In this document: piece after piece, positions 1 to 64,000 of the stretch
Layout: each line of letters opens with the position of its first letter
Position numbering within the stretch: position 1 is the first letter of the stretch
From: Streptomyces mayonensis
GTDB taxonomy: Bacteria > Actinomycetota > Actinomycetes > Streptomycetales > Streptomycetaceae
DNA: 64,000 nt
Direction of reading: 5' to 3'
NCBI RefSeq assembly: GCF_018982965.1
Contig: NZ_JACBYP010000032.1
Span: 1-64,000 of the forward strand
Program-made: the position numbers and the translations under genes
The notes under the pieces: model-generated
Database searches by the model: none
What the model was told of the DNA's origin: nothing
Seen by the model: only the letters and a program-made list of their open reading frames with translations

Positions 1-60
1 ACCACGGCCGCACACCCCGCCCCGCCCCCACCGGGTTAACCCCAAAATACGCGGCAAGCC

Positions 61-245
<185 letters not shown>

Positions 246-281
246 AGTCGTCCGAGAGGTGGTCCAGGGGGCGTGCTCGTC

Positions 282-680
282 CTACTGGCCGTCCTGCCCG
301 GTCTGCTGCCCGGCCTGTGCCTGCTGCTCGGCGACGGCCTTGCGGACCTCGTCCATGTCCAGCTTCCGGGCCTGCCCGATCACGTCCGTCAGCGCCTCCT
401 CGGGCAGCGCGCCGGGCTGCGCGAACACGGCCACCTGGTCCCGCACGATCATCAGCGTCGGAATCGACTTGATGTCGAAGGCGGCGGCAAGCTCCGGCTG
501 CGCCTCGGTGTCCACCTTGCCGAAGACCAGGTCGGGGTTGGCCTCGGCGGCCTTCTCGTAGACCGGGGCGAACTGACGGCACGGACCGCACCAGGACGCC
601 CAGAAGTCGATCAGCACGAACCCGTTGTCCGTGACCGTCTGGTCGAAGTTCTCCTTGGTGAGTTCCACAGTGCTGGTCAT
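282..680 (-). CDS. thioredoxin
   Basis: A cytoplasmic thiol-disulfide reductant of 132 residues. The classic active site WASWCGPC sits about 45-52 residues from the start, and the fold continues with the cis-proline segment IKSIPTLMI. The C-terminus has an extra Gln-rich tail of about 15 residues beyond a normal 105-110 residue thioredoxin. I chose the ATG at 680 because the protein then starts directly with the TVELTKENF strand; a longer frame to 728 would add an Arg-rich stretch with no homology. It is divergent from the flavoprotein at 800, with 119 bp between them, which suggests a shared redox-responsive control region. It is a paralogue-type thioredoxin without a dedicated reductase beside it. 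Confidence 0.93.
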   Translation of the reverse strand: MTSTVELTKENFDQTVTDNGFVLIDFWASWCGPCRQFAPVYEKAAEANPDLVFGKVDTEAQPELAAAFDIKSIPTLMIVRDQVAVFAQPGALPEEALTDVIGQARKLDMDEVRKAVAEQQAQAGQQTGQDGQ

Positions 681-799
681 GAGGTGATCCCTCTTCCTGG
701 TTCGGGGGAGAAGCCGTCGGCACAACACTGCCGACCTGGTGGGTATTCCGCGCGCGTACCCATGTGGCCACGTCGCACACCACCCACCAGACTGGCCCC

Positions 800-2236
800 A
801 TGACGCAATCGGAATCCATCGCGTACGACGTCGTCGTGATCGGCGCGGGCCCCGTCGGGGAGAACGTCGCCGACCGCACCCGCGCGGCCGGGCTGTCCAC
901 CGCCGTCGTGGAGAGCGAACTGGTCGGCGGCGAGTGCTCCTACTGGGCGTGCATGCCCAGCAAGGCCCTGCTGCGCCCGGTCATCGCCCGGGCCGACGCC
1001 CGCCGCCTGCCCGGACTCGCCGAGGCGGTGAGCGGCCCCCTCGACGCCGCGGGCGTCCTGGCCCGCCGCGACGAGTACACCTCGCACTGGAAGGACGACG
1101 GCCAGGTCCAGTGGGTCGAGGGCATCGGGGCCGACCTGTACCGCGGCCAGGGGCGTCTCGCCGGGCCCCGCACCGTGGAGGTGGCCGCGCCCGACGGCAC
1201 CCGCCGGGTGCTGACCGCCCGGCACGCGGTCGCCGTCTGCACCGGCACCGGCGCCGCCCTGCCCCCGCTCGACGGGCTCGCCGACGTCCGCCCCTGGACC
1301 AGCCGCGAGGCCACCAGCGCGGAACGCGCACCCGGCCGGCTGCTCGTGGTCGGCGGCGGGGTCGTCGCCGTGGAGATGGCCACCGCCTGGCAGGCCCTCG
1401 GCTCCCGGGTGACGCTCCTGGTGCGCGGCAACGCCGGCCTGCTCGCCCGGATGGAGCCCTTCGCCGGGGAACTGGTCGCCGAGGCGCTCACCGACGCCGG
1501 AGTGGACCTGCGGACCAACACCTCCGTCGAGTCCGTCACCCGCGAGAACGGCACCGTCGTCGCCGTCACGGACGGCGGTGACCGCTTCGAGGCCGACGAG
1601 ATCCTCTTCGCCACCGGCCGTACGCCCCGCACCGGCGACATCGGTCTGGAGACCGTCGGCCTGGAACCGGGCTCCTGGCTCACGGTCGACGACAGCCTCC
1701 GCGTCGACGGCCACGACTGGCTCTACGCCGTCGGCGACGTCAACCACCGTGCCCTCCTCACCCACCAGGGCAAGTACCAGGCACGCATCGCGGGCGCCGC
1801 CATCGCCGCCCGTGCCTCCGGGGTGCCGATCCTCGAGTCGGACCCGTGGGGCGCGCACGCCGCGACCGCCGACCACGACGCCGTCCCGCAGGTCGTGTTC
1901 ACCGACCCCGAGGCGGCGTCCGTCGGGCTCACCCTCGCCGAGGCCGAACAGGCCGGTCACCGGGTCCGTGCCGTCGACATCGACCTGGCCACGGTGGCCG
2001 GTGCGAGCCTGTACGGCGACGGCTACAAGGGCCGCGCCCGTATGGTCGTCGACCTGGAGGACGAGATCGTCCGCGGCGTCACCTTCGTCGGCCCGGGCGT
2101 CGGCGAGCTGATCCACTCCGCGACCGTGGCCGTCGCCGGCCAGGTGCCCGTCAGCCGCCTGTGGCACGCGGTCCCGTCCTACCCGACGATCAGCGAGGTG
2201 TGGCTGCGGCTGCTGGAGGCGTACCGGGACAACTGA
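800..2236 (+). CDS. NAD(P)/FAD-dependent disulfide oxidoreductase, lipoamide dehydrogenase-like
   Basis: A flavoprotein of 478 residues in the dihydrolipoamide dehydrogenase / mercuric reductase family. The FAD-binding GAGPVG is at residues 15-20, the redox pair is C46 and C51 in CSYWACMPSK (the family usually has CxxxxC), the NAD-binding VVGGGVVAVE is near 190, and the second FAD segment YAVGDVN is near 310. The C-terminal HAVPSYPTISE matches the catalytic His region of the partner subunit. The active site is variant (SYWA between the cysteines instead of LNVG), so the substrate is not certain. Start: the ATG at 800 puts the FAD strand at the usual distance; an in-frame GTG at 764 is possible. 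The divergent spacer holds an inverted repeat, TGGGTA (740-745) and TACCCA (757-762). Confidence 0.9.
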   Translation: MTQSESIAYDVVVIGAGPVGENVADRTRAAGLSTAVVESELVGGECSYWACMPSKALLRPVIARADARRLPGLAEAVSGPLDAAGVLARRDEYTSHWKDDGQVQWVEGIGADLYRGQGRLAGPRTVEVAAPDGTRRVLTARHAVAVCTGTGAALPPLDGLADVRPWTSREATSAERAPGRLLVVGGGVVAVEMATAWQALGSRVTLLVRGNAGLLARMEPFAGELVAEALTDAGVDLRTNTSVESVTRENGTVVAVTDGGDRFEADEILFATGRTPRTGDIGLETVGLEPGSWLTVDDSLRVDGHDWLYAVGDVNHRALLTHQGKYQARIAGAAIAARASGVPILESDPWGAHAATADHDAVPQVVFTDPEAASVGLTLAEAEQAGHRVRAVDIDLATVAGASLYGDGYKGRARMVVDLEDEIVRGVTFVGPGVGELIHSATVAVAGQVPVSRLWHAVPSYPTISEVWLRLLEAYRDN

Positions 2237-2544
2237 CCGACACCGCCGGTGCCCTCCGAGCCCCTCCGGGGCCCGCCCCGGCCCGCCTGGCCGCCCGCCT
2301 CAGCCGGCGGCCCTCACCCGGCCCCGAGGGCGGCCCGGCCTCCACGGCGCCCCGAGCCGCCCGGCCGCAACGGCTCATCCGGCCCAACGGCCCGCCGCGG
2401 CCCGGACGGCGGTCCTGACCCGCCCCGCCCGGCGTGGCGGGATCCTGCGGGGCCGGGCGGACCTGCCGGGGCCGAGCGGGGACTGGGCGGGGACTGGGCG
2501 GAGACCGATCGGGACCGGTGGGGTCGTGCCGCCGCGCGAAGCGG
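2237..2544. other. gene-free convergent spacer
   Basis: About 308 bases between two convergent genes. It is extremely GC-rich and carries a two-copy tandem of the 11-mer GGGGACTGGGC near 2477-2500 plus several short GC inverted repeats that could act as terminators for either side. I see no credible gene or promoter in it. Confidence 0.5.
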
Positions 2545-3201
2545 TCAGGCCGTAGGGCCGGGCAGGTCGAAGCCGAGGGCCGAGGCCGCCCGGTCCGGCG
2601 TCGGCTGCGACCACAGGCCGGCCATCGCGGTGTTCGACGCCAGTGAGCGCAGTTCGGCCCGGTCCAGGTAGAGCGTGCCGTCCAGGTGGTCCGTCTCGTG
2701 CTGCACGATCCGGGCGGGCCACCCCGCGAACACCTCGTCCACCTCACGCCCGTGCTCGTCCAGGGCCCGCAGCCGCACCTCGGCGTGGCGCGCCACCACC
2801 GCCTGCCAGCCCGGCACGCTCAGACAGCCCTCGAAGAACGCGGCCCGCGCACCGCCCACCGCCTCGTACGACGGATTGACCAGCACCCGGAACGGCTGCG
2901 GCACCCGCCCGCGCGCCACCCGCACCTCCTCGGGCACCGGCGCCGGGTCCTCGATCACCGCGATCCTCAGCTCCACCCCGACCTGGGGAGCGGCCAGACC
3001 CACGCCGGGCGCCGCGTGCATGGTCAGCCGCAGCGCCTCCACGAACCGCGCGAGGAGCGCGGGCGCCAGCTGCCCGTCGAACGGCTCGGCCGCGCGCCGC
3101 AGTACCGGTTCGCCGGCCGCGACGATCGGCAACGGCCCGCCGACGGCCAGCAGTTCCTCGATCCGCTCGGCAAGCGGGGCGCGACCACTCGGAGTTCCCA
3201 T
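2545..3201 (-). CDS. def: peptide deformylase
   Basis: Removes the formyl group from the N-terminal methionine of new proteins; a cytoplasmic metalloenzyme. All three family motifs are present: GVGLAAPQ (residues 66-73), EGCLSVP (124-130) with the metal-ligand cysteine 126, and QHETDH (167-172) with metal ligands H168 and H172 and catalytic E169. At 218 residues it is slightly longer than typical deformylases, the excess being an N-terminal extension of about 30 residues. It is transcribed convergently to the flavoprotein gene and divergently from the PepSY gene. Streptomycetes usually carry several deformylases, so this may not be the essential copy. Confidence 0.96.
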   Translation of the reverse strand: MGTPSGRAPLAERIEELLAVGGPLPIVAAGEPVLRRAAEPFDGQLAPALLARFVEALRLTMHAAPGVGLAAPQVGVELRIAVIEDPAPVPEEVRVARGRVPQPFRVLVNPSYEAVGGARAAFFEGCLSVPGWQAVVARHAEVRLRALDEHGREVDEVFAGWPARIVQHETDHLDGTLYLDRAELRSLASNTAMAGLWSQPTPDRAASALGFDLPGPTA

Positions 3202-3341
3202 GACGTCAGGATGCCACGGCGTACCGCACCCGCCCGACCGGCACTGTGACGTACGCCACTTGGAAATCCGGGAACTCGGGCCCCTCCCGCTCCGACCACT
3301 GGGGACCGTCCCCTCCCGTCACGTCCCCGGAGCGCCCACCG

Positions 3342-4781
3342 ATGACCACCACATCCCCGACCACCACGGACGAGGCTCCAGGCCGGGCCGCCTCGCCACG
3401 CCCGCCCGGCAGATGGTCCACCCTGCGCCCCCTGATCCTGCGCCTGCACTTCTACGCGGGCCTCTTCGTGGCCCCCTTCCTCCTGGTCGCGGCGACCACC
3501 GGTCTCCTGTACGCCGCCTCGTTCCAGGCCGAGAAGATGGTCTACGCCCACGAACTGACCGTCCCCGACGTCGGCGAGCGCAAGCTGCCGGTCTCCGAGC
3601 AGGTCGCCGCCGCCCGGCAGACGCACCCCGAGGGCAGCATCGCCGCCGTACGGCCCTCGCCCGCGGACGACGCCACGACCAGGGTGATGCTGTCCGGCGT
3701 CGAGGGCATCGACCCGGGCCACACGCTCGCGGTCTTCGTCGACCCGTACACGGCCGAGGTGCGCGGCGCCCTCGAACAGTACGGTTCGAGCGGTGCGTTG
3801 CCGCTGCGCACCTGGATCGACGAGTTCCACCGCGACCTGCATCTGGGCGAAACGGGGCGGCTGTACAGCGAGTTCGCCGCCAGCTGGCTGTGGGTGATCG
3901 CCGGCGGCGGACTCGTGCTGTGGTTCTCCCGCCGCCGTGCCCGCCGCAGGCTGCGCGGCACGTCGGGCCGCCGACGCACCCTGGGTCTGCACGGCTCGGT
4001 CGGCGTCTGGGCCGCGGTCTTCTTCATGTTCCTCTCCGTGACCGGTCTCACCTGGTCGACGTACGCCGGAGCCAACATCGCGGACCTGCGCGTCTCGATC
4101 GGGCAGACCACCCCGTCCGTGTCGGCGTCGGTGAGCGGGGGAAGCGGAGGAAGCGGGGGAGGGGAGCACGCCGGACACGGCGCCGCGGCGGGCGCCGACG
4201 GGGACGCCGCGCACGGCGTCGGTCTGGACAAGGTCCTGGCCGCCGCCCGCGCCGAGGGCCTCGGCGACCCGGTGGAGATCACCCCGCCCGCCGACGCCTC
4301 CTCCGCCTACGTCGTCGCACAGGTGCAGCGCAGCTGGCCCGAGAAGCAGGACTCCGTCGCCGTGGATCCGTCGAACGGAGAGGTGGTGGACGTCCTGCGG
4401 TTCGCGGACTACCCGGTGCTCGCCAAGCTCAGCCGCTGGGGCATCGACCTGCACACCGGCAGCCTGTTCGGCCTGCCCAACCAGATAGCCCTGATGCTCC
4501 TGGCTGCCTCCCTGATCGCGCTCATCCTCTGGGGCTACCGCATGTGGTGGCAGCGCGGCAGGGGCTCCGCCTTCGGCCGCCCGATCCCGCGCGGCGCCTG
4601 GCAGCAGGTGCCGCCGCTGCTCCTGGTCCCGCTGCTCGCGGCGGTCGCCGTCCTCGGCTACTTCCTGCCGCTGCTGGGCATCCCGCTGGCCGCGTTCGTC
4701 GCGCTCGACGTCGTGCTCGGAGAGATCGCCCACCGGCGGGGCCGCCGCACCTACGCGGGCGGCGCGACGGGCAGACGCTGA
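3342..4781 (+). CDS. PepSY-associated transmembrane protein
   Basis: An integral membrane protein of 479 residues in the PepSY/TM family. Helix 1 (LHFYAGLFVAPFLLVAATTG) follows an Arg/Pro-rich N-terminus, then a first extracytoplasmic PepSY-like domain, a helix near FAASWLWVIAGGGLVLWF, a helix near SVGVWAAVFFMFLSVTGLTW, a second extracytoplasmic domain with a Gly/Ser and His-containing linker, and two or three C-terminal helices. Related proteins act in periplasmic reduction of iron or siderophores, or in inhibiting exported proteases; which applies here cannot be told from sequence. I chose the ATG at 3342, with GGAG 9 bases upstream, over an in-frame start at 3246 that lies inside the promoter region shared with def. 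Confidence 0.85.
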   Translation: MTTTSPTTTDEAPGRAASPRPPGRWSTLRPLILRLHFYAGLFVAPFLLVAATTGLLYAASFQAEKMVYAHELTVPDVGERKLPVSEQVAAARQTHPEGSIAAVRPSPADDATTRVMLSGVEGIDPGHTLAVFVDPYTAEVRGALEQYGSSGALPLRTWIDEFHRDLHLGETGRLYSEFAASWLWVIAGGGLVLWFSRRRARRRLRGTSGRRRTLGLHGSVGVWAAVFFMFLSVTGLTWSTYAGANIADLRVSIGQTTPSVSASVSGGSGGSGGGEHAGHGAAAGADGDAAHGVGLDKVLAAARAEGLGDPVEITPPADASSAYVVAQVQRSWPEKQDSVAVDPSNGEVVDVLRFADYPVLAKLSRWGIDLHTGSLFGLPNQIALMLLAASLIALILWGYRMWWQRGRGSAFGRPIPRGAWQQVPPLLLVPLLAAVAVLGYFLPLLGIPLAAFVALDVVLGEIAHRRGRRTYAGGATGRR

Positions 4782-4854
4782 CGGCCGCGCCGGGGGCGCG
4801 GCGGTGCGCACCGCCGCGCCCCCGGCGGCACGCCGCCACGCGGGAACCGCGCCC

Positions 4855-5202
4855 TCAGAGACCGGCGAAGTCGCCCGCCAGCGCGGAGGCGATCCGCAAC
4901 TGGGCGTCCGCCTCCTCCTGGCGGCCCTGCCGTTCGAGGGTGCGGCCCAGCATCAGCCGGGCGTACTGCTCGACGGGGTCGCGTTCGACGAGGATCCGCA
5001 GTTCGGTCTCCGCCCGCCGCAGCTGGGCCGAGTGGTAGTAGGCGCGGGCCAGCAGCAGGCGCGGTCCGGTCTGCTCGGGCACCTCCCCGACCAGCCCGGC
5101 CAGGACGCGCGCCGCGGCGGCGTAGTCCTTGGCGTCGAAGAACATCCGCGCGCGCTCCCAGCGCTCCGCCGGCGTTCCGTGGCTGTAGTACGTCGTGTCC
5201 AC
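4855..5202 (-). CDS. small tetratricopeptide-repeat protein
   Basis: A 115-residue protein made almost entirely of TPR-like helix pairs: the ERWERARMFFDAKDYAAAAR segment, RLLLARAYYHSAQLRRAETEL, and ARLMLGRTLERQGRQEEADA. No catalytic domain or signal peptide is present, so it is most likely a protein-interaction scaffold in the cytoplasm. The GTG at 5202 has a perfect AAGGAGG 6-7 bases upstream, which decides the start over much longer in-frame alternatives. It is divergent from the pirin gene. The family is common in streptomycetes but has no assigned role that I know of. Confidence 0.85.
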   Translation of the reverse strand: MDTTYYSHGTPAERWERARMFFDAKDYAAAARVLAGLVGEVPEQTGPRLLLARAYYHSAQLRRAETELRILVERDPVEQYARLMLGRTLERQGRQEEADAQLRIASALAGDFAGL

Positions 5203-5355
5203 TCCGACCTCCTTCGGCGTCTGCAACCACGACCGAAGGTTGAACATTCCACCACTGCTGGTGCGGGGCGGCGCCCGGTGGCCGTGTCCGCCCCACGGGG
5301 TGACACCGGGGGGACCGTCTGACGCGGGCGGCCGGGCAGGGTTAGGTTGTGCGCC

Positions 5356-6321
5356 ATGAGCAACCTCGACCGCGAGGCGGTCCCCAGCCTGTGCGGCGGC
5401 CGCGGCTTCGTCGTGGCAGAGCCCGTGCGCGAACTCCTCAGCCCCCGCAGCGTCAAGCTCGGCGAGTCCACCGGGGTCCGCCGGCTGCTGCCCAACCTGG
5501 GCCGCAGGATGGTGGGCGCCTGGTGCTTCGTCGACCACTACGGTCCCGACGACATCGCCGACGAGCCCGGCATGCAGGTGCCACCGCACCCGCACATGGG
5601 CCTGCAGACCGTGAGCTGGCTGCACGAGGGCGAGGTACTGCACCGCGACTCCACCGGCAGCCTCCAGACCATCCGCCCGCGCCAGCTGGGCCTGATGACC
5701 TCCGGCCGCGCGATCAGCCACTCCGAGGAGAGCCCGCGCTCCCACGCCCGGTACCTGCACGGGGCGCAGCTCTGGGTGGCCCTCCCCGACGCCCACCGGC
5801 ACACCGACCCGCACTTCGAGCACCACGCCGAACTGCCCCTGGTCACGGCCCCCGGCCTGACGGCCACCCTGCTCCTCGGCACCCTCGACGGCACCACGTC
5901 GCCGGGCACGACGTACACCCCCGTCGTCGGCGCCGACCTGGCCCTGGCCGCCGGCACGGACGTACGCCTGCCGCTGGAACGGGACTTCGAGTACGCCGTC
6001 CTGTCCATGTCCGGCGAGGCCCACGTCGACGGCGTGCCCCTGGTGCCGGGCTCGATGCTCTACCTGGGCTGCGGCCGGGACGAACTGCCCCTGCGGGCCG
6101 ACTCGGACGCGGGCCTGATGCTCCTGGGCGGCGAACCGTTCGAGGAGGAGCTCATCATGTTCTGGAACTGGATCGGACGGTCGCAGGAGGAGATCGTACA
6201 GGCCCGCCGGGACTGGATGGAAGGGACACGGTTCGGCGAAGTGAAGGGCTACGACGGCGCCCCGCTGCCTGCCCCCGAGCTGCCTGCGGTGCCGCTGAAG
6301 CCGCGCGGGAGGCTTCGCTGA
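5356..6321 (+). CDS. pirin family protein
   Basis: A double beta-barrel cupin of 321 residues. The N-terminal metal site includes HPHMGLQTVSW and HRDSTGS with the glutamate in SHSEES, the arrangement of iron-binding pirins, some of which have quercetinase activity. The second barrel carries the GGEPFEEELIMFWNWIG segment typical of the bacterial family. The start at the ATG 5356 follows GCGCC with no strong ribosome site, so leaderless or weakly initiated translation is possible. It is the last gene before the accessory stretch to the right, and its composition and family are those of ordinary chromosome. Confidence 0.92.
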   Translation: MSNLDREAVPSLCGGRGFVVAEPVRELLSPRSVKLGESTGVRRLLPNLGRRMVGAWCFVDHYGPDDIADEPGMQVPPHPHMGLQTVSWLHEGEVLHRDSTGSLQTIRPRQLGLMTSGRAISHSEESPRSHARYLHGAQLWVALPDAHRHTDPHFEHHAELPLVTAPGLTATLLLGTLDGTTSPGTTYTPVVGADLALAAGTDVRLPLERDFEYAVLSMSGEAHVDGVPLVPGSMLYLGCGRDELPLRADSDAGLMLLGGEPFEEELIMFWNWIGRSQEEIVQARRDWMEGTRFGEVKGYDGAPLPAPELPAVPLKPRGRLR

Positions 6322-6793
6322 CCTGCGGGAATGGGTGCCGGGCCGGTTGTGCTCGATCGGCCGGCCGTCCTGCGTCGTCCTTCCCGGGCTCCTCGCGGGC
6401 GCTGTGCTGTTGGGTTTGCTGCTAGCCCGATGCGCTGTGCTGTACCCGTCGAGGGTGTGTCCGTCTGTGGTTGGCTGGGGCAGGACACTTGCTAACCCTT
6501 TGCTAACTCTACTGACGCGTCATCAGGTGTCGACGGAGTTCGTGGCGCACCTCTGCCGTGGTGGCGTTGTCATTGCAGGCTGGGTCACCACCGGATGGAT
6601 TCCGGGCCGACGGGCGGCCGTGGCACGCTCTGGCGCACGGACTCGCTACTCAGCCTGTCCCCTTGTCGAGGTTCTACAAGAGGTGTGTCTGCCGTAGCGG
6701 TGAGGTTGGTGGACTGACCGTGATGCGGGCGTTGGATCTGGCCGTGGCACCCGATCGGCCGTGACCGGGGACGTGGGGCGGTCGTGTGGGTGC
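6322..6793. other. gene-free junction between chromosome and accessory region
   Basis: About 470 bases without a supportable gene. Base composition is visibly lower in GC than the flanks, with TTG/TAA-rich words around 6480-6520. Open frames here have no recognisable family. It separates ordinary chromosomal genes on the left from the redox/copper genes on the right and holds the tandem repeat listed next, so it is a candidate island boundary. No tRNA, integrase or clear attachment repeat was found. Confidence 0.45.
6489..6507. repeat. tandem TTGCTAAC pair, 11-bp period
   Basis: Two exact copies of TTGCTAAC (6489-6496 and 6500-6507) lie on the same face of the helix, 11 bp apart, in the junction spacer. 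Such helically phased direct repeats are typical of arm-type binding sites for tyrosine recombinases or of activator sites, but no recombinase gene is next to them. Confidence 0.35.
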
Positions 6794-7426
6794 TCACGCC
6801 TGCTCCGCGGCGACGTCCTTGATGATGGGGTAGAAGCCCCGAGCGGTGAGCGGGCCGATGGACACGGCGGCCACGCGGCCCTTCTTGTCCAGCACATAGG
6901 TGGTGGGTACGGCACGCGCGGCCAGGCTCTTGAAGCCGATCAGAGTGCGGCTGTCGGGGTCGTAGAGACTGGGGTAGGTGATACCGAAGTTGCGCTCGAA
7001 CGACTTCGCCGCGGTCTTGGTGTCCCGGATGTCGATCCCGAGGAACTGCACCCCCAACGGCACGGTCTGCTCGGACAGCCTCTTCAGCTCGGGTGCTTCC
7101 TTCCGGCACGGTCCGCACCAGGAACCCCAGATGTTGATCACTACGACGTGGCCGCGCATGTCGGCGATGTCGGCGGGCTTGCCATCCAGGGTGGTGCCCG
7201 CCACGGGCGGGGTTACGGACCGTTCGGACGGCTTGAGGTACCGCGAGGAGCTCCCCTTCGCAGCGCCCGGCGTCCTCGTACCGCTGCCGCCAGTGTCCTG
7301 CGCGCTGCCGCAGGCGGTGAGAGCGGCGGCCCCGGCGAGCGCGCCGGACAGGACCCGGCGGCGCGACGGTCCGGCCGGGCGGACATCTGCGGGAGGCCGT
7401 CGTGGGAATATGCCAGTGATTCTCAG
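6794..7426 (-). CDS. TlpA/ResA-type thioredoxin-like lipoprotein, apparent CTG start
   Basis: An exported thiol-disulfide protein for the outer face of the membrane. With the proposed start it has 210 residues: an Arg-rich N-region, a hydrophobic stretch ending in a lipobox (ALTAC, Cys 39), a Gly/Ser linker, then a thioredoxin-like fold with the active site WGSWCGPC (Cys 104 and 107) and the cis-Pro segment VPTTYV. The in-frame ATG/GTG start nearest the fold (7204) would remove the signal peptide. The signal peptide is only in frame from a CTG at 7424-7426, which sits 7 bases after a strong AAGGAGG and overlaps the stop of the upstream gene as CTGA. Last gene of the operon that runs down from 9990. 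Likely partner of the CcdA-type transporter. Confidence 0.8.
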   Translation of the reverse strand: MRITGIFPRRPPADVRPAGPSRRRVLSGALAGAAALTACGSAQDTGGSGTRTPGAAKGSSSRYLKPSERSVTPPVAGTTLDGKPADIADMRGHVVVINIWGSWCGPCRKEAPELKRLSEQTVPLGVQFLGIDIRDTKTAAKSFERNFGITYPSLYDPDSRTLIGFKSLAARAVPTTYVLDKKGRVAAVSIGPLTARGFYPIIKDVAAEQA

Positions 7427-7725
7427 CGCGGTTCCTCCTTGGTGAGCTGCACCGCGTCGTCCCCCGAGCGCAGGTCGAGTTCGTGGTGGAGCAGCTGGAT
7501 CTCTTCGCGCAGCCCCGCGATCTTCGCGTCCGTGCTGTCATCGTCGGTGGAGGCATGCGCGGCCTGCCGGGCATCCGCAACGTTGCGACAGGATGCCTGT
7601 TCCGTCCCGGACCGCTGGAACATCATGTGACAGCCGCGGCCCTTGAGCATGGGCCGGACACAGAGGGCGTACGTCAGTACACCGGCTGCGGCGGTGAACA
7701 GCAACGGCAGAACATAGCCGGTCAC
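7423..7725 (-). CDS. small membrane protein with C-terminal coiled coil
   Basis: A 100-residue protein I cannot assign to a named family. One N-terminal transmembrane helix (VLPLLFTAAAGVLTYALCV) is followed by Lys/Arg, two cysteines (GRGCHMM and ASCRNVAD), then a charged segment with heptad spacing (AKIAGLREEIQLLHHELDL) that should form a coiled coil. The GTG at 7725 overlaps the stop of the gene before it (GTGA), and its own stop overlaps the next start, so translation is coupled. It resembles its upstream neighbour in layout (helix then coiled coil), so the two may pair. The His, Met and Cys content would suit metal or thiol chemistry at the membrane, which is inference. Confidence 0.75.
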   Translation of the reverse strand: MTGYVLPLLFTAAAGVLTYALCVRPMLKGRGCHMMFQRSGTEQASCRNVADARQAAHASTDDDSTDAKIAGLREEIQLLHHELDLRSGDDAVQLTKEEPR

Positions 7726-7943
7726 CGGGCTTGCTCCCGGTCCTTCGGGCTGGGTTCCGGCGTGAGCCGCTTGCGCAGACCGTCGACCTCCGCACGGAGG
7801 ACGGCCAGTTCCTGCTCGCGCGGGTCGGCCTTGGTGGCCGGGGCGGTGGCCTTCTTGTTGCCGGACCGCATCATGAACCACATCATCAGACCCATGCCGA
7901 CCGGGCAGGCCAGCGCGGGCAGAACGTAGAGGATCTCACTCAT
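7722..7943 (-). CDS. small membrane protein (73 aa), Met-rich helix
   Basis: A single N-terminal transmembrane helix rich in methionine (ACPVGMGLMMWFMMRSG) is followed by a Lys/Ala linker and a short coiled-coil segment (EQELAVLRAEVDGLRKRL). Similar short proteins with a Cys-Pro and Met-rich helix occur beside copper and mercury genes in actinobacteria, annotated as hypothetical or DUF2933-like; I am not sure of the family. The ATG at 7943 lies inside the last codons of the glutaredoxin-like gene (8-bp overlap), so it is translated from the same message. Function unknown. Confidence 0.7.
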   Translation of the reverse strand: MSEILYVLPALACPVGMGLMMWFMMRSGNKKATAPATKADPREQELAVLRAEVDGLRKRLTPEPSPKDREQAR

Positions 7944-8244
7944 GGAGAACTCCTGTCGGGGTCGGTACTGCGGTGGTCTCCGCGCGCGTGAGGGTGCGGC
8001 GGAGCTTGCGTTCGGACAGCCGCCCGTAGGAGAAGGGCTGGTCGTTCAGGAGGATGCCGGGGGCGAAGAGCACGCCGGCCTCAGTGCCGATGCGCATGCC
8101 CTCCTCGCTGCTCAGGTCGATCTCTGTGATGGCCAGGGGGTGGTCGGCGCCGACCTCGGTCAGGACCTGCTTGGCGTGCTCGCACAGCACGCAGTCGGCC
8201 TGAGTGAGTAGCGTGATCCGGTGCGGGGCGCTGGGGGGAGTCAT
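7936..8244 (-). CDS. glutaredoxin-like (thioredoxin-fold) protein
   Basis: A 102-residue thioredoxin-fold protein. The redox motif is CVLCEHAK, a CxxC close to the N-terminus after the LLTQAD strand, and the cis-Pro region is FAPGILLND. No signal peptide is present, so it should act in the cytoplasm, perhaps passing electrons to the membrane transporter encoded two genes upstream. The ATG at 8244 overlaps the redoxin stop by ATGA; a longer frame to 8334 would read out of the redoxin gene. Alternatively it could sense or carry a metal through the same CxxC. Confidence 0.82.
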   Translation of the reverse strand: MTPPSAPHRITLLTQADCVLCEHAKQVLTEVGADHPLAITEIDLSSEEGMRIGTEAGVLFAPGILLNDQPFSYGRLSERKLRRTLTRAETTAVPTPTGVLHE

Positions 8245-8963
8245 GTCTGCCGCCCTGCCTTCAGGTCGGCGAGCAGCTTGTCGACCTTGACATACATCGT
8301 GTAATTGGGGGCGCCACCGTAGTCCGCCCGCCACTGGATCTTGCCGTCGGGGCCGACCAGGACGAAGCTGTGGCCGTCGCGGGAGTCGCCCATCATCCCG
8401 TACTGGTTGGCGTTGTACTCCTTGGAGACCTTCAGGTCGGGGTCGGACAGCACCGGGGTGGTGAGCTTCTCGTCGGTGACCTTGCGCTTGACCAGGTCGG
8501 CTGAGTCGGTGGTGACGGACAGGACCTGATCAATGCCGGCGGCCTTGACCTGGTCGGCGGCCTTCTCCAGGTCTCGGATCTGGTCCCAGCACGGCTGGCA
8601 GGTCAGACCCTCCTGGAAGTACAGCAGGACCGTTTTGCCCTTGTAATCGGCCAGGCTCTGCGTGCCCCCCGCGCTGGAGGACAGGGAGAAGCCTGGGGCG
8701 CTCTGTCCGATGCTGGGGCTGCCGACGTCGTAGCCGGTGTTCGGGGACTGCTCGGACTGGCGGAACACGAAGTACAGCATGGCGGTCACCGCGATCACGG
8801 CCGCGGTGACGAGCGCGGTGACGCGGCGCCGCCGGCTTCGTAGCTGACGCTTTTGTTCCTCCTCGCGCAACACCTGGGCCTTTACACGCCGGGCGGCCTT
8901 GTTCGCGGCCTTGGTGCCGGGCTTCGGTGCGGCCTTCGCGCCGGGCCGGGTGTCAGCGGCCAT
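8241..8963 (-). CDS. membrane-anchored redoxin (AhpC/TSA-like)
   Basis: A 240-residue protein: a Lys/Arg-rich cytoplasmic N-terminus, one transmembrane helix near residues 46-66 (VTALVTAAVIAVTAMLYFVF), then an extracytoplasmic peroxiredoxin-like domain. The active region is EGLTCQPCWDQ, a CxxC in place of the single peroxidatic Cys of AhpC, so it may act as a thiol-disulfide exchanger instead of a peroxidase. The domain continues with LSVTTDSADLVKRK and the GHSFVLVGPDGKIQWRADYG segment typical of the family. Both ends overlap neighbouring genes (11 bp with the CcdA-type gene, ATGA with the glutaredoxin-like gene). Probably receives electrons from that transporter. Confidence 0.86.
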   Translation of the reverse strand: MAADTRPGAKAAPKPGTKAANKAARRVKAQVLREEEQKRQLRSRRRRVTALVTAAVIAVTAMLYFVFRQSEQSPNTGYDVGSPSIGQSAPGFSLSSSAGGTQSLADYKGKTVLLYFQEGLTCQPCWDQIRDLEKAADQVKAAGIDQVLSVTTDSADLVKRKVTDEKLTTPVLSDPDLKVSKEYNANQYGMMGDSRDGHSFVLVGPDGKIQWRADYGGAPNYTMYVKVDKLLADLKAGRQT

Positions 8964-9990
8964 CCGTGGCGACCTCCTTGGTCGTGTTCGGGGACTGAGT
9001 TGCGGCCAGTGCCGCGGTTGCGTGCGCGGAGGAAGTGCCCCCGCCGATGTTGGAGCCGGTGCAGCACGCGGAGGCAACGGCTTCGGGCCCACCGGTGCCC
9101 TCCTCTGCGGCGGGTGTTCCGCCGTCTTCTGGGTCTGGGGCCACGGTTCGCAGGGCGTGTCGGATCACCAGCGCGAGCAGGGCCACCGCGAGCAGCGCCA
9201 CTGCCCAGCCTGGTATCCAGGCGAGCGCGTCGGTGACCATCGAGGCGTAGTGGTCGAGATCGGCGGCGAACCGGGCCCGCCAGCCGGTGGTGCCCATGTC
9301 CGGGCCTCGGAAAGCGAGAACGACGGTCAGCGCGCCCATGGTCACCAGCAGCACCCCGGCCAGCAGGTCGCCCAGCGGCAGGCTGCGCTCGAAGGATCCG
9401 GCGCGCATCCGCACACGGCGGCTCTGCAGCACTCGGGCGGGGCCGCGGTGGCCACGCTCCCAGGCCAGGGCGATCACGACCAGCGGGGCGACCATACCCA
9501 GCACGTAGACGAGCCCCACTCCGAGCGCGGCCAGGAAGGAGCCGCTCGCCCCGGACAGCACCACCACCCCGGCGAGCACTGGCGCGCAGCACGCGCTGGC
9601 GATCCCGGAGAACGCACCCAGCCCGTATGCGGCGGCGAACCCACCGCCCTGGCGCGGCGTCCCGCCGGCCGGCATGGGCAGTTTCGGCTTCCACCCCACC
9701 AACACCGCCAGACCGCCGGCGAGCATCAGCACCCCGCCGATCAGATAGACCCACAGGTGGTACCGCTGCAGCGCCGAGGAGATAGCGGCGGCCCCGAGTC
9801 CGACCGGCACGATAATTGTCGCCACTCCCGCGCCGAACGCCAGCGTCGCCGCGACCACCCGGCCGCGGGAACGGAAGCCGGTGGCGAAGTAGGCGGGCAG
9901 CATCACCGAGACACAGCACGGGGCCAGTAGGGCCACCATGCCGCCGAGGAACGACGCCAGCAGCGTCGTCCCGAACAACAGCTCGCTCAT
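8953..9990 (-). CDS. CcdA/DsbD-type thiol transporter with Cys-containing C-terminal tail
   Basis: A polytopic membrane protein of 345 residues that should carry reducing equivalents from cytoplasmic thioredoxin to the outside. The two redox segments are altered from the usual CcdA pattern: LAPCCVSVMLPAY in helix 1 and ASACCAPVLAG in the fourth helix, each with a Cys pair. About six helices are visible, then a linker and a further helix (WAVALLAVALLALVIRHAL), and a cytoplasmic tail with another pair in ASACCTGSN. The tail and extra helix are absent from the other three CcdA proteins in the window. First gene of the six-gene operon ending at 6794; a ribosome site GGAAAGGG precedes the ATG. The 31-bp operator lies just upstream. 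Confidence 0.85.
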   Translation of the reverse strand: MSELLFGTTLLASFLGGMVALLAPCCVSVMLPAYFATGFRSRGRVVAATLAFGAGVATIIVPVGLGAAAISSALQRYHLWVYLIGGVLMLAGGLAVLVGWKPKLPMPAGGTPRQGGGFAAAYGLGAFSGIASACCAPVLAGVVVLSGASGSFLAALGVGLVYVLGMVAPLVVIALAWERGHRGPARVLQSRRVRMRAGSFERSLPLGDLLAGVLLVTMGALTVVLAFRGPDMGTTGWRARFAADLDHYASMVTDALAWIPGWAVALLAVALLALVIRHALRTVAPDPEDGGTPAAEEGTGGPEAVASACCTGSNIGGGTSSAHATAALAATQSPNTTKEVATDGR

Positions 9991-10036
9991 CCACCAGCCC
10001 TTTCCGGCAGGCCGCAGGTCACACGACCCGCAATCA

Positions 10037-10067
10037 CCTATGTGACTTAGGACCTAAGGTACATAGG
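10037..10067. promoter_or_regulatory. double BlaI-type operator in a divergent promoter
   Basis: A 31-bp near-perfect inverted repeat centred on A10052. Its halves are themselves 15-bp dyads of the form CCTA-N7-TAGG: CCTATGTGACTTAGG (10037-10051) and CCTAAGGTACATAGG (10053-10067). Two of the fifteen position pairs mismatch. It sits between the two divergent ccdA-type genes and would let a repressor control both. The same 15-bp pattern recurs at nine other gene heads in the window. Confidence 0.75.
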
Positions 10068-10171
10068 AGTTAGAGTTCTTGTCGACCCGGCCCCCGAACT
10101 GGCCCCGCCGGTTCCACCCGATCGGTGCCGGGCCGGCCGGGCCGCCCCATACGCAGCGGAAGGTGCTGTTC

Positions 10172-10939
10172 GTGTCCGTCGACATCAGTCAAGTGGTGGG
10201 CTCCGGCTCCCTCCTGCTGGCCGCCCCCATCGCGCTGGCCGCAGGCGCCATCACCGTCGCCTCGCCCTGCTGTCTGCCCCTGGTCCCCGGCTATCTCTCC
10301 TACACCACCGGCATGACCGCCGCCGACGCCCAGGCAGGCCAGGGTGGGCGGGCCCGTTCGCGGGCGTTGCTCGGCACCGCACTGTTCGTCCTCGGCTTCG
10401 CGGCCGTGTTCACCGCCTACGGCGCTCTGTTCGGCTCCGTCAGTACCCTGCTGCTCGCCCACCAGGAGACCATCATCCGTGTGCTCGGCGTGCTCACCAT
10501 CGTGCTGGGCCTGATGTTCATGGGCATCCTGGAGCGCATCCCGCTCCTGTCACGCTCCTTCAAGCCCCGCTTCACTCCGCGTGCCGGGCTGGTCGGCGCG
10601 CCGCTACTCGGCGTGATGTTCGGCATCGGCTGGACGCCCTGCATCGGCCCCACGCTCGCCGCCGTGCTCTCCCTCTCCCTGACCACCGGCTCCGCCGGAC
10701 GCGGTGCCCTCCTAGCCTTCCTCTACGCGGTCGGCGTCGGCATCCCCTTCCTGCTTTTCACCCTCGCTCTGGGGAAATCGCTGCGGGCTTTCGCCTTCGC
10801 GCGCCGCCACACCCGCACCGTGCTCCGCGTCGGCGGAGTGCTGCTCGTGCTCGTCGGCATCACCCAGGTATCCGGCCTGTGGAGCCTGCTGATCTCCCAG
10901 ATGCAGACCTGGATCAGCGGATACGCACTCCCGCTGTGA
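10172..10939 (+). CDS. ccdA: CcdA family cytochrome c biogenesis / thiol transporter
   Basis: A membrane protein of 255 residues with six predicted helices. The canonical redox sites are both present: [15 protein letters not shown] in helix 1 and [13 protein letters not shown] in helix 4. It moves electrons across the membrane for reduction of apocytochrome c or TlpA-type proteins. I took the GTG at 10172, preceded by GGAAGG with an 8-base spacer; the longer frame from 10079 starts inside the promoter. It is expressed alone from the operator-bearing divergent promoter, and converges with the methyltransferase gene downstream. It is close in sequence to the copies at 25958 and 34890. Confidence 0.92.
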
Positions 10940-11113
10940 ACCCGCCTGCTCGCGCAGCGGCGTGCTTCGGGCCCGTACGCGGAGACGGGCGCCGGAGCGG
11001 CGCGGAACAACGGCCGCCAGCGCTCCAGCCCGGCCCGCGCCGAGACCTGTTGAGCCCTGCGTGCCGGTTCCGGCGGACCGGCGCGCCCGGTTTCCACATG
11101 CCGCCGCGCCGGA

Positions 11114-11743
11114 TCAGACCGGCTTGCGCGCGGCAATGCGCTCGACGATGCCGAGCTTGAACCGGTCCCGCTCCTCGATCTGCAGTCCCGCCGCCTCGAC
11201 GTGCCGCAGCGGGCGGCGTCGGAAGTGCTCACCACCGAGCGGCACGGTGACCAGTTCCAGTAGCCGCTGGAGGGCGCGGGCCGACCAGGCGGAGGCGATG
11301 ACGTGGTCCAGGAGCAGCAGACGGCCGCCGGGCCGCAGGACCCGGACCATCTCCGCGACCGCCCGCTTCTCGTCCGGGATGGCGCAGAGGGACAGGGTGG
11401 CCACGACGGTGTCGAACGAGGCGTCGTCGAACGGCATCTCCTGCGCGTCGCCCTCGCGCAGCGTCGCCGTACGGCCGAGCCCGTCTGCGCGACGGCGGGC
11501 GATGTCCAGCATGGCCGGACTCCACTCGAGTCCGGTGAGCTCGACATCGGCCGGGTAGAGGGGCAGGTTGAGACCGGTACCGACGGCGACCTCCAGGACC
11601 CGGCCGCCGGCCCGCGAGCAGATCCACCTCCGGCTCTCACCGAACAGCGTTCGGTCGAAGAAGCTCATCTGCCGGTCGTAGGAGCGGGCGTGCCGGTCCC
11701 AATAGCGGCGCAGCCGTTCGTCCGTGTCACTGGCAGCAGGCAT
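11114..11743 (-). CDS. class I SAM-dependent methyltransferase
   Basis: A soluble methyltransferase of 209 residues. The SAM-binding motif I is VLEVAVGTGLNLPLY, followed by the acidic residue in ELTGLEWSPAML, motif II in FDTVVATLSLCAI, and motif III in VLRPGGRLLLLDHV, the UbiE/methyltransf_11 pattern. Such enzymes in metal clusters often methylate arsenite or small phenolic/quinone compounds, but no substrate motif is visible here: the cysteines needed for ArsM are not present. The ATG at 11743 has AAAGGG 8 bases upstream and was preferred over the GTG at 11749. Confidence 0.82.
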   Translation of the reverse strand: MPAASDTDERLRRYWDRHARSYDRQMSFFDRTLFGESRRWICSRAGGRVLEVAVGTGLNLPLYPADVELTGLEWSPAMLDIARRRADGLGRTATLREGDAQEMPFDDASFDTVVATLSLCAIPDEKRAVAEMVRVLRPGGRLLLLDHVIASAWSARALQRLLELVTVPLGGEHFRRRPLRHVEAAGLQIEERDRFKLGIVERIAARKPV

Positions 11744-11831
11744 GAGCACAGCCCTTTCGTCGTCTCGGGGGAGATGCGGGTGGATCCGGTCGTGCGGAAG
11801 GACAGTGGCGCACCGGAATGGCGGCCTCCGG

Positions 11832-12308
11832 TCAGCGCAGCCCGGCGGTCATCAGTAGCTCGGCCTGGCCCTGCTGGCGGATCTCCAGCGCTACCAGGGC
11901 CAGGACGAGCACCATCCAGCCGATCCGGCCGGGACGCACCCGCAGCACCGGGCCGCGCCGGACGAACACCCCGGCCAGGAGCCGGGCCAGGGCGGCGACG
12001 GCGACCACCGCGACCAGCAACCCGGCCGGGTTGTAGCGCCAGGCCATCGAGATATCGCCACGGAAGACCGCCACGACCGAGCGTGTCAGCCCACACGTCG
12101 GCGCCATGATCCCGGCATCGTGCGTCGGCCCGTGCAGGTCGACGGGGAACATCCCCCACACCGCCATCGCCACCCCAACGGCGACGATCACGGCGCCACC
12201 CGCGCCCAGCCACCACCAGCGGGCGTTCCGTGACTCGAAACCGATCCGTGCCTGTGGCAGCCAGCGTGCACCGGGCGGAGCGTCGGACGGGGCCCAGGTT
12301 TCTGTCAT
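11832..12308 (-). CDS. DUF2752 membrane protein
   Basis: A 158-residue membrane protein of the DUF2752 family. After a polar N-terminus come three helices; the family signature is visible as PTCGLTRSVVAVFRGD followed by AWRYNPAGLL, which in this family forms a conserved Cys-Gly plus Tyr-Asn-Pro pair. The function of DUF2752 is not known to me; members are common near respiratory or envelope genes. The ATG at 12308 has GAGGAG at 5 bases. It runs in the same direction as the DUF305 gene upstream with a 45-bp gap and may belong to its transcript. Confidence 0.82.
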   Translation of the reverse strand: MTETWAPSDAPPGARWLPQARIGFESRNARWWWLGAGGAVIVAVGVAMAVWGMFPVDLHGPTHDAGIMAPTCGLTRSVVAVFRGDISMAWRYNPAGLLVAVVAVAALARLLAGVFVRRGPVLRVRPGRIGWMVLVLALVALEIRQQGQAELLMTAGLR

Positions 12309-12353
12309 GGCACTCCTCACCTGCATACGACCGCGGCGCTGAGCAGAAATGGT

Positions 12354-13010
12354 TCAGGCGGCAGCGCCACGCTCGGCGAGCATGTCCACCATCAGCTTCA
12401 TCTCCGACTCCTGGCCCTGGACCATACTCTCGGCCAGGCGCCGCACCTTCGCATCACCGGCCATGTCGGCGGCCGTCTCAGACATCTCGATGCCGCCCTT
12501 GTGATGTGCTGTCAGCAACCGCAGGTACAGCACCTCCGCAGCCTTTCCCTTGGCCTTGCGCAGCTGGTTCATCTGGGTGTTGGTGGACATGCCCGGCATG
12601 AGCGAGCCGTCGTGCGCCTCGTACATGGGCATGGACATCGACCCGTGACCGTGGCCCTCATCCATCCAGGCCATCGGCGGCTTCTGCGAGGACTTGGGCA
12701 CGTCCCACGCCTCCAGCCAGCCCAGCAGCATGCCGCGCTGATTGGCTTGGGTGTTGATGACGTCGTACGCCAACCGCCGCACGTCCTCGTCGTCGGTGCG
12801 ATCGCGCACGATGAACGACAGCTCCACCGCCTGCTGGTGATGGATTGCCATGTCCCGGGCGAAGCCCACATCCGCCGAGCCCTCACTCGGCGTGTCGTCC
12901 CCGCCGGGCCGCATCGCGATCAGCACGGCCGCCGCCACGGCCAGGGCAAGGACGACGGAGGCCACGGCGAGCCACCAGGGCCGTCGCCGTGCGAATGTGA
13001 TCGGTTCCAT
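12354..13010 (-). CDS. DUF305 membrane-anchored protein
   Basis: A 218-residue exported protein of the DUF305 (ferritin-like helical) family. One N-terminal helix (WLAVASVVLALAVAAAVLIAM) anchors two related helical halves, each with the diagnostic paired histidines: MAIHHQQAVEL near residue 55 and LTAHHKGGIEM near 166. Between them is a His/Met-rich loop (GHGHGSMSMPMYEAHDG) that looks able to bind copper. DUF305 genes are recurrent companions of copper-resistance loci. The start overlaps the stop of the DUF3105 gene by one base (TGATG), so the two are translationally coupled. Confidence 0.9.
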   Translation of the reverse strand: MEPITFARRRPWWLAVASVVLALAVAAAVLIAMRPGGDDTPSEGSADVGFARDMAIHHQQAVELSFIVRDRTDDEDVRRLAYDVINTQANQRGMLLGWLEAWDVPKSSQKPPMAWMDEGHGHGSMSMPMYEAHDGSLMPGMSTNTQMNQLRKAKGKAAEVLYLRLLTAHHKGGIEMSETAADMAGDAKVRRLAESMVQGQESEMKLMVDMLAERGAAA

Positions 13011-13639
13011 CAGCCGATCCCTCCGGTGCAGGCCGCGCCCGGCTCAGGGGTCTGCGGGCCCTGCACATACTTGTCGAAGAACTCCGCCACCCGCGCATCG
13101 GATGCCTTGTTCACCTTCAACTGGTGACCCCAGGCGGTCAGCGTGATCGGTGAGGACTCGCTCTTGTAGGGGCTCATGAGGGTGTACGGGGTCTTGGACA
13201 CCCGCTGGCTGAGTGTCTTGATGTCGGCGGCGGTGGCCTTGTCGTTGTAGGCGACCCAGACCGCGCCGTGCTCCAGGGAGTGCACGGCGTTCTCGTCCTT
13301 TATCGCCTGGTCGTAGACGTTGCCGTTGCAGTTCTGCCAGACCGGGGCGTGGTTGCCGCCGGCGGGCGGGTGCATCGGGTAGGCGACGGCCTTGTCGACG
13401 TGGGTGCGGCCCAGGTCGGGCCAGGTCTGCTCGCCGCGTACGGGGGCGGCCTGGGCCTTTTCCTTGTCGTTGGCGGAATCCAGTAGATACCAGCCGCCGA
13501 CGGCGATGCCTGCGACGATCGCTGTGGAGGCGCCAATAGCGATGATCTTGTTGCGGCGCTCACGCTTCTGTTCGGCGCGGCGCATCTCCTCGATGCGGGC
13601 CCGGCGGGCTGCCTTCTGGGCCTTGGAGTTGGCTCCCAT
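13010..13639 (-). CDS. DUF3105 membrane-anchored protein
   Basis: A 209-residue protein: basic N-terminus (KAQKAARRARIEEMRRAEQ), one helix (IAIGASTAIVAGIAVGGWYLL), then an extracytoplasmic domain with the conserved segments YPMHPPAGGNHAPVWQNCNG and HSLEHGAVWVAY. His, Met and Cys in these segments are family-conserved and could ligate a metal. A short C-terminal tail ends with PEPGAACTGGIG. DUF3105 has no established role that I know. I chose the ATG at 13639, after AAGGAC; the region upstream in frame is Arg-rich shadow. A nearly identical but frameshifted paralogue is at 58088. Confidence 0.9.
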   Translation of the reverse strand: MGANSKAQKAARRARIEEMRRAEQKRERRNKIIAIGASTAIVAGIAVGGWYLLDSANDKEKAQAAPVRGEQTWPDLGRTHVDKAVAYPMHPPAGGNHAPVWQNCNGNVYDQAIKDENAVHSLEHGAVWVAYNDKATAADIKTLSQRVSKTPYTLMSPYKSESSPITLTAWGHQLKVNKASDARVAEFFDKYVQGPQTPEPGAACTGGIG

Positions 13640-13761
13640 GGGATGTCCTTGTCCCCGCCGCTCCGCATTTCTTTGGGGCCGGCGGTGCTGCACGTGTAGT
13701 CGGTGTCGTCGTTGGACGCGGGGCGCCGCCGCGCGCTCTGCGCAGGCTTCGGCGCGGTGAC

Positions 13762-14250
13762 CTAAACGAGCAGGAGTTGCAGCATGTGCAAGTCGGGAGG
13801 CCCTGGACCGCTGTCCGCGGGGGCGCGGCAACGGGACCGGCACGCGGTCGGCGGCTGCCCCGGCCGCACGCCAGGCTGGGGCGGGATCGCGATCGCCTGG
13901 GTGGTGCTGTGGACGGCGTCCGTGCTGGGCAAGTCACAACACGAGGGGGACGGCCGGCCGGACGCCTGTGGGCAGTGAGTCCGGTCGCAGTCGCTGCCCG
14001 GGGAGGCAGCCGTCGAGACGGCGGTCTGATCACCCCCGTTGTCACTCGCGTTCCGCAAGGTCGATGCCATGGTCACAGGGCCGGTGGACGCCATCGACGC
14101 CATGGGCGAAGCGTGAGCCGACGTCGCGAGGACGCATGCGGTGGCACTGGCGGCGAGTATGGTCAGCAGCAGTATCAGCAGCGTGCGTGCAGGCCGAAGC
14201 GGGCCCCGTCGGATACCCCGGCGGGCTGCTCGCATCGGTCTGGCCGACAT
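13762..14250 (-). CDS. DUF6153-like small exported protein
   Basis: A 162-residue protein with a basic N-terminus, one helix (TLLILLLTILAASATACVLA) and a low-complexity extracytoplasmic region with Met/Ser repeats (SPMASMASTGPVTMAS) and a Cys cluster (SDCDRTHCPQ, PSCCDLPS). It ends in GPPDLHMLQLLLV. A proline-aspartate-leucine followed by hydrophobic residues at the extreme C-terminus recurs in the DUF6153-like proteins encoded at 23069 and 39385. Family assignment is from this architecture and is moderate. The ribosome site AGAGGAC precedes the ATG at 14250. It follows the CopC-CopD gene in the same direction with a 21-bp gap, so it is probably in that transcript. Confidence 0.65.
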   Translation of the reverse strand: MSARPMRAARRGIRRGPLRPARTLLILLLTILAASATACVLATSAHASPMASMASTGPVTMASTLRNASDNGGDQTAVSTAASPGSDCDRTHCPQASGRPSPSCCDLPSTDAVHSTTQAIAIPPQPGVRPGQPPTACRSRCRAPADSGPGPPDLHMLQLLLV

Positions 14251-14271
14251 GTCGTCCTCTTTCTGCGGCTG

Positions 14272-16290
14272 TTACCGGCCAACGGACGCGGCATCGCCCG
14301 AGTGGTCGTGCCGGTCCCTTTCCTGTCCCTGTGGTTCCGGATAGGTGAAAGTGCGACGGATGAAGTGGTTGGGCGCGACCAAGGTCTCCCGTACGACGCG
14401 CTCTTGATCGTCCAGGGTCAGCTCCAGCGCGAGCCGCTCGCCGGGGAAGCCCAGTGCGAGCACGGTGTTGCCCTCCGCATCGGTGAAGCGGGAGCTGAGC
14501 GGCGCCTGCCCTTTGGCATAGGGCTCGGAGTCGATGAACTGCTTCCCGGTGACCTCCAGCCTTGTCGGCGCGACCCGGGTGCGGTCGATGTCACTGGCCA
14601 CCAGCTCATGCAGGGTGAAAGCGTCGATCGCGCGCATCGCCTTCACCACGCGCTGGAGCAGCTTCGCGTCGGGGCGGACCGGCCACATCACCCGCAGCGT
14701 GTCCTGACCGCCGCCCCAGCCCTGCGCGCCGGCCTTCACAGTGAGCAGGTTCAGCCCCTTGCGCCAGGTCACCCGCGCGTAGAAGCAGCCCTCACCACAG
14801 CCGCGGATCGCCAGCGCCCGGGTACGGCCGCCCGGCGTGGTCAGGGTGAGTCCGGCCTCGTACGAAAGTCTCGCCTCGCCGCCGTTGTCGCTGAGGTCGG
14901 TGTCCGGGGCGGTCAGCCGCACGACGACCTGGCCGGAGGAGGCGGTGGCGGCGATGCCGATTTGGTCCGCCCGTCCACCCGCCGTGATCGCGTTTCCGCT
15001 CGGCGGCGGCGCGAAGGGCAGCGCGGCATTCACATTTCGGGGCGGCTGGGTCACGCTCAGCAGCGCGGTGACGCCGAGCACGGCCACCAACGCTGAGGCC
15101 TCGACCCGGGCCAGCAGGTGGGGCGCGCTGCCGGCCAGCCTGCGACGGGCGGCGAGGGCCATTCCACAGGCCGCCCCCACCAGCGACAGCTTGACGACGA
15201 GAACCTGTCCGAAGGAGGTGTCCCACAACTCGGACCAGGACAGCAGCAACAACCCGGACAGCGTCCCGGTGAGCAGCACGACGAGCACGAGGGCCAGGGC
15301 GAGGCGGGCGTAGTGGCGCAATACCGCGCGGGCGTTCGACGCCCACCGCCAGGCCCGTCCCAGGCGTAGCACATGGACGAGCGCGCCGATCCACACCGCC
15401 GCCGCCAGCAGGTGGACCGTGGTAAGCACCGGCCCCCACACCGCCGACTCCGCCGCCGGATGGGCTCGCAGCCCCTCCGCGACTGCTGCCACGAACAGCG
15501 CCCCGGCAACAAGGCGCCGCTGCTTCAGCCGCAGCGCGACCATGGCCCCCAGCCAGGCCACCGTCCCGACCACCGCCAGGATCCCCGGCCGTCCGTCGAG
15601 CACTGCGGCCCCGGACGGCGAGGTGACCCCGTCAACCAGGCTGCCGCCTCCGGCGATCAGCACCGTCAGCCCGATCGAGGCCACCAGGCCGGCTGCCGTG
15701 CCGGGCAACACCCACGACCGGGGACGCCCGGCGCCCTCCGGGACGCGCTGCCGCGAAGCGAGCCGCTCCCCGACCAACCCGCCAAGAGACAAGGCAAAGG
15801 CCGCATACAGCACCCACCGCAGCGCCGCGGTTGCCGGAGCCCCGCTCACCTGCTGCCTGCCCGGCGCGCCGGAAGTGGACCCCAGCTCCGCCGTTACGGA
15901 GCCCACGGCGAAGCGGTACGTCCCGCTCATCACGTCGCCGTCCTCCGCGACCGCCTGCCAGGTGACCGTGTACACGCCCGGCCCCATCATCGAACGGACC
16001 GGTGCTGTCAGCTGCTTGCCACCCTCGCTGCGGGCGACCGCGCCGTGGGGCACGGACGCCCCGCCGGGTGCCGTGATGTGCAGCGCCTTCGCCCCGCTGG
16101 GCCGTACCGGCTCGTCGAAGACCAGGGCGATTTCCTTGGGTGCGGTCGGTACCGCGCCCTCGATCGCCGGGGAGGCGAACAGCAGAACCGCATGCGCTTG
16201 CGCCGGCGCTGGACCGGTCAGTAGCCCGGCCAGGGCCAACAGGACCGCGGCCGTCAGACGAGCGGCCCAGCGGGCCCACGCACCACACAT
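14272..16290 (-). CDS. CopC-CopD fusion, copper import/resistance protein
   Basis: A 672-residue protein. A signal peptide ends at AQA, followed at once by HAVLLFASP, the N-terminal copper-ligand His of the CopC fold; the CopC beta-sandwich runs to about residue 125 with the second His region in WQAVAEDGDVMSGTYRFAVG. Residues about 150-430 hold the eight or so helices of a CopD domain. The remaining ~240 residues form an extracytoplasmic beta-rich domain that ends with TFTYPEPQGQERDRHDHSG. CopC-CopD proteins handle copper at the outer face and may import it. The operator at 16299-16313 lies 9 bases upstream of the ATG, so initiation must be close to it. Confidence 0.9.
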   Translation of the reverse strand: MCGAWARWAARLTAAVLLALAGLLTGPAPAQAHAVLLFASPAIEGAVPTAPKEIALVFDEPVRPSGAKALHITAPGGASVPHGAVARSEGGKQLTAPVRSMMGPGVYTVTWQAVAEDGDVMSGTYRFAVGSVTAELGSTSGAPGRQQVSGAPATAALRWVLYAAFALSLGGLVGERLASRQRVPEGAGRPRSWVLPGTAAGLVASIGLTVLIAGGGSLVDGVTSPSGAAVLDGRPGILAVVGTVAWLGAMVALRLKQRRLVAGALFVAAVAEGLRAHPAAESAVWGPVLTTVHLLAAAVWIGALVHVLRLGRAWRWASNARAVLRHYARLALALVLVVLLTGTLSGLLLLSWSELWDTSFGQVLVVKLSLVGAACGMALAARRRLAGSAPHLLARVEASALVAVLGVTALLSVTQPPRNVNAALPFAPPPSGNAITAGGRADQIGIAATASSGQVVVRLTAPDTDLSDNGGEARLSYEAGLTLTTPGGRTRALAIRGCGEGCFYARVTWRKGLNLLTVKAGAQGWGGGQDTLRVMWPVRPDAKLLQRVVKAMRAIDAFTLHELVASDIDRTRVAPTRLEVTGKQFIDSEPYAKGQAPLSSRFTDAEGNTVLALGFPGERLALELTLDDQERVVRETLVAPNHFIRRTFTYPEPQGQERDRHDHSGDAASVGR

Positions 16291-16298
16291 CCTAAATA

Positions 16299-16313
16299 CC
16301 TAAGTTCACTAGG
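16299..16313. promoter_or_regulatory. BlaI-type operator, copCD
   Basis: CCTAAGTTCACTAGG, matching CCTA-N7-TAGG exactly. It ends 9 bases before the copCD start codon, so a bound repressor would cover the ribosome site or transcription start. Confidence 0.7.
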
Positions 16314-16365
16314 AGATTGTGCCGGTCAACCTACCAGGCCCGGTCTGCCGGGCAGTGGGGTGGGG

Positions 16366-17349
16366 TCAGTAAGCGGGCTGTGGGGCGGCAACCGGCGGTG
16401 CGGTCGGGAGCGGGCAGGCGTTCATGCCGCTCGCGGCCACCGCAGGCTCGACGGCCACCACGAGCGGCAGCACCAGTACCGCGCCCGCCACCAGCGCACC
16501 GCCCCAGGCGATGGCACGCTTCAGCGGCCGCTGCGGAGCGAGGAGTCGACGCACCCGGCCGGCCGCGTGCCCGCCCGACGCGGCCAGCGAGGCCGCCGGA
16601 ACCCCGGCTCCGGCCATCTCCACCAGCGCGCTGGCCAGCGTCAGCGCGTCCGACCGGGCCGTCGCCTCGTCGTCGGCGGCCAACTCCACCAGCCGCCGTG
16701 TCTCGCTCGCCGCGGTACGGAAGAGGGGCACGCGGGGGAAGGCCCGCTCCAGCGCCTCCGCATAGGCCAGCACCAGGTGGTGCCGCTGCCGGATGTGGGC
16801 CCGCTCGTGGGCGATCACGGCATCCAGAGCGCGCGGCTCAAGGGTCGTCAGCGCGGCGGTGGTCAGCACGACCCGGTGACCATGACCGGGTAGGCAGTAC
16901 GCCGCCGGACGGTCGTGGTCCAGCACCGTGACCCCGAGATCGGGACGATGACGGCCCGCGAGATCCAGGACGGCGGCGTGCTCGGACCGCTGACGGCGGG
17001 CCCGTACGAGAGCGGCCGCCAGGCACCACCCGATGCGCGCGACCAGCGCAAACGCCAGCACGGTTCCGCTCGCCGCCACCGCCGCCCCGCCGGGCGCCGC
17101 GTACTGTGCCCGCAGCGCCATCACGCACTCCTGCAGCATCGCGGCGAGGTTCCCGCTGACAGGCACTGTGGGTACCGCCACCGCCAGCCCCGCCAGCGTC
17201 ACCGAGATGATCACCGTCGCGGTCAGCGCATGCCACGCCCAGATGCCGAGCCGTGGCGCACGGTCCAGCCACGACGCCCGCTTCAGCCAGAGCGGACCGA
17301 GCCCACCCAATACGGCGGAGTAGCCAAGAAGCAGCAGCGCGACCGTCAT
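16366..17349 (-). CDS. M56 family membrane metalloprotease (BlaR1-like, no sensor domain)
   Basis: A 327-residue membrane protease. Helices at the N-terminus (TVALLLLGYSAVLGGLG, ALTATVIISVTLAGLAVAV) and near residue 95-115 precede a cytoplasmic catalytic domain with HERAH at 181-185 (zinc ligands H181, H185; catalytic E182) and a downstream ELAADDEA segment that supplies the third ligand. A last helix is followed by a short outer tail with one Cys (GMNACPLPT). BlaR1 and MecR1 use an outer penicillin-binding domain; that is absent here, so the input signal is unknown. The start overlaps the blaI stop (ATGA). It presumably cleaves the BlaI protein encoded upstream. Confidence 0.9.
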   Translation of the reverse strand: MTVALLLLGYSAVLGGLGPLWLKRASWLDRAPRLGIWAWHALTATVIISVTLAGLAVAVPTVPVSGNLAAMLQECVMALRAQYAAPGGAAVAASGTVLAFALVARIGWCLAAALVRARRQRSEHAAVLDLAGRHRPDLGVTVLDHDRPAAYCLPGHGHRVVLTTAALTTLEPRALDAVIAHERAHIRQRHHLVLAYAEALERAFPRVPLFRTAASETRRLVELAADDEATARSDALTLASALVEMAGAGVPAASLAASGGHAAGRVRRLLAPQRPLKRAIAWGGALVAGAVLVLPLVVAVEPAVAASGMNACPLPTAPPVAAPQPAY

Positions 17350-17720
17350 CACCTGCCCCCATCCGCCCGCGCGGCGAGCGCGGCCCGCAGCTCGGCGACC
17401 TCGTCGGCGTCCATCTCGTCGAACAGCCGCACCAGGGTCGCGGTACGGTCCGCGCCGCTCTCCCACACCTGGTCGATGAGCGAGGCCGCGTACTCCTCAC
17501 GGCTCTTCGTGGACGTGTACCGGTAGGCGCGGCCGTCCTTGGCTCGCGACAGCCAGCCCTTGCGGTGCAGAATCTCCGTGACGGTGTGCACGGTGTTGTA
17601 GGCCAGCGGCTGCGGCCGGTCACCGTTCAGCTGATCCAGCACCGCGCGGACCGTCACCGGCTCACCACTGGTCCAGACGACATCCATGATCGCCTGCTCC
17701 AGCTCCCCGAATCCTCGCAC
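17349..17720 (-). CDS. BlaI/MecI/CopY family repressor 1
   Basis: A 123-residue winged-helix repressor. The N-terminal DNA-binding part (LEQAIMDVVWTSGEPVTVRAV, then PLAYNTVHTVTEILHRKGWL) is the family pattern, followed by the wing (SRAKDGRAYRYTSTKSREEY) and a helical dimerisation domain ending in ELRAALAARADGG. In the family the repressor is inactivated by cleavage in the dimerisation domain. It is the first gene of a two-gene operon with the M56 protease. The GTG at 17720 has AGGAGGG 7 bases upstream. A copy of the 15-bp operator at 17744-17758 suggests autoregulation. Confidence 0.94.
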   Translation of the reverse strand: MRGFGELEQAIMDVVWTSGEPVTVRAVLDQLNGDRPQPLAYNTVHTVTEILHRKGWLSRAKDGRAYRYTSTKSREEYAASLIDQVWESGADRTATLVRLFDEMDADEVAELRAALAARADGGR

Positions 17721-17743
17721 CAGCCGCCCTCCTCAGACCAAAA

Positions 17744-17758
17744 CCTAAGCGACATAGT
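17744..17758. promoter_or_regulatory. BlaI-type operator, blaI 1
   Basis: CCTAAGCGACATAGT, matching the CTA-N7-TAG dyad, 23 bases upstream of the blaI start. Its position before the repressor gene itself is the strongest internal clue that this dyad is the BlaI site. Confidence 0.65.
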
Positions 17759-18190
17759 ACGTGCTGCAGCCCGGCCGACGTCCAGGCACACTACGTGCGG
17801 TCTCCGGCTCACGCCGTCATACGGAATGGTCCGCTGCGCGGTGACTTCGAGTTCCCGCCCGGTGCCCGGGTCGTGGCATACGACCGGGGCACCGGGCGGC
17901 GGCGCGCTTCTGCGAGTGGCCACCCATCCTTCGATCGTCTTGTGGCCTGATTCCAATTTGGCGCTAGAAGCGTCCGAGCCCAACCGGTCGAGGGGCGGGG
18001 TTCGATAGGGCAGTTCTATGGGTCCGTGAGCGCGTGCGGATCATGCCGCATCAGCCCGTGAAACCAGTCCGCTGCCGAGAGATGCCAGGACTCGGTTCCG
18101 TAATTCGTGCACCCGGCGGTCTCAGCGCTGTAGCGGTGATCCTCGCGGTGGCGTGGTGAAGCCTATGCGGTGGGCGCGCAAGAGGGGTTT
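17759..18190. other. gene-free divergent spacer
   Basis: About 430 bases between the blaI promoter and the copper-type promoter on the other strand. An open frame of 109 residues on the minus strand crosses this space and part of blaI but has no ribosome site and no family I recognise. Nothing else stands out. Confidence 0.4.
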
Positions 18191-18215
18191 CTATATACCC
18201 CCGGGGGGTATATAG
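18191..18215 (+). promoter_or_regulatory. CsoR-like operator overlapping a -10 box
   Basis: A perfect 25-bp palindrome: CTATATACCCCC, a central G at 18203, and GGGGGTATATAG. The A/T-flanked run of C then G is the pattern known for CsoR copper-sensor operators in actinobacteria. The right arm runs straight into TATAGT (18211-18216), a good -10 element, so binding would block transcription of the operon that starts at 18276. Confidence 0.75.
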
Positions 18216-18275
18216 TCGCCGTCAGCGCCCTGAACGGGCGGCTTCGGTAGGCGCTTCTATTTCTTGGGAGAGGGC

Positions 18276-19130
18276 ATGCGGAATCACTCCGATCACGGCG
18301 GACACGGTGCAGCCCAGCCCGGCGGGCTGTCGGTGTCGCAGAGTGGGTACACCCTGGAGCTCGAGTCGGCTGTCCTCGCCGCAGGGGTGCAGCCGGTGCG
18401 CTTCCGGGTCGTCGGTCCCGACGGGCGGGCGGTGACCGATTTCGTGGCCGAGCACGAGAAGGAACTGCACTTCATCGCCGTGCGGCGGGACACGGCCGGG
18501 TTCCAGCACGTCCACCCTGTGCGTGACGAGAAGGGCGACTGGAGCGTCGAACTGGACCTGACGCCTGGCGACTGGAGGTTCTTCGCCGACGTCCACCCGG
18601 CCGGCCACGACGGAACCCTGACGCTCGGGATCGACGCCGCGGTCGCCGGGGTGTACGAGCCCCGCCCGTTGCCCGAGGCCACCGGCGTCGCGAGGGTCGG
18701 CGAGTACACCGTCGCCCTCGACGGCGCGCTCGTGCCCGACGAGGCGAGCGAGCTGACCCTCACCGTCAGCCGCGACGGCCGTCCCGTTACCGACCTGCAA
18801 CCCTACCTCGCCGCATACGGGCACCTCGTCGCCCTGCGGGTCGGCGACCTGGGTTATCTGCACGTCCACCCGGAGGGCGAGCCCGGTGACGGCACCACCG
18901 CCTCGGGCCCCGGCATCACCTTCCTGGCCGTCGCGCCCACCCCCGGCACCTACCGGCTGTACCTGGACTTCCGGCACGCCGGCGTTGTCCGTACCGCCGA
19001 GTTCACTGTGCGGGCCGCCCACAACCCCCACGCGGCCCAAACCGCCCACGCCGCCCAGACCGGCGCGGCCGCCGAGCCCGCGCACGAGGGCCACCGGCAC
19101 GGCCACCCGACGCACTACGCCCACCTCTGA
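18276..19130 (+). CDS. His-rich two-repeat protein, probable metal-binding
   Basis: A 284-residue protein with no clear signal peptide. It is an internal duplication of about 95 residues: repeat 1 runs from LSVSQSGYTLELES to GDWRFFADVHPAG and repeat 2 from ARVGEYTVALDGAL to GTYRLYLDFRHAG. Both share RPVTDL/RAVTDF, a central GFQHVHP/GYLHVHPEG and a terminal His-Pro/His-Ala. The N-terminus (HSDHGGHG) and C-terminus (AHEGHRHGHPTHYAHL) are extra His clusters. The layout suggests a two-site metal buffer or chaperone. Similar proteins in actinobacteria are unnamed. First gene of a probable three-gene operon behind the CsoR-like site; GGGAGAGGG precedes the ATG. Confidence 0.85.
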   Translation: MRNHSDHGGHGAAQPGGLSVSQSGYTLELESAVLAAGVQPVRFRVVGPDGRAVTDFVAEHEKELHFIAVRRDTAGFQHVHPVRDEKGDWSVELDLTPGDWRFFADVHPAGHDGTLTLGIDAAVAGVYEPRPLPEATGVARVGEYTVALDGALVPDEASELTLTVSRDGRPVTDLQPYLAAYGHLVALRVGDLGYLHVHPEGEPGDGTTASGPGITFLAVAPTPGTYRLYLDFRHAGVVRTAEFTVRAAHNPHAAQTAHAAQTGAAAEPAHEGHRHGHPTHYAHL

Positions 19131-19150
19131 CTGTGAACGTAAGGAGCGTC

Positions 19151-19681
19151 ATGCCTCGCCTGAACCCCCTCACACCCGACACGGCGGTCGGCGCCTCGCG
19201 CGACCTCCTCGCCGACCTGGTCTCCCGCCACGGCCAGGTCGGTGACATGGTCGCCACGATGGCGCATTCCCCCGCCGTGCTCGGTGGCTACCTCCAACTC
19301 AGCCGCGCCATGGGCCGGGCCAAGCTGGACCGCCGGATCAGCGAGCGAGTCTCGGTCGCCGTCCAGGCCCAGCAGGGCTGCGGACTCTGCCTCGACGCGC
19401 ACATCCATGCCGCCCGCACCCTGGGCGTGGAGGAGGAGGAGATCGAGCGGGCCCGCGCCGGCACCTCGGCCGATCCCGCGATCGCCGCGGTCGTCGCCCT
19501 CGCCCTCCAGGTCTACCGGGCGCCCGCGTCGATCACCGACGACCAGGTCGCCGCCTTGCGCGAGCACGGCTTCAGCGACCGCGCGATTTCCGACGTCGTG
19601 GGCGTCGTCGCGCTCAACCTCCTCACCGGCGCCTTCAACCTGCTCGCCGGTCTCACCCCGGAGAGCACCGCCCGTGCATAG
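19151..19681 (+). CDS. carboxymuconolactone decarboxylase/AhpD-like protein
   Basis: A 176-residue all-helical protein of the CMD family. The AhpD redox motif is present as QQGCGLCLDAH: a CxxC followed by the His three residues later. This is the pattern of peroxidase-type members and not of true muconolactone decarboxylases. The rest (AISDVVGVVALNLLTGAFNLLAG) is the second helical half. AAGGAG lies directly before the ATG at 19151. It sits 20 bp after the His-rich gene and so is co-transcribed; a thiol peroxidase would make sense under copper stress. Confidence 0.88.
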   Translation: MPRLNPLTPDTAVGASRDLLADLVSRHGQVGDMVATMAHSPAVLGGYLQLSRAMGRAKLDRRISERVSVAVQAQQGCGLCLDAHIHAARTLGVEEEEIERARAGTSADPAIAAVVALALQVYRAPASITDDQVAALREHGFSDRAISDVVGVVALNLLTGAFNLLAGLTPESTARA

Positions 19682-19701
19682 AGATCTCCCCGCCTGTACC
19701 C

Positions 19702-19737
19702 GCGGGGCACGGCCTCCGTCCCGGAGCCGTGCCCCGC
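19702..19737 (+). terminator. strong hairpin inside the copper operon
   Basis: A 12-bp perfect stem: GCGGGGCACGGC (19702-19713) pairs with GCCGTGCCCCGC (19726-19737) around a 12-base loop. There is no U-tract. It lies between the AhpD-like gene and the MFS gene and would weaken or regulate read-through into the exporter. Confidence 0.55.
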
Positions 19738-19762
19738 CGCATGGACACGGAAGGAAACCGCC

Positions 19763-21028
19763 ATGCGTCTGTTCGCCCTCCGCGACTACCGCCGCCTGTT
19801 CGGCGCCCAGGTCATCGCCCTGTTCGGCACCGGGCTGACGACGGTGGCCCTCGGCCTGCTCGCCTACGACCTAGCCGGTCCGAACGCCGGCATGGTCCTC
19901 GGCACGGCCCTCACCATCAAGATGGTCATGTACGTGGTCATCGCCCCGTTGGCCGCCGCGTACGTCGACCGGCTCCCCAGACGAACGCTCCTCGTCCTCC
20001 TCGACGTGGTTCGCGGCGCGGTGGTCCTCGCGTTGCCGCTGGTTACCGAGGTCTGGCACGTCTACGTCCTGATCGGCCTGCTGCAGGCCGCCTCCGCGGC
20101 GTTCACGCCGACGTACCAGGCAGTCATCCCCGACATCGTCACCGACGAGTCCGCCTACACGCGCGCCTTGTCGGCGTCCCAGGTCGCCTCCACCATGGAG
20201 AGCCTGCTCAGCCCGGTGCTGGCGGCCGTCGCCCTTGCGTTCCTGAGTTTCGACCGGCTGTTCCTCGGCACCTCCGCCGGATTCCTCCTCTCCGCTCTCC
20301 TCGTTCTGTCGGCGCGCGTCCCGGATGCCCGGCCGAGCGCCCACACCAGGGCGTGGGACAAGGCGGCGGCGGGGATCAGGACCTTCCTCCGCACGCCGAG
20401 ACTGCGCGGGCTCATGGCGCTCAACCTCGTGGTCGCGGCGGCCGGGTCGATTGTCGTCGTCAACACCGTCAACCTTGTCCGTGACGGGCTCGGCGGCTCG
20501 CAGTCGGACGTCGCCTGGATGCTCGCCGCCTCCGGAACCGGCACGCTGGTGGCCGCCCTCGTGCTGCCGCGTGTCCTCGACCGGGTCGCCGCCCGCACCG
20601 TGATGACGACCGGCGCCGCAGTCCTCGTCGGCGCCACGGGTGCCGCGGTGACGCTGGTCGCGACGGGAATCGCCACCTGGGCCGGCACGGCGGTGATCTG
20701 GAGCGCGATCGGCGTCGGCATGGCGCTGATCATCACGCCGACCGGCAAGGTGCTGCGCGCCTCAGTCGCCCGGAACGCGATCCCCGAGGCGTTCGCCGCC
20801 CAGTTCTCCCTGTCGCACCTGGCCTGGCTGATCACCTACCCCGTCGCGGGCTGGATCGGCACGGCAGCCGGCCTCACCCTCGCCTGGTCCGTCCTCGCGG
20901 TCCTTGCCGGGGCGGGAGCGGCCGGCGCCCTCCTGCTGTGGCCGCGCTACGACACCCCGGTGCCGGTCACCGGCCCAGTGTCCGGCGCACCGGCGAAGGA
21001 CCGCTCCAGCCTGGCCAAGGCCGCCTGA
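19763..21028 (+). CDS. MFS transporter
   Basis: A 421-residue major facilitator with about 12 helices. It begins LFALRDYRRLFGAQVIALFG, and the loop between helices 2 and 3 has the DRLPRR variant of motif A. The layout (short N-terminus, long central loop with TRAWDKAAAGIRTFLRTPRL) fits the enterobactin exporter/EntS-like group of drug or siderophore exporters. The third gene of the metal operon, preceded by GGAAGGAAA. Substrate unknown; co-location with His-rich and thiol peroxidase genes suggests export of a metal chelate or a toxic compound. Confidence 0.88.
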   Translation: MRLFALRDYRRLFGAQVIALFGTGLTTVALGLLAYDLAGPNAGMVLGTALTIKMVMYVVIAPLAAAYVDRLPRRTLLVLLDVVRGAVVLALPLVTEVWHVYVLIGLLQAASAAFTPTYQAVIPDIVTDESAYTRALSASQVASTMESLLSPVLAAVALAFLSFDRLFLGTSAGFLLSALLVLSARVPDARPSAHTRAWDKAAAGIRTFLRTPRLRGLMALNLVVAAAGSIVVVNTVNLVRDGLGGSQSDVAWMLAASGTGTLVAALVLPRVLDRVAARTVMTTGAAVLVGATGAAVTLVATGIATWAGTAVIWSAIGVGMALIITPTGKVLRASVARNAIPEAFAAQFSLSHLAWLITYPVAGWIGTAAGLTLAWSVLAVLAGAGAAGALLLWPRYDTPVPVTGPVSGAPAKDRSSLAKAA

Positions 21029-21294
21029 GCTCAGCTCTAACGCGGCGGCGTCGACTCCCCGTCCCCGTGGTGCGGAGGGAACCCCGCTCTTCAGCGTCTG
21101 CAGCCCGCAGATCCGGACTCCATGCCCAGAGGGCGAGCGTCGAGGACCTGCGTGTCATACGGCCGCCGTGGGTGATCGGCCGCACTCAGCCGACGTCCCG
21201 GCCCCTCCAAGGTCGTGCCCTCGGAAGCGGGTCTGGACGTCGGCTGCGGACCGGCGTACAAGCGGTCATGGCTGCAGAACTCAGCTGGTGACGA

Positions 21295-22149
21295 TCAGTT
21301 TTCGCCGCTGACTCCGACGTCCAGACGCCTCGTGAAGGTCTTGCCGCCGTCCTTCGACTCGTACACCCCGGTCTGTGTAGCAGCCAGGATGTGATCGGTT
21401 CCTGCGGCGGTGAGGGCCTGGGGCTGCCCCCCTGGGACCGTGCCAGTCTGCCGCCACGTGGTCCCTCCGTCGGTGCTGCGGTGCAGCGTGCCGGCAGTGT
21501 CGATGCCGTACAGGGCGTCCTTCGTCGGCCAGGACAGGAACGCCATCATCGGCTGCTGACCGGCGGTGAAGGTTTTGCCGCTGTCCGTGCTGCGTGCGAC
21601 TCCCTCGGCGGTGGTGGCGAGGAGGAGGCCAGGATCCTCGGGGCTGACCGTGATGTCGAGGGCCTGGACGCTTGCCCCGTCTTTCCAGGTCTTGCCGTCC
21701 TTGCTGGTACGCAACAGGCCGCCGGTGGAATCGTAGCCGTAAACGGTGTCATGGACGTAGTCGAGCGCGTGGAAGTCGGACTTGCCGGAGAGGGACAGAG
21801 ACTTCCAGGTCTTGCCCGCGTCAGTGCTCTTGATCAGTCCTTTGTTGCCACCGGTGGTGGGGTGGCCGCTGGCGTAGAAGGTCTTGGGCCCGGCCACCGT
21901 GAAGCCCATGAAGTCGTCTTTGCTGTCACCCACCAGGGTCGGCTTTCCCTGGGCGTCGGGGGTGTAGACGCCCTCGTGCGTCGCAACGTACAGACGCTGG
22001 TCGGAGGGGTCCAGACCGAGCCCATGGATGTGGCTCACCGTGACACCGGGTGCGGAGGCATCCGTATCGGCCTCGTCGCCGGAGCATGCGGTCAGGGTGA
22101 GCGTGAGCGCGGCGGCGAGGGCTGCCGCGGCGGCAAGGCGCGAGTTCAT
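21295..22149 (-). CDS. F510_1955 family glycosylhydrolase-like lipoprotein
   Basis: A 284-residue exported lipoprotein with a lipobox LTLTACSGD. The mature part is a beta-propeller of sialidase/YCF48-like repeats (STDAGKTWKSLSLSG, TSKDGKTWKDG, STDSGKTFTAG, STDGGTTWRQTG, SKDGGKTFTRR), with five Asp-box-like turns. The opening HIHGLGLDPSDQRLYVATHEG is characteristic of the F510_1955 group. Despite the family name, no catalytic residues are evident. These proteins accompany DUF305 and SCO1 genes in copper loci. It is transcribed in the same direction as, and 146 bp downstream of, the DUF305 gene. Confidence 0.85.
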   Translation of the reverse strand: MNSRLAAAAALAAALTLTLTACSGDEADTDASAPGVTVSHIHGLGLDPSDQRLYVATHEGVYTPDAQGKPTLVGDSKDDFMGFTVAGPKTFYASGHPTTGGNKGLIKSTDAGKTWKSLSLSGKSDFHALDYVHDTVYGYDSTGGLLRTSKDGKTWKDGASVQALDITVSPEDPGLLLATTAEGVARSTDSGKTFTAGQQPMMAFLSWPTKDALYGIDTAGTLHRSTDGGTTWRQTGTVPGGQPQALTAAGTDHILAATQTGVYESKDGGKTFTRRLDVGVSGEN

Positions 22150-22295
22150 AGGTCCTCGAAGGAGAAGTTGTGCGGGCGCGGCGCGCCGTGTGCAGAGACC
22201 GGCGCGCCGGGGAGGAACGACCACCCGGGCCCGGAGTCGGAACCGGGTGGTCGATGGCGCGACGCGGGATCGACTGTGCGGCCGCGTCGCCCGAC

Positions 22296-22973
22296 TCAGA
22301 GTCGGTCGAGGATGCTCTGGAGCTGCTCCACCTCGGCGGACTGGCCCTTGACGATGTCGTCGGCCATCTTCTTGGCGTCGGCGAACTTGCCGTTCTTCTG
22401 TTCGTCCTTGGCCATGCTGATCGCGCCGTTGTGGTGCTCGATCATCATTTCGGCGAACGCCTTGTCGAACTCGGTGCCCTTCATGCCCTTGAGTTCGTCC
22501 ATGTCCGCCTCGGACATCATGCCGTCGCCGCTGCCGTGGCCTCCATGGTCCATGCCGGGCATGGACTCCATCTCGGTCGGCTTCCCCCAGGACTCCAGCC
22601 AGCCCTTCATCGTCTTGATTTCCGGGTCCTGTGCGTTCTCGATCTTTTGTGCGATGTCCTTGACCTCGGCGTCGGAAGCGCGGCCGTCGGCCAGCTTCGC
22701 CATCTCCAGGGCCTGCTCGTGGTGCGGGATCATCATCTGAGCGAACGTGACGTCCGCGTCATTGAAGTCCTTCCCCTGTTCCGCGCTCCCGGCGGCCTGG
22801 CCGGTGGCCGTCGCGGAAGCCGAGCTGTTGTTGCTGCCGTGATCCATACCGCTCATGTCGTCGCCGTCACCACCGCAGGCGGCGAGGAACAGGGAGCCGG
22901 CGGCGACGAGGCCCACTGCGGCGAGGCGACGGGCGGGCTTGCGGCGCAGAGCAGCGCGAGTGAAGGCAGTCAT
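22296..22973 (-). CDS. DUF305 lipoprotein
   Basis: A 225-residue lipoprotein (lipobox LFLAACGGD, Cys 33). A His/Met linker (DDMSGMDHGSNN) leads to two ferritin-like helical halves with MMIPHHEQALEM near residue 80 and MMIEHHNGAISM near 176, separated by a Met/His-rich loop (MESMPGMDHGGHGSGDGMM). It shares the family with the protein at 12354 but has a lipobox instead of a transmembrane anchor and lies in a separate transcript. Likely a copper-binding protein at the outer face of the membrane. AAAGGTGA precedes the ATG. Confidence 0.92.
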   Translation of the reverse strand: MTAFTRAALRRKPARRLAAVGLVAAGSLFLAACGGDGDDMSGMDHGSNNSSASATATGQAAGSAEQGKDFNDADVTFAQMMIPHHEQALEMAKLADGRASDAEVKDIAQKIENAQDPEIKTMKGWLESWGKPTEMESMPGMDHGGHGSGDGMMSEADMDELKGMKGTEFDKAFAEMMIEHHNGAISMAKDEQKNGKFADAKKMADDIVKGQSAEVEQLQSILDRL

Positions 22974-23068
22974 GGTTCGAGTCACCTTTTGTGTCGGTTT
23001 CGGGTGCTGTTTTGCCGTACGCGGAGTCGCGGGATCGCACGTGTGTGCGCACGCGAGTGCGGTTCGGC

Positions 23069-23530
23069 CTACAGCCGCAGGACCGACAACTGGGTGAGAT
23101 CGGGGCAGCGTGGGGGTGGATTCGGTCGCAGCACGGCGGCGACCTGGGCGAGGAGCCGTGCCAACCACTCGCGATGTCTGGCGAAAGCGGACTTCAGCAG
23201 CGTGAGGAGCATCCATGCGCTGAACAGGACCGCCACGCACAACGAGAGCATGTCCATCGCCGCACCGGGGGCGTGCGTAGGTGACGCGTCCGATGGATCC
23301 GCCGCATGGCCGACCGGCTCGGTGTTCGTCAGGGCGAGCGGGCTCACGGCGTCGTGAGCTGTTGAGGTGCCGTCCATCGCCGACATGTGGGATGTGGTGC
23401 TCATGCCGGAACCGGAGGAGTCGTCGGGATGCCCCAAGGTGTGCATCGTGAGAACGCCGAACGCGAGCACGACGACGAGCAGTAGGTGCCCTAGGGCTCC
23501 TCCCGCGCGTGCATGTCGGCTCGGCCGCAT
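23069..23530 (-). CDS. DUF6153-like membrane protein
   Basis: A 153-residue protein with an N-terminal helix (ALGHLLLVVVLAFGVLTMHTLG), a Ser/Met/His-rich outer loop (SGMSTTSHMSAMDGTS), a second helix (MDMLSLCVAVLFSAWMLLTLL) and a C-terminal tail ending RCPDLTQLSVLRL. The tail matches the end of the protein at 13762. The ATG at 23530 gives the shortest N-terminus before the first helix; the in-frame extension to 23653 lacks a ribosome site. It lies upstream of the DUF305 gene in the same orientation. Confidence 0.7.
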   Translation of the reverse strand: MRPSRHARAGGALGHLLLVVVLAFGVLTMHTLGHPDDSSGSGMSTTSHMSAMDGTSTAHDAVSPLALTNTEPVGHAADPSDASPTHAPGAAMDMLSLCVAVLFSAWMLLTLLKSAFARHREWLARLLAQVAAVLRPNPPPRCPDLTQLSVLRL

Positions 23531-23763
23531 TCCGCAAAACTCCGTTCCTGACCGTTGAACATCGGTCCATCCGACAGTACCGAACGGACGCGGGTCACGG
23601 CGCGAGAGGTACGCCCGAACGGAGATTACCGGCGGATCGTTGAAAGCTGTCACTGCGTTCGGAGGGGACGGCCGTCTCGGACCTGGTGAGGGGCTCCGTC
23701 GAGCACGGTGGTGACGTATGGGTGCGGCGGAGAGCCGCTGGAGCCCTTATGGTTCAAGGTGTT

Positions 23764-23773
23764 GTGAATTCAC
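23764..23773. promoter_or_regulatory. short palindrome upstream of the CmtR-like gene
   Basis: GTGAATTCAC is a perfect 10-bp palindrome 22 bases before the regulator start, followed by a second TGTGT...GTGTC half-repeat. It is in the right place for an ArsR-family operator controlling its own gene and the CDF exporter. Confidence 0.4.
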
Positions 23774-23795
23774 GAATGTGTGTATCGTGTCATCT

Positions 23796-24131
23796 ATGCT
23801 GAGTCTTGCCACCGACCTTGACGCGTTGACCCGGTTCGGGCGGGCGCTGGCCGACCCGATCCGCTGTCGCATCCTGCTCGCGCTGCGCGAGGAGCCGGCC
23901 CACCCGGCCGCGCTGGCCGACCTGCTGGAGATCTCCCGCACCCGGCTGTCGAACCATCTGGCCTGTCTGCGGGACTGCGGATTGGTCGTCGCCGTGCCGG
24001 AGGGACGCCGGGTGCGCTACGAGCTGGCGGACGAGCGGTTGGGACACGCGCTGGACGACCTGCGCACCGCCGTGGTCGCCGTCGAGGCCGACAGGACCTG
24101 CGTGGACGCCGACGAAAAGGGCTGCTGCTGA
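23796..24131 (+). CDS. ArsR/SmtB family metal-sensing repressor, CmtR-like
   Basis: A 111-residue winged-helix repressor. The recognition region is LADLLEISRTRLSNHLACLRDCGLV: the two cysteines in LACLRDCG match the metal ligands of mycobacterial CmtR, which senses cadmium and lead, and the C-terminal TCVDADEKGCC could give the third ligand. It represses until metal binds. The ATG at 23796 is close to the likely transcription start. Its stop overlaps the exporter gene's start (CTGATGA), so the pair forms one unit in which the exporter is the target. Confidence 0.9.
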   Translation: MLSLATDLDALTRFGRALADPIRCRILLALREEPAHPAALADLLEISRTRLSNHLACLRDCGLVVAVPEGRRVRYELADERLGHALDDLRTAVVAVEADRTCVDADEKGCC

Positions 24132-24856
24132 TGACAACGGACATCTCCCTGTCCCTCGGCCCGTCCCCGGCCCGCCGTGACGTCCTGGCCAAGCGCATAC
24201 GTCTGTTGGTGGCCGCGACGATCACCTACAACGTGATCGAGGCGGTCGTCGCCATCACCGCCGGCACCATGGCTTCCTCCACCGCGCTGATCGGTTTCGG
24301 CCTGGATTCGGTCATCGAGGTCTCCTCGGCCGCCGCGGTCGCCTGGCAGTTCTCCGCCCGCGACCACGACCTGCGCGAAGCCCGCGAGAAGGTCACCCTG
24401 CGGATCATCGCCGTCTCCTTCTTCGCGCTCGCCGCCTACGTCTCCTTCGACGCCGTCCGCGCGCTGGCCGGCACGGGCGAGGCCGAGCGCTCCATACCCG
24501 GCATCGTCATCGCCGCCCTATCCCTGGCGATCATGCCGTTCCTGTCCCACGCCCAGCGCAAGGCCGGGCGCGAACTCGGCTCCGCCTCGGCGGTCGCGGA
24601 CTCCAAGCAGACCCTGCTGTGCACCTACCTGTCCGCCGTGCTGCTGGTCGGCCTGGTCCTCAACGCCACCCTCGGCTGGTCCTGGGCCGACCCGATCGCC
24701 GCCCTCGTCATCGCCGCCATCGCGGTCAAGGAGGGCATCGAGGCGTGGCAGGGCAAGGGCTGTTGCGCTCCCAACACCACTGCCGTAAGCGCCGGTGCGG
24801 GCAAGGTCGAGTCGGACGCCTGCGGCAGCTGCGGCCCGGGCTGCGACTGCTGCTGA
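24131..24856 (+). CDS. cation diffusion facilitator (CDF) transporter
   Basis: A 241-residue metal exporter of the CDF family. Helix 2 carries the metal-site residues in GFGLDSVIEV; helix 5 has ASAVADSKQT, where CDF proteins usually have HxxxD but here the His is replaced by Ala-Asp-Ser. The family usually has a cytoplasmic metal-binding domain of about 80 residues; this one instead ends in a short tail with CCAPN and then CGSCGPGCDCC, seven cysteines in all. That suits soft metals such as cadmium or lead and fits the CmtR-like regulator. Co-transcribed with it. Confidence 0.9.
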   Translation: MTTDISLSLGPSPARRDVLAKRIRLLVAATITYNVIEAVVAITAGTMASSTALIGFGLDSVIEVSSAAAVAWQFSARDHDLREAREKVTLRIIAVSFFALAAYVSFDAVRALAGTGEAERSIPGIVIAALSLAIMPFLSHAQRKAGRELGSASAVADSKQTLLCTYLSAVLLVGLVLNATLGWSWADPIAALVIAAIAVKEGIEAWQGKGCCAPNTTAVSAGAGKVESDACGSCGPGCDCC

Positions 24857-24876
24857 CCGGCATCGGCCGAACGAGA

Positions 24877-24919
24877 GAAGGGCTCCGGCCCCGCGTGATG
24901 CGGGAGGCGGAGCCCTTTT
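24877..24919 (+). terminator. terminator after the CDF gene
   Basis: A long hairpin: GAAGGGCTCCG pairs with CGGAGCCCTTTTC, enclosing a second short stem CCCGC/GCGGG, and is followed by a short T run. It separates the CDF unit from the convergent SCO1 gene. Confidence 0.85.
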
Positions 24920-24926
24920 CTCGTGG

Positions 24927-25598
24927 TCAGCGGGTGCTCTTGACGAGCAGCGGCAGGTCGTGGGCGTAGTCGTCGCTGGTGGTGCCGGCGGTGTAAACGA
25001 CGTGGGCCATGTCGTCGGCGGGCAGGAAGGCGGCGACCTGGGCGCCGTGGTCGGAGGTGACGGTACCGTCGTGGTGCTTCTTGGGCTCCTCGACGGAGAT
25101 GCCGAGGGTGAACGCGGCCTTCTTCACCTTGTCCAGGTCACCGGACAGGCCGGTGAAGTTCGGCCCGAACGTCTTGAGCCACTTGCCCAGACTCTTCGGG
25201 GTGTCGCGCTCGGGGTCGGTGGTGATGAAGACGACTTCCACGCTGTCCTTGACCGTCTTCGGCTGCTTGGACAGGGCGAGGGAGATGTCGCCCATGGTGG
25301 TGGGGCACACGTCAGGGCAGTTGGTGTAGCCGAAGAACATCAGCGTCGTCTTGCCGGCGGTCTGCTTGCGCAGATCGAACGGCTTGCCGGCGGTGTCGGT
25401 GAGTACCAGGTCGGGCTTGGTGAAGCCGCTGTCCAGCGCGGTGCCCCGGTAGGGGGAGTTGTCCGCCTGGGAGACCACGGCTGCGGGCTCCCCGTCGGCG
25501 TGGTGCTCTTCGGAGGCGCCGCAGCCGGCCAGGAGCATCGCGGCGGCGGTGGCGAGAGCGGCGGCGGTCAGGCGGATCGGACGCGTGCGGTGCTGCAT
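24927..25598 (-). CDS. SCO1/SenC family copper chaperone lipoprotein
   Basis: A 223-residue lipoprotein (lipobox MLLAGCGA, Cys 26). The SCO fold has the copper-binding CxxxC in YTNCPDVCPTT (Cys 94 and 98) and the distal ligand His in SDHGAQVAAF. The N-terminus has an additional HH pair (SEEHHADGE). SCO proteins deliver copper to, or reduce the CuA site of, cytochrome oxidase. No oxidase gene is in the window. It lies between the terminator and an ArsR remnant, in the same direction as the CcdA gene upstream, and may have been expressed with it. Confidence 0.93.
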   Translation of the reverse strand: MQHRTRPIRLTAAALATAAAMLLAGCGASEEHHADGEPAAVVSQADNSPYRGTALDSGFTKPDLVLTDTAGKPFDLRKQTAGKTTLMFFGYTNCPDVCPTTMGDISLALSKQPKTVKDSVEVVFITTDPERDTPKSLGKWLKTFGPNFTGLSGDLDKVKKAAFTLGISVEEPKKHHDGTVTSDHGAQVAAFLPADDMAHVVYTAGTTSDDYAHDLPLLVKSTR

Positions 25599-25608
25599 GG
25601 TCGGCTTC

Positions 25609-25797
25609 TCAGTTCTCTTCGGACTCGGGCTCGGGCGCGGGCGCGGTGGCGGCCAGGACGGGGGCGAGGACGGCTTGCGTGAGGTGTTGGCCGCGGTCGG
25701 TGAGGCGGTACATCGCCAGTCGCCCGTCGCGGCGGGAGGCGGCCAGGTGCGTGGCGTGCAGGTGGTGGGAGACTTCCGGGTCTGGTCGACGAGGAGG
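25609..25797 (-). pseudogene. remnant of an ArsR-type regulator
   Basis: A 62-codon open piece encoding only the recognition helix and wing of an ArsR-like protein (PEVSHHLHATHLAASRRDGR, then LAMYRLTDRGQ) and a Glu/Pro tail. There is a stop codon just upstream and no start or helix-turn-helix N-terminus in any frame. The DNA upstream to about 25930 carries an unrelated open segment (LLYRELPVAEFTHGRRAWGP) I do not recognise. It looks like an insertion or deletion scar where a regulator once preceded the SCO1 gene. Confidence 0.5.
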
Positions 25798-25957
25798 TCA
25801 ACCGGCATCCGCACAACGTTATTCGACACTGGCCCCCAGGCCCTGCGGCCGTGGGTGAACTCCGCCACGGGCAGTTCCCGGTACAGGAGGTCGCCGGCGT
25901 CGTCCCCGCGCACGTCACTCACGTCGAAATCCCTCGTTTTCCGGGTGGGTGTACAGC

Positions 25958-26710
25958 TCAGATGCCAATGGTGTAGTCGGCCGTCCAGGACTGCATCTGG
26001 CTGATCATGGCGCTCCACACCCCGGTGACCATGAGCAGCCCGGTCGCGATCATCATGCCGCCGCCGATGCGCATGACCCACTGGTAGTGGGCCTTGACCC
26101 AGGTGAAGACTCCGAGGGCCTTGCGGAAGGCGAGGCCAGCGACCAGGAAGGGCACTCCGAGTCCGAGGCAGTAGGCCACGGTCAGCAGGGCGCCGCGGGA
26201 GGCACTGGCCTCGCTGAACGCCAGCGCTTGCACGGCGGCCAGGGTCGGGCCGATGCACGGCGTCCAGCCCAGGCCGAACAGCACCCCCAGCATCGGCGCC
26301 CCGGCCAGGCCGACGGCCGGACGCCGGTGCAGGCGCCATTCCCGGCTCATTCCCGGCAGTACGCCCATGAACGACAGGCCCATCACGATCGTCAGGCCAC
26401 CCAGCACCCGGATCAGCAGGTCCTGGTGTTCCATCAAAGTGTTGCCCGCGTAGCCGAACGCGGCGCCGAAGGAGACGAACACCCCCGTGAACCCGGCCAG
26501 GAACAGCAAAGTGCCGGCGAGGATTCGGCCTCGGCGTACGTCGGCGAGGTCCGCGCCGCTGACCCCGGTGACATAGGACAGGTAGCCGGGCACGAGCGGT
26601 AGCACGCATGGGGAGAAGAACGACACCAGCCCTGCCAGGGCGGCGATCGGGATGGCCAGCAGCACCGAGCCGGTCAGCACGGTGGACTCAAGTCCGGCAG
26701 CCACCAGCAT
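25958..26710 (-). CDS. ccdA: CcdA family cytochrome c biogenesis / thiol transporter
   Basis: A 250-residue six-helix protein with both redox motifs: [20 protein letters not shown] in helix 1 and [13 protein letters not shown] in helix 4. Closest in pattern to the ones at 10172 and 34890. It probably supplies reductant for the SCO1 protein or for ResA-like proteins. The start is the ATG at 26710 with AAGGAG 10 bases before it; the frame extends to 26746 without a better site. No BlaI-type dyad is seen upstream of this copy, so it may be controlled differently. Confidence 0.92.
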   Translation of the reverse strand: MLVAAGLESTVLTGSVLLAIPIAALAGLVSFFSPCVLPLVPGYLSYVTGVSGADLADVRRGRILAGTLLFLAGFTGVFVSFGAAFGYAGNTLMEHQDLLIRVLGGLTIVMGLSFMGVLPGMSREWRLHRRPAVGLAGAPMLGVLFGLGWTPCIGPTLAAVQALAFSEASASRGALLTVAYCLGLGVPFLVAGLAFRKALGVFTWVKAHYQWVMRIGGGMMIATGLLMVTGVWSAMISQMQSWTADYTIGI

Positions 26711-26876
26711 GGCTCGACACTCCTTCGTACAGGGCCTCGATCGCACGGGCAGCGACAGGGAAGCGGGGGAGGCCGTGGCATACCCGAAGCAACAAGCTAA
26801 CGGACGTTGCTACTGAGCCTGACCTCGCCCCTACCACACCGACCACCCCAGCAGAGGTATGCCGCTGTCCCTCGAG

Positions 26877-27068
26877 TCATCCCGTCGGGTTTTCGGGGAG
26901 GGTGTCCTGTTGGCGGGGCGGGGCACACGCTTCCGGGCGAGACGAGCCGGCGGCGCCCTTCTGCGCGAGGTGGGTCGCCACGGCTTGGAGCAGAGCAGCG
27001 GCCGTCATCCGTACCACCGGATGCTGGATCATCTTTCGAAGCGTGTCTGTTCGTGACGTCTGGCTCAT
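26877..27068 (-). CDS. small helical protein (63 aa)
   Basis: A short gene supported by a clear ribosome site (GAGAGG, 7 bases before the ATG at 27068). The product starts MSQTSRTDTLRKMIQHP, has a moderately hydrophobic helix (VVRMTAAALLQAVATHLA) and a polar tail with one Cys. No family is known to me. It lies upstream of ccdA in the same direction and directly downstream of copA, in an otherwise empty spacer. Alternatives in the other frames here have no ribosome site. Confidence 0.5.
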   Translation of the reverse strand: MSQTSRTDTLRKMIQHPVVRMTAAALLQAVATHLAQKGAAGSSRPEACAPPRQQDTLPENPTG

Positions 27069-27243
27069 CGGTACACCTCTCTCGTTCTATCGCTGAGCCG
27101 TTGATTCGCCGGGTGTGCGCCGACGGCCTGCCGGACCCCAGGGGGCTCGGCAGGCCGTCGGCCGGTACATCGTTCTCGTGCTGTTCGGTGGTCCGTCGTT
27201 CAAACGCCGACCTGCGTGGTGAGTGAGGCCAAACCGAGTCGGA

Positions 27244-29523
27244 CTACTTGAAGGACCGCAGGCGGAGGCTGTTGGTGACGACGAAGACCGAGGAGAAGGC
27301 CATCGCCGCTCCGGCGATCATCGGGTTGAGCATTCCGGCCGCCGCGAGCGGCAGCGCGGCGACGTTGTAGCCGAAGGCCCAGAAGAGGTTGCCCTTGATG
27401 GTCGCGAGGGTCTTCCGGGACAGCCGGATCGCGTCCGCGGCGACCCGCAGGTCCCCGCGCACCAACGTCAGGTCGCCGGCCTCGATCGCCGCGTCCGTGC
27501 CGGTGCCCATGGCCAGTCCCAGGTCGGCGGTGGCGAGCGCGGCGGCGTCGTTGACGCCGTCGCCGACCATGGCCACCGTTCGGCCCTCTGACTGCAACCG
27601 CTTGACCACGTCCACCTTGTCCTGGGGGAGGACCTCAGCGATCACTTCGTCGATTCCGACTGCCCGCGCCACCGACTCGGCGACGCGCTGATTGTCTCCG
27701 GTCAGCAATACCGGCTTCAGCCCCAGCCGCCGCAACTCGGCGATTGCTTCGGCGCTGGTCTCCTTGACCGCGTCGGCGACCGTGACAACACCGCGGGCCT
27801 CGCCGTCCCAGGCGACAGCAACCGCAGTGCGCCCCTCGGCCTCCGCAGCCACTTTGGCCTCGGCCAGTTCACGGGGCAGCCCGATAGCCCACTCGGTGAG
27901 GAGTTTCTCGCGGCCGACCAGCACCGCGTGCCCGTCGACCACGCCTTGCACACCGAGGCCGGCGACATTTTCGAAGTTCTCCGGTACGGGCAGGCTGCCC
28001 ACCTGTTCGATCGCTCCTACGGCGATTGCCTGGGCGATCGGGTGCTCCGAGGCGTGCTCCAAGGCGCCGACGAGTCGCAGAAGTTCTGCCTCTTGGACGC
28101 CCTCGGCGACATAGACATCCTGGAGGCTCATGCGGCCGGTGGTCACCGTGCCGGTCTTGTCGAGGACGACGGTGTCGACACGGCGGGTGGATTCCAGGAC
28201 TTCGGGGCCCTTGATGAGGATGCCGAGCTGGGCGCCGCGCCCGGTGCCGACCATCAGCGCGGTCGGTGTGGCGAGCCCCAGTGCACAGGGGCAGGCGATG
28301 ATCAGAACTGCGACGGCCGCGGTGAACGCCGCAGCCGGGTCCCCGGTCATGAACAGCCAGGTCAGGAGCGTGCCCAGTGCGACAAGGATGACTGCGGGGA
28401 CGAACACGGCGGAGATGCGGTCGGCCAGGCGCTGAACCGCCGCCTTGCCGTTCTGCGCGTCCTCGACCAACCTCGCCATCCGCGCGAGCTGGGTGTCCGC
28501 ACCGATTCGCGTAGCCTCGACGACCAGCCGTCCACCGGCGTTCACGGTCGCTCCGGTGACGGCATCCCCAACGGTCACGTCCGTCGGCACCGACTCGCCG
28601 GTCAGCATGGAGGCGTCGACGGCCGAGCTGCCCTCGACGACGGTGCCGTCGGTGGCGACCTTCTCCCCGGGCCGTACGACGAACCGGTCGCCAACCGCCA
28701 ACTGGGATACCGGAATCCGTACTTCCGTACCGGAGCGCAGTACGGCGACGTCCTTGGCACCCAGCTCCAGCAGGCTTCGCAGAGCCGCGCCCGCCTTGCG
28801 CTTCGACTTCGCCTCCAGGTAGCGCCCGGCGAGGATGAGTGCGGTCACGCCGGCCGCGGCCTCCAGGTAGATGGAGGAGGAGCCGTCCGAGCGGGAGATG
28901 GTGAACTCGAATCCGTGCCGCATGCCCGGCATCCCGGCGTGCCCGAAGAACAGCGCCCACAATGACCAGCCCAGCGCGGCGAGCGTACCTATGGACACCA
29001 GCGTGTCCATGGTCGCGGCACCGTGTCGGGCGTTGGTGAAGGCGGCCTTGTGGAAGGGGAACGCACCCCAGACCACGACGGGGGCCGCCAGCGTCAGCGA
29101 CAACCACTGCCAGTTGTCGAACTGCAAAGCTGGGACCATCGCCATCAGAACGACGGGCACTGAGAGTGCGAGCGACACGAACAGGCGCTGACGCAGTGAG
29201 AGCAACTCACCGTCCGCCGTCACCTGGACGGTCTCGGACCCACTCTCGGAAGGCGAAGCGGGAGGGGGTGGCTCCTCGGCCGTGTACCCGGTCTTCTCGA
29301 CGGTGGCGATGAGGTCGGCAACCTGGATCTCTCCGCCGTACGCGACCTTCGCCTTCTCGGTGGCGAAGTTGACCGTCGCGGTGACGCCGTCCATGCGGTT
29401 GAGCTTCTTCTCGATGCGGGCCGCGCACGAGGCGCAGGTCATGCCGCCGATGGAAAGCTCGACCTCCGCGCTGGGCGGCGGCGCCGTCGCGGAAGTGGTC
29501 TTCTCCGGAGCCGTGCTGCTCAT
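27244..29523 (-). CDS. copA: copper-translocating P1B-type ATPase
   Basis: A 759-residue copper exporter. One N-terminal heavy-metal domain with GMTCASC near residues 26-32 is followed by eight helices. The transport site is [13 protein letters not shown], the phosphorylation site DKTGTVTTG, the TGES loop MLTGESVP, the HP motif SEHPIAQ, and the hinge MVGDGVNDA. The C-terminal helix pair has [12 protein letters not shown] and [13 protein letters not shown], the Asn/Met/Ser pattern of CopA-type copper(I) pumps. I chose the ATG at 29523, with GGAG at 8 bases; a GTG 9 bases earlier is possible. Downstream of copZ in the same transcript, 112 bp apart. Confidence 0.97.
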
Positions 29524-29635
29524 GGACGTCACTCCTGGGAACTGCCGGGGCGTACCGCGTCCGTGTGAGCGGAGCGGTACTTCCCGACGCGGAAGGGGAA
29601 TGCGGGTATTGCCGGCGCGGGGCCCGGGACGGGCG

Positions 29636-29923
29636 TCAGTCCTTGCCGATGAGCTCGTACCCGGCCTCGTCGACGGCGGCTCGTACGGCCTGCTCGTCGA
29701 GCGGGGTGGCGGAGGTGACGGTCACCTCACCCGTCTTGGCGACCGCCGAGACCGCGGTGACGCCGTCGAGGGCCGAAATCTCCTTGGATACGGCGCCCTC
29801 ACAGTGGCCGCAGGTCATGCCGGACACCTTGTAGACGGTGGTGACGCCGACGTCCTGGACACCGGACGTGGTGCCGGTGCCGCAGGAACCACAGCACGAG
29901 CCTGAGTTGTTCTGATCGGTCAT
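29636..29923 (-). CDS. copZ: copper chaperone with Cys-rich N-terminus
   Basis: A 95-residue cytoplasmic copper carrier. The heavy-metal domain has the usual GMTCGHC site and beta-alpha-beta-beta-alpha-beta pattern ending in [10 protein letters not shown]. Compared with plain CopZ (about 68 residues) it has a ~25-residue N-terminal extension with two further Cys motifs ([10 protein letters not shown]). It should hand copper to the CopA encoded downstream and may store extra copper. The start is the ATG at 29923; the promoter with its CsoR-like site lies 89 bases upstream. Confidence 0.93.
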
Positions 29924-30011
29924 GGCTTCTTCCTCGGGTGGGGTGCGTGTGTCGGTCTCTGCCGTGAGGGGCGCTATCGGATTCCGCATCCCTCGCACGA
30001 CAGAGAACACT

Positions 30012-30028
30012 ATACCCCCCTAGGGTAT
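30012..30028 (-). promoter_or_regulatory. CsoR-like operator, copZA
   Basis: ATACCC and GGGTAT flank CCCTA, a 17-bp dyad. On the minus strand it reads into TATAGT, a -10 element, so the operator covers the promoter of copZ-copA exactly as at 18191. Confidence 0.75.
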
Positions 30029-30135
30029 TTCTTGCTCGGGGTCTCCTGTGAGGGAAGCCACATGGCAGGTGCGCCGGCTGAGAGCGGAGTGCATCCCTCA
30101 GTCGCGGCAGGCCGTGACGCGGCCCTGCGTCTCTG

Positions 30136-31299
30136 TCATCGCGCGTACGTCATTGGGCCGCCCTTGGCGAACAAGGGAGCGTTGGTGGCGCCGGTGGACG
30201 CGAGCGGGTCGACCACCCGGGTACAGCGCGTCCATCGGGACACGACCCGGTCGTGAGGATGGCCGATCTCGTCCGGAGCCTCGGCGGGGAGGTGGCCGAG
30301 GAGCTGGTTGGCGAGGCAGTACCTGTCGTCGAAGACGGTGCCGACGTAGCGCTGGGGCCCATCGGGGAAGACGGCGACGACACGCTCCTCGGCCGGCAGG
30401 GTGCGGGCCAACCAGCGGGCCACGAGGGCGACGGCTCCGACGCTCCAGCCTCCGGTGGCGTAGTGGTGGTGTGCCAGCTGTCGCGCTGCCCAGACGGCCT
30501 CCGGGGCGGCGACCCAGTGAACCTCGTCGAAGAGGTCGTAGGCGACGTTACGAGGATGGATACTGCTGCCCAGGCCCCGCATGAGGCGAGGCGCGGCGGG
30601 CTGACCGAAGATCGTCGAACCGGTGCTGTCCACGCCGACGACCCGCAGCCCCGGAAGGAATCCACGAAGAACCGAGGCGATGCCGGCGGAGTGGCCGCCG
30701 GTGCCCACCGCCACCACAAGGGTGTCGATCCGCCCCAGCTGAGCGACGAGTTCGTGGGCGAGAGGGGCGTACGCGGCGACGTTGTCCGGGTTGTTGTACT
30801 GGTCGGGGCACCAGGCGCCCGGGCACGCAGCGAGAACCTCCTGCACGCGCCGAAGGCGGGCCTGCTGCCAGCCCCCGGTCGCATGTGGCGTTGTGACGAC
30901 ATCGACCTGGGCCCCGTACGCGGTGAGCAGGCCGGCCACCAGCGGTTCCATGCCGGGGTCGGTGACGACGGTGACCGGGTGGCCATATACCGCGCCCGCG
31001 AGGGCCAGGCCGAGCCCGAGCGTGCCGGAGGTGGACTCCACGATGCGGGCGCCCGGCTGCAGATCTCCGCGTTCCTGGGCGGCTAGCACCATGTGGAGGG
31101 CGCTGCGGTCCTTAATGCCGCCGGGGTTGTGACTCTCCAGCTTGGCCCAGAAGCCCCGTCCAGCGGTGGCGAAGGGTTCTCCGATCCACAGCACCGGGGT
31201 GTCCCCGACGAGTCCGGCGGGCGAATGGGCTGGGCGTTTCGCGTGAGCGGGGAGCTGGGCGGGTGACGACGGGACGGTGAGTGGGACCACGTAGTTCAT
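30136..31299 (-). CDS. PLP-dependent cysteine synthase family enzyme
   Basis: A 387-residue fold type II PLP enzyme, longer than CysK (about 310). The PLP lysine is in [13 protein letters not shown], the substrate loop is [12 protein letters not shown] where CysK has TSGNTG, and the phosphate loop is VGTGGHSAG. The C-terminal ~60 residues past FPDGPQRY are extra. The variant loop makes O-acetylserine sulfhydrylase activity uncertain; 2,3-diaminopropionate- or cyanoalanine-type chemistry is possible. It is very similar to the enzyme at 48026. GGAAGAGG precedes the ATG at 31299. Confidence 0.88.
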
Positions 31300-31434
31300 G
31301 GCGTGCCTCTTCCGCGGCCGGCGGACCCAACTGGCTCCGGCCGTCATGAGGTTGTGGGGGAGTGGCTGACCGGTGGCCGCCACAGAGGTGGGCGAGACAG
31401 CGCTCGCCGACCCCCGGGGAGGCTTAAGTGCCGG

Positions 31435-31908
31435 TCAGGTCCGCCACACGCCGAGGCGGGATCGTGACTGTCCTCCGTGAGCTGCGCCGGAAGGCTCGAA
31501 GGCCGGCGCCTCGCTTTGCCTGAGGGGCGGGGTCGCGTCAGCCGGACGGGACTGCAGGGTGTGGGCATCCGAATCGGGCGCTGGGACGGTCGTACGCGTT
31601 GGATGCGCCGTCGGTTCGTCCTCGTCCAAGCAGCACCCGTGCCCATGCCCGGGGGGTTCCTCAGCCGTGAGGTGTGCTTCCTGCGGTACGGCGGACGCGT
31701 GCCTGTGGTCCCCCTGTGCGCGATCGACGGCGTACGTGTTGTGGTGCACGACAGACGCGGAGACGACGTTGTGCGCGTGGTCCGTCGCTATCGGCTTCAC
31801 ACCGTGGGCGCACGCAAGCACGTGGAGGAGCGCGGCCAGCAGCACGGAGAGGACCGCTCCGGTCGATGACCAGGAGCGGCCGCTGCGCCGTAGGGTGCGG
31901 GCCTTCAT
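31435..31908 (-). CDS. His- and Cys-containing small membrane protein, DUF6153-like
   Basis: A 157-residue protein with one N-terminal helix (GAVLSVLLAALLHVLACAHG) and an outer domain rich in His (DHAHNVV, SVVHHNTYAV, GDHRHAS) with a GHGHGCCLDEDEP cluster that looks like a soft-metal site. The C-terminus (GGQSRSRLGVWRT) is not the PDL tail of other family members, so the family call is weak. The start could be this ATG or the GTG at 31929, which lies inside a palindrome; no good ribosome site supports either. It is transcribed in the same direction as the PLP enzyme 135 bp downstream, a pairing repeated at 46797-49123. Confidence 0.6.
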   Translation of the reverse strand: MKARTLRRSGRSWSSTGAVLSVLLAALLHVLACAHGVKPIATDHAHNVVSASVVHHNTYAVDRAQGDHRHASAVPQEAHLTAEEPPGHGHGCCLDEDEPTAHPTRTTVPAPDSDAHTLQSRPADATPPLRQSEAPAFEPSGAAHGGQSRSRLGVWRT

Positions 31909-31924
31909 GAGCACAAAAGGTAAT

Positions 31925-31936
31925 CGCACATGTGCG
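31925..31936. promoter_or_regulatory. palindrome at the start of the 31435 gene
   Basis: CGCACATGTGCG is a perfect 12-bp palindrome flanked by TAAT and GTAA. It contains both alternative start codons of the His-rich gene. It resembles no operator class I can name. Confidence 0.3.
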
Positions 31937-32059
31937 GTAAGTGTGGGCGAGGGGTCGTGCTCAGGATGCGCCGCATCCCGGGTGGTGCGAGTAAAGGTGC
32001 GTGTCAGTCGGGTCGCATCGACCTGGTGTGATGCTGTGAAGTTCCGGCAACGCGGCTCG

Positions 32060-32106
32060 TCCGGCGGAGTGAAGTCGTCGGCTGACCGGGCGACGACTTC
32101 GCCGGA
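32060..32106 (-). terminator. terminator after the M23 gene
   Basis: A 10-bp stem (GAAGTCGTCG with CGACGACTTC) extended by TCCGGC/GCCGGA with a small bulge. It lies 26 bases past the M23 stop and should end the lgt-M23 transcription. Confidence 0.8.
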
Positions 32107-32131
32107 CTTTGATCCGGCCGGGTTCGCTTTG

Positions 32132-33475
32132 CTACGTCGGGTCGAGACCGTGGTTGCGCAGCCACGTCAGCGGGTCGACAGGAGCGCCTCCGCCCGGGCG
32201 TACTTCCAAGTGCAGGTGGGGGCCGGAGGAGTTTCCGGAGCTGCCGGCGTAGGCGATGACCTGGCCGGCCTTGACGTGGCCCGAGCGGGTCCTGGCGGAG
32301 GCGAGGTGGCAGTACCAGGTCTGCGTGCCGTCGGGTGCGGTCACGATGACCATGTTTCCGTAGAACTGATGCCACTTCGTCTGGACGGTGCCGTCCGTCA
32401 CCGCCATTACTGGCGTGTTCATGGGAACCGGGAAGTCGAGCCCCGTGTGCCGGTTGGACCACATCGAGCCGGCCGCTCCAAACAGCTCACCCACCCCGCG
32501 CTGCGCGACCGGCAGAGCGAACTTCGGCCGAAGTGCCTCTTGACGGGCTGCTTCGGCCTTCTTTCTGGCCGCTTCCTCCCGCCTGCGCTCCTGCTCCTCC
32601 AGCCGCCGCTGCTCCAGGTCGAGCCGTTCCTGGGTCCGACTGACGCGGTCGGCGAAGTCTCGGGCGTCTTCCGGGAGTTGGTTGAGTCGTGCGTCCACTG
32701 CGATACCGGGGCTTGGCGGCGCGGCGGCCGGGGTTGCGTCAGCACCGGCCTGCACCGTCTCTCCGGTCGGGTCGCCGAGTCCGACGGAGACCGCGGCGAA
32801 GCCGGATATTCCCAGGAAAGCGACCGAGGGGGCGGTGACGCTGAAGAATGCTGATCGCCGGGTCGAAGCCCGCCGGGTGCGGAGATCGGCGCGGCGCGGT
32901 GCCGGCGTGAGTGCATCTACGCGCTGGGCGTCCCGAGAGCCTTCCGGCTGGGGGGCGTCTGCCGGGCCGCGGTCGATGCCGTCGGCGGTAAGGAAGGTGT
33001 CGAACTCACCGGGCGACGGCTGGCGATCGGGGGAGTGGTCTGGTTCTTGGAGGGCGGGTACGTCGAGGAACGAGCCGCTGCCCGCATGCGGCACCGCCTC
33101 CCACTCGGACGGCCTTGCAGCGGCCGGAGAGCTCCACATGCTGTAGTCGCCGTCGGGATGAACGGTCGTTTCGCTCTGCCACTCCTCGGAACCGCCGTCG
33201 GCATGCAGTTGCCCTGCGTCATCCGCACCGTGGCGCGGCGCGGAGCCGTGCTCCCAGATACTCGATTCGGTGCTGTACAGAGGGACATCACCGTGGGCGT
33301 GGCCCCATCGGTCGGCTTGGACGTGCGACAGCTCCGTGATGCCACTGGGCCCGAAGCCCGGGTGCCTGTGGTCGGTGCCAATTCCAGGCCAGGCGCTCGG
33401 CACTTGGGTGGCTGGTATCGCGTCCTGGAAGGGGTACTCCTCGTCGGTCACCGGTTCTTCTCTCGCCTCGGACAC
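32132..33475 (-). CDS. M23 family metallopeptidase (LytM-like)
   Basis: A 447-residue cell-wall endopeptidase. The first ~200 residues are hydrophilic and low in complexity (Pro, Ser, His, Asp) and should be cytoplasmic. A single helix (SVAFLGISGFAAVSVGLG) follows, then a coiled coil (VSRTQERLDLEQRRLEEQER and beyond) and a LytM domain. The zinc site is visible as SNRHTGLDF and SGPHLHLEVRP. Such proteins cleave peptidoglycan cross-links or activate other hydrolases. The GTG start has no strong ribosome site. A BlaI-type operator lies 42 bases upstream, so it may have its own promoter despite following the small gene at 33549. Confidence 0.92.
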   Translation of the reverse strand: MSEAREEPVTDEEYPFQDAIPATQVPSAWPGIGTDHRHPGFGPSGITELSHVQADRWGHAHGDVPLYSTESSIWEHGSAPRHGADDAGQLHADGGSEEWQSETTVHPDGDYSMWSSPAAARPSEWEAVPHAGSGSFLDVPALQEPDHSPDRQPSPGEFDTFLTADGIDRGPADAPQPEGSRDAQRVDALTPAPRRADLRTRRASTRRSAFFSVTAPSVAFLGISGFAAVSVGLGDPTGETVQAGADATPAAAPPSPGIAVDARLNQLPEDARDFADRVSRTQERLDLEQRRLEEQERRREEAARKKAEAARQEALRPKFALPVAQRGVGELFGAAGSMWSNRHTGLDFPVPMNTPVMAVTDGTVQTKWHQFYGNMVIVTAPDGTQTWYCHLASARTRSGHVKAGQVIAYAGSSGNSSGPHLHLEVRPGGGAPVDPLTWLRNHGLDPT

Positions 33476-33516
33476 TGGGACGGGGGAAGCGTCCAGCCCC
33501 TACATACAGCCAAACT

Positions 33517-33531
33517 ACTACGGTGGTTAGT
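33517..33531. promoter_or_regulatory. BlaI-type operator, M23 peptidase
   Basis: ACTACGGTGGTTAGT, fitting ACTA-N7-TAGT exactly, 42 bases before the M23 start. Confidence 0.6.
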
Positions 33532-33548
33532 GCACGTAATGCGCGGTA

Positions 33549-33800
33549 CTACGACCGTGCGTCGAAGATTCCGGCCCGCCACGCGCCAAGGGCGGCGCCC
33601 ACGATCCCGCCCACCAAATACAGGACGGAGTGGCCGCCGGGGAGGACATTGAGGTCGCTGAACTCCTCGATCCAGTTGAGCACGATCACTAGCAGGCTGA
33701 GCCACAGCAGGGTCCAGCCGAAGATCCGGGACGGCGCGGAGCGGGTGTGCAGGCGGCCGATCTTGGTCTGCGGTCGCTTGGTCTTCTTGGTGTTCTTCAT
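33549..33800 (-). CDS. small membrane protein downstream of lgt
   Basis: An 83-residue protein with a Lys-rich start (MKNTKKTKRPQTK), one helix (GWTLLWLSLLVIVLNWI) and a second glycine-rich helix (YLVGGIVGAALGAWRAGIF). Between them is a short outer loop (EEFSDLNVLPGGHS). No family is known to me. The start overlaps the lgt stop (ATGA), so it is translated with lgt and may assist it or the lipoproteins it makes. Confidence 0.75.
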   Translation of the reverse strand: MKNTKKTKRPQTKIGRLHTRSAPSRIFGWTLLWLSLLVIVLNWIEEFSDLNVLPGGHSVLYLVGGIVGAALGAWRAGIFDARS

Positions 33801-34654
33801 GCCGTCTTCTTCTGCTCCTGTGCGGCCGATGCGTCGGGAGTGGACAGTTCCTCCCGGCCGGGGTGTTGCCGCGCCGAGATCGCGAAGTAGGCAACAGCCG
33901 CGGTGAAGAGAAGGATCGAGGTCCAGTCGTTCAGGCGTAGCCCGAGGAGGTGGTGGGCCTCGTCGATGCGCAGATACTCGATCCAGAAGCGACCGGCGGT
34001 GTAGGCGGCGACGTACAGCGCGAAAGCTCTGCCGTGGCCCAGCTTGAAGCGGCGGTCGGCCCAGATGACCAGCAGAGCGACACCGATGTTCCACAGGGAC
34101 TCGTACAGAAACGTGGGGTGGTACGTCGCCACGTGCGGGCTGCTCGCCGGTCGGTTCTCGGGGTCGATCTCCACGGCCCAGGGCAGGGTGGTCGCTCTGC
34201 CGTACAGCTCCTGGTTGAACCAGTTGCCCCAGCGGCCGATCGCCTGGGCCAGGGCGAGGCCGGGAGCGGCCGCGTCGGCGAAGGCGGGCAACGGTACGCC
34301 GTGCCGGCGGCAGCCGATCCAGGCGCCCAGTGCGCCGAATGCGACGGCGCCCCAGATGCCGAGTCCGCCCTCCCAGATCTTGAAGGCGTCGACCCAGTCA
34401 CGGCCCTCACCGAAGTACAGCTGGTAGTCCGTGATCACGTGGTAGAGCCGACCGCCGACGACGCCGAACGGTACAGCCCACATCGCTACATCGGCGACGA
34501 GGTACCTGTCGCCGCCGCGTCCCTGCCAGCGTCGGGAGGTGAGCCAGACGGCCACGAAGATGCCGATGATGATGCAGAAGGCGTAGCCCCTGAGCGGGAT
34601 GGGACCCAGATTGACGACTCCGGTCGGCGGACTGGGCAGGTAGGCGAGCTGCAT
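33797..34654 (-). CDS. lgt: prolipoprotein diacylglyceryl transferase
   Basis: The first enzyme of lipoprotein maturation, transferring diacylglycerol to the lipobox cysteine. At 285 residues it is normal length. The signature is complete: GRWGNWFNQELYG, with the essential His in the helix-3 region (GGRLYHVITDY), the ARXH-type conserved Tyr and Arg in YHPTFLYESLWN, and FWIEYLRID near the end. Actinobacteria need a chromosomal lgt elsewhere, so this is a spare copy on the accessory stretch, which also encodes at least five lipoproteins. It has a perfect operator 24 bases upstream. Confidence 0.95.
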   Translation of the reverse strand: MQLAYLPSPPTGVVNLGPIPLRGYAFCIIIGIFVAVWLTSRRWQGRGGDRYLVADVAMWAVPFGVVGGRLYHVITDYQLYFGEGRDWVDAFKIWEGGLGIWGAVAFGALGAWIGCRRHGVPLPAFADAAAPGLALAQAIGRWGNWFNQELYGRATTLPWAVEIDPENRPASSPHVATYHPTFLYESLWNIGVALLVIWADRRFKLGHGRAFALYVAAYTAGRFWIEYLRIDEAHHLLGLRLNDWTSILLFTAAVAYFAISARQHPGREELSTPDASAAQEQKKTA

Positions 34655-34677
34655 GTCTCGCAGTATAGGCAGATGCT

Positions 34678-34692
34678 GCTAAGTCACTTAGC
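34678..34692. promoter_or_regulatory. BlaI-type operator, lgt (perfect palindrome)
   Basis: GCTAAGTCACTTAGC is perfectly symmetric around its central C and extends to 17 bp as TGCTAAGTCACTTAGCA. It is the cleanest of the set and best shows the core AAGTnACTT. Confidence 0.7.
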
Positions 34693-34889
34693 AAAGAATC
34701 GGTTGTGTTCCGGCGCGGTCGTGAATCGGACACCACGGCATTGGTTCATAGCAACAGGCGCCAGAGCTTCGTCAGTGTGTGCGGGCTCGGTGGTCGGCAG
34801 CGTTCCCTGCGGCCCGGTCACCTCCGGGTCCTGCACTGCCCCGGACGCGTCACCTCATGGGTGTAGAGCAGCCGGTCACTGGCGCAGGG

Positions 34890-35666
34890 CTACAGGGGAA
34901 GCTCGAACCCGGTCACCAGTGATTGCATGCTCGCGATCAGTTCTCCCCACCAGCCGGTGATCTGCATCACGCCCACGACTACGAGCAGAGCCCCGCCGAA
35001 GCGCATCACTGCGCGGGCATGCCGTCGCGCGAAGGCGAACCGCCGTACCGCGCCGCTGAAGGAAAAAGCCGCGACCAGGAATGGCACGCCCAGGCCAAGA
35101 CTGTAGGTGAACGACAGCAGAGCCCCGCGCCCCGCGCTCGCGCTGTCGGCGGCCAGCGTCAGGACGGCGGCGAGTGTGGGGCCGATGCACGGCGTCCACC
35201 CGATCGCGAACAGCGCCCCCAGTACAGGCGCACCCAGCAGCCCGGCGCGCGGTCGATAGGCCGGGCGCCAGCTGAGCCCGCTGAGTGGCAGCCGTTCGAG
35301 CACGCCGGCGAAGAGCAGTCCGAGAATGACGGTGAAGGCGCCGAGTACGACGGTCAGCGTGCGCTGGTGCACCAGCAATGCGGCGCCGGCGCCGCCGAAC
35401 AGCGCACCGTAGCTGGTGAACACCACCGCGAACCCGGTGACGAACAACAGTCCACCCACTGTCACCCTCCAGCGGGAACTCCGCCCATCCGTCGGCCCGG
35501 AAGCGGTCGCGCCCGTCATCCCGGCCACGTAGGACAGATATCCGGGTACCAGCGGCAGGCAGCAGGGGGAGAAGAACGACAGGAGCCCGGCGGCGAGCGC
35601 CAGGAGAAGGGCGAGCAGCAACGGACCGGCCGTCACTGTCTCGCCGATGCCGGCGACCAGAGTCAT
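34890..35666 (-). CDS. ccdA: CcdA family cytochrome c biogenesis protein
   Basis: A 258-residue six-helix transporter. Redox motifs are [20 protein letters not shown] in helix 1 and [13 protein letters not shown] in helix 4. It overlaps the upstream ResA-like gene by ATGA, so the two work as a pair: CcdA passes electrons to the ResA-like protein, which reduces the CXXCH cysteines of apocytochrome c before ResB-CcsA attaches haem. The operon is divergent from resB-ccsA, sharing the 36406 operator. This arrangement matches the classical System II gene set. Confidence 0.94.
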   Translation of the reverse strand: MTLVAGIGETVTAGPLLLALLLALAAGLLSFFSPCCLPLVPGYLSYVAGMTGATASGPTDGRSSRWRVTVGGLLFVTGFAVVFTSYGALFGGAGAALLVHQRTLTVVLGAFTVILGLLFAGVLERLPLSGLSWRPAYRPRAGLLGAPVLGALFAIGWTPCIGPTLAAVLTLAADSASAGRGALLSFTYSLGLGVPFLVAAFSFSGAVRRFAFARRHARAVMRFGGALLVVVGVMQITGWWGELIASMQSLVTGFELPL

Positions 35667-36343
35667 GCGCCCGCTCCCTTGTCCGGCTGCTCGGCGGCCA
35701 GTTCCCGGACCACCGTGTTGAGCGTGTCGTAGGTCGTCGGTCCGATGATCCGGGCGGCGATGCGCCCGGATCGGTCGATGAGTACGGTGCTGGGTACCGC
35801 TGAAACGGGGACCAGGCCGTCGAAGCGCAGAACCAGTCGACCGTCACGGTCGCGGAGGCTGGGATAGGTGATCTCGTAGTTGCGCTCGAAGGCCATGGCA
35901 GCCGAGTCGTTGTCCCGGGTGTTGAAGCCGACGAACCGCACGCCGAGTTTCCGGGTCGCATCGGAGATCTTCTTAAGCGCGGGAGCCTCTGCCCGGCAGG
36001 GCGCGCACCATGAACCCCATACGTTGATCACAACGACGTCGCCGCGCCAGTCGGCCAGATCGAGCGTCCCGCCGCCGACCAGCTCGCCGCTGATGGCGGG
36101 AGCGGCGGGCCGTTCGCCAACTGGGTACTGGGTGAACCCGGACTTCTCGCGCTGCGAGGAGGCAGTCGATGCCCCCGACCCGTCGCCGGAACCGCATGAC
36201 GCCAGGGTCAGGCCCGCGGCGGCGGCCAGGGCGACGGCACGCCAGACGCGGAGAGACCGTGTGAAGCGATGGCTCCGCCCTGCCGCGTTCCGCCGCGCCG
36301 GCGGAACGGAACGCCGATCGGTGCGTGGCGGCGCTGCTGCCAT
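35663..36343 (-). CDS. ResA/TlpA-type thiol-disulfide lipoprotein
   Basis: A 226-residue exported redox lipoprotein. A long basic N-region precedes the helix ALAAAAGLTLASC with lipobox Cys near residue 50. The thioredoxin-like domain has WGSWCAPCRAEAP and the cis-Pro VSAVPSTVLIDRSG. ResA-type proteins keep apocytochrome c cysteines reduced. AAGGAG lies 7 bases before the ATG at 36343. Compared with the TlpA-like protein at 6794, this one has the usual start codon and a more typical ResA position in the gene order. Confidence 0.92.
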   Translation of the reverse strand: MAAAPPRTDRRSVPPARRNAAGRSHRFTRSLRVWRAVALAAAAGLTLASCGSGDGSGASTASSQREKSGFTQYPVGERPAAPAISGELVGGGTLDLADWRGDVVVINVWGSWCAPCRAEAPALKKISDATRKLGVRFVGFNTRDNDSAAMAFERNYEITYPSLRDRDGRLVLRFDGLVPVSAVPSTVLIDRSGRIAARIIGPTTYDTLNTVVRELAAEQPDKGAGA

Positions 36344-36405
36344 GGCGGTGCTCCTTAGCTTCTCATGGATTCGGTTCCGTGAGGCATGAGTGGGCCTGGT
36401 AACCG

Positions 36406-36420
36406 TCTAAGCAGGTTAGG
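36406..36420. promoter_or_regulatory. BlaI-type operator between resA-ccdA and resB-ccsA
   Basis: TCTAAGCAGGTTAGG, fitting the TCTA-N7-TAGG form. It lies in the 147-bp divergent spacer, about equally far from both starts, so one site could control both halves of the cytochrome c assembly set. Confidence 0.6.
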
Positions 36421-36490
36421 CGTAGATCTGAAAGCGGTAACGGCCGGGGTGCCCTGAAGTGCAACCGGCTTGCTGTGCCACACTCGTCGC

Positions 36491-38227
36491 GTGACTGCTA
36501 AGGAAATTCGTAGCCCTGCGAGTTCTGTCACGCAGAAGAAGGGGTGCGGTGGTACCAGCCTCGGGACCGCGGCCGACGAACTGGAGGCGAACAACGCGCC
36601 GATCGCACCGGGCGCCTCTGCGGACGGGCCGCGACTCGGACCGGTCGGCTGGCTGCGCTGGCTGTGGCGTTCGCTGACCTCGATGCGGACGGCTCTGGTG
36701 CTGCTGCTCCTGCTCGCCCTGGCGGCCGTGCCCGGTTCCCTGGTGCCCCAGCAGGAACGCCAGCCCGCGCAGGCAGCGGACTTCCGTCGGAACAACCCGG
36801 ACCTGTCGAATGTGCTGGACACGCTGGGCGTCTTCAACGTCTTCGCCACGCCGTGGTTCGCCGCCGTCTACCTGCTGCTGTTCGTCTCACTGGCCGGGTG
36901 CATCGTGCCGCGTTGCGGGCAGTACTTGCGCGCTCTGCGCGCCCACCCGCCGACCGCACCCCGCGTCCTGTCCCGGTTGCCGGAACATACGTACTGGATT
37001 GCTCCGGCAGCCGACGCCGACGACGCGTTGCGCGCGGCCGTCGACGTCCTACGCGGTCGCCGGTTCCGCGTCGCTGCCGGACCCGGCGGCGATGGCTGGG
37101 TGGCGGCCGAGAAGGGGTACCTGCGCGAGGCCGGGAATCTGGTCTTCCACCTCGCGCTGTTCGGGATGCTGGTCGCTCTGGCGATCGGCAACCTGTTCGG
37201 CACCACCGGCCAGAAGCTGATCCTGCAGGGTGACGGCTTTACCAACACAAGCACCCAGTACGACGACTTCACGCCCGGCACGCTGGCCACCGGCGACGAC
37301 CTCGAACCGTTCTCCTTCCGCCTCAAGAGCTTCCACGCCGCCTACCAGCCCACTGGCCCGCAGCGTGGCACCGCCAGTGCCTTTGAGGCCCGCATCAGCT
37401 ACACCGCAGCCGAGGGTGCCACCCCGCGTGACGCCCGCGTACGGGTCAACGAACCGCTCGAAGTGAACGGCACCAAGGTCTTCCTCGTCAGCCACGGCTA
37501 CGCTCCCGTCGTCACCGTTCGTGACGGCAAGGGTGACGTGGCATGGAAAGGGCCGGTCGCCTTCCTGCCCCAGGACAACAACCTGCGCTCGGTGGGTGTG
37601 GTCAAGGCCCCGGACGCGGTGGACGCCAAGGGCAGACCCGACCAGCTCGGTTTCACCGGCCTCTTCCTGCCCACCGTGCAACTCGATGCGAACGGCTGGG
37701 TGTCCACCTTCCCTGCCCCCGACGACCCGGTCCTCGTCCTGACGGCCTACCACGGCGACCTCGGCATGAACAGCGGGATCCCGCAGAACGTCTACCAGCT
37801 CGACACCGAGCGGGCGACTCAGTTCCGGAACGCTGATGGCACCCCCTACGCCAAGGCCCTGCGCCCAGGCGACAGGATGACGCTGCCGGACGGCGCCGGC
37901 TCGCTCAGCTTCGACGGCATCCGGCAGTGGGCCGGCTTCCAGGTCGCCCGTGACCCCAGCAACGGCACGGCGCTGTGGAGCTCGGTCGCCATGGGCGCCG
38001 GACTGTGCGCCTCTCTGTTCGTACGCCGCCGCCGCGTGTGGGTACGTGTCCGCCCGCACACCGGCACCGATACCAGCTCCGGCATCGAGATCGAGGTCGC
38101 GGGGCTGGAGCGCGGCTCATCCGACCGCCTCGGCGAGGAGGTCGGCGAGATCGCCGCCGAACTTCGCGTCCGGACCCTCGCAGCGTGTCACGACACCTCC
38201 AACTCCCGCACTCAGGAACGCCCGTGA
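36491..38227 (+). CDS. resB: cytochrome c biogenesis protein ResB
   Basis: A 578-residue component of System II haem delivery. Helices are at SLTSMRTALVLLLLLALAAV, TPWFAAVYLLLFVSLAGCIV, NLVFHLALFGMLVALAIGNL and near the C-terminus (LWSSVAMGAGLCASLFV). The large outer domain between the third and fourth helices is normal for ResB. Start: a GTG at 36491 close to the likely transcription start; the longer frame begins 21 bases earlier without support. It overlaps ccsA by GTGA and forms the haem-ligation pair with it. Confidence 0.92.
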   Translation: MTAKEIRSPASSVTQKKGCGGTSLGTAADELEANNAPIAPGASADGPRLGPVGWLRWLWRSLTSMRTALVLLLLLALAAVPGSLVPQQERQPAQAADFRRNNPDLSNVLDTLGVFNVFATPWFAAVYLLLFVSLAGCIVPRCGQYLRALRAHPPTAPRVLSRLPEHTYWIAPAADADDALRAAVDVLRGRRFRVAAGPGGDGWVAAEKGYLREAGNLVFHLALFGMLVALAIGNLFGTTGQKLILQGDGFTNTSTQYDDFTPGTLATGDDLEPFSFRLKSFHAAYQPTGPQRGTASAFEARISYTAAEGATPRDARVRVNEPLEVNGTKVFLVSHGYAPVVTVRDGKGDVAWKGPVAFLPQDNNLRSVGVVKAPDAVDAKGRPDQLGFTGLFLPTVQLDANGWVSTFPAPDDPVLVLTAYHGDLGMNSGIPQNVYQLDTERATQFRNADGTPYAKALRPGDRMTLPDGAGSLSFDGIRQWAGFQVARDPSNGTALWSSVAMGAGLCASLFVRRRRVWVRVRPHTGTDTSSGIEIEVAGLERGSSDRLGEEVGEIAAELRVRTLAACHDTSNSRTQERP

Positions 38228-39306
38228 ATTCCAACTCTCTCGCGGACCAGACGCTGGCCCAGCTCTCCAACTGGCTCATGTACTCGGCGATCGCTGTGTA
38301 CCTGATGGCCTTCCTCGCAGCCTGCGCCGAGTGGGCCTTCGGCAACACGGGCAGGATTGCCCGCGCCTCAGCGACGGACCCCGCAGGGTCCGTCGCACGA
38401 GACGATGAGCCATCCGCTCCGGTCGGCGGCACCACCCCCGGCAGTACCTCCGTGCTGGTCCCTACCAGCACGACGGTCCGACGCAAGGCGCCGCCGGGCG
38501 GCCACGGCGCGGCCGGCGACAGCCCGCGCGCCGATGTGCTCGGCCGGACTTCCGTCTCACTCACCTTGTTGGCGTTCGTGCTGCACGCCGGCTCGATCGT
38601 GACCCGCGGCCTGTCCGTGGCACGTCCTCCGTGGGGAAACATGTACGAGTTCTCCACCGCTTTCGCCCTCGCAGCCGTCGGCGCCTACTTGGCCGTCCTG
38701 GCCCTGCGCAAGAATGTCCGCTGGCTGGCTGTGCCGATCCTGCTGTCGGTCCTGCTGACCCTCGGCCTGGCTGTGACGATTCTGTACGTCGACAGTGCCC
38801 AGCTCGTGCCCGCGCTGCACTCCTACTGGCTGTGGATCCACGTCTCCGCCGCCATCGTCTCCGGTGGCGTCTTCCACATCGGGGCGGTCGTCACTTTGCT
38901 GTTCATCGGCCGTGACCGATGGGAGGCGGCGGTGGCGAAGGGCCGGGCCGGCGGACGCCTGGCGACGGTGTGGGGGCGTCTGCCCTCAGCGGGGTCGCTG
39001 GACAAGCTCTCCTACCGGCTCAACGTCCTGGTATTCCCGTTGTGGACCTTCGCCGTCATCGCGGGTGCCGTGTGGGCCGAGGCTGCGTGGGGCCGCTACT
39101 GGGGCTGGGACCCGAAGGAGACCTGGGCCTTCATCACGTGGGTTGCCTACGCGGCGTACCTGCACGCCCGTGCCACGGCCGGCTGGAAGGGACGCCGCGC
39201 CGCCTGCCTCGGGCTGATTGCTTTCAGTACGTTCGTCTTCAATTACTACGGCGTGAATATCTTCATTACGGGATTGCACTCCTACGGTGGGCTGCCGACC
39301 AAGTAG
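38224..39306 (+). CDS. ccsA: cytochrome c biogenesis protein CcsA (CcsB), haem handling
   Basis: A 360-residue membrane protein. The N-terminal helix is followed by a hydrophilic loop of about 60 residues, then seven or so helices. The tryptophan-rich haem motif is WGRYWGWDPKETWAFITW near the C-terminus, and conserved His lie in FVLHAGSI, YWLWIHVSAA, and ITGLHSYGG. It exports haem and attaches it to CXXCH sites with ResB. Starts at a GTG that overlaps the resB stop. No cytochrome c gene is in the window, so the client proteins are elsewhere. Confidence 0.95.
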   Translation: MNSNSLADQTLAQLSNWLMYSAIAVYLMAFLAACAEWAFGNTGRIARASATDPAGSVARDDEPSAPVGGTTPGSTSVLVPTSTTVRRKAPPGGHGAAGDSPRADVLGRTSVSLTLLAFVLHAGSIVTRGLSVARPPWGNMYEFSTAFALAAVGAYLAVLALRKNVRWLAVPILLSVLLTLGLAVTILYVDSAQLVPALHSYWLWIHVSAAIVSGGVFHIGAVVTLLFIGRDRWEAAVAKGRAGGRLATVWGRLPSAGSLDKLSYRLNVLVFPLWTFAVIAGAVWAEAAWGRYWGWDPKETWAFITWVAYAAYLHARATAGWKGRRAACLGLIAFSTFVFNYYGVNIFITGLHSYGGLPTK

Positions 39307-39326
39307 GCGTCCCTTAACATCGTCCA

Positions 39327-39341
39327 TACCCCTCCGGGGTA
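39327..39341 (+). promoter_or_regulatory. CsoR-like operator, DUF6153-multicopper oxidase
   Basis: TACCCCTCCGGGGTA, a 6-3-6 dyad, running into TACAGT (39340-39345) as a -10 box. Same arrangement of operator and -10 as at 18191 and 30012. It precedes the small gene at 39385 and the oxidase by 43 bases. Confidence 0.75.
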
Positions 39342-39384
39342 CAGTGGCCGCTCCGGCCACCAAACGAAGCAGATACGGAAGGCG

Positions 39385-39837
39385 ATGACCGCAGTGGCGA
39401 ACCGGTGGGGCATCCCTCGTGGCAGCGCAGTGCGCGGTGCCTGGGGCGCTGTTCTGGCGTTGCTCGCCGCCGTCGCTCTGCTTATTCACCATGACACCAC
39501 TGTCATGGGGCCGGCCGCCACGAACTCCATGAGCTCGATGTCTGGCATGAGTCACGGGTCCGCGGCGATGACCGTGCAACCCCCGATGTCCGGGCACGGG
39601 GCAGTGCAGCAGGCAGCCGCACCGGCCACCGGCACGGGTGGCGCCCCCGCCTGCGCGGGCCCGGCCATGTGGCACTGCTCGGCCGGGGATGTCAGCACTG
39701 CGAAGTTCGCCCCGCCGCCTGGCGTATCGGCAATTGACGGGGCCGACACCGCTTATGGGGTACACACAGGTGTTCCCACGGGTGTGTCCCATCGTGCTCC
39801 GCCCGACCTCTCCGTCCTTTCCCGATTGCTGATCTAG
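39385..39837 (+). CDS. DUF6153-like small protein
   Basis: A 150-residue protein: a helix (AWGAVLALLAAVALLIHHD), a Met/Ser/His-rich region (NSMSSMSGMSHGSAAM, then QPPMSGHGAV) typical of copper-binding segments, a Cys pair (ACAGPAMWHCSAG) and a tail ending PPDLSVLSRLLI. The tail is the one shared with the proteins at 13762 and 23069. GGAAGG precedes the ATG. It lies under the CsoR-like site and 100 bp before the oxidase gene, so it probably feeds copper to the oxidase. Confidence 0.7.
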   Translation: MTAVANRWGIPRGSAVRGAWGAVLALLAAVALLIHHDTTVMGPAATNSMSSMSGMSHGSAAMTVQPPMSGHGAVQQAAAPATGTGGAPACAGPAMWHCSAGDVSTAKFAPPPGVSAIDGADTAYGVHTGVPTGVSHRAPPDLSVLSRLLI

Positions 39838-39937
39838 GCCGCTTCTTCACGGGCAACCACCGCGTTCTCCACCTGAACGCGAGGTGCCGCCCGCAGCGCC
39901 CACCTGATCGACGCACATCGAGAAGAGGACTTCCATC

Positions 39938-41569
39938 ATGAACAGCATCAACCGTCGCTCTGTCCTGCTGGCCGGGCTCGGCGTGGCCGGTGCCGGTGCG
40001 CTCGCCGCGTGCAGCAACGGGTCCGGCGGTTCCCCCGCTCTGGTCAGCCCCTCGGGCTCAGCCGTGGTCGCGGCAGAGAAGAAGCGCCGCGGCACCGGCC
40101 GGGTGCACAACGTCAACCTGACGGCCGCCCCCACCACGGTCGATCTCGGCGGCGGGACCAGGGCCAAGACCTGGGCTTTCAGCGGTCAGACGCCCGGCAA
40201 GGAGCTCCGCCTCTCCGTGGGCGACACGCTCGCCGCCGAGCTGTCCAACCAGCTGCCGGACAGGACCGCCACGTCCATCCACTGGCACGGTCTCGCGTTG
40301 CGCAACGACATGGACGGCGTGCCTCCGGTCACGCAGACCGCCGTACGCGCCGGCTCCAACTTCACCTACCGGTTCATCACCGACCTCCCCGGCACGTACT
40401 TCTTCCACCCCCACGTCGGCGTCCAGCTCGACCGCGGCCTGTACGCCCCGCTGATCGTCGAGGATCCCAAGGAGCCGCTCTCGTACGACGATGAGTGGGT
40501 CCTCGTCCTCGACGACTGGCTGGACGGTGTGACAGGCACACCCGATGAGGCCTTCGCCGAGCTCAAGCAGGGGATGGGTGGGATGCACATGGGCGGGGGT
40601 TCCGGCGAGTCGTCGTCCAGCTCCTCCTCAGGCGGGCACGACATGAGCGACATGGACGGGATGGACATGAGCGGAGGGAGCATGGACGGGGCGAGTCCGT
40701 CCCCCTCCGCCTCCTCCGGCGGCATGTCGATGAAGTTCATGTTCATGGGCGCCGAGAGTGAGCTGCTCGGCGGCGACGCGGGCGACGTCAAGTACCCGCA
40801 CCACCTGATCAACGGACGCGTACCGACGGACCCCGACGTCTACACCGGCAAGCCCGGCAAGCGTGTTCGTCTCCGCATCATCAACGCGGGCGGCGACACG
40901 GCGTACCGGGTAGCGCTCGGTGGCCACAGGATGACCATCACCCACACCGACGGTTTCCCGGTCCAGCACCAGGAGGTCGATGCCCTGCTGCTCGGTATGG
41001 GCGAGCGCTACGACGTCCTGGTGACTCTCGCCGACGGCACGTTTCCACTCGTCGCGCTCGCCGAGGGCAAGGACGCGAGCGGGATGGCGGTGATCCGCAC
41101 GGGCTCCGGCGGAATTCCGAAGCCCACGGACCGCCCGAAGGAGCTGAACGGCATGATCATGACCGCCGCACAGCTGAAGGCGGCGGACGACGTCCGGCTG
41201 GAGACGAAGAAGGCCGACCGCGTCCACCGCGTCGAACTGACCGGTGGCATGGACAAGTACGACTGGGGCATCAACGGCAAGCGCTTCGACATGAAGAACC
41301 CTGCCTCGAGTCCTCTGCGCGTCAGGAAGGGGGAGCGGGTCCGCCTCGACTTCGTCAACAGCACCGACATGTGGCACCCCCTGCACCTGCACGGCCACAC
41401 CTACCAACTCGGTACCGGCGGCCCGCGCAAGGACACCACGATCGTGCTGCCGAAGAAGACCGTGTCCGTCTTCTTCGACGCCGACAATCCCGGGCAGTGG
41501 ATGCTGCACTGCCACAACGCCTACCACGGTGAGGCCGGGATGATGGCGCTGGTGGCCTACGAGGCGTGA
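39938..41569 (+). CDS. multicopper oxidase, Tat-exported
   Basis: A 543-residue oxidase. The N-terminus NRRSVLLAG is a twin-arginine signal, ending in ALAAC, a lipobox, so it should be anchored outside as a folded lipoprotein. All copper sites are present: IHWHGLALR, FFHPHVGVQ, MWHPLHLHGHTY and MLHCHNAYHGEAG. A Met/His/Ser-rich insertion of about 60 residues lies between domain 1 and domain 2 (GGMHMGGG through SMKFMFMGAE), as in CueO-like cuprous oxidases. It detoxifies copper(I) outside the cell. It follows the small DUF6153-like gene and ends at a clear hairpin. Confidence 0.96.
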   Translation: MNSINRRSVLLAGLGVAGAGALAACSNGSGGSPALVSPSGSAVVAAEKKRRGTGRVHNVNLTAAPTTVDLGGGTRAKTWAFSGQTPGKELRLSVGDTLAAELSNQLPDRTATSIHWHGLALRNDMDGVPPVTQTAVRAGSNFTYRFITDLPGTYFFHPHVGVQLDRGLYAPLIVEDPKEPLSYDDEWVLVLDDWLDGVTGTPDEAFAELKQGMGGMHMGGGSGESSSSSSSGGHDMSDMDGMDMSGGSMDGASPSPSASSGGMSMKFMFMGAESELLGGDAGDVKYPHHLINGRVPTDPDVYTGKPGKRVRLRIINAGGDTAYRVALGGHRMTITHTDGFPVQHQEVDALLLGMGERYDVLVTLADGTFPLVALAEGKDASGMAVIRTGSGGIPKPTDRPKELNGMIMTAAQLKAADDVRLETKKADRVHRVELTGGMDKYDWGINGKRFDMKNPASSPLRVRKGERVRLDFVNSTDMWHPLHLHGHTYQLGTGGPRKDTTIVLPKKTVSVFFDADNPGQWMLHCHNAYHGEAGMMALVAYEA

Positions 41570-41574
41570 CCACA

Positions 41575-41616
41575 GGTCCGTTCCGGGGCGGTGCCACGAC
41601 CGTTCCGGAACGGACC
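41575..41616 (+). terminator. terminator after the multicopper oxidase
   Basis: A 12-bp perfect stem: GGTCCGTTCCGG pairs with CCGGAACGGACC, 5 bases after the stop codon. Confidence 0.85.
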
Positions 41617-41790
41617 ACAGGCGCGGGTGCGCGCGCTCACGCCGTTTCGGTGCCGCGCCCGGGTTCAACACGGCCGGGAACTTCGGCAGCCTGCTGACGG
41701 AGAAGGCCGAACGGACGTCCTGACCACTGCTGAGATCTTGCTCGCGCGCGACGGGCGATCCGCTTCGGTGATTGCAGCGTCTGATCACGT

Positions 41791-42222
41791 TCACGTAGGA
41801 AGGCTGACCGGAACGTCGGGTCCGAGGCGTTCGGCGATCATCTGCCGGAAGTTCGAGCACAGGGTGAAGTCTTCGTGGTCGCACTCCAGAGCGCATTCGA
41901 TGAGCTCGAGCGAAGCCTGGGCAGCGGCGATGCGCGATCGCAGGGCCTCGGCCTCCTGGCGGAGGATGACCCGCCGTGCGACAGGTTCGACGGCGGTGGC
42001 CAGTGAGCGGATGGTGTCGAGGGAGAGCCCCGCTTCCTTGGCGCGAATGATGACCGCCACGCGAGTGAGATCGGCGGTGCCGTAGCGACGGCGGCCGGCG
42101 GCGTCGCGTACGGGGGACATCAGTCCCATGGTCTCCCAGTGGCGCAGGACGTGAGTGGCCAGGCCGAACCGCTCTGCGAGGTCGCCGATGCTCAGAGTCG
42201 CGTCTTCACCGCTTGACTTCAT
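41791..42222 (-). CDS. MerR family regulator
   Basis: A 143-residue MerR-type activator/repressor. The helix-turn-helix is LSIGDLAERFGLATHVLRHWE with the wing GLMSPVRDAAGRRRYG. A long dimerisation helix follows, then a C-terminal effector region containing two cysteines (ALECDHEDFTLCSNF). Two Cys plus nearby acidic and His residues could bind a metal, but spacing is not that of MerR or CueR. The ATG at 42222 leaves 28 bases to the divergent methyltransferase; an ATG at 42252 would overlap it. It probably controls that gene. Confidence 0.9.
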   Translation of the reverse strand: MKSSGEDATLSIGDLAERFGLATHVLRHWETMGLMSPVRDAAGRRRYGTADLTRVAVIIRAKEAGLSLDTIRSLATAVEPVARRVILRQEAEALRSRIAAAQASLELIECALECDHEDFTLCSNFRQMIAERLGPDVPVSLPT

Positions 42223-42250
42223 GCCGACATTAAGGCGCAGCCTGACGGTC

Positions 42251-43018
42251 ATGTCCAAGGAACAGGGAAACGAACACGGGGCGGACCAGCTCATCACACT
42301 GCTTGACGCCGCCGAGCAGTTGCCGGGCGCGTCCGCGCTGCGCAGCCGCTCCTACGAGCTGATGGGCGTCGCGCCTGGAAGGACCGCCGTGGATGTCGGT
42401 TGCGGCGCGGGGCGAGCCGTGGCCGAGATGACGGAGATCGGTATGAGGTCCGTCGGCGTGGAACCGGACGAGCGGATGATCGAGGTGGCCCGGCAGCGGT
42501 GGCCCGGGGCGGATCTCCGGATCGCGGACGCGTACAAGCTGCCGTTCGCCGATGCCACCGTAGACGGCTACCGGGCGGACAAGGTGTTCCACGAACTGAG
42601 CGAGCCGGCCAGGGCATTGGACGAAGCGCTCAGGATCCTCGCCCCGGGCGGCCGGATCGTGCTGGTCGGGCAGGACTGGGACACGTACGTGATCGACTCC
42701 GACGACCCGGCGCTCACCCGCGCCGTCGTGAGCGCCCGGGCCGACCTGGTGCCGGGCCCTCGGGCGGCGCGACGTTACCGAAACCTGTTGCTGGAGGCAG
42801 GCTTCACTGAGGTAGCCGTTGAGGTCCACACCGGTGTGTTCACCGGACCGGCGATGCTGCCCTTGGTGACCGGATTGGCCGAGGGCGCCTGCTCGGCCGG
42901 TGCTGTGAGCCGGGAACGGGTTGACGTGTGGATCAGCGAGCAGCGCATCCGTGCCGAGACGGACCGGTTCTTCCTGGCGCTACCGCTGTTCGTAGCCGCT
43001 GGGACCGCCCCTCGATGA
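42251..43018 (+). CDS. SAM-dependent methyltransferase
   Basis: A 255-residue methyltransferase of the UbiE/methyltransf_11 type. SAM motif I is AVDVGCGAGRAVAEM, with the acidic residue in SVGVEPDERM and motif III in ILAPGGRIVLVGQDW. It is separated from the MerR regulator by only 28 bp and is divergently transcribed, a common regulator/target pair in which the methyltransferase substrate may be the inducer. The reaction is not predictable from sequence. Confidence 0.88.
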   Translation: MSKEQGNEHGADQLITLLDAAEQLPGASALRSRSYELMGVAPGRTAVDVGCGAGRAVAEMTEIGMRSVGVEPDERMIEVARQRWPGADLRIADAYKLPFADATVDGYRADKVFHELSEPARALDEALRILAPGGRIVLVGQDWDTYVIDSDDPALTRAVVSARADLVPGPRAARRYRNLLLEAGFTEVAVEVHTGVFTGPAMLPLVTGLAEGACSAGAVSRERVDVWISEQRIRAETDRFFLALPLFVAAGTAPR

Positions 43019-43104
43019 GTGGGGGAGGTACTTGAGAAGCATCCCGCCGCTCAGTGTCCAGAAGAGTCGGGACACCGAGCAGGGCCTGAATCCTTCGCTT
43101 TCCT

Positions 43105-43119
43105 ACTAAGCTGTTTGGC
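43105..43119. promoter_or_regulatory. weak BlaI-type operator, second BlaI operon
   Basis: ACTAAGCTGTTTGGC keeps the left half ACTAAG but the right half TGGC is degenerate; 31 bases before the ATG at 43150. It is listed because it precedes an operon that contains a BlaI gene. Confidence 0.35.
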
Positions 43120-43149
43120 AGTACTGGAAGTGAATGGAAAGGCAGGCGC

Positions 43150-43710
43150 ATGCGTACATGGACGCCACGTCACTGGGCGGTGGCGGTGGTTGCGGCCCTC
43201 CTCGCGGGCGTCGCGGTCGGAGTGCCGACCGGGGTCGTGCCCACGGACTTCTACACCCGGATGACTCCGGTGCTGTGGTGGGACTATCCGGTCTGGGCTG
43301 CCTCGTCGTTGCTCATGGGGCTGCTGGCGGCCACCTATGCGGGGCAGCCCCTCGCGGGACGCTCCCAGGGCCCCAGAGGGCGCCGGGCGATGTTCGCCGG
43401 CGCGCTGGCCGCGTTCGCCGTCGGCTGCCCCATCTGCAACAAGCTGGTAGTGATGGCCATCGGTGTCAGTGGTGCCCTCTCCTACTGGGCGCCGGCGCAG
43501 CCGGTTCTGGCCATCGCGTCATTGGTGCTGCTCGCGCACGCCCTCATCCGACGTCTGCGTCTGGCGGCAGCATGCCCGGCGCCCGCCGCCGCGTCGTTCA
43601 CCGGTGCCCCCGTAGGGCACCCGGGCTCGGCGGAATACGATGGACGTTCACTGGTACCGGAGGGTTCGCACTCCGGGAGGGAAGGGAGCGGTCGTGCGTC
43701 AGCTGGGTGA
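43150..43710 (+). CDS. membrane protein with CPxC motif
   Basis: A 186-residue protein with four helices (WAVAVVAALLAGVAVGVPTG, PVWAASSLLMGLLAATYAG, AMFAGALAAFAVG, and VLAIASLVLLAHALI). The key segment is AVGCPICNKLVVMAIG, a CxxC at the membrane face, which resembles thioredoxin-type or CcdA-type sites. Similar actinobacterial proteins are annotated as hypothetical. Its 3' end overlaps the BlaI gene by 17 bp, so it is in the same operon as a BlaI repressor and an M56 protease. A redox-active accessory of that signalling pair is a plausible but unproved role. Confidence 0.78.
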   Translation: MRTWTPRHWAVAVVAALLAGVAVGVPTGVVPTDFYTRMTPVLWWDYPVWAASSLLMGLLAATYAGQPLAGRSQGPRGRRAMFAGALAAFAVGCPICNKLVVMAIGVSGALSYWAPAQPVLAIASLVLLAHALIRRLRLAAACPAPAAASFTGAPVGHPGSAEYDGRSLVPEGSHSGREGSGRASAG

Positions 43711-44062
43711 GCTGGAGGCGGAGATCATGTACCGCCTGTGGGCCTGGGGGCGTCCGGCGACCGCCCGCGACGTGCTGACGGACATCAACAAGGGACGGCC
43801 CCTCGCCTACAGCACGGTCAAAACGGTGGCCGACATTCTCCATGGCAAGGGCATGCTCAAGCGGCACAAGGAGGGGCGGGCCTGGGTGTACACGCCCACC
43901 TGCACTCGCCAGCAGTACACGGCCTCCCTGATGCAGGACGCCCTGGGCAACAATCCGGACCCGGCTGGAACCCTGGTCAGCTTTCTCGAGCAGCTGACGC
44001 CGGAGGAGGAGGGCGCACTACGCTCGGCTCTCCGAGCTGCGAAGAGGCGGAGCGAGGCATGA
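43694..44062 (+). CDS. BlaI/MecI/CopY family repressor 2
   Basis: A 122-residue winged-helix protein. Its DNA-binding half, LGELEAEIMYRLWAWGRPATA then PLAYSTVKTVADILHGKGML, is close to repressor 3 at 46252 (PLAYTTVNTVATILYNKGWL) and less so to repressor 1. The GTG at 43694 follows GGAGGGAAGGGAG. It overlaps the CPxC membrane protein gene upstream and the protease gene downstream (ATGA), so all three are translated together. Confidence 0.93.
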   Translation: MRQLGELEAEIMYRLWAWGRPATARDVLTDINKGRPLAYSTVKTVADILHGKGMLKRHKEGRAWVYTPTCTRQQYTASLMQDALGNNPDPAGTLVSFLEQLTPEEEGALRSALRAAKRRSEA

Positions 44063-44967
44063 TCACACCCTTGGCGCTGGTGGGATACGCGGCCCTGGTG
44101 GGCACTGTGGCGCCGTTGTTGCTCGCCCGAGCGCGGTGGTCTCATCGGGCACCTGGCCTCGCGGTCCTTGCTTGGCAGGGCCTCATGGTGACCTTCGTCG
44201 TCGCCACCGCGCTCGCGATCTACCACCTGGTCCTCACTGAACAGCATGTACACGACGGACTTGTCGGGTTCCTCAGCGCTTGCGGTCTCTCTGGCGACGC
44301 ACCGCCCGGGGGGCCCACGCCTACTGTTATGGACGGCCTGCTGCTCGCAGCTCCTGCCGCGATCCTTTTGCTGCCCATCGGCTGGTTCGTGCGCTGTGTG
44401 TGGCAGGCTCGCCGAGCGCGGCAACGTCACCTCGACGTTCTGGCCCTCGTCGGCGAGCCGGCGCCCGAATACGACGCCACCATCCTCGACCACGCAGACC
44501 CGGCCATCTACTGTCTGCCCGGCCGCTGCCGTCGGGTTGTCGTCACCCGAGGCGCCCTGGACGTCTTGTCCGAGGAGCAACTCCGAGCCGTCCTGGAGCA
44601 TGAGCGGGCGCACATCGAAGGCAGGCATCACCTGCTGCACGCGCTCACGGACGCGTTCTCCCGCGCTTTCCCCGGTCTGCCGCTCGCTCGGCACGCCAAG
44701 GAGCAGACCGGGCTGCTGACCGAGATGATCGCGGACGACCGTGCTCTGCGGTATCACTCGCGCGACGTGCTGGCCACCGCGATGTGCGAGGTGGCGTCAG
44801 GCCGCGCACCGCAGGCTGCTTTCGGTGCAGGCGGAGCGGGAGCGCTCCTCAGGCTGCGCCGGATCCTCGCGCCACAGCCACGGCCGCATCGCGTGACATG
44901 GTTGGGCCTGGCGGCGGCTACGGTCGCGGCCCCGCTGCTGCCCCTGCTGGTGGCGTGCGGACCCTGA
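44059..44967 (+). CDS. M56 family membrane metalloprotease 2
   Basis: A 302-residue protease in which HERAH also falls at residues 181-185, as in the one at 16366, showing that the two are paralogues of identical layout. N-terminal helices, a helix at 95-115, a catalytic domain ending with EMIADDRALRY, and a final helix (LAAATVAAPLLPLLVACGP) with no outer sensor. With only a four-residue tail after the helix, it cannot sense a ligand through a C-terminal domain. Partner protease for repressor 2. Confidence 0.9.
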   Translation: MITPLALVGYAALVGTVAPLLLARARWSHRAPGLAVLAWQGLMVTFVVATALAIYHLVLTEQHVHDGLVGFLSACGLSGDAPPGGPTPTVMDGLLLAAPAAILLLPIGWFVRCVWQARRARQRHLDVLALVGEPAPEYDATILDHADPAIYCLPGRCRRVVVTRGALDVLSEEQLRAVLEHERAHIEGRHHLLHALTDAFSRAFPGLPLARHAKEQTGLLTEMIADDRALRYHSRDVLATAMCEVASGRAPQAAFGAGGAGALLRLRRILAPQPRPHRVTWLGLAAATVAAPLLPLLVACGP

Positions 44968-45054
44968 GACATCAAGTCCCGCACCACTCTCTCTGCAAGG
45001 GCAGGATTCACTCGCTCGCCAGGAACCCCGACCGATTGCTCCGGCTCGACCGGG

Positions 45055-46080
45055 TCAGGGGCGCGAGGCCGCGAAGAAGGGCATCGAGTCGAGGGGAGTG
45101 ATCTCGACGTTCTTCCCGGTACGCGGAGCGTGGATGGCCTTGCCGTTGCCTATGTACAGGCCGTTGTGCTGGTTGTTGTTGTACCAGTAAATGATGTCGC
45201 CCGGCTGCAGGTCCGACTTCGCCACCTTGCGTCCCGCCGAGTACTGCTGGATGACGGTGCGCGGCAGCGAGACGCCGGCCGCGCGCCACGCGGAGCCGGT
45301 CAGCCCGGAGCAGTCAAATGAATTCGGTCCGGTCGAGCCCCACTCGTAGGGCTTGCCGAGTTGGGCGTAGGCGAAGTCGATGGCCGTACGGGCACGCCCG
45401 CTGGCGGCGCCGTTGTACGCGGCCGGGCTGTCGCTGTTCCCGGCAGCCTTGTCCGCCTTGGCCTCCTTGGCCTTGAGTTCGGCACGCTGTTCGGCCGTGA
45501 GGCTGTTGAGGAGCTTTCGGGCGTCGCGCAGCTTGCCCTGGATCTCCTCCTTCTTGCTGCCGAGCCGCTTGCGGGCCTTCTCCGCCTCGCTCAGCTTCTT
45601 GACCGCCTCGGTACGGGTCTGGGCAAGCTCGCGCTGTTTGGCTTCCAAGCTGCTCAACATGGAGACCTGACGCGAACTCAGGCGATCGACCCTGGCTGCC
45701 TTGTCGAGGTAGTCGTCCGGGGCGGAGGAAAGGAACAGTTGGACGCTCGGGTCCAAGCCGCCGTCGCGGTACTGCGCGGCGGCCACCGGGCCCATCTGGT
45801 CCCGCAGTTCGTTGATCTCCTGTTGCTGTCTGGCGACTTGCTCCTGGGCGCGCTCGGCTTCCTCCTGAAGCTTGTCCTTCTTGACGAGGATGGCGTTGTA
45901 CTCCTCCGTCGGGGCCTCCGCCTCCTCGTAGAGTTCCTCGACCTGCTGTCGCACTTCGTCTATGGAGGGCTTGGGTGCGGCCTGACTCTGAGTCGGCAGG
46001 AGAGAGACCGTCCCCGCCGCGGCGGCCAGGACTGCGAGCCGGGAACGGCTCGGCGGCTTCGGACGGCGGTGGGTTCCCAT
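45055..46080 (-). CDS. NlpC/P60 family cell-wall hydrolase
   Basis: A 341-residue secreted hydrolase. The signal peptide ends at LLPTQSQAA. Residues about 40-210 form a long coiled coil (QQVEELYEEAEAPTEEYNAI onward) that includes DPSVQLFLSSAPDDYLD, the autoinhibitory region of RipA-like proteins. The C-terminal NlpC/P60 domain has the catalytic Cys in FDCSGLTGSAW and the His in NQHNGLYIGN. It cuts peptidoglycan stem peptides. The ATG at 46080 has GAGGAG 10 bases upstream; an earlier GTG lies inside that ribosome site. Operator 89 bases upstream. Confidence 0.94.
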   Translation of the reverse strand: MGTHRRPKPPSRSRLAVLAAAAGTVSLLPTQSQAAPKPSIDEVRQQVEELYEEAEAPTEEYNAILVKKDKLQEEAERAQEQVARQQQEINELRDQMGPVAAAQYRDGGLDPSVQLFLSSAPDDYLDKAARVDRLSSRQVSMLSSLEAKQRELAQTRTEAVKKLSEAEKARKRLGSKKEEIQGKLRDARKLLNSLTAEQRAELKAKEAKADKAAGNSDSPAAYNGAASGRARTAIDFAYAQLGKPYEWGSTGPNSFDCSGLTGSAWRAAGVSLPRTVIQQYSAGRKVAKSDLQPGDIIYWYNNNQHNGLYIGNGKAIHAPRTGKNVEITPLDSMPFFAASRP

Positions 46081-46168
46081 CCTGTGACAACTCCTCTGTT
46101 TCACCCGGGGAAGACTGCGAGGCCATCCACCGGGCGGTGCCGTTGGTGTCGATCAGTCTGCTCTATCA

Positions 46169-46183
46169 ACTTAGTAGCTTAGT
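46169..46183. promoter_or_regulatory. BlaI-type operator, NlpC/P60 gene
   Basis: ACTTAGTAGCTTAGT fits the dyad with one change (ACTT for ACTA). A second overlapping TTAGTAG follows, and the site is 89 bases before the hydrolase start and 69 past the end of repressor 3. Confidence 0.55.
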
Positions 46184-46251
46184 AGTCCCCGTCGCAATTC
46201 TGGCCGCAGGAGCGTGGTGGTTCGGACGAGCTTGCGCCCTGGGAAGCGGTT

Positions 46252-46608
46252 CTATCGTCCTGCGTCGCGCAGCGCCTTGCGCAAGGCGCTGACCTCCTCG
46301 GGGCTCATCTGCTCCACGAAGTGGGCGAGGGCGACCGGGTGGTCCTCGCTGGCGCCGAGCGCCTCCTCCATGAGCCCTGCCGAGTATTCTTCGCGGCTGC
46401 GGACCGGCGTGTACACCCAGGCGCGGCCTTCTTTGCCGCGCAGCAGCCAGCCCTTGTTGTAGAGGATGGTGGCCACCGTATTCACGGTGGTGTAGGCGAG
46501 CGGGCGCTGCTTGTTGATGTCGTCGACGATCTCCCGCACTGTCGCCGGACGCTTCCAACGCCACAGGCGGTCCATGATCTCCGCTTCGAGTTCCCCCAGC
46601 CGCCGCAT
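46252..46608 (-). CDS. BlaI/MecI/CopY family repressor 3, orphan
   Basis: A 118-residue repressor, LGELEAEIMDRLWRWKRPATV then PLAYTTVNTVATILYNKGWL in the DNA-binding half and SPEEVSALRKALRDAG at the end. There is no M56 protease beside it. It is transcribed towards the NlpC/P60 gene. It may use one of the two proteases encoded elsewhere in the window, or be a non-cleavable competitor for the shared operators. Confidence 0.93.
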   Translation of the reverse strand: MRRLGELEAEIMDRLWRWKRPATVREIVDDINKQRPLAYTTVNTVATILYNKGWLLRGKEGRAWVYTPVRSREEYSAGLMEEALGASEDHPVALAHFVEQMSPEEVSALRKALRDAGR

Positions 46609-46711
46609 GGTCGCTCTCTCCTCTTCGCCGTGCTACGCGAGCCCATAGTAGAACGCTTCTTCGGAGTGCTCAGCGCTCGGTAGCGGCCGCCTGCTGTCAG
46701 TCCTCGCCAGA

Positions 46712-46728
46712 GCAAATAAGTCATTTGC
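46712..46728. promoter_or_regulatory. inverted repeat upstream of the 46797 gene
   Basis: GCAAATAAGTCATTTGC: 6-bp arms GCAAAT/ATTTGC around AAGTC. It is AT-rich and symmetric, 68 bases before the start. It does not fit the BlaI dyad, although the centre AAGTC is shared. Confidence 0.4.
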
Positions 46729-46758
46729 GTGGCGCGTTGTCGAGCTGCGTCCGGAGTC

Positions 46759-46790
46759 TTGACGGATCAACGCCCGAGAGCCGCTAGTAT
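46759..46790 (+). promoter_or_regulatory. probable leaderless promoter
   Basis: TTGACG (46759-46764) and TAGTAT (46785-46790) with a 20-base spacer. The ATG follows 6 bases after the -10 box, the spacing expected for a message that begins at the start codon. Confidence 0.4.
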
Positions 46791-46796
46791 CACGGC

Positions 46797-47249
46797 ATGA
46801 TTACGGCTTGGTCGCCTCCGTGCATGCTGCGGGCCCGTGCTGCCGCGGGTCGGCTACTGCCTGTGCTGGGTCTGGCCGTGCTGCTCCTCGGTGTCGTGTT
46901 CACGCACGGACTACATGCCGACGGTGTCCCCAGCCACTCGGTGACCAGCTCAGCGGTACCCGCTGCCGAGCCGTTCGTAGAGCCTCACGACGCCTCGGGA
47001 GCGCAGGCGCCGTCTCGCCTTGTCGCAACGGGTGACGGCCGTGACAATCATGGTTCGTCGCATCCGGGGGAACACTGTGTAGCCGGCCAACCGCTTCCGG
47101 GCCCGGTGGTTGCGCTGCCGTGCTTTGCAGCCTCCACCAGTGAATCGGCCACCGCCGAGCGAACCGCTGACAACCAGTGCCTCGGCGCGCCGGAGTCCGA
47201 TCCCTCGCCCTCAGGGGCCCTGAGATCCTTCGTGATCCAACAGGTCTAG
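46797..47249 (+). CDS. small membrane protein, DUF6153-like
   Basis: A 150-residue protein with one helix (LLPVLGLAVLLLGVVFTHGL) followed by a low-complexity outer region with His (SSHPGEHCVAG) and three cysteines, ending in SGALRSFVIQQV. It has the size and layout of the other small exported proteins but not the PDL tail. It probably lacks a ribosome site because the promoter is so close. It starts a run of genes (47464, 48026, 49120) in the same direction that mirrors the 31435-30136 pair. Confidence 0.6.
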   Translation: MITAWSPPCMLRARAAAGRLLPVLGLAVLLLGVVFTHGLHADGVPSHSVTSSAVPAAEPFVEPHDASGAQAPSRLVATGDGRDNHGSSHPGEHCVAGQPLPGPVVALPCFAASTSESATAERTADNQCLGAPESDPSPSGALRSFVIQQV

Positions 47250-47463
47250 ATTTCGAAGTCCTTACACGTCCGATCGTTCTGGCTCACCCGTTCAGACGGG
47301 CGAGTGGTACGTCGGTCTGCGCGTCACGAGAGTAGGATCCCGCTCCGCCGATACGGATCCCGCGCTGGATCGTCGACGCCCTCCTTAAGCCCCCCACTCA
47401 CGCCTGCCGTTTGTCTGTGCCATGGCCGCTGCCGTGGTCAAATCGGTGGCACACGGAGGATTT

Positions 47464-47895
47464 GTGCTGACAAACCGTGATGCGAGGTTATCCATCCGGT
47501 GGGTCCTGAAGGACTCGCGGTGGCGCCGCCGACTCGCTTCGCTACTGTTCGGAAGCCTGTTGGCGGTGATCGGCCTCTGCGCCCTTACACACGGGCCGAC
47601 AGACGACCCGGACCGGTCGACGTCTGCGGTGTCCGTAGCAGTCGCGCCGGAGATGAAGGGTGCGGTCCCCCACGGACCGCACACACCACATGAAGACGAG
47701 GAATGTTGTGCGGACGGAGCGGCTCGTACAACGGCGCAGGTCGTCGACTACTCACCTGCCGGAGTAGGGGCGACGGCGCTCGTCGTCCTCTCCGCGCTCG
47801 TGAATCGATGGCCTGTGCGCCGGCGACCGTACAGGCGTCGGGGAGCCCGCACGGGCCGAATCGAGCTGGCTCGCACCTCGCGGTGGCGCATCTAG
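47464..47895 (+). CDS. uncharacterised membrane protein (143 aa)
   Basis: Two helices (LASLLFGSLLAVIGLCALTHG and VGATALVVLSALVNRWPV) flank an outer loop with GPHTPHEDEECCADG, a CC pair among acidic residues and His that resembles the GCCLDEDEP cluster of the protein at 31435. The C-terminus is Arg-rich. The GTG at 47464 has GGAGG 4 bases upstream, slightly close; the frame is also open from an ATG at 47422 without a ribosome site. Unknown function; the shared CC-acidic motif suggests soft-metal binding. Confidence 0.6.
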   Translation: MLTNRDARLSIRWVLKDSRWRRRLASLLFGSLLAVIGLCALTHGPTDDPDRSTSAVSVAVAPEMKGAVPHGPHTPHEDEECCADGAARTTAQVVDYSPAGVGATALVVLSALVNRWPVRRRPYRRRGARTGRIELARTSRWRI

Positions 47896-48025
47896 ACCTC
47901 TCGAACGCAGCCGCTAATCCGTGGCTGTCGTGCGACGGCTCCACGAGTCGGGGCTGACCACCCCTCTCGTGGCCGTGGCGCGAGATGAACACGCACGACG
48001 CATTCATCGATCGAGAGCGAAAGAG

Positions 48026-49123
48026 ATGAGTCCACTGATGAACACCGCCGTCACACCGGACCGTTCGGCCTTGTCTGGCTTGGTGGGGAACACTCCGCTG
48101 CTGCGGGTGTCCGAGCCGCTGACACCCGCGGACCGTGGCTTCTGGGCCAAACTGGAGGGGTTCAACCCCGGCGGGATCAAGGACAGGCCCGGTCTGCACA
48201 TGGTGGAGCGGGCACGCGCCCGCGGCGACCTGCGACCCGGCGCGCGCATCATCGAGTCCACCAGCGGCACCCTGGGCCTGGGCCTTGCCCTGGCCGGAAT
48301 GGTCTACGGCCACCCGGTCACCCTCGTCACCGACCCGGGTCTGGAGATGTCCATGTCCCGGCTGCTGACGGCGTACGGGGCCCAGGTCAACGTGGTCTCC
48401 GAACCACACCCCACCGGGGGGTGGCAGCAGGCCCGCCGCGACCGCGTTCAGCAACTCATGGCACAGCACCAGGAGTCCTGGTGTCCGGACCAGTACAACA
48501 ACCCGGACAACACCACCGCCTACACCCCGCTCGCCCTGGAACTCGCCACAGAACTCGGCCACATCGACGTCCTGGTGTGCAGCGTGGGCACCGGCGGCCA
48601 CTCCGCCGGCACCTCCCGGGTCCTCAAGCAGCTGTATCCAGAGCTGAGGGTGGTCGGAGTCGACACCGTCGGTTCCACGATCTTCGGTCAGCCGGCCCGG
48701 CCGCGGCTGATGCGGGGCTTGGGGTCCAGCATCTACCCGCGCAACGTGGCCTACGAGAACTTCTCCGAGGTGCATTGGGTGGCTCCGGGGGAGGCGGTCT
48801 GGACCTGCCGAGAGCTGGCCGGTTCGCACTACGCCACGGGTGGGTGGAGCGTGGGGGCGGTCGCTCTGGTCGCCGGGTGGCTGGCCCGGACGGTGCCGTC
48901 CGACACGCGCATCGCGGCAATCTTCCCGGATGGCCCGCAGCGCTACCTCGGGACGGTGTTCGACGACGACTACTGCGCCGCCCACGGCCTGCTCGACTCG
49001 CCGCCCGCGCCCGAGCCGGAGACGATCGGCCGCGGGGACGAGAAGGAGATCACACGCTGGACCCGGTGCACCACCGTGGTCGATCCGCTCACGCTCTCCG
49101 AGCCGTCGGAGGAGGACCGGTGA
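48026..49123 (+). CDS. PLP-dependent cysteine synthase family enzyme
   Basis: A 365-residue paralogue of the enzyme at 30136. The PLP lysine is in [13 protein letters not shown], the substrate loop again [12 protein letters not shown], and the glycine loop VGTGGHSAG. It shares whole segments with the paralogue, for example [12 protein letters not shown] against [12 protein letters not shown], and the extra C-terminal region with TRWTRCT. Its stop overlaps the MFS gene start (GTGA), so the product is probably handed to that exporter. The ATG at 48026 follows only a weak GAAAGAG; an ATG 12 bases later is possible. Confidence 0.88.
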
Positions 49124-50427
49124 AGAGCACCCTCGCACAAGTACGCACGTACGAGCGCAGCGTCCAGCTGTTGATGGTGAACCAGTTCACCATCAATCTC
49201 GGCTTCTACATGCTCATGCCCTACCTGGCGGCTCACCTGTCCGGAACACTCGGCCTGGCCGGTTGGGTCGTCGGACTGGTCCTCGGGGTAAGGAACTTCA
49301 GCCAGCAGGGCATGTTCCTCGTTGGCGGCACGCTTGCCGACCGGCTCGGCTACAAGCCGCTGATCGTGGCCGGGTGCGTGCTGCGCACGATCGGCTTCGC
49401 GACGCTCGGCCTGGTCGACTCGCTGGGTGCGCTGATCGCCGCCTCCGCGGCGACCGGGCTCGCAGGGGCACTGTTCAATCCCGCGGTCCGGGCCTATCTC
49501 GCAGCGGACGCGGGGGAGCGCCGGGTCGAGGCGTTCGCGTTGTTCAACGTCTTCTACCAGGCCGGAATCCTCCTCGGCCCGCTGGTGGGCATGGTGTTGA
49601 CCGGAGTGGACTTCCGCATCACGTGTCTGGTGTCGGCTGGGGTCTTCGCGCTGCTGAGCATCGTGCAGATCCGCGCTCTACCGGCCCGGCGTGCCAAGGA
49701 CACCAACGAGAAGGAAGAGGGCCAGGCCCGAGAGGGCGTCCTCGCCCAGTGGCGCGGCATTCTTGCCAACCGGCCCTTCCTTCTCTTCTCCGGTGCCATG
49801 GTCGGCTCGTACGTCCTCTCATTCCAGATCTACCTGTCCCTGCCCCTGGAAGTGCGCCGACTCGGTGGGGACGGGGAGTTCGGCACGGTCGCTGTGGCGC
49901 TGCTCTTCGCTGCGTCCGGACTGAGTACCATCGTCGGCCAGACGCGGGTGACCGCCTGGTGCAAGGCCCGCTACGAGCCCGGCCAGGCACTGGTCCGGGG
50001 TCTGACCGTGATGGGCTTGGCGTTCGCGCCGCTGCTGCTGGCCACAGCCGTGCCCGTCCCGGCGTCCGGTGTCGCGCTGTGGCTGCTTGCGGCGGTGCCA
50101 CCCACGCTCGCCGCGCTGTTCCTGGCCATCGGCACGATGATCGCCTATCCCTTCGAGATGGACACCATCGTCCGGCTCTCGGGGGACCGGCTCGTGGCCA
50201 CGCACTACGGGCTGTACAACACCATCTGCGGCGTCGGCATCACCCTTGGGAACCTGCTCACGGGAGCGTCTCTGGACGCGGCTCGTTCGGCTGGAGTGCC
50301 TGCGTTGCCATGGATCGCGCTACTCCTCCTCGGTCTCGCCTGTGCGGCGGCTCTGTACGGACTGCACCGCACCGGTCGCCTTTCGGAGCCCGTACGCGCG
50401 CACGACCCGGAGCCCGCGGCGGCCTGA
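49120..50427 (+). CDS. MFS transporter coupled to the PLP enzyme
   Basis: A 435-residue major facilitator with 12 helices. The loop 2-3 motif is [12 protein letters not shown], a good motif A, and the opening [20 protein letters not shown] resembles the MdtG/EmrD-like drug exporter group. A polar central loop has [10 protein letters not shown]. The GTG start overlaps the PLP enzyme stop, and GGAGGAGGACC lies just before it. Export of an amino-acid-like product of the PLP enzyme is a reasonable hypothesis. Unrelated in sequence to the MFS protein at 19763. Confidence 0.88.
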
Positions 50428-50447
50428 TCCCGATTACGTAGGCCCAC

Positions 50448-50474
50448 GGGGCGGGCGGACCAAGCCGCCCGCCC
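50448..50474 (+). terminator. terminator after the MFS gene
   Basis: GGGCGGGCGG pairs with CCGCCCGCCC around a 6-base loop, about 20 bases past the stop codon. Confidence 0.8.
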
Positions 50475-50610
50475 TTGGCCGCGGCCCGTAAAGCACCGAG
50501 AGGCGAGTCGGCGTGGACGCCCCATGCGGACCCTCGCCATGCCTGCCACTCGGCGTTCTCACGTGACTGGGCTCAATCCGCCACGGTCCGATCCATCCGC
50601 CTGCTGTACC

Positions 50611-50640
50611 CAGGGCGGGTGCCAAACGGCGCCCGCCCTG
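50611..50640 (+). promoter_or_regulatory. 5' hairpin ahead of the DUF1015 gene
   Basis: CAGGGCGGGTGCC and GGCGCCCGCCCTG form a 13-bp stem (one G-U pair) closed by an AAAC tetraloop. It ends 31 bases before the DUF1015 start. It could be an attenuator, an RNA element, or a second terminator for the MFS gene. Confidence 0.5.
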
Positions 50641-50671
50641 ACGGGCTGTGCTACTCACCAGGGAGCAATCC

Positions 50672-51907
50672 ATGTCCACCCCAGCTGCTCCTGCGCCGGA
50701 GCCGACATCCCTGCGCCTCCGCGCTTTTCGGGCTGTGCGCTACGACGAGGGAGTTGTCGGCGACCTGTCCCGTATCGTGGCTCCCCCTCAAGACGATCAC
50801 GGACGGGCGCAGGCGCGATCACAGCGCGGTCACCCCTACCAGGTGACACGCCTTCTCTACACACAAGATCCACAGGCCACCGCTCGGCAGTTGAGGGGCT
50901 GGCTGCACCGCGGAGTGCTACGACGCGACGAGCGGCCCGCCGTCTACGTCTACCAGCAGCAGCGGGGCGCCCGAATCCTGCAACGCGGCCTGATCGGTGA
51001 GCTCTCAGTGCCACGAGACAACAGCGTGCGGGAGGAGCGGCTGCTGCTGCCCCACGAAGCCGTGTCTCCTCAGGTCGTCGAGCAGAGAGCCGCCCACATG
51101 TCCGGTCTCCGGGCTCAGTTGGAGCCTTTGCTGCTGACCCACAGTGCTATGGAGTCAGTGGCCGGCCAGGTCATGGAGCACGTCATTCGCCGCCCACCGG
51201 CAGTGGTCGTCCGTGTCGCAGGGATCACTCACACACTGTGGGTCTGTGACGACGACCAGGAGATTGACTTGCTGACCAGCGGCGTATCCCGGGGCCGGGC
51301 GCTCATTGCCGACGGCCACCACCGCCACGCCGCTTGCCTGCACCTCGGCCGACAACCCGGCAGTCCATGGAGGAACTCTCTCGCCCTGTTGATCGACACC
51401 AATGCGTACCCTCTGCGGCTCTCCGCGATCCATCGGGTGCTACCCGGACTGGACCCGGAGAAGGCGGCCTCCTTGGCGGCCAATGTCGCCCGCGTCCTGT
51501 CCCTGCCGGACGGGCCGCGGAAGCCCGGGCCAAATGAGCTGGTCCTGGTCGGCGCCGGGCAGGCGTGGTCGGTTACCGACCCCGATCCCATGGCATTGCG
51601 TGAAGCCCTCGCCTCCCGCCCCCGGGAGTGGGCTGCGATCCCCGCAGCCGTCGGTGATCACCTGCTGCTGGACACCGTATGGGCTGTGCCGGATCTACCC
51701 GGCGCCGTGAGGTACTCACACGACGTCCAGCAGGCAGTCGCGGACGTGGCCGCACCCGGAAGTGGCACCGCTCTGCTACTCCCCGCGACCACGGAGGCCC
51801 TGGTGCGCGAACTCGCTGGTGCCGGAGTGTTGATGCCCCGAAAGTCAACCTCGTTCGGTCCCAAGCCCGCGGTCGGCCTTGCGCTCCGTGTTCTCGGGCT
51901 GCCCTGA
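50672..51907 (+). CDS. DUF1015 family protein
   Basis: A 411-residue protein of the DUF1015 family. Recognisable family segments are FRAVRYDEGV and APPQDD at the N-terminus, LIADGHHRHAACL in the middle, and MPRKSTSFGPKPAVGL near the C-terminus. The His-rich ADGHHR motif is invariant in the family and suggests a catalytic or metal site. No enzyme activity is established that I know of. GGGAGC precedes the ATG. It stands between a hairpin and the L,D-transpeptidase; it has no BlaI-type site of its own. Confidence 0.88.
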   Translation: MSTPAAPAPEPTSLRLRAFRAVRYDEGVVGDLSRIVAPPQDDHGRAQARSQRGHPYQVTRLLYTQDPQATARQLRGWLHRGVLRRDERPAVYVYQQQRGARILQRGLIGELSVPRDNSVREERLLLPHEAVSPQVVEQRAAHMSGLRAQLEPLLLTHSAMESVAGQVMEHVIRRPPAVVVRVAGITHTLWVCDDDQEIDLLTSGVSRGRALIADGHHRHAACLHLGRQPGSPWRNSLALLIDTNAYPLRLSAIHRVLPGLDPEKAASLAANVARVLSLPDGPRKPGPNELVLVGAGQAWSVTDPDPMALREALASRPREWAAIPAAVGDHLLLDTVWAVPDLPGAVRYSHDVQQAVADVAAPGSGTALLLPATTEALVRELAGAGVLMPRKSTSFGPKPAVGLALRVLGLP

Positions 51908-52073
51908 CTCGAGGCATCACGTGGACGCGTGCGGCGATGATGGCCGCGACCTGTCGTCCTACGGAACTGCGACCTTATCCTACGAAGTAGATTGGTAGAT
52001 CGTTGGCGACTCCGCCGGAGCCACAGTTGCCCCCGCGCCGGGCGCGGGAACCGGGATCGCGCGGCCAGCGTCT

Positions 52074-52088
52074 ACTAAGGTACTTAAC
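52074..52088. promoter_or_regulatory. BlaI-type operator, L,D-transpeptidase
   Basis: ACTAAGGTACTTAAC keeps ACTAAG and ACTT but ends TAAC in place of TAGT. It is 22 bases before the start codon of the transpeptidase. Confidence 0.55.
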
Positions 52089-52109
52089 GAAACGCGATGG
52101 AGGATCACC

Positions 52110-53366
52110 GTGCAAGACAGCCGACGCGGGCGCCCCGTGCCTGAGCAGCAGCGGACCGGGCGCAGGCGGCTCGCCGCCGCGGCCCTCGCCACGGCCGCAC
52201 TCGTGACCCTGACCGCCTGCTCCCAGTCCGCCTCCGGATCGACGAGCGACGACAAGGCACAGGACTCGTCCCCCTCGAAGACTGGCTCGGGGGCTGGAAA
52301 GGCCGGGTCGGCCACCGTCACGGTCTCACCCACGGTGAAGGGTGAGAAAGTCATAGCCGACGAGCCGCTCGTCGTGACGGCCGGCGATGGCAAGTTGGCC
52401 TCGGTCACGGTGACCGGGCCCGGCGGCAAGCAGCTGGACGGGGAAGTTTCCGCCGACGGCCGCACCTGGACCTCGACCCACGACACGGAGTACGGCACCG
52501 CCTACACGCTCAAGGCGCAACTCGCCGCATCAGACGGCGGCAAGGTCTCCCGCAGCAGCAGTTTCACGACTGTGAGCAAGGACGAGATCTTCGTGGGCAC
52601 TTACAACGTCAGCCCAGACGACACGGTCGGAGTCGCCCTGCCGGTGTCGGTGGTGTTCAACAAGCCCATTCAAGACAGGGCGGTGGTCGAACGCAGACTC
52701 AAGGTCACCTCGTCACCGGCTGTCGAGGGCGCGTGGAGCTGGATGAAGGACCGCGACGGCAAGGACCGTGTGGACTTCCGACCCAGGGAGTACTGGCAGC
52801 CGGGCACGAAGGTGAAGTTCACGATGGACCTGGTCGGCGTGGAGAACGGCGATCTGGTCGGCACCCAGCGGCGTGAGATCGACTTCACCATCGGCAAGGC
52901 CGTAGTGAGCACGGTCGATGTCGTCAAGAAGACGATGACCGTCAAGGAGAACGGCAAGGTGCTCAGGACACTGAAAGTGTCCGCCGGCAAGGAGACCTTC
53001 GAGACCTGGAACGGCACCATGGTCGTACTGAGCAAGGTCCCCACCATCCGGATGAACTCCGCCACCGTCGGCATATTCGGCCCCGAGGCGTACGACCTCG
53101 GCTCGGTCAAGTGGGACGTCCAGCTCACCCCGTCGGGTACGTACGCGCACGCCGCTCCCTGGAACGAAGGAAAGTTCGGCGTTGTGAACGGCAGCCACGG
53201 CTGCATCGGCATGAGCACGGCCGACGCCAAGTGGTTCTACGACCAGGTCGACTACGGCGACCCAGTCACCGTGATCAAGTCCAAGGACACCGTCCCTGCC
53301 AACAATGGCTACGGCGGCTGGAACGTCGACTGGGACATGTGGCAGAAGGGCAGTGCCCTGAAGTGA
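52110..53366 (+). CDS. L,D-transpeptidase lipoprotein (YkuD domain)
   Basis: A 418-residue cell-wall cross-linking enzyme. Lipobox LVTLTACSQ (Cys near 37), then two Ig-like domains, then the YkuD domain with the catalytic HAAPWN and NGSHGCIGMS (Cys nucleophile). This is the architecture of actinobacterial Ldt enzymes that make beta-lactam-resistant 3-3 cross-links. The GTG follows GGAGGATCACC. It is the first of several wall-related genes and has a BlaI-type site directly upstream; BlaI control of a transpeptidase parallels known control of beta-lactam resistance. Confidence 0.95.
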   Translation: MQDSRRGRPVPEQQRTGRRRLAAAALATAALVTLTACSQSASGSTSDDKAQDSSPSKTGSGAGKAGSATVTVSPTVKGEKVIADEPLVVTAGDGKLASVTVTGPGGKQLDGEVSADGRTWTSTHDTEYGTAYTLKAQLAASDGGKVSRSSSFTTVSKDEIFVGTYNVSPDDTVGVALPVSVVFNKPIQDRAVVERRLKVTSSPAVEGAWSWMKDRDGKDRVDFRPREYWQPGTKVKFTMDLVGVENGDLVGTQRREIDFTIGKAVVSTVDVVKKTMTVKENGKVLRTLKVSAGKETFETWNGTMVVLSKVPTIRMNSATVGIFGPEAYDLGSVKWDVQLTPSGTYAHAAPWNEGKFGVVNGSHGCIGMSTADAKWFYDQVDYGDPVTVIKSKDTVPANNGYGGWNVDWDMWQKGSALK

Positions 53367-53394
53367 CCATGTGATCCACGTCGACCGAAGTGCA

Positions 53395-53429
53395 GCCGTG
53401 CCTCCCGGAAGAGTCCCGGCGGGCACGGC
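53395..53429. terminator. bidirectional terminator
   Basis: GCCGTGCC (53395-53402) pairs with GGCACGGC (53422-53429), with an inner CCCGG/CCGGG. It sits between the convergent transpeptidase and anti-sigma-like genes. Confidence 0.7.
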
Positions 53430-53430
53430 T

Positions 53431-54318
53431 TCAGCAGTGCTCGGACCCCTGGCTCGTTCCCGCCCCGCGAAGAGACTCGTTGAGGCAGGCGTCTGTCCGG
53501 CTGTCGGGATGTGCGTGGTCGTAAGCGACCGGAGTGGAGACCGCGAGGACTGCCACGCGGTTGTCAGACTGGGCCAACGTCACCCGTACGGAATCGTCCC
53601 TGCCGGAGGTCAGCACGTATTCGTGCAGGCCCGTCGGCGTCGCACCGGAAGACGCGTCCCGGTCGGACGACCGTGCCCCCGTCGCCCTGGTCTCGTGCCA
53701 GCCGCATCCGTGGAGACGGGAGTCAAGCGTCGCCGCGGCCCGGGCCGCGGCGGAGGGGCCTGCGAACGCCGCGATCCGGTGCTGGGCGGTCGCAGGCCCC
53801 TGACCGTCGTAGGTCCGCGTGACCATGCTCGTGGTGCCCAGGTCCTCGAACCACTGGACATGGCATCCTCCCTTGCCCGCTTCCGGCAGGGCAGGGGCGG
53901 TTTCCCGGCCAGTGTCGGTGCTACGCCAGTGATAGGTGCCGTTCCAGGGCAGGGCGGAAGGGGACAGGAGCGCCTTCTCGGTGAGTTTCCCGTCCGGTTG
54001 CGCGGGAGGCAGGAGCGCGCCGGCGGACACCAGGTCGCGGGCTTGCCGGCCGGCTGCCGGCGCCTCCTTGCTGTCCTGGAGGTCCGGGAGCATGCCCCAG
54101 GCGGCACCCATGACCAGTGCGGCGCCGCCCAGGAGTGTCGCGGCCCCGGCCCGCCGCCGGCTTCGGCGCCGGTGGGCACGCATGCGGACAACGTTCGGGC
54201 GGGCGCCCAGGCTGACCAGCTGCTCGGCGTCCTCCGCGAGTCCCCGCAGCCGCACGCCGATGTGGGCATCGGTGGTCGTGGCCAGTGGGTTCTCCTTGCG
54301 ACCGGAATTCTCAGTCAT
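53431..54318 (-). CDS. membrane protein paired with a sigma factor, probable regulator
   Basis: A 295-residue protein: a cytoplasmic N-terminus of about 55 residues (LRGLAEDAEQLVSLGARP), one helix (AGAATLLGGAALVMGAAWGML), then a ~200-residue outer domain with two Cys (GKGGCHVQWF, LHGCGWHETRA) and a third pair at the C-terminus (DACLNES and HC). The position directly after a SigE-family sigma factor with an 8-bp overlap is that of an anti-sigma or sigma-co-sensor. No zinc-binding HxxxCxxC motif of ZAS anti-sigma factors is present. Family not recognised. Confidence 0.7.
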   Translation of the reverse strand: MTENSGRKENPLATTTDAHIGVRLRGLAEDAEQLVSLGARPNVVRMRAHRRRSRRRAGAATLLGGAALVMGAAWGMLPDLQDSKEAPAAGRQARDLVSAGALLPPAQPDGKLTEKALLSPSALPWNGTYHWRSTDTGRETAPALPEAGKGGCHVQWFEDLGTTSMVTRTYDGQGPATAQHRIAAFAGPSAAARAAATLDSRLHGCGWHETRATGARSSDRDASSGATPTGLHEYVLTSGRDDSVRVTLAQSDNRVAVLAVSTPVAYDHAHPDSRTDACLNESLRGAGTSQGSEHC

Positions 54319-54883
54319 GCGTAGGCACCTCCTCCGGCCGTCCCCTTCGGGTGTGTCCGGGAGCGTATCGGGTCGTCCGTAGCGACCGCCGGTCGATGTC
54401 GGTCTCCTCGAGGTGCGTCCCGAGTGCCCGACGGGCGCGCACAAGGCGGGTGCGCACGGCGTCCCGAGTCGAACCGGTCTCCCGCGCGACCTCCTCCACC
54501 GGCAGGTCCAGCAGGTGGTGCAGCACGATCACGCGGCGCTGCTCCGGCTTGAGCTTGCGAAGAGCCGCGACCAGGGCCACGTGGTCCGGGGCCAACCCGG
54601 GCAGGTCAGTCGGCGGACCGTGGCGGAAGTGAGCCCGGACACGGTTGCGGGACTTGCGCCAGGTGCTGACCGCCAGCCGCATCGCCACGGTACGCACCCA
54701 GGGCACCGGGTCACCCGCCGCCACGATCCGGTCCCAGCGCAGCCAGGCACGCGCGAACGCCTCCTGGACGGCGTCCTCGGCCTCCGCCAGGTCGCCTGTC
54801 ACGGCATAGACGATCGCCACAAGCCGCCGGGCGTGGTCGGTGTAGCACTGGTCGAAGTCGTTCGACTTCCCCGTTCCGTTCAC
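54311..54883 (-). CDS. SigE-family ECF sigma factor
   Basis: A 190-residue sigma-70 factor with regions 2 and 4 only. Region 2 is DFDQCYTDHARRLVAIVYAV followed by AEDAVQEAFARAWLRW; region 4 is LPVEEVARETGSTRDAVRTR and LVRARRAL. The size and ends are those of the actinobacterial SigE/SigM-like group that controls envelope stress. GTG start, overlapping the murJ stop (GTGA) upstream and the membrane partner downstream. The trio murJ, sigma factor and membrane protein form one operon. Confidence 0.93.
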   Translation of the reverse strand: MNGTGKSNDFDQCYTDHARRLVAIVYAVTGDLAEAEDAVQEAFARAWLRWDRIVAAGDPVPWVRTVAMRLAVSTWRKSRNRVRAHFRHGPPTDLPGLAPDHVALVAALRKLKPEQRRVIVLHHLLDLPVEEVARETGSTRDAVRTRLVRARRALGTHLEETDIDRRSLRTTRYAPGHTRRGRPEEVPTHD

Positions 54884-56610
54884 GGGCGGGGCCCTCCGGT
54901 GGCGCGGTGGCGGCCGCGGGGACCCAAACGGCGCACCAGTGGTGCCGTCAGCGTTTGCACCTCGACGATGCGCAGTGGCCGGGCGAGAGTGACCAGGGAG
55001 ACGGCGATGGCCGTGCCGCCGAGCAAGAGACCGGTCAGGTCACCGGTCGGTCCGTTGCCGAGGCGGGCCGTGCTCCAGCCGGAGACCAGGTAGGCAGCCG
55101 CGGCTCCCGGCAGGCAGGCGACGGCCAGCTTCAGATGGACGAGCGCCACGTGCGCGGCGTCGATGCCGCGTTCGGCTCCTGCTCGCCGCAGTCTCCGGCT
55201 CAGAACGTGTGAGGTGCACACCAGCCCTGCGGTGCAGGCCACTGCGTACGCACCGGCTACGCCGGTCACTGCCCAGCGAGCCGGGAGAAGCACGTAGGCT
55301 GCCGCCGACAGCCCGGCGTTGGCGCCGGCGACGACCAGGGTCAGGAAGAACACGGTCCGGGTGTCGCCGAGCGCGTAGAAGCCCCGGGAGAGCACGTACT
55401 GTGCTGAGAAGGCCAGCAGGCCGGGCGCGAAGGCCATGAGGACCCACGCGATTGCTTGGGTGTCCTCCTCGGTGGCCTGCGCGTACTGGTAGGCCACCCC
55501 CGTCAGCTGTGGGGCCAGCACGAGGAACGCGATCGTGGCGGGGACGATCGCGACCGCCGTGGTGCGCAACCCCCGCGACAGGTCCGCGCCCACGCGTCCG
55601 TGGTCTCCATCCGTGGCGGCCCGGCTCATACGCGGCAGCAGAGCGGTGACGAGGGAAACCGTGACGATGCCTTGTGGCACGACCCACAGTTGGTAAGCGC
55701 TGCTGTAGGCGGTATAGCCGACGCCGGCCGTGAGGCCCTCGGCGTTCGCGCGTACCCCTGCGGACGTGGAGAGCCGGGTCACCACCCAGTACGCCACCTG
55801 ATTCGCCAGGACCAACATCAGGGTCCATGCGGCGGCGCGCAGCGGCCGGGTCAGGCCCGAGTTCCGCCAGTCGAACCGGGGCCGCCAGCGGAAACGCGCT
55901 GCGCGGAGTGACGGCAGCAGCGCCAGTGCCTGAACGGCGATACCCGCAGTGCTGCCCACCCCGAGAAGCAGCATCTGCGAATCGGTGACCTGGTCCGCCG
56001 AGACCGCCTCCGCGGCGATGACGAGGTACAAGCCGAAGACGATGATGACCACGGTGTTGTTCAGCACAGGCGTCCACATCATCGCGCCGAAGCGGTCGCG
56101 GGAGTTGAGTACCTGCCCGAGCAGAGTGAACACGCCGTAGAACAGGATCTGCGGCAGGCAGAAACGCGCCAGGGCGACGGTCATGTCGCGCTGTGCGCCG
56201 GTGTAGTCGGCGTACGCGTCGACGATCCAAGGAGCGGCGATCACGGCTGCCGCCGTCATCGCCGCCAGGGCCAGCAGGCAGACGGTCAGCAGCCGGTCGG
56301 TGTAGGCGGTACCTCCGTCCTCGTGCTCCTTTGCCGCGCGGACGAGTTCGGGGACGAACACGGAGTTGAGGGCGCCTCCGATCAGCAGGATGTAGATGAT
56401 GTTCGGCACCGTGTTGGCGACGTTGTACGCGTCGCCGAGCAGCGCGGTACCCAGAGCGGCAACCACAATCGCGCTGCGGACGAAGCCGGTGAGTCGTGAG
56501 GCCAGGGAGCCGAGCGCCATGGTCACCCCGCCGCTCACCGTCGCCGGCCGCCGAGCCCCGGCGGCCGCGGGCGTCTTGGCGGGAGGCTCGTTGTTCGTCT
56601 CCACGGTCAT
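54880..56610 (-). CDS. murJ: lipid II flippase MurJ
   Basis: A 576-residue MOP-superfamily protein with about 14 helices. It starts with a polar N-terminus, then VTMALGSLASRLTGFVRSAI, the conserved MurJ opening, and continues NVANTVPNIIYILLIGGALN. Charged residues that line the MurJ cavity are present (Arg in SRLTGFVR and KEHEDGG region, and Arg in QYVLSRGFYALGDTRT). Streptomycetes have a chromosomal MurJ; this second copy next to a sigma factor and divergent from a FemAB-type gene suggests an alternative wall-synthesis set. First gene of its operon. Confidence 0.93.
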   Translation of the reverse strand: MTVETNNEPPAKTPAAAGARRPATVSGGVTMALGSLASRLTGFVRSAIVVAALGTALLGDAYNVANTVPNIIYILLIGGALNSVFVPELVRAAKEHEDGGTAYTDRLLTVCLLALAAMTAAAVIAAPWIVDAYADYTGAQRDMTVALARFCLPQILFYGVFTLLGQVLNSRDRFGAMMWTPVLNNTVVIIVFGLYLVIAAEAVSADQVTDSQMLLLGVGSTAGIAVQALALLPSLRAARFRWRPRFDWRNSGLTRPLRAAAWTLMLVLANQVAYWVVTRLSTSAGVRANAEGLTAGVGYTAYSSAYQLWVVPQGIVTVSLVTALLPRMSRAATDGDHGRVGADLSRGLRTTAVAIVPATIAFLVLAPQLTGVAYQYAQATEEDTQAIAWVLMAFAPGLLAFSAQYVLSRGFYALGDTRTVFFLTLVVAGANAGLSAAAYVLLPARWAVTGVAGAYAVACTAGLVCTSHVLSRRLRRAGAERGIDAAHVALVHLKLAVACLPGAAAAYLVSGWSTARLGNGPTGDLTGLLLGGTAIAVSLVTLARPLRIVEVQTLTAPLVRRLGPRGRHRATGGPRP

Positions 56611-56765
56611 GGCCGCTGTGTCGCCCTTCGTTCATCTCTCGGTGGCCAGCCGTGCCGGAAGTTGTCTGTCACCGGGCCGTGGGCCCGCGCGTGAACCAGA
56701 TGAGCGGGCGATGCCCGCCGCCCTCCAGGAGGAGGGGACCTGATCACGACGAGGAGGCCGCCGCT

Positions 56766-57944
56766 GTGACCGCCATGGTGCAGACGCCCCAACCCCATCG
56801 AGCGCTCGAGCTGCAGCCGATGCCGCGTGAGCGATACGCCGACTATGTCCGCGTTTGCAGCGTGCAGAACGGTGGCGGGCAGGTCAGCTTCCTCCAGTGC
56901 CCCTCGTGGGCGGAAGTGAAGGAAGGCTGGAAGCCCGAGTACCTCGGCTGGTTCGACGGAGCTGGGAACCAGGAGGGCGCCGCGCTGGTGCTGTACCGCC
57001 AGATGCCTGGCGTACGCCGGTACTTCGCCTACATTCCCGAAGGGCCGGTACTGGACTGGGCCGCACCCGGACTCGGCGTACGACTCGAGTTGCTCTTGGA
57101 TCACCTGCGGGACACCGGCGCCTTCGCGGTGCGCATGGGACCGCCGCTGTCGTACCGCAAATGGTCCGCTTCGACGCTCAAGAACGCGGTGGCGCCGGGC
57201 CGACGGCTGGGGGACGTGCTGCCGGACGTGGTCGATCCGCTGGGAGCGGCAGTCGCCGACCGGCTGCGGGAGGCCGGTTGGCGGCGCTGTGGTGAGGACG
57301 GTCAGGGCGCCGGCGACGCACAGCCGAGGCATCTCTTCGAAATCCCACTGGACGGCCGGACGCTGGAGGACGTGTGGTCGGGCATGAACCAGGAGTGGCG
57401 GCGCAACATCAAGAGGGCGACCAGGTCCGACGTGGCGACAGCCATAGGTGACGACAGCTGCCTGCCGGACTTCTTCGCGCTGCTGCAGCAGACCGAGAAA
57501 CGTGACGGCTTCCGACTGGGCCGGTCCCTGGAGTACTTCCAACGTCAGCACCAGGCGCTCAATGCGGAAGAGCCGGGTCGTATGAGGCTCTATCTTGCCC
57601 GCCACGAAGGCGAGGTACTCGCTGCGCACACCCTCATCACGCTCGGTCGACGGGCCTGGTACCTGACCGGCGCGTCCGCCGACAACCGGCGCGAAGTGCG
57701 CCCCAGCAACGCACTGCAGTGGCGCATGATTCGCGATGCTCACGCGCGAGGGGTCGCCACGTACGACATGCGTGGGGTGCCTGACACCCTCGATCCCGAG
57801 GTCCGGGCGTTCGGCCTGATGCGCTGGAAGCTCGGCACCGGAGGTCGAGTGGCCGAGACGCTGGGCGAGTGGGAAGTGCCGCTCCAGGGGGCGGTCAACA
57901 AGACACTGCACCGGGCGATGCAGGCGTATCTGACCAGGCGCTGA
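56766..57944 (+). CDS. FemAB/FemX-type peptidoglycan bridge transferase
   Basis: A 392-residue aminoacyltransferase-like protein of the FemAB family, built from two GNAT-like domains. The first includes FLQCPSWAEVKEGWKPEYLG and RRYFAYIPEGPVLDW; the second includes WSGMNQEWRRNIKRATRSDV, then ASADNRREVRPSNALQWRMI and TYDMRGVPD near the C-terminus, all typical. It should add the bridging amino acid (Gly in streptomycetes) to lipid II. The GTG has GAGGAGG 8 bases upstream. Divergent from murJ across 155 bp. Confidence 0.92.
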   Translation: MTAMVQTPQPHRALELQPMPRERYADYVRVCSVQNGGGQVSFLQCPSWAEVKEGWKPEYLGWFDGAGNQEGAALVLYRQMPGVRRYFAYIPEGPVLDWAAPGLGVRLELLLDHLRDTGAFAVRMGPPLSYRKWSASTLKNAVAPGRRLGDVLPDVVDPLGAAVADRLREAGWRRCGEDGQGAGDAQPRHLFEIPLDGRTLEDVWSGMNQEWRRNIKRATRSDVATAIGDDSCLPDFFALLQQTEKRDGFRLGRSLEYFQRQHQALNAEEPGRMRLYLARHEGEVLAAHTLITLGRRAWYLTGASADNRREVRPSNALQWRMIRDAHARGVATYDMRGVPDTLDPEVRAFGLMRWKLGTGGRVAETLGEWEVPLQGAVNKTLHRAMQAYLTRR

Positions 57945-58002
57945 GCAGGTCAGAGCCTGTTTACGGGCGGGGTATTGAGCGACTCCCATGGAACCACCCT
58001 AA

Positions 58003-58017
58003 ACTAAAGTGTGTAGT
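58003..58017. promoter_or_regulatory. BlaI-type operator, second DUF3105 gene
   Basis: ACTAAAGTGTGTAGT, fitting ACTA-N7-TAGT exactly, followed directly by GTAGATTAGTAGTAGG, a second partial copy. It lies 71 bases before the DUF3105 start. Confidence 0.65.
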
Positions 58018-58087
58018 AGATTAGTAGTAGGCGTGCCGGTTCCCGCCGTGGCCGCCTGTCGCGGAGCGGCGGGGCAAGGACATCAGC

Positions 58088-58718
58088 ATGGGTTCCAACC
58101 AAGTCGACAGCACAGAAGGCAGCTCGCCGCGCGCACGTAGAGCAGATGCGACGCGCTGAGCAGGCGCGCGAACGACGCAACAAGGCCATCGTCATCACCG
58201 CCTCTGCTGTGATCATCGCCGGCACCATCGGTGGCGGCTGGTACCTGCTGGACAGCGCGAACGACAAGGAGCAGCAACGGGCGGCTCCCGTCCGTGGAGA
58301 GCGGGCCTGGTCCAAGCTGAGCCAGAAGCATGTCGACAAGAATGTTGGCCATCCGATGCCGGGGACGGGCGGCGACCACAACCAAATCTGGCAGAACTGT
58401 GACGGCGACGTGTACACCGAGCAGATAGAAGACGAGAATGCCGTTCACTCGCCGGAGCACGGCGCGGTGTGGGTCACTTACAACGACAAGGTGGCCGACG
58501 CCGACGTCGCCGCCCTCAAGGAGAGGGTGTCCGACACGAAGTACACGCTCATGAGCCTGTACAAGACCCAGCCGTCACCGATTACGCTGACAGCCTGGGG
58601 CCACCAGCTGGAGATGGACGAGGCTTCCGATCCGCGGGTGGCGGAGTTCTTCGACAAGTATGTGCTGGGTGAGCAGACCCCCGAGCCGGGTGTGGCGTGC
58701 ACGGGAGGTATCGGCTGA
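58088..58718 (+). pseudogene. DUF3105 protein, frameshifted near its start
   Basis: A close paralogue of the protein at 13010. The natural start is the ATG at 58088, after AAGGACATC, but the frame is broken: AAC is followed by one extra C (near 58100), after which the right reading continues in the next frame as AAG TCG ACA GCA CAG AAG, encoding KSTAQKAARRA, matching SKAQKAARRA of the paralogue. From there the protein is intact: helix (AIVITASAVIIAGTIGGGWYLL), then HPMPGTGGDHNQIWQNCDGD, HSPEHGAVWVTY and the same ACTGGIG end. An ATG at 58146 could start a shorter product that still has its helix. A true indel, a sequencing error and internal restart are all possible. Confidence 0.8.
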
Positions 58719-58796
58719 CCCCGGTGGCGAGATCGGGCGGAGCCGACTGATGACGCCGATGCGCTGACCCTTGCCACCTCTGCCCCAGAGACTCAC

Positions 58797-58813
58797 TTGC
58801 GACGTTCTTGCAA
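58797..58813 (+). promoter_or_regulatory. Nur-type nickel operator
   Basis: TTGCGA-CGTTC-TTGCAA, matching the streptomycete Nur box (tTGCaa-N5-ttGCAA) with one mismatch per 12 bases. It lies 70 bases upstream of the nickel/cobalt permease gene and would let the Fur-family repressor Nur turn it off when nickel is plentiful. Confidence 0.75.
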
Positions 58814-58882
58814 TAAGCTCTGCGCTCGCGGTCCGGGGCCACCGGATGGCTTGGCTTGCTTTCTCAGGAACAAGGATCGTCC

Positions 58883-60028
58883 ATGGTCTCCGGCGCTTCA
58901 CCGACAGCCACCACCCCGCGATCGCGCGTGGGCCTGCGCGCAGCGTTTAGGCCGACGGAGTGGCGGTCCATCGGAGGCATGACCGCCTTCGTCCTGCTGC
59001 TGCACGTCGTGGGGTGGGGCGTGCTCATTTTCGCCGTGGCACCCCACGAATACCAGCTCGGCAGTGACGGCGTCCTCGGCGTCAATGTGGGCCTGACGGC
59101 ATATCTGCTGGGGGTGCGGCACGCGTTCGATGCGGATCACATTGCTTCGATCGACAACACCACCCGCAAGCTCGTCGGCGAGGGCAAGCCGTCTGTGAGT
59201 GCCGGTTTCTGGTTCTCCCTCGGACACTCCTCGGTGGTGTTCGTCGCAAGCCTGCTGCTGGCCATCGGTATCCGCTCGGTGGCCGGCGTCGTCCAGAATG
59301 AGGACTCGCACGCGGCACAGACGCTCGGCCTCGTCGGCACGATCGTCGCCGGAGCCTTCCTCGTACTCATCGGTCTCGTCAACCTCGTCTCGGCCATCGG
59401 CATCGCGAAGGTCTTCCGCCGCATGCGCGGTGGTGAGTACGACGAGGCGGAGCTGGAGCGGCAGCTCGACAGCCGAGGCTTTCTGGCCCGGCTCCTGGGA
59501 CGCGTAATGAGGCGCGTCAGCAAAGCCTGGCACCTCTATCCGGTCGGCCTCCTTATGGGCCTCGGCTTCGACACCGCGACCCAAGTCGCCCTACTCGTTC
59601 TCGCGGCAGGCTCGGCGGCGTACGTCTTGCCCTGGTATGCCATTCTCGTCCTGCCGGTCTTGTTCGCCGCCGGGATGAGTCTGTTCGACACCGCCGATGG
59701 TGTCTTCATGTCACGGGCCTACACCTGGGCGTTCCTGAAGCCTGTTCGCAAGGTCTTCTACAACCTGACCGTGACCGTGCTGTCCGTCACCGTCGCCCTT
59801 GTCATCGGCATCCTGGTGCTCGTCGGTCTGCTCGTCGAGAGGCTCGGCATGAAGTCCGGACCTTTGGTCTGGATCGCCTCGTTGAACCTGGAGTACGTGG
59901 GCTTCGGCATCGTCGGACTCTTCCTGCTGACTTGGGTGATCGCATTCGGTGTCTGGCGGATCGGCCGTATCGAGGAGCGATGGTCCGGCGACGCGCGACC
60001 AGTCAGCCCCATGCCTCCCGCAGAGTAG
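58883..60028 (+). CDS. NiCoT family nickel/cobalt permease
   Basis: A 381-residue permease with eight helices. The signature RHAFDADHIASIDN in helix 2, FSLGHSSVVF in helix 3, and LGFDTATQVALL and FAAGMSLFDTADGVFM further on are the four conserved segments of NiCoT transporters. A charged cytoplasmic loop (RRMRGGEYDEAELERQLDSR) follows helix 4. Nickel/cobalt preference cannot be told, but the Nur box argues for nickel. The ATG at 58883 follows AAGGAT. Nickel demand would fit urease, superoxide dismutase or hydrogenase, none of which is encoded here. Confidence 0.95.
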   Translation: MVSGASPTATTPRSRVGLRAAFRPTEWRSIGGMTAFVLLLHVVGWGVLIFAVAPHEYQLGSDGVLGVNVGLTAYLLGVRHAFDADHIASIDNTTRKLVGEGKPSVSAGFWFSLGHSSVVFVASLLLAIGIRSVAGVVQNEDSHAAQTLGLVGTIVAGAFLVLIGLVNLVSAIGIAKVFRRMRGGEYDEAELERQLDSRGFLARLLGRVMRRVSKAWHLYPVGLLMGLGFDTATQVALLVLAAGSAAYVLPWYAILVLPVLFAAGMSLFDTADGVFMSRAYTWAFLKPVRKVFYNLTVTVLSVTVALVIGILVLVGLLVERLGMKSGPLVWIASLNLEYVGFGIVGLFLLTWVIAFGVWRIGRIEERWSGDARPVSPMPPAE

Positions 60029-60134
60029 GGCGGCGCCGGGCTGAGTGCGGTCGCACTGGGAGCCGAGCCTCTGCAGGTTCGTCGACGGGCTTCGGTGCCC
60101 CGCCCAGGTCTCAGCGCGCCATTACACTTGCTTG

Positions 60135-60815
60135 GTGCGCATACCACCGCTTGCCCGTCTGGCCTTCCTCATCGTGCTGCTGGCGGTCGCGGCAAGCTCC
60201 CTGCTCCTGTGGAGTCCCCGTCGACTCCTGTCTCAGGGGTTCTCCTCCAGCCCTTTCGAGGTGTGGGCCGCACCCGCTTTCGTCCTCGTTTTCGCCCTCG
60301 CCACGCTTGCCTTCTTTCCGAAGCCCCTGCTCAACGCGGCCGCCGGAGTTCTGTTCGGCGCCGAGGGCCTGGCGCTGGCTGTCGCCGGGACCACACTGGG
60401 TGCAGTGCTGGCTTTCCTCCTCGGGCGAAGCCTCGGACGGGAGGCGATCCGGCCACTCCTGAGGAAGAAGGCCCTTGCAGCCCTGGATCGCCGTCTTACC
60501 GATCAGGGCTTCCGAAGCATGTTGCTGCTCCGCATCGTCCCCGGCATTCCTTTCCAGATGGTGAACTTCGCAGCGGCCTTCTCTGGTATCCGGCTCTGGC
60601 CGTTCGCCGCCGCGACGGCCGTCGGCGTGCTGCCCGGCACCGCCGCGTACGTGGTCGCTGGCGCCTCGGCCTCTGAGCCCACCTCGCCCGCCTTTCTGAT
60701 CTCGACCACGGTCATGATCGCCATGGTGGTGATCACCCTCGTCTCGCTGCGCGGAAACCGACGCGCGAAGGGCGGGCAGGTGTCCGTGCATCCGCCGGCA
60801 CGGCAGACACACTGA
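60135..60815 (+). CDS. VTT-domain (TVP38/TMEM64-like) membrane protein
   Basis: A 226-residue membrane protein with the VTT/DedA-like core: FFPKPLLNAAAGVLFGAEG followed by LAFLLGRSLGREAIR, then RIVPGIPFQMVNFAAAFSGI and a last helix pair. Related proteins are lipid scramblases in eukaryotes, and transport undecaprenyl phosphate in DedA and DUF368-like bacteria. The GTG at 60135 is 6 bases after TACACT, a good -10, so it is probably leaderless. It has no obvious operon partner. Confidence 0.88.
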   Translation: MRIPPLARLAFLIVLLAVAASSLLLWSPRRLLSQGFSSSPFEVWAAPAFVLVFALATLAFFPKPLLNAAAGVLFGAEGLALAVAGTTLGAVLAFLLGRSLGREAIRPLLRKKALAALDRRLTDQGFRSMLLLRIVPGIPFQMVNFAAAFSGIRLWPFAAATAVGVLPGTAAYVVAGASASEPTSPAFLISTTVMIAMVVITLVSLRGNRRAKGGQVSVHPPARQTH

Positions 60816-61136
60816 ACAGCCGCGCCCTTCCGCGGCCCTGGTTCGTCGCGTCCCTTGGCAGTCCGATGGGCCCGTCCGACCTGTCCCAGCAGCCCGCCTC
60901 ATCCAACCGGCACCGATTGACTCAGCCATCTCGCGCGGGGCTCGCCTTTCGGGCACCGTAGCCGTAACGCCTTGTTCAGAGCGCGGTCGGATGAGTCGCA
61001 ACCATCTTGGCCATAGGAGCTTTCCGGGATTCAACATGCCCCGTGGGGGTACCTGCGCCGTTGTCTGGCAGCGGAGGGAGTGGCAGAGCATGGTACGGGC
61101 GACGGACCGCACGGGCGGCGTAGGCAGTGAGCGCTG
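60816..61136. other. gene-free spacer before the nuo-like cluster
   Basis: About 320 bases with no credible gene. The only notable structure is the possible CsoR-like dyad at 61037-61051, about 86 bases before nuoA. Confidence 0.5.
61037..61051 (+). promoter_or_regulatory. possible fourth CsoR-like operator
   Basis: TGCCCCGTGGGGGTA: the reverse complement is TACCCCCACGGGGCA, a 6-3-6 dyad like the one at 39327 with one base off. It is followed by ACCTG and not by a clear -10 box, so support is weaker. Confidence 0.4.
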
Positions 61137-61487
61137 GTGAGCGGCTTTACGGCTGCACTGGCCCTGCTTGGCGTGGCACTGCTCGCCGTGGCGGGTCTTT
61201 ACGGGGCCGCCTGGGCGCTGCGGATCTCAGCGGCACCGCTGTCCGTGCAGCCGTTCGGGTCAGGTCTGGATCCCTCCGAACATGCGGTCAGCCGTTTCCA
61301 TGTGCGCTGGTACACGGTGACGATGCTCTTCCTCGCGTTCGACATGGAGATGGTCTTCATGTACCCGTGGACGCTTGTGATCTCCGCGATGGGGCCAAGC
61401 GCGGTGATCGAGATGTTCGTCTTCCTCGCGGTCCTTCTCGCCGGAGTGGTCTACGCATGGCGTGAGGGAGCGCTGCGATGGGCGTAA
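61137..61487 (+). CDS. nuoA: NADH-quinone oxidoreductase subunit A-like protein
   Basis: A 116-residue three-helix protein of the NuoA family. Conserved segments are QPFGSGLDPSEHAVSRFHVR in the loop and WYTVTMLFLAFDMEMVFMYP in helix 2, with the Asp and Glu of the family (FDMEM). The Cys of the usual YECG loop is replaced by Ser-Gly (FGSG). It starts a cluster of complex I membrane subunits that continues beyond the window. Start: the GTG at 61137; no strong ribosome site, so a nearby alternative cannot be excluded. Its 3' end overlaps the next gene by 10 bp. Confidence 0.9.
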   Translation: MSGFTAALALLGVALLAVAGLYGAAWALRISAAPLSVQPFGSGLDPSEHAVSRFHVRWYTVTMLFLAFDMEMVFMYPWTLVISAMGPSAVIEMFVFLAVLLAGVVYAWREGALRWA

Positions 61488-62938
61488 CAGCTGTCCTGGC
61501 ACGCGCAGCCGCGGGCCGGCCGCGTGTGCTGCTGACGGCTACGCCGGGCGGGACGCGGGTGCGGCTGGCCGTCGAGAAGGAGCTGCGGTCGCGGGACTGG
61601 CCGGCGGCAACGACCCCTGCCGAGGCCGACCTCATGCTGGTTGTGGGTCCCGACTGCCCGCGGCTACGTCCAGCAATGGACCGGCTGTGGCAGGACATGC
61701 CCCAGCCACGCGTGCGAATGCGGGTGACGACGGTCGGCGAGGTGGCTTCGGTTCTCGACGCCGGCCGGACCCGGCTGAGTGCACCGGACCACTCGGACAT
61801 CGGTCCGGACCGAACCGACGGGCACGACACATCTGGAGAGTCCGGCAGTGAGGGGCATATGCCGTCCGACCGGGAAGCGGGCAACAGGGATCGCAGCGGC
61901 GACGAGGACACGGGACGGCACCACGACGGTTCGCGGGGCGTCGACCGCGGCGGTGAGCACCAGGGACACCGCGGCGCCGACCACGGAGGTCATGACCCCG
62001 GCGCTGCCGGCCACGCCGGATCACACGGCGAAGCGGAGCACGAGTCTGACGGTCCTATGAAAGGGGACGGTCAGCAGAACCACGCGGGCCATGGCAGCGG
62101 CCACGGCGTTCATGGAGGCCACGGCGGTCACGGGCACGGGGACATGGAAATGCCCGGCGGACTGCCAATGGCCGAGCCGGGCGAAGACCGCGACGGTCTG
62201 ATGCTGGACCGCCTGCACGTGTCGCTGGGGCCGTTCCTGGCCGACTGGCCCACCGGACTGGTCATCCGTGTGGTGCTGCAGGGCGATGTCATTCAGCAGG
62301 CCGATCTCGATGCGCCGCCCTCCAGCGGGTCGGCCGACGCCTTCTGGGCGAGGCCCTGGCTGCGTGCCGCGTCGGGTGAGGTGGTGTACGCGGGGGAGGC
62401 CGCCCGGTGGCGAGCGGCTGCGCATCTGGACAGCCTGGGTCGGCTGTTGTCGGTGGTCGGCTGGCCCGCCCAGGCAGTGAAGGCGCGACGGCTCCGCGAC
62501 GACCTGCTGGACGAGGCGCAGACCAAGGAGGTACTGCCTCGTGTGGAGCGCCTTGCCCGACGCGTCGGAAGGTCTCGGACCTTGTACTGGTTGTCTCGTG
62601 GCATCGGCCCGGTGAGTACGGCCGATGCGCGGGCCGCCGGCGTCACCGGACCCGCCGCGCGCGCGGGCGGGGACGTGCCGGCCAGGTACCGGCAGTGGCT
62701 CACCGATGTCGTACGAGACGTACTGCGGTTGGACGACACAGCGCGGCTCGATCCAGCGGCTCAGGAGAGTCCGCGGGGCCGGTGGGACGCCGTGCGACCG
62801 CCCTCAGTAGACCTGGCGAGGCTGCTGCCCCGGCTGTTGGAAGGAGCCGAGCTGAGCGCGGCTCGCCTCATTGTCGCCAGCCTTGACCCGGACCCGGACG
62901 AACTGAGCCTCACCGAGCAGGAGCTCGCTCGTGGTTGA
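61478..62938 (+). CDS. degenerate NuoB-NuoD-like fusion with His-rich linker
   Basis: A 486-residue protein. Residues ~1-100 follow the NuoB fold (PAEADLMLVVGPDCPRLRPA, then MPQPRVRMRV), but the tandem Cys and the other two N2-cluster cysteines are missing. Residues ~105-235 are low-complexity His, Gly, Asp and Glu (HGSGHGVHGGHGGHGHGDME). From ~240 on it resembles the start of NuoD (LHVSLGPFLADWPTGLVIRV), where the quinone-site GPQHPSTHG is replaced. So it keeps the scaffold but not the chemistry. Co-translated with nuoA and nuoH. I know of no characterised member. Confidence 0.7.
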   Translation: MGVTAVLARAAAGRPRVLLTATPGGTRVRLAVEKELRSRDWPAATTPAEADLMLVVGPDCPRLRPAMDRLWQDMPQPRVRMRVTTVGEVASVLDAGRTRLSAPDHSDIGPDRTDGHDTSGESGSEGHMPSDREAGNRDRSGDEDTGRHHDGSRGVDRGGEHQGHRGADHGGHDPGAAGHAGSHGEAEHESDGPMKGDGQQNHAGHGSGHGVHGGHGGHGHGDMEMPGGLPMAEPGEDRDGLMLDRLHVSLGPFLADWPTGLVIRVVLQGDVIQQADLDAPPSSGSADAFWARPWLRAASGEVVYAGEAARWRAAAHLDSLGRLLSVVGWPAQAVKARRLRDDLLDEAQTKEVLPRVERLARRVGRSRTLYWLSRGIGPVSTADARAAGVTGPAARAGGDVPARYRQWLTDVVRDVLRLDDTARLDPAAQESPRGRWDAVRPPSVDLARLLPRLLEGAELSAARLIVASLDPDPDELSLTEQELARG

Positions 62939-63860
62939 GGCGGGAGAGTGGTGGATGCTGCTGGCCGCTCCGGCGGCGCTGCTCGGCTTCGCCTTGGTGG
63001 CCGTGGCCGGCAATGCGGCGCTGGACGCCCGAAGCGCGGGCCGGTCGGTCACTGCGACCGCTGTGGTGCGGCCATTTCTCGCCGTACCGCAGGCACTGGT
63101 GACACAGCAGCGTCGTATGCCCGCTCCGGACCGGTTGCTGTGGCGGGTCGGCGTCGTGGTGGTACCGGTGGCGGCCGTTCTTTCCACGCTGGTCATCCCG
63201 TTCGGGAACCACGTCGTCGCCGACCTCTCGGTGGGGGTGGTGTGGTTCAACGCGATGGAGGTGCTGACCTGGGCCGGGCTGTGGTTGGCCGGCTGGGGCC
63301 CGAACGCTGCGTTCTCCCTGGTCGGCGGCTACCGCTTCCTCGCCCAGGGCCTGGCGTACGAACTGCCCCTGATGTTCGCGCTGATCTCTGCTGCCACCGG
63401 GGCGCAGTCCCTGCGGGTCACGGACGTCGTCGGTGCCCAGCACGGGTTGTGGTACGCGGTGTGGATGCCATTCGCGTTCGTCGTCTACCTGGCCGGCGTG
63501 CTCGCGTTCAGCTTTCTGGGCCCGTTCGCCTACCCGGCCGGTCGTGACATCGCCGGTGGCGTGCTGGGGGAGACGTCCGGCGTGGACCGGCTGCTGCTGC
63601 AGGCCGGGCGGTGGCTGTGGCTGGCGGCGGGGGCGGCGATGGCGGTGCCGCTGTTCCTGGGAGGTGGTGCCGGACCGGGACTGCCGACCTGGGCGTGGTC
63701 ACTGATCAAGACATTGCTGGTGCTGGGGCTGCTGGTGTGGGTGCTGCGACGCATGCCGGTGATCCGTGCCGACCGGTACGTGGAGCTGGCCTGGGTGGTG
63801 CTGCTACCACTGTCGATTGTGCAAGCCCTGGTGCCGGCCCTGGTCAATCTCAACCTGTAG
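62931..63860 (+). CDS. nuoH: NADH-quinone oxidoreductase subunit H-like protein
   Basis: A 309-residue membrane protein with about eight helices in the NuoH family, which links the quinone site to the antiporter subunits. Recognisable are PFLAVPQALVTQQRRMPAPD (the family has a related quinone-site loop), the charged GGYRFLAQGLAYELPLMFAL, with the Glu used in proton transfer, and FLGPFAYPAGRDIAGGVLGE. The typical PFD..E..ELV signature is partly lost. The GTG at 62931 overlaps the upstream stop. It is followed directly by a NuoJ-like gene, with no nuoI between. Confidence 0.8.
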   Translation: MVEAGEWWMLLAAPAALLGFALVAVAGNAALDARSAGRSVTATAVVRPFLAVPQALVTQQRRMPAPDRLLWRVGVVVVPVAAVLSTLVIPFGNHVVADLSVGVVWFNAMEVLTWAGLWLAGWGPNAAFSLVGGYRFLAQGLAYELPLMFALISAATGAQSLRVTDVVGAQHGLWYAVWMPFAFVVYLAGVLAFSFLGPFAYPAGRDIAGGVLGETSGVDRLLLQAGRWLWLAAGAAMAVPLFLGGGAGPGLPTWAWSLIKTLLVLGLLVWVLRRMPVIRADRYVELAWVVLLPLSIVQALVPALVNLNL

Positions 63861-63872
63861 GGAAGGAGCGTC

Positions 63873-64000
63873 ATGGGCCTGACGAGCACGGTGCTGCTGG
63901 TGGTACTGGGCGTGCTCGCTCTCACCGGCGGCGTCCTGGTGTTCACGCTGAACTCCATGGCCCGGGTCACCTTCGCGCTACTGGGCTCCCTGGTGTGTGT
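63873..64000 (+). CDS. nuoJ: NADH-quinone oxidoreductase subunit J-like protein (partial)
   Basis: The first 42 codons of a gene cut by the window end. LTSTVLLVVLGVLALTGGVL then VFTLNSMARVTFALLGSLVC is the start of NuoJ, where helix 1 is followed by an R-x-x-x-A-L region. GGAAGGAGCG lies just before the ATG. The usual order in full operons is H, I, J; here J follows H after 12 bases, so the ferredoxin-like subunit I is not in its normal place. Confidence 0.7.
   Translation, partial: MGLTSTVLLVVLGVLALTGGVLVFTLNSMARVTFALLGSLVC

Follow-up and report, generated by a model that had tools for sequence, protein, structure and literature searches.

In complex I, the cytoplasmic input is electron transfer to quinone via NuoB, NuoC, NuoD and NuoI, and how quinone chemistry drives the distant proton channels of the enzyme is a long-standing question. 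Reduced relatives of complex I with other inputs, DAB and Ehr, are known. MBH has been described as a further reduced relative with another input, and the subunits of Mrp antiporters as homologous to NuoJ, NuoK and NuoL/M/N (PMC7419157). For copper and silver, the HME-RND exporter CusA is proton-driven and carries a methionine ladder (PMC7558416). In Marinobacter atlanticus, genes of the nuoADHJKL type were reported in 2021 to lie within a copper-resistance cluster and to be co-regulated with it; by that account the cluster has neither nuoMN nor the NuoL extension (PMC8233155). This was the only report of such genes in copper operons that we found in the open-licence literature.

We analysed a window of 64,000 nt from Streptomyces mayonensis (the whole stretch of DNA under study), in which an earlier note had recognised a NuoB/NuoD fusion inside a complex I-like operon. 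This observation is confirmed, and the open reading frames lie where the note had placed them:

61137..61487, plus strand: nuoA-like gene (Pfam Oxidored_q4, 1.3e-27); acids D69/E71 kept, family-specific H55, M72 and M75 added
61478..62938, plus strand: NuoB/NuoD remnant fusion with a putative metal-binding linker, 486 aa (weak family matches and a profile of relatives)
61523..61777, plus strand: NuoB-like part of the fusion, about residues 16-100, without Cys at the four N2 positions (NCBIfam nuoB_fam; structure-profile match)
61778..62152, plus strand: His/Gly/Asp/Glu-rich linker of the fusion, about residues 101-225, with 19 His (PF19335 domains there in some relatives)
62144..62209, plus strand: motif M-x-M-P-x-G ... 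D-x-D-G-L, residues 223-244, start of the NuoD part (D239, L241, G251 and P252 in 54/54 fusions)
62195..62902, plus strand: NuoD-like part, about residues 240-475, HPxxHG lost (weak Complex1_49kDa match; firmer in relatives)
62931..63860, plus strand: nuoH-like gene, most quinone-loop acids lost, E228 kept (Pfam NADHdh, 1.9e-41)
63873..64000, plus strand: 5' part of a nuoJ-like gene, third helix methionine-rich, running on to contig position 64442 (L004:3874-4443)

The earlier note had proposed reading past position 64000. Beyond the window, nuoJ is followed by nuoK, nuoL, nuoM and nuoN, in that order, to about contig position 69541. The operon is thus nuoA-fusion-H-J-K-L-M-N. Since its eight genes overlap or abut, there is no room in it for nuoC, E, G or I. 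No intact nuoB, nuoC, nuoD or nuoI was seen later in the operon, an outcome on which the note's reading depended, and NuoB, NuoD and NuoF family searches of the whole genome matched other contigs only.

Taken by itself, the window fusion gave sub-threshold matches to NuoD (Pfam Complex1_49kDa, E 0.0064, residues 350-398) and NuoB (NCBIfam, E 0.0029, residues 44-81). Its relatives secure the homology to both: a profile of 11 fusions matched Nqo6/NuoB structures at 8.5e-9, and Rubrobacter-type fusions matched the NuoD family at 3.4e-10 to 1.7e-18. The HMM check suggested in the note thus bears out the NuoB-like and NuoD-like backbones, weakly for the window protein and firmly via its relatives. 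The chemistry is gone, as had been claimed. None of 54 non-redundant fusions has cysteine at an N2 position (in three of the four alignment columns every one of them has a gap) or a CC pair within its NuoB part, and all 54 lack HPxxHG at the GP site; the four matches to this pattern elsewhere, in three proteins, all fall within the His-rich linker. AlphaFold models from an alignment of four Streptomyces rows had a mean pLDDT of 38.9 for the fusion and 44.8 for NuoJ, too low for a fold or pore geometry to be read from them.

Between the two remnant parts the linker spans about 136 residues (the note had put it at ~130). Pfam heavy-metal-binding domains, 1-5 per protein, are found in many Rubrobacter-type and some alphaproteobacterial fusions; PF19335 was present in 5/10 relatives of one scan and 5/5 of another. 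Pfam detected no PF19335 in the window's own fusion, which has the His-rich linker instead. Across 52 operons, a His-rich segment lies in the fusion linker in 35, in the NuoJ tail in 14, in both in 1 and in neither in 2. Not every linker is His-rich; in many proteobacterial-type fusions it has only 0-2 His.

A scan of the genome contigs gave only four Streptomyces loci. All eight genes occur in the same order at 56 loci (54 distinct) in Actinobacteria and Proteobacteria, and the family forms one deep clade. Given the fixed gene order and the 54 non-redundant fusions, we rejected chance or artefact. Carriers include plasmids from marine proteobacteria and from actinobacteria of environmental and clinical origin; annotated plasmid operons hold the eight genes and nothing more, and current annotation mostly names the genes NADH-quinone oxidoreductase subunits. 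Residue counts were made after dropping identical or contained sequences, fusions with a matched part under 250 aa, and proteins below length floors of 80 (NuoA), 220 (NuoH), 120 (NuoJ), 80 (NuoK), 400 (NuoL), 350 (NuoM) and 330 aa (NuoN).

The proton-channel residues are largely retained. NuoL keeps E144 (52/52), K229 (51/52), K342 (51/52) and K399 (52/52); NuoM keeps E/D144, K234 and K265 (45/45 each) and E407 (44/45); NuoK keeps E36 and E/D72 (51/51 each). NuoN keeps K217 in 39/47 and has lost E133, which is L in 42/47, V in 3, F in 1 and G in 1 (and V in 4/4 operons found later), the canonical NuoN comparison set comprising two rows only. Coupling at that site must therefore differ from complex I and Mrp. 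At the quinone site, NuoH of the window retains part of the signature, as the note had read it: E157, E220 (as D) and E228 are kept; E36, D63, D213, E216 and E218 are not. Family-wide, E220 (D/E, 52/52) and E228 (51/52) persist, E36 (19/52, D in 28), E157 (25/52) and D213 (30/52) are mixed, and D63 (2/52), E216 and E218 (0/52 each) are lost. The loop Cys of complex I NuoA was absent in the 11 family rows inspected.

Methionine has been gained elsewhere in the membrane arm. The NuoJ residues M62, M63, E66, M67, M70, M74, M78, P81, M87, M89 and H91 are present in 54/54 family members and 0/16 canonical proteins, and Y59 is replaced by M in 54/54. NuoA carries H55, M72 and M75 in 55/55 family rows and 0/14 canonical ones, and NuoK carries M29, M31, M70 and M74 in 46-51 of 51. 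In four operons found later, all 14 NuoJ and 5 NuoA sites recur (4/4), and NuoK M31 is not Met. Among family-specific conserved columns, Met accounts for 17/40 in NuoA, J and K versus 0/49 in NuoH, L, M and N (Fisher 8e-8, computed on 17/39). A helical-wheel test on NuoJ, a weak test, gave p 0.13 for the seven Met and p 0.013 for a chosen subset with E66.

The surroundings of the operon point to copper. Within the window, some 15-48 kb separate the operon from the genes of a copper island:

14272..16290, minus strand: CopC-CopD copper-resistance protein (Pfam CopC 1.8e-18, CopD 2.8e-9)
27244..29532, minus strand: heavy-metal P-type ATPase (Pfam; tblastn, 69% identical to one beside the M. avium operon)
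39938..41569, plus strand: multicopper oxidase (Pfam, tblastn)

Copper genes were found near the operon at 38/56 loci, versus 1/20 random and 0/20 canonical-nuo stretches, the canonical control loci holding less non-nuo DNA than the tested ones; this count excludes the window, L004 and L049 (one species), L022, L067, L068, L078 and the short L007-L017. As the copper reference proteins were taken from plasmid loci, a 35-locus subset is the fairer test: with DUF305 not counted, 20/35 loci had copper genes (Fisher p 1.1e-4 vs random). Most neighbours belong to efflux and detoxification (metal ATPase, CsoR/CueR, CopC/D, DUF305), and some loci have genes for multicopper oxidases, SCO1 and cytochrome oxidase nearby. 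By the references used, 18/56 loci have no copper gene, some of them in ordinary chromosomal surroundings; among 20 proteins from 9 of these 18 loci no other neighbour theme emerged, and the Met sites of NuoJ and NuoA vary no more at loci without copper genes than elsewhere.

These findings support the earlier note's proposal of a proton- or cation-moving complex without NADH/quinone chemistry, the pump residues being kept. Of its two suggestions for the coupling, we favour metal over gas or bicarbonate, given the pump residues, the heavy-metal-binding domains in the linkers of relatives and the copper-gene neighbourhoods; nothing was seen in support of gas or bicarbonate. The wide spread of the family, the Met gained in NuoA, J and K and the link to copper go beyond the note. 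From sequence, we lean towards a redox-dead complex I membrane arm acting as a proton-driven Cu(I) transporter in copper defence. An eight-subunit, redox-inactive descendant of the arm would take part in bacterial copper defence, with protons presumably still carried by NuoL, NuoM and NuoN. A compact NuoB/NuoD scaffold would replace the redox input and collect Cu(I), probably Ag(I) too, on a segment that binds metal by a His-rich stretch, a Met motif or heavy-metal-binding domains. We infer that Cu(I) is the metal moved, that it would cross the membrane along the conserved Met and Glu of NuoJ, NuoA and NuoK, the counterpart of the Na+ route in the homologous Mrp antiporter, and that proton return via NuoL/M/N would drive it outward, making the complex a Cu(I)/H+ antiporter. 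More tentatively, it may form a new class among copper transporters, its three proton channels coupled to Cu(I) passage along the Met/Glu path where those of complex I are coupled to quinone chemistry, and may be spread by plasmids as a copper-resistance module.

Several observations tell against a transporter. Three antiporters look costly where P-type ATPases already export copper, and the NuoH acids E228 and E220 (D/E) make a quinone-like role conceivable. NuoN has lost E133, and NuoK M31 is not Met in the operons found later. Copper genes accompany only 38/56 loci, the window's own copper island is distant, not every linker is His-rich and the NuoJ helical-wheel test is weak. What NuoH retains could suit a copper redox pump, whose proton pumping would be powered by electron exchange at the NuoH site between quinone and the Cu(I)/Cu(II) couple; both oxidation states of copper can be bound by His and Met, and for the Marinobacter cluster Eddie et al. 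suggested that redox reactions of copper supply energy (PMC8233155). However, the N2 cysteines, HPxxHG, the NuoA loop Cys (in the 11 rows inspected) and NuoH E216 and E218 are all missing and the annotated plasmid operons hold nothing beyond the eight genes, which makes such a pump improbable.

A copper-gated antiporter for another cation (Na+ or K+), or for pH and membrane potential, working when copper damages normal complex I and with copper only as its sensor or switch, is somewhat less improbable, if still unlikely. NuoJ, K and L/M/N are homologous to Mrp subunits (PMC7419157), the E66-x14-P81 pattern of NuoJ matches MrpA and the metal domains sit on a cytoplasmic protein, but the gained Met are soft-metal ligands within membrane subunits, needless for a Na+/K+ path, and no MrpB/E/F/G-like gene is among the eight. 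We give less credence than to either of these to a copper importer or loader supplying cytoplasmic or periplasmic cuproenzymes. The oxidase and SCO1 genes near some loci would suit it, whereas most neighbours serve efflux or detoxification, the cytoplasmic protein carries the metal-binding part, which fits an exporter, and down-gradient import needs no three-antiporter drive. Signs of decay exist locally: insertion elements interrupt the Martelella (L053) and Pseudarthrobacter (L056) operons, and only fragments remain in Rhodococcus pRB29 and Streptomyces NBC_00080. A functionless complex I relic is nonetheless scarcely credible for the family, whose pump and Met sites are near-invariant over 45-55 divergent operons and which keeps eight genes in order at 56 loci in one deep clade; residue conservation led us to reject decay as the explanation of the operon.

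A natural variant with the channels kept and the redox input swapped for metal ligands would offer a clean system to separate the two. If it is a Cu(I)/H+ antiporter, as we propose, it would tie complex I experimentally to Mrp antiporters, imply that the coupling mechanism of complex I needs no electrons, and reveal, on plasmids of its actinobacterial and marine proteobacterial carriers, a mobile copper-resistance module that has gone unrecognised.

Compared with known systems, the family shares with the membrane arm of complex I relatives of NuoA, H, J, K, L, M and N, and its NuoL, NuoM and NuoN each cluster with their complex I namesake. It differs in that the operon lacks the N and Q modules, NuoB/C/D/I give way to a single fusion that lacks the cluster cysteines and the quinone motif, NuoJ/K/A are rebuilt with Met and NuoN E133 is lost. 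Unlike DAB, Ehr and MBH, its operon holds no further gene beside its eight. The Marinobacter atlanticus genes belong, we would guess, to the same family, a likeness drawn from their description. The likeness to CusA is analogy only, its fold being unrelated, although the linkers of two Rubrobacter-type fusions matched a CusB model (9.1e-6 and 0.21). With Mrp antiporters the family shares proton antiporter subunits and NuoJ/NuoK-type small subunits without a redox module. NuoJ E66 aligns with a cation-site Glu of Mrp antiporters (MrpA E706/P721, as E-x14-P): the exact spacing occurs in 43/54 family members, 0/16 canonical proteins and 6/6 MrpA-type frames (6 of 8 matches; two further MbhD-family matches, L103 and L107, were left out, and L103 lacks the pattern by eye), and E66 and P81 are aligned in 54/54. 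NuoJ as a whole is nearer to complex I NuoJ (1.9e-15) than to MrpA (0.0026). The family differs from Mrp antiporters in adding NuoH, NuoA, a third antiporter subunit and the soluble NuoBD protein; MrpB/E/F/G are not among its eight genes, and Met replaces the Na+ ligands.

The contig that carries the window is 74,799 bases long, the window being its first 64,000, and the genes that close the window continue past its end, with nuoJ, K, L, M and N on the same contig up to about 69,541. Because the genes overlap or abut, we read them as one operon, which opens as follows:

61137-61487, nuoA
61478-62938, the fusion of NuoB and NuoD remnants
62931-63860, nuoH
63873 (start), nuoJ

The earlier note had proposed a complex-I-like membrane arm with a NuoB/NuoD fusion that has lost its chemistry, in a gene order without nuoC, E, F, G and I. 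Beyond 64000, nuoJ is followed by nuoK, L, M and N, and genome-wide searches placed NuoB, NuoD and NuoF matches on other contigs only. The window fusion is 100% identical to that of Streptomyces coelicoflavus NBRC 15399. Directly upstream of the operon, on the same strand, lie a NicO-family nickel/cobalt permease and a VTT-domain protein (window 58856-60815); in Pseudonocardia alni (L055) and P. autotrophica (L027) the operon likewise has a NicO-type match in its vicinity. Away from its main nuo operon, the genome carries a second NuoD-like frame (long, 1103 aa) and a second NuoB-like gene (G000:C10:11482-12231, G000:C119:5000-5332).

Against family models, the window fusion gives borderline scores (NuoD E 0.0064, NuoB E 0.0029). 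An 11-row profile matched NuoB structures at 8.5e-9, and E-values of 3.4e-10 to 1.7e-18 linked Rubrobacter-type fusions to the NuoD family. Since relatives match both families, we consider the homology of the fusion to NuoB and NuoD settled. The missing N2 cysteines and quinone motif, first noticed in the window sequence alone, proved general: none of the four columns that correspond to E. coli NuoB C63, C64, C129 and C158 holds a cysteine (0/54 non-redundant fusions), three of them being gaps in all 54, and the complex I motif GPxHPxxHG has become GP...P.G, its histidines gone. All four N2 cysteines are present in the window genome's own NuoB. The NuoD part of the fusions opens with a conserved motif ending D-x-D-G-L, and the segment separating it from the NuoB part is variable and often of metal-binding type.

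The eight genes were found in order at 56 loci, 54 of them distinct (L004/L049 and L048/L132 are each the same locus twice); incomplete loci were cut by contig ends or decayed. Using tblastn, the window fusion retrieved 20 plasmid records and a Halomonas NuoJ 31, the latter including records labelled Mycobacterium, Rhodococcus, Gordonia, Pseudonocardia, Arthrobacter, Curtobacterium, Rubrobacter, Halomonas, Roseivivax, Sulfitobacter, Paracoccus and Thioclava. The family is present in 6/61 genomes of the window's genus, its own included. Out of 396 Actinomycetota genomes, loci were fetched from 33 besides the window's own, and the fusion follows a nuoA in 33/33, on short contigs in genomes G311 and G228; many other matches among the 396 are confined to residues about 41-84, the stretch expected of an ordinary NuoB. 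A single, fully supported branch sets the family apart in trees of NuoM (45 family, 13 canonical complex I sequences) and NuoH (52 family, 17 canonical). Its NuoL, M and N each cluster with their complex-I namesake, so its ancestor was a complete arm of the complex-I type and not Mrp.

In a Martelella plasmid an ISL3-family element splits the fusion gene (L053 13001-15203), as does one of the IS3 family in a Pseudarthrobacter plasmid (L056 12001-13821), and two plasmids of Roseivivax marinus TCYB24 carry near-identical operon copies (L021, L058). A Dysgonomonadaceae-labelled plasmid has a length of 166,348, exactly that of a Martelella lutilitoris plasmid, with an equal match (CP070277.1, NZ_CP066787.1), and is probably a misassigned contaminant.

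Residues were numbered with E. coli as the ruler, at positions that are functionally important there; the Mrp/complex-I comparison follows PMC7419157. NuoL E144, K229, K342 and K399, NuoM E/D144, K234, K265 and E407, NuoK E36 and E/D72, and NuoN K247 and K395 are each conserved with at most one exception among the rows, and NuoN K217 is conserved in 39/47. NuoN E133 is lost (Leu in 42/47; almost every row has either Leu or Val), and this proton channel lacks its glutamate while its lysines mostly stay. Among residues of the redox side, NuoH retains E228 in 51/52, has E216 and E218 in 0/52, and varies at E36, D63, E157 and D213; NuoJ Y59 is Met in 54/54.

Methionine is a ligand of Cu(I) and Ag(I). 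Among family-specific columns (conserved at ≥90% in the family, rare in canonical rows), methionine accounts for 17/40 in NuoA/J/K versus 0/49 in NuoH/L/M/N (Fisher 8.3e-8, computed on 17/39 versus 0/49). The third helix of NuoJ gains M62, M63, M67, M70, M74, M78 and M79 together with a new glutamate, E66, and is followed by P81, M87, M89 and H91; the NuoK gains flank E36 and E72, and NuoA M72 directly follows the conserved E71. Four operons outside the discovery set (Thioclava, Paracoccus, Nitratireductor, Roseovarius) are all identical at 14/14 NuoJ and 5/5 NuoA sites, and NuoK M29, M70 and M74 hold but M31 does not.

Copper genes (metal ATPase, CsoR/CueR, HMA chaperone, multicopper oxidase, CopC/D, PcoB, DUF305) accompany 38/56 family loci, and 22/35 in the subset taken from genomes, versus 1/20 stretches taken at random from the same genomes and 0/20 canonical-nuo stretches; 18/56 family loci have no scored copper gene. 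At loci without copper neighbours the gained sites are equally constant, except NuoK M74 (13/17 versus 33/34 elsewhere). Most Rubrobacter-type loci have the ATPase, CsoR and chaperone just upstream of the operon on the same strand. A copper island is also present within the window itself:

12354-46600, CopC-CopD protein, two DUF305 proteins, SCO1, metal ATPase, HMA chaperone, multicopper oxidase and M56/BlaI-type genes

On plasmids of M. avium (L018) and M. intracellulare (L057), the operon and its metal ATPase lie near a nocobactin-type polyketide cluster, with an ISMav6 copy between ATPase and operon in L018 and none annotated there in L057. In Halomonas KO116, the ergothioneine genes egtB and egtD directly follow the operon (L020 21667-23939).

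PF19335 heavy-metal-binding domains occupy the linker in 5/6 Rubrobacter-type fusions scanned, L042 being without (10 proteins scanned in all, 5 positive), and were found in 5/5 fusions of a second scan, from four alphaproteobacterial plasmids and R. tropicus (same record as L048); the Thioclava fusion has five copies (1.3e-75). No such motif was seen in the Roseivivax and Acuticoccus fusions, also alphaproteobacterial. In the remaining fusions the linker is often His-rich, and a His-poor linker usually goes with a His-rich C-terminal tail on NuoJ. With cut-offs of 5 and 3 His, 52 operons have the His-rich segment in the linker only (35), the NuoJ tail only (14), both (1) or neither (2). These states follow large clades and therefore do not represent 52 independent events.

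Taken together, the membrane arm retains its proton machinery but no longer its electron path, and its coupling subunits have gained soft-metal ligands, with metal-binding segments added on the cytoplasmic side. The best fit is a copper-exporting Cu(I)/H+ antiporter, to which we give slightly better than even chances; copper movement, its direction and its stoichiometry are what we infer. According to PMC8233155, complex-I-like genes of Marinobacter atlanticus sit in and follow a copper operon, so such genes in a copper operon are already in print for one genus. In the literature searched, which included passages of PMC8233155, PMC7542103, PMC12361115, PMC7419157, PMC11877719 and PMC7558416, neither the loss of the cluster and quinone sites nor the gain of methionines was found described, and the same goes for the metal domains and for how widely the family is spread.

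In Mrp, as described in PMC7419157, the cation site lies in the NuoJ and NuoK homologues, E706 of MrpA is indispensable while P721 influences Na+ affinity, and the Na+ exit path coincides with the complex I E-channel. NuoJ E66 and P81 of the family are spaced as MrpA E706 and P721, the pattern E-x14-P occurring in 43/54 family, 0/16 canonical and 6/6 MrpA-type frames (6 of 8 matches used, 2 left out), and E66 falls on the MrpA glutamate in a profile alignment that is weak (E 0.0026). The methionines thus occupy the region that a relative uses to carry its cation. CusA, according to PMC7558416, uses protons to transport copper by way of a methionine ladder.
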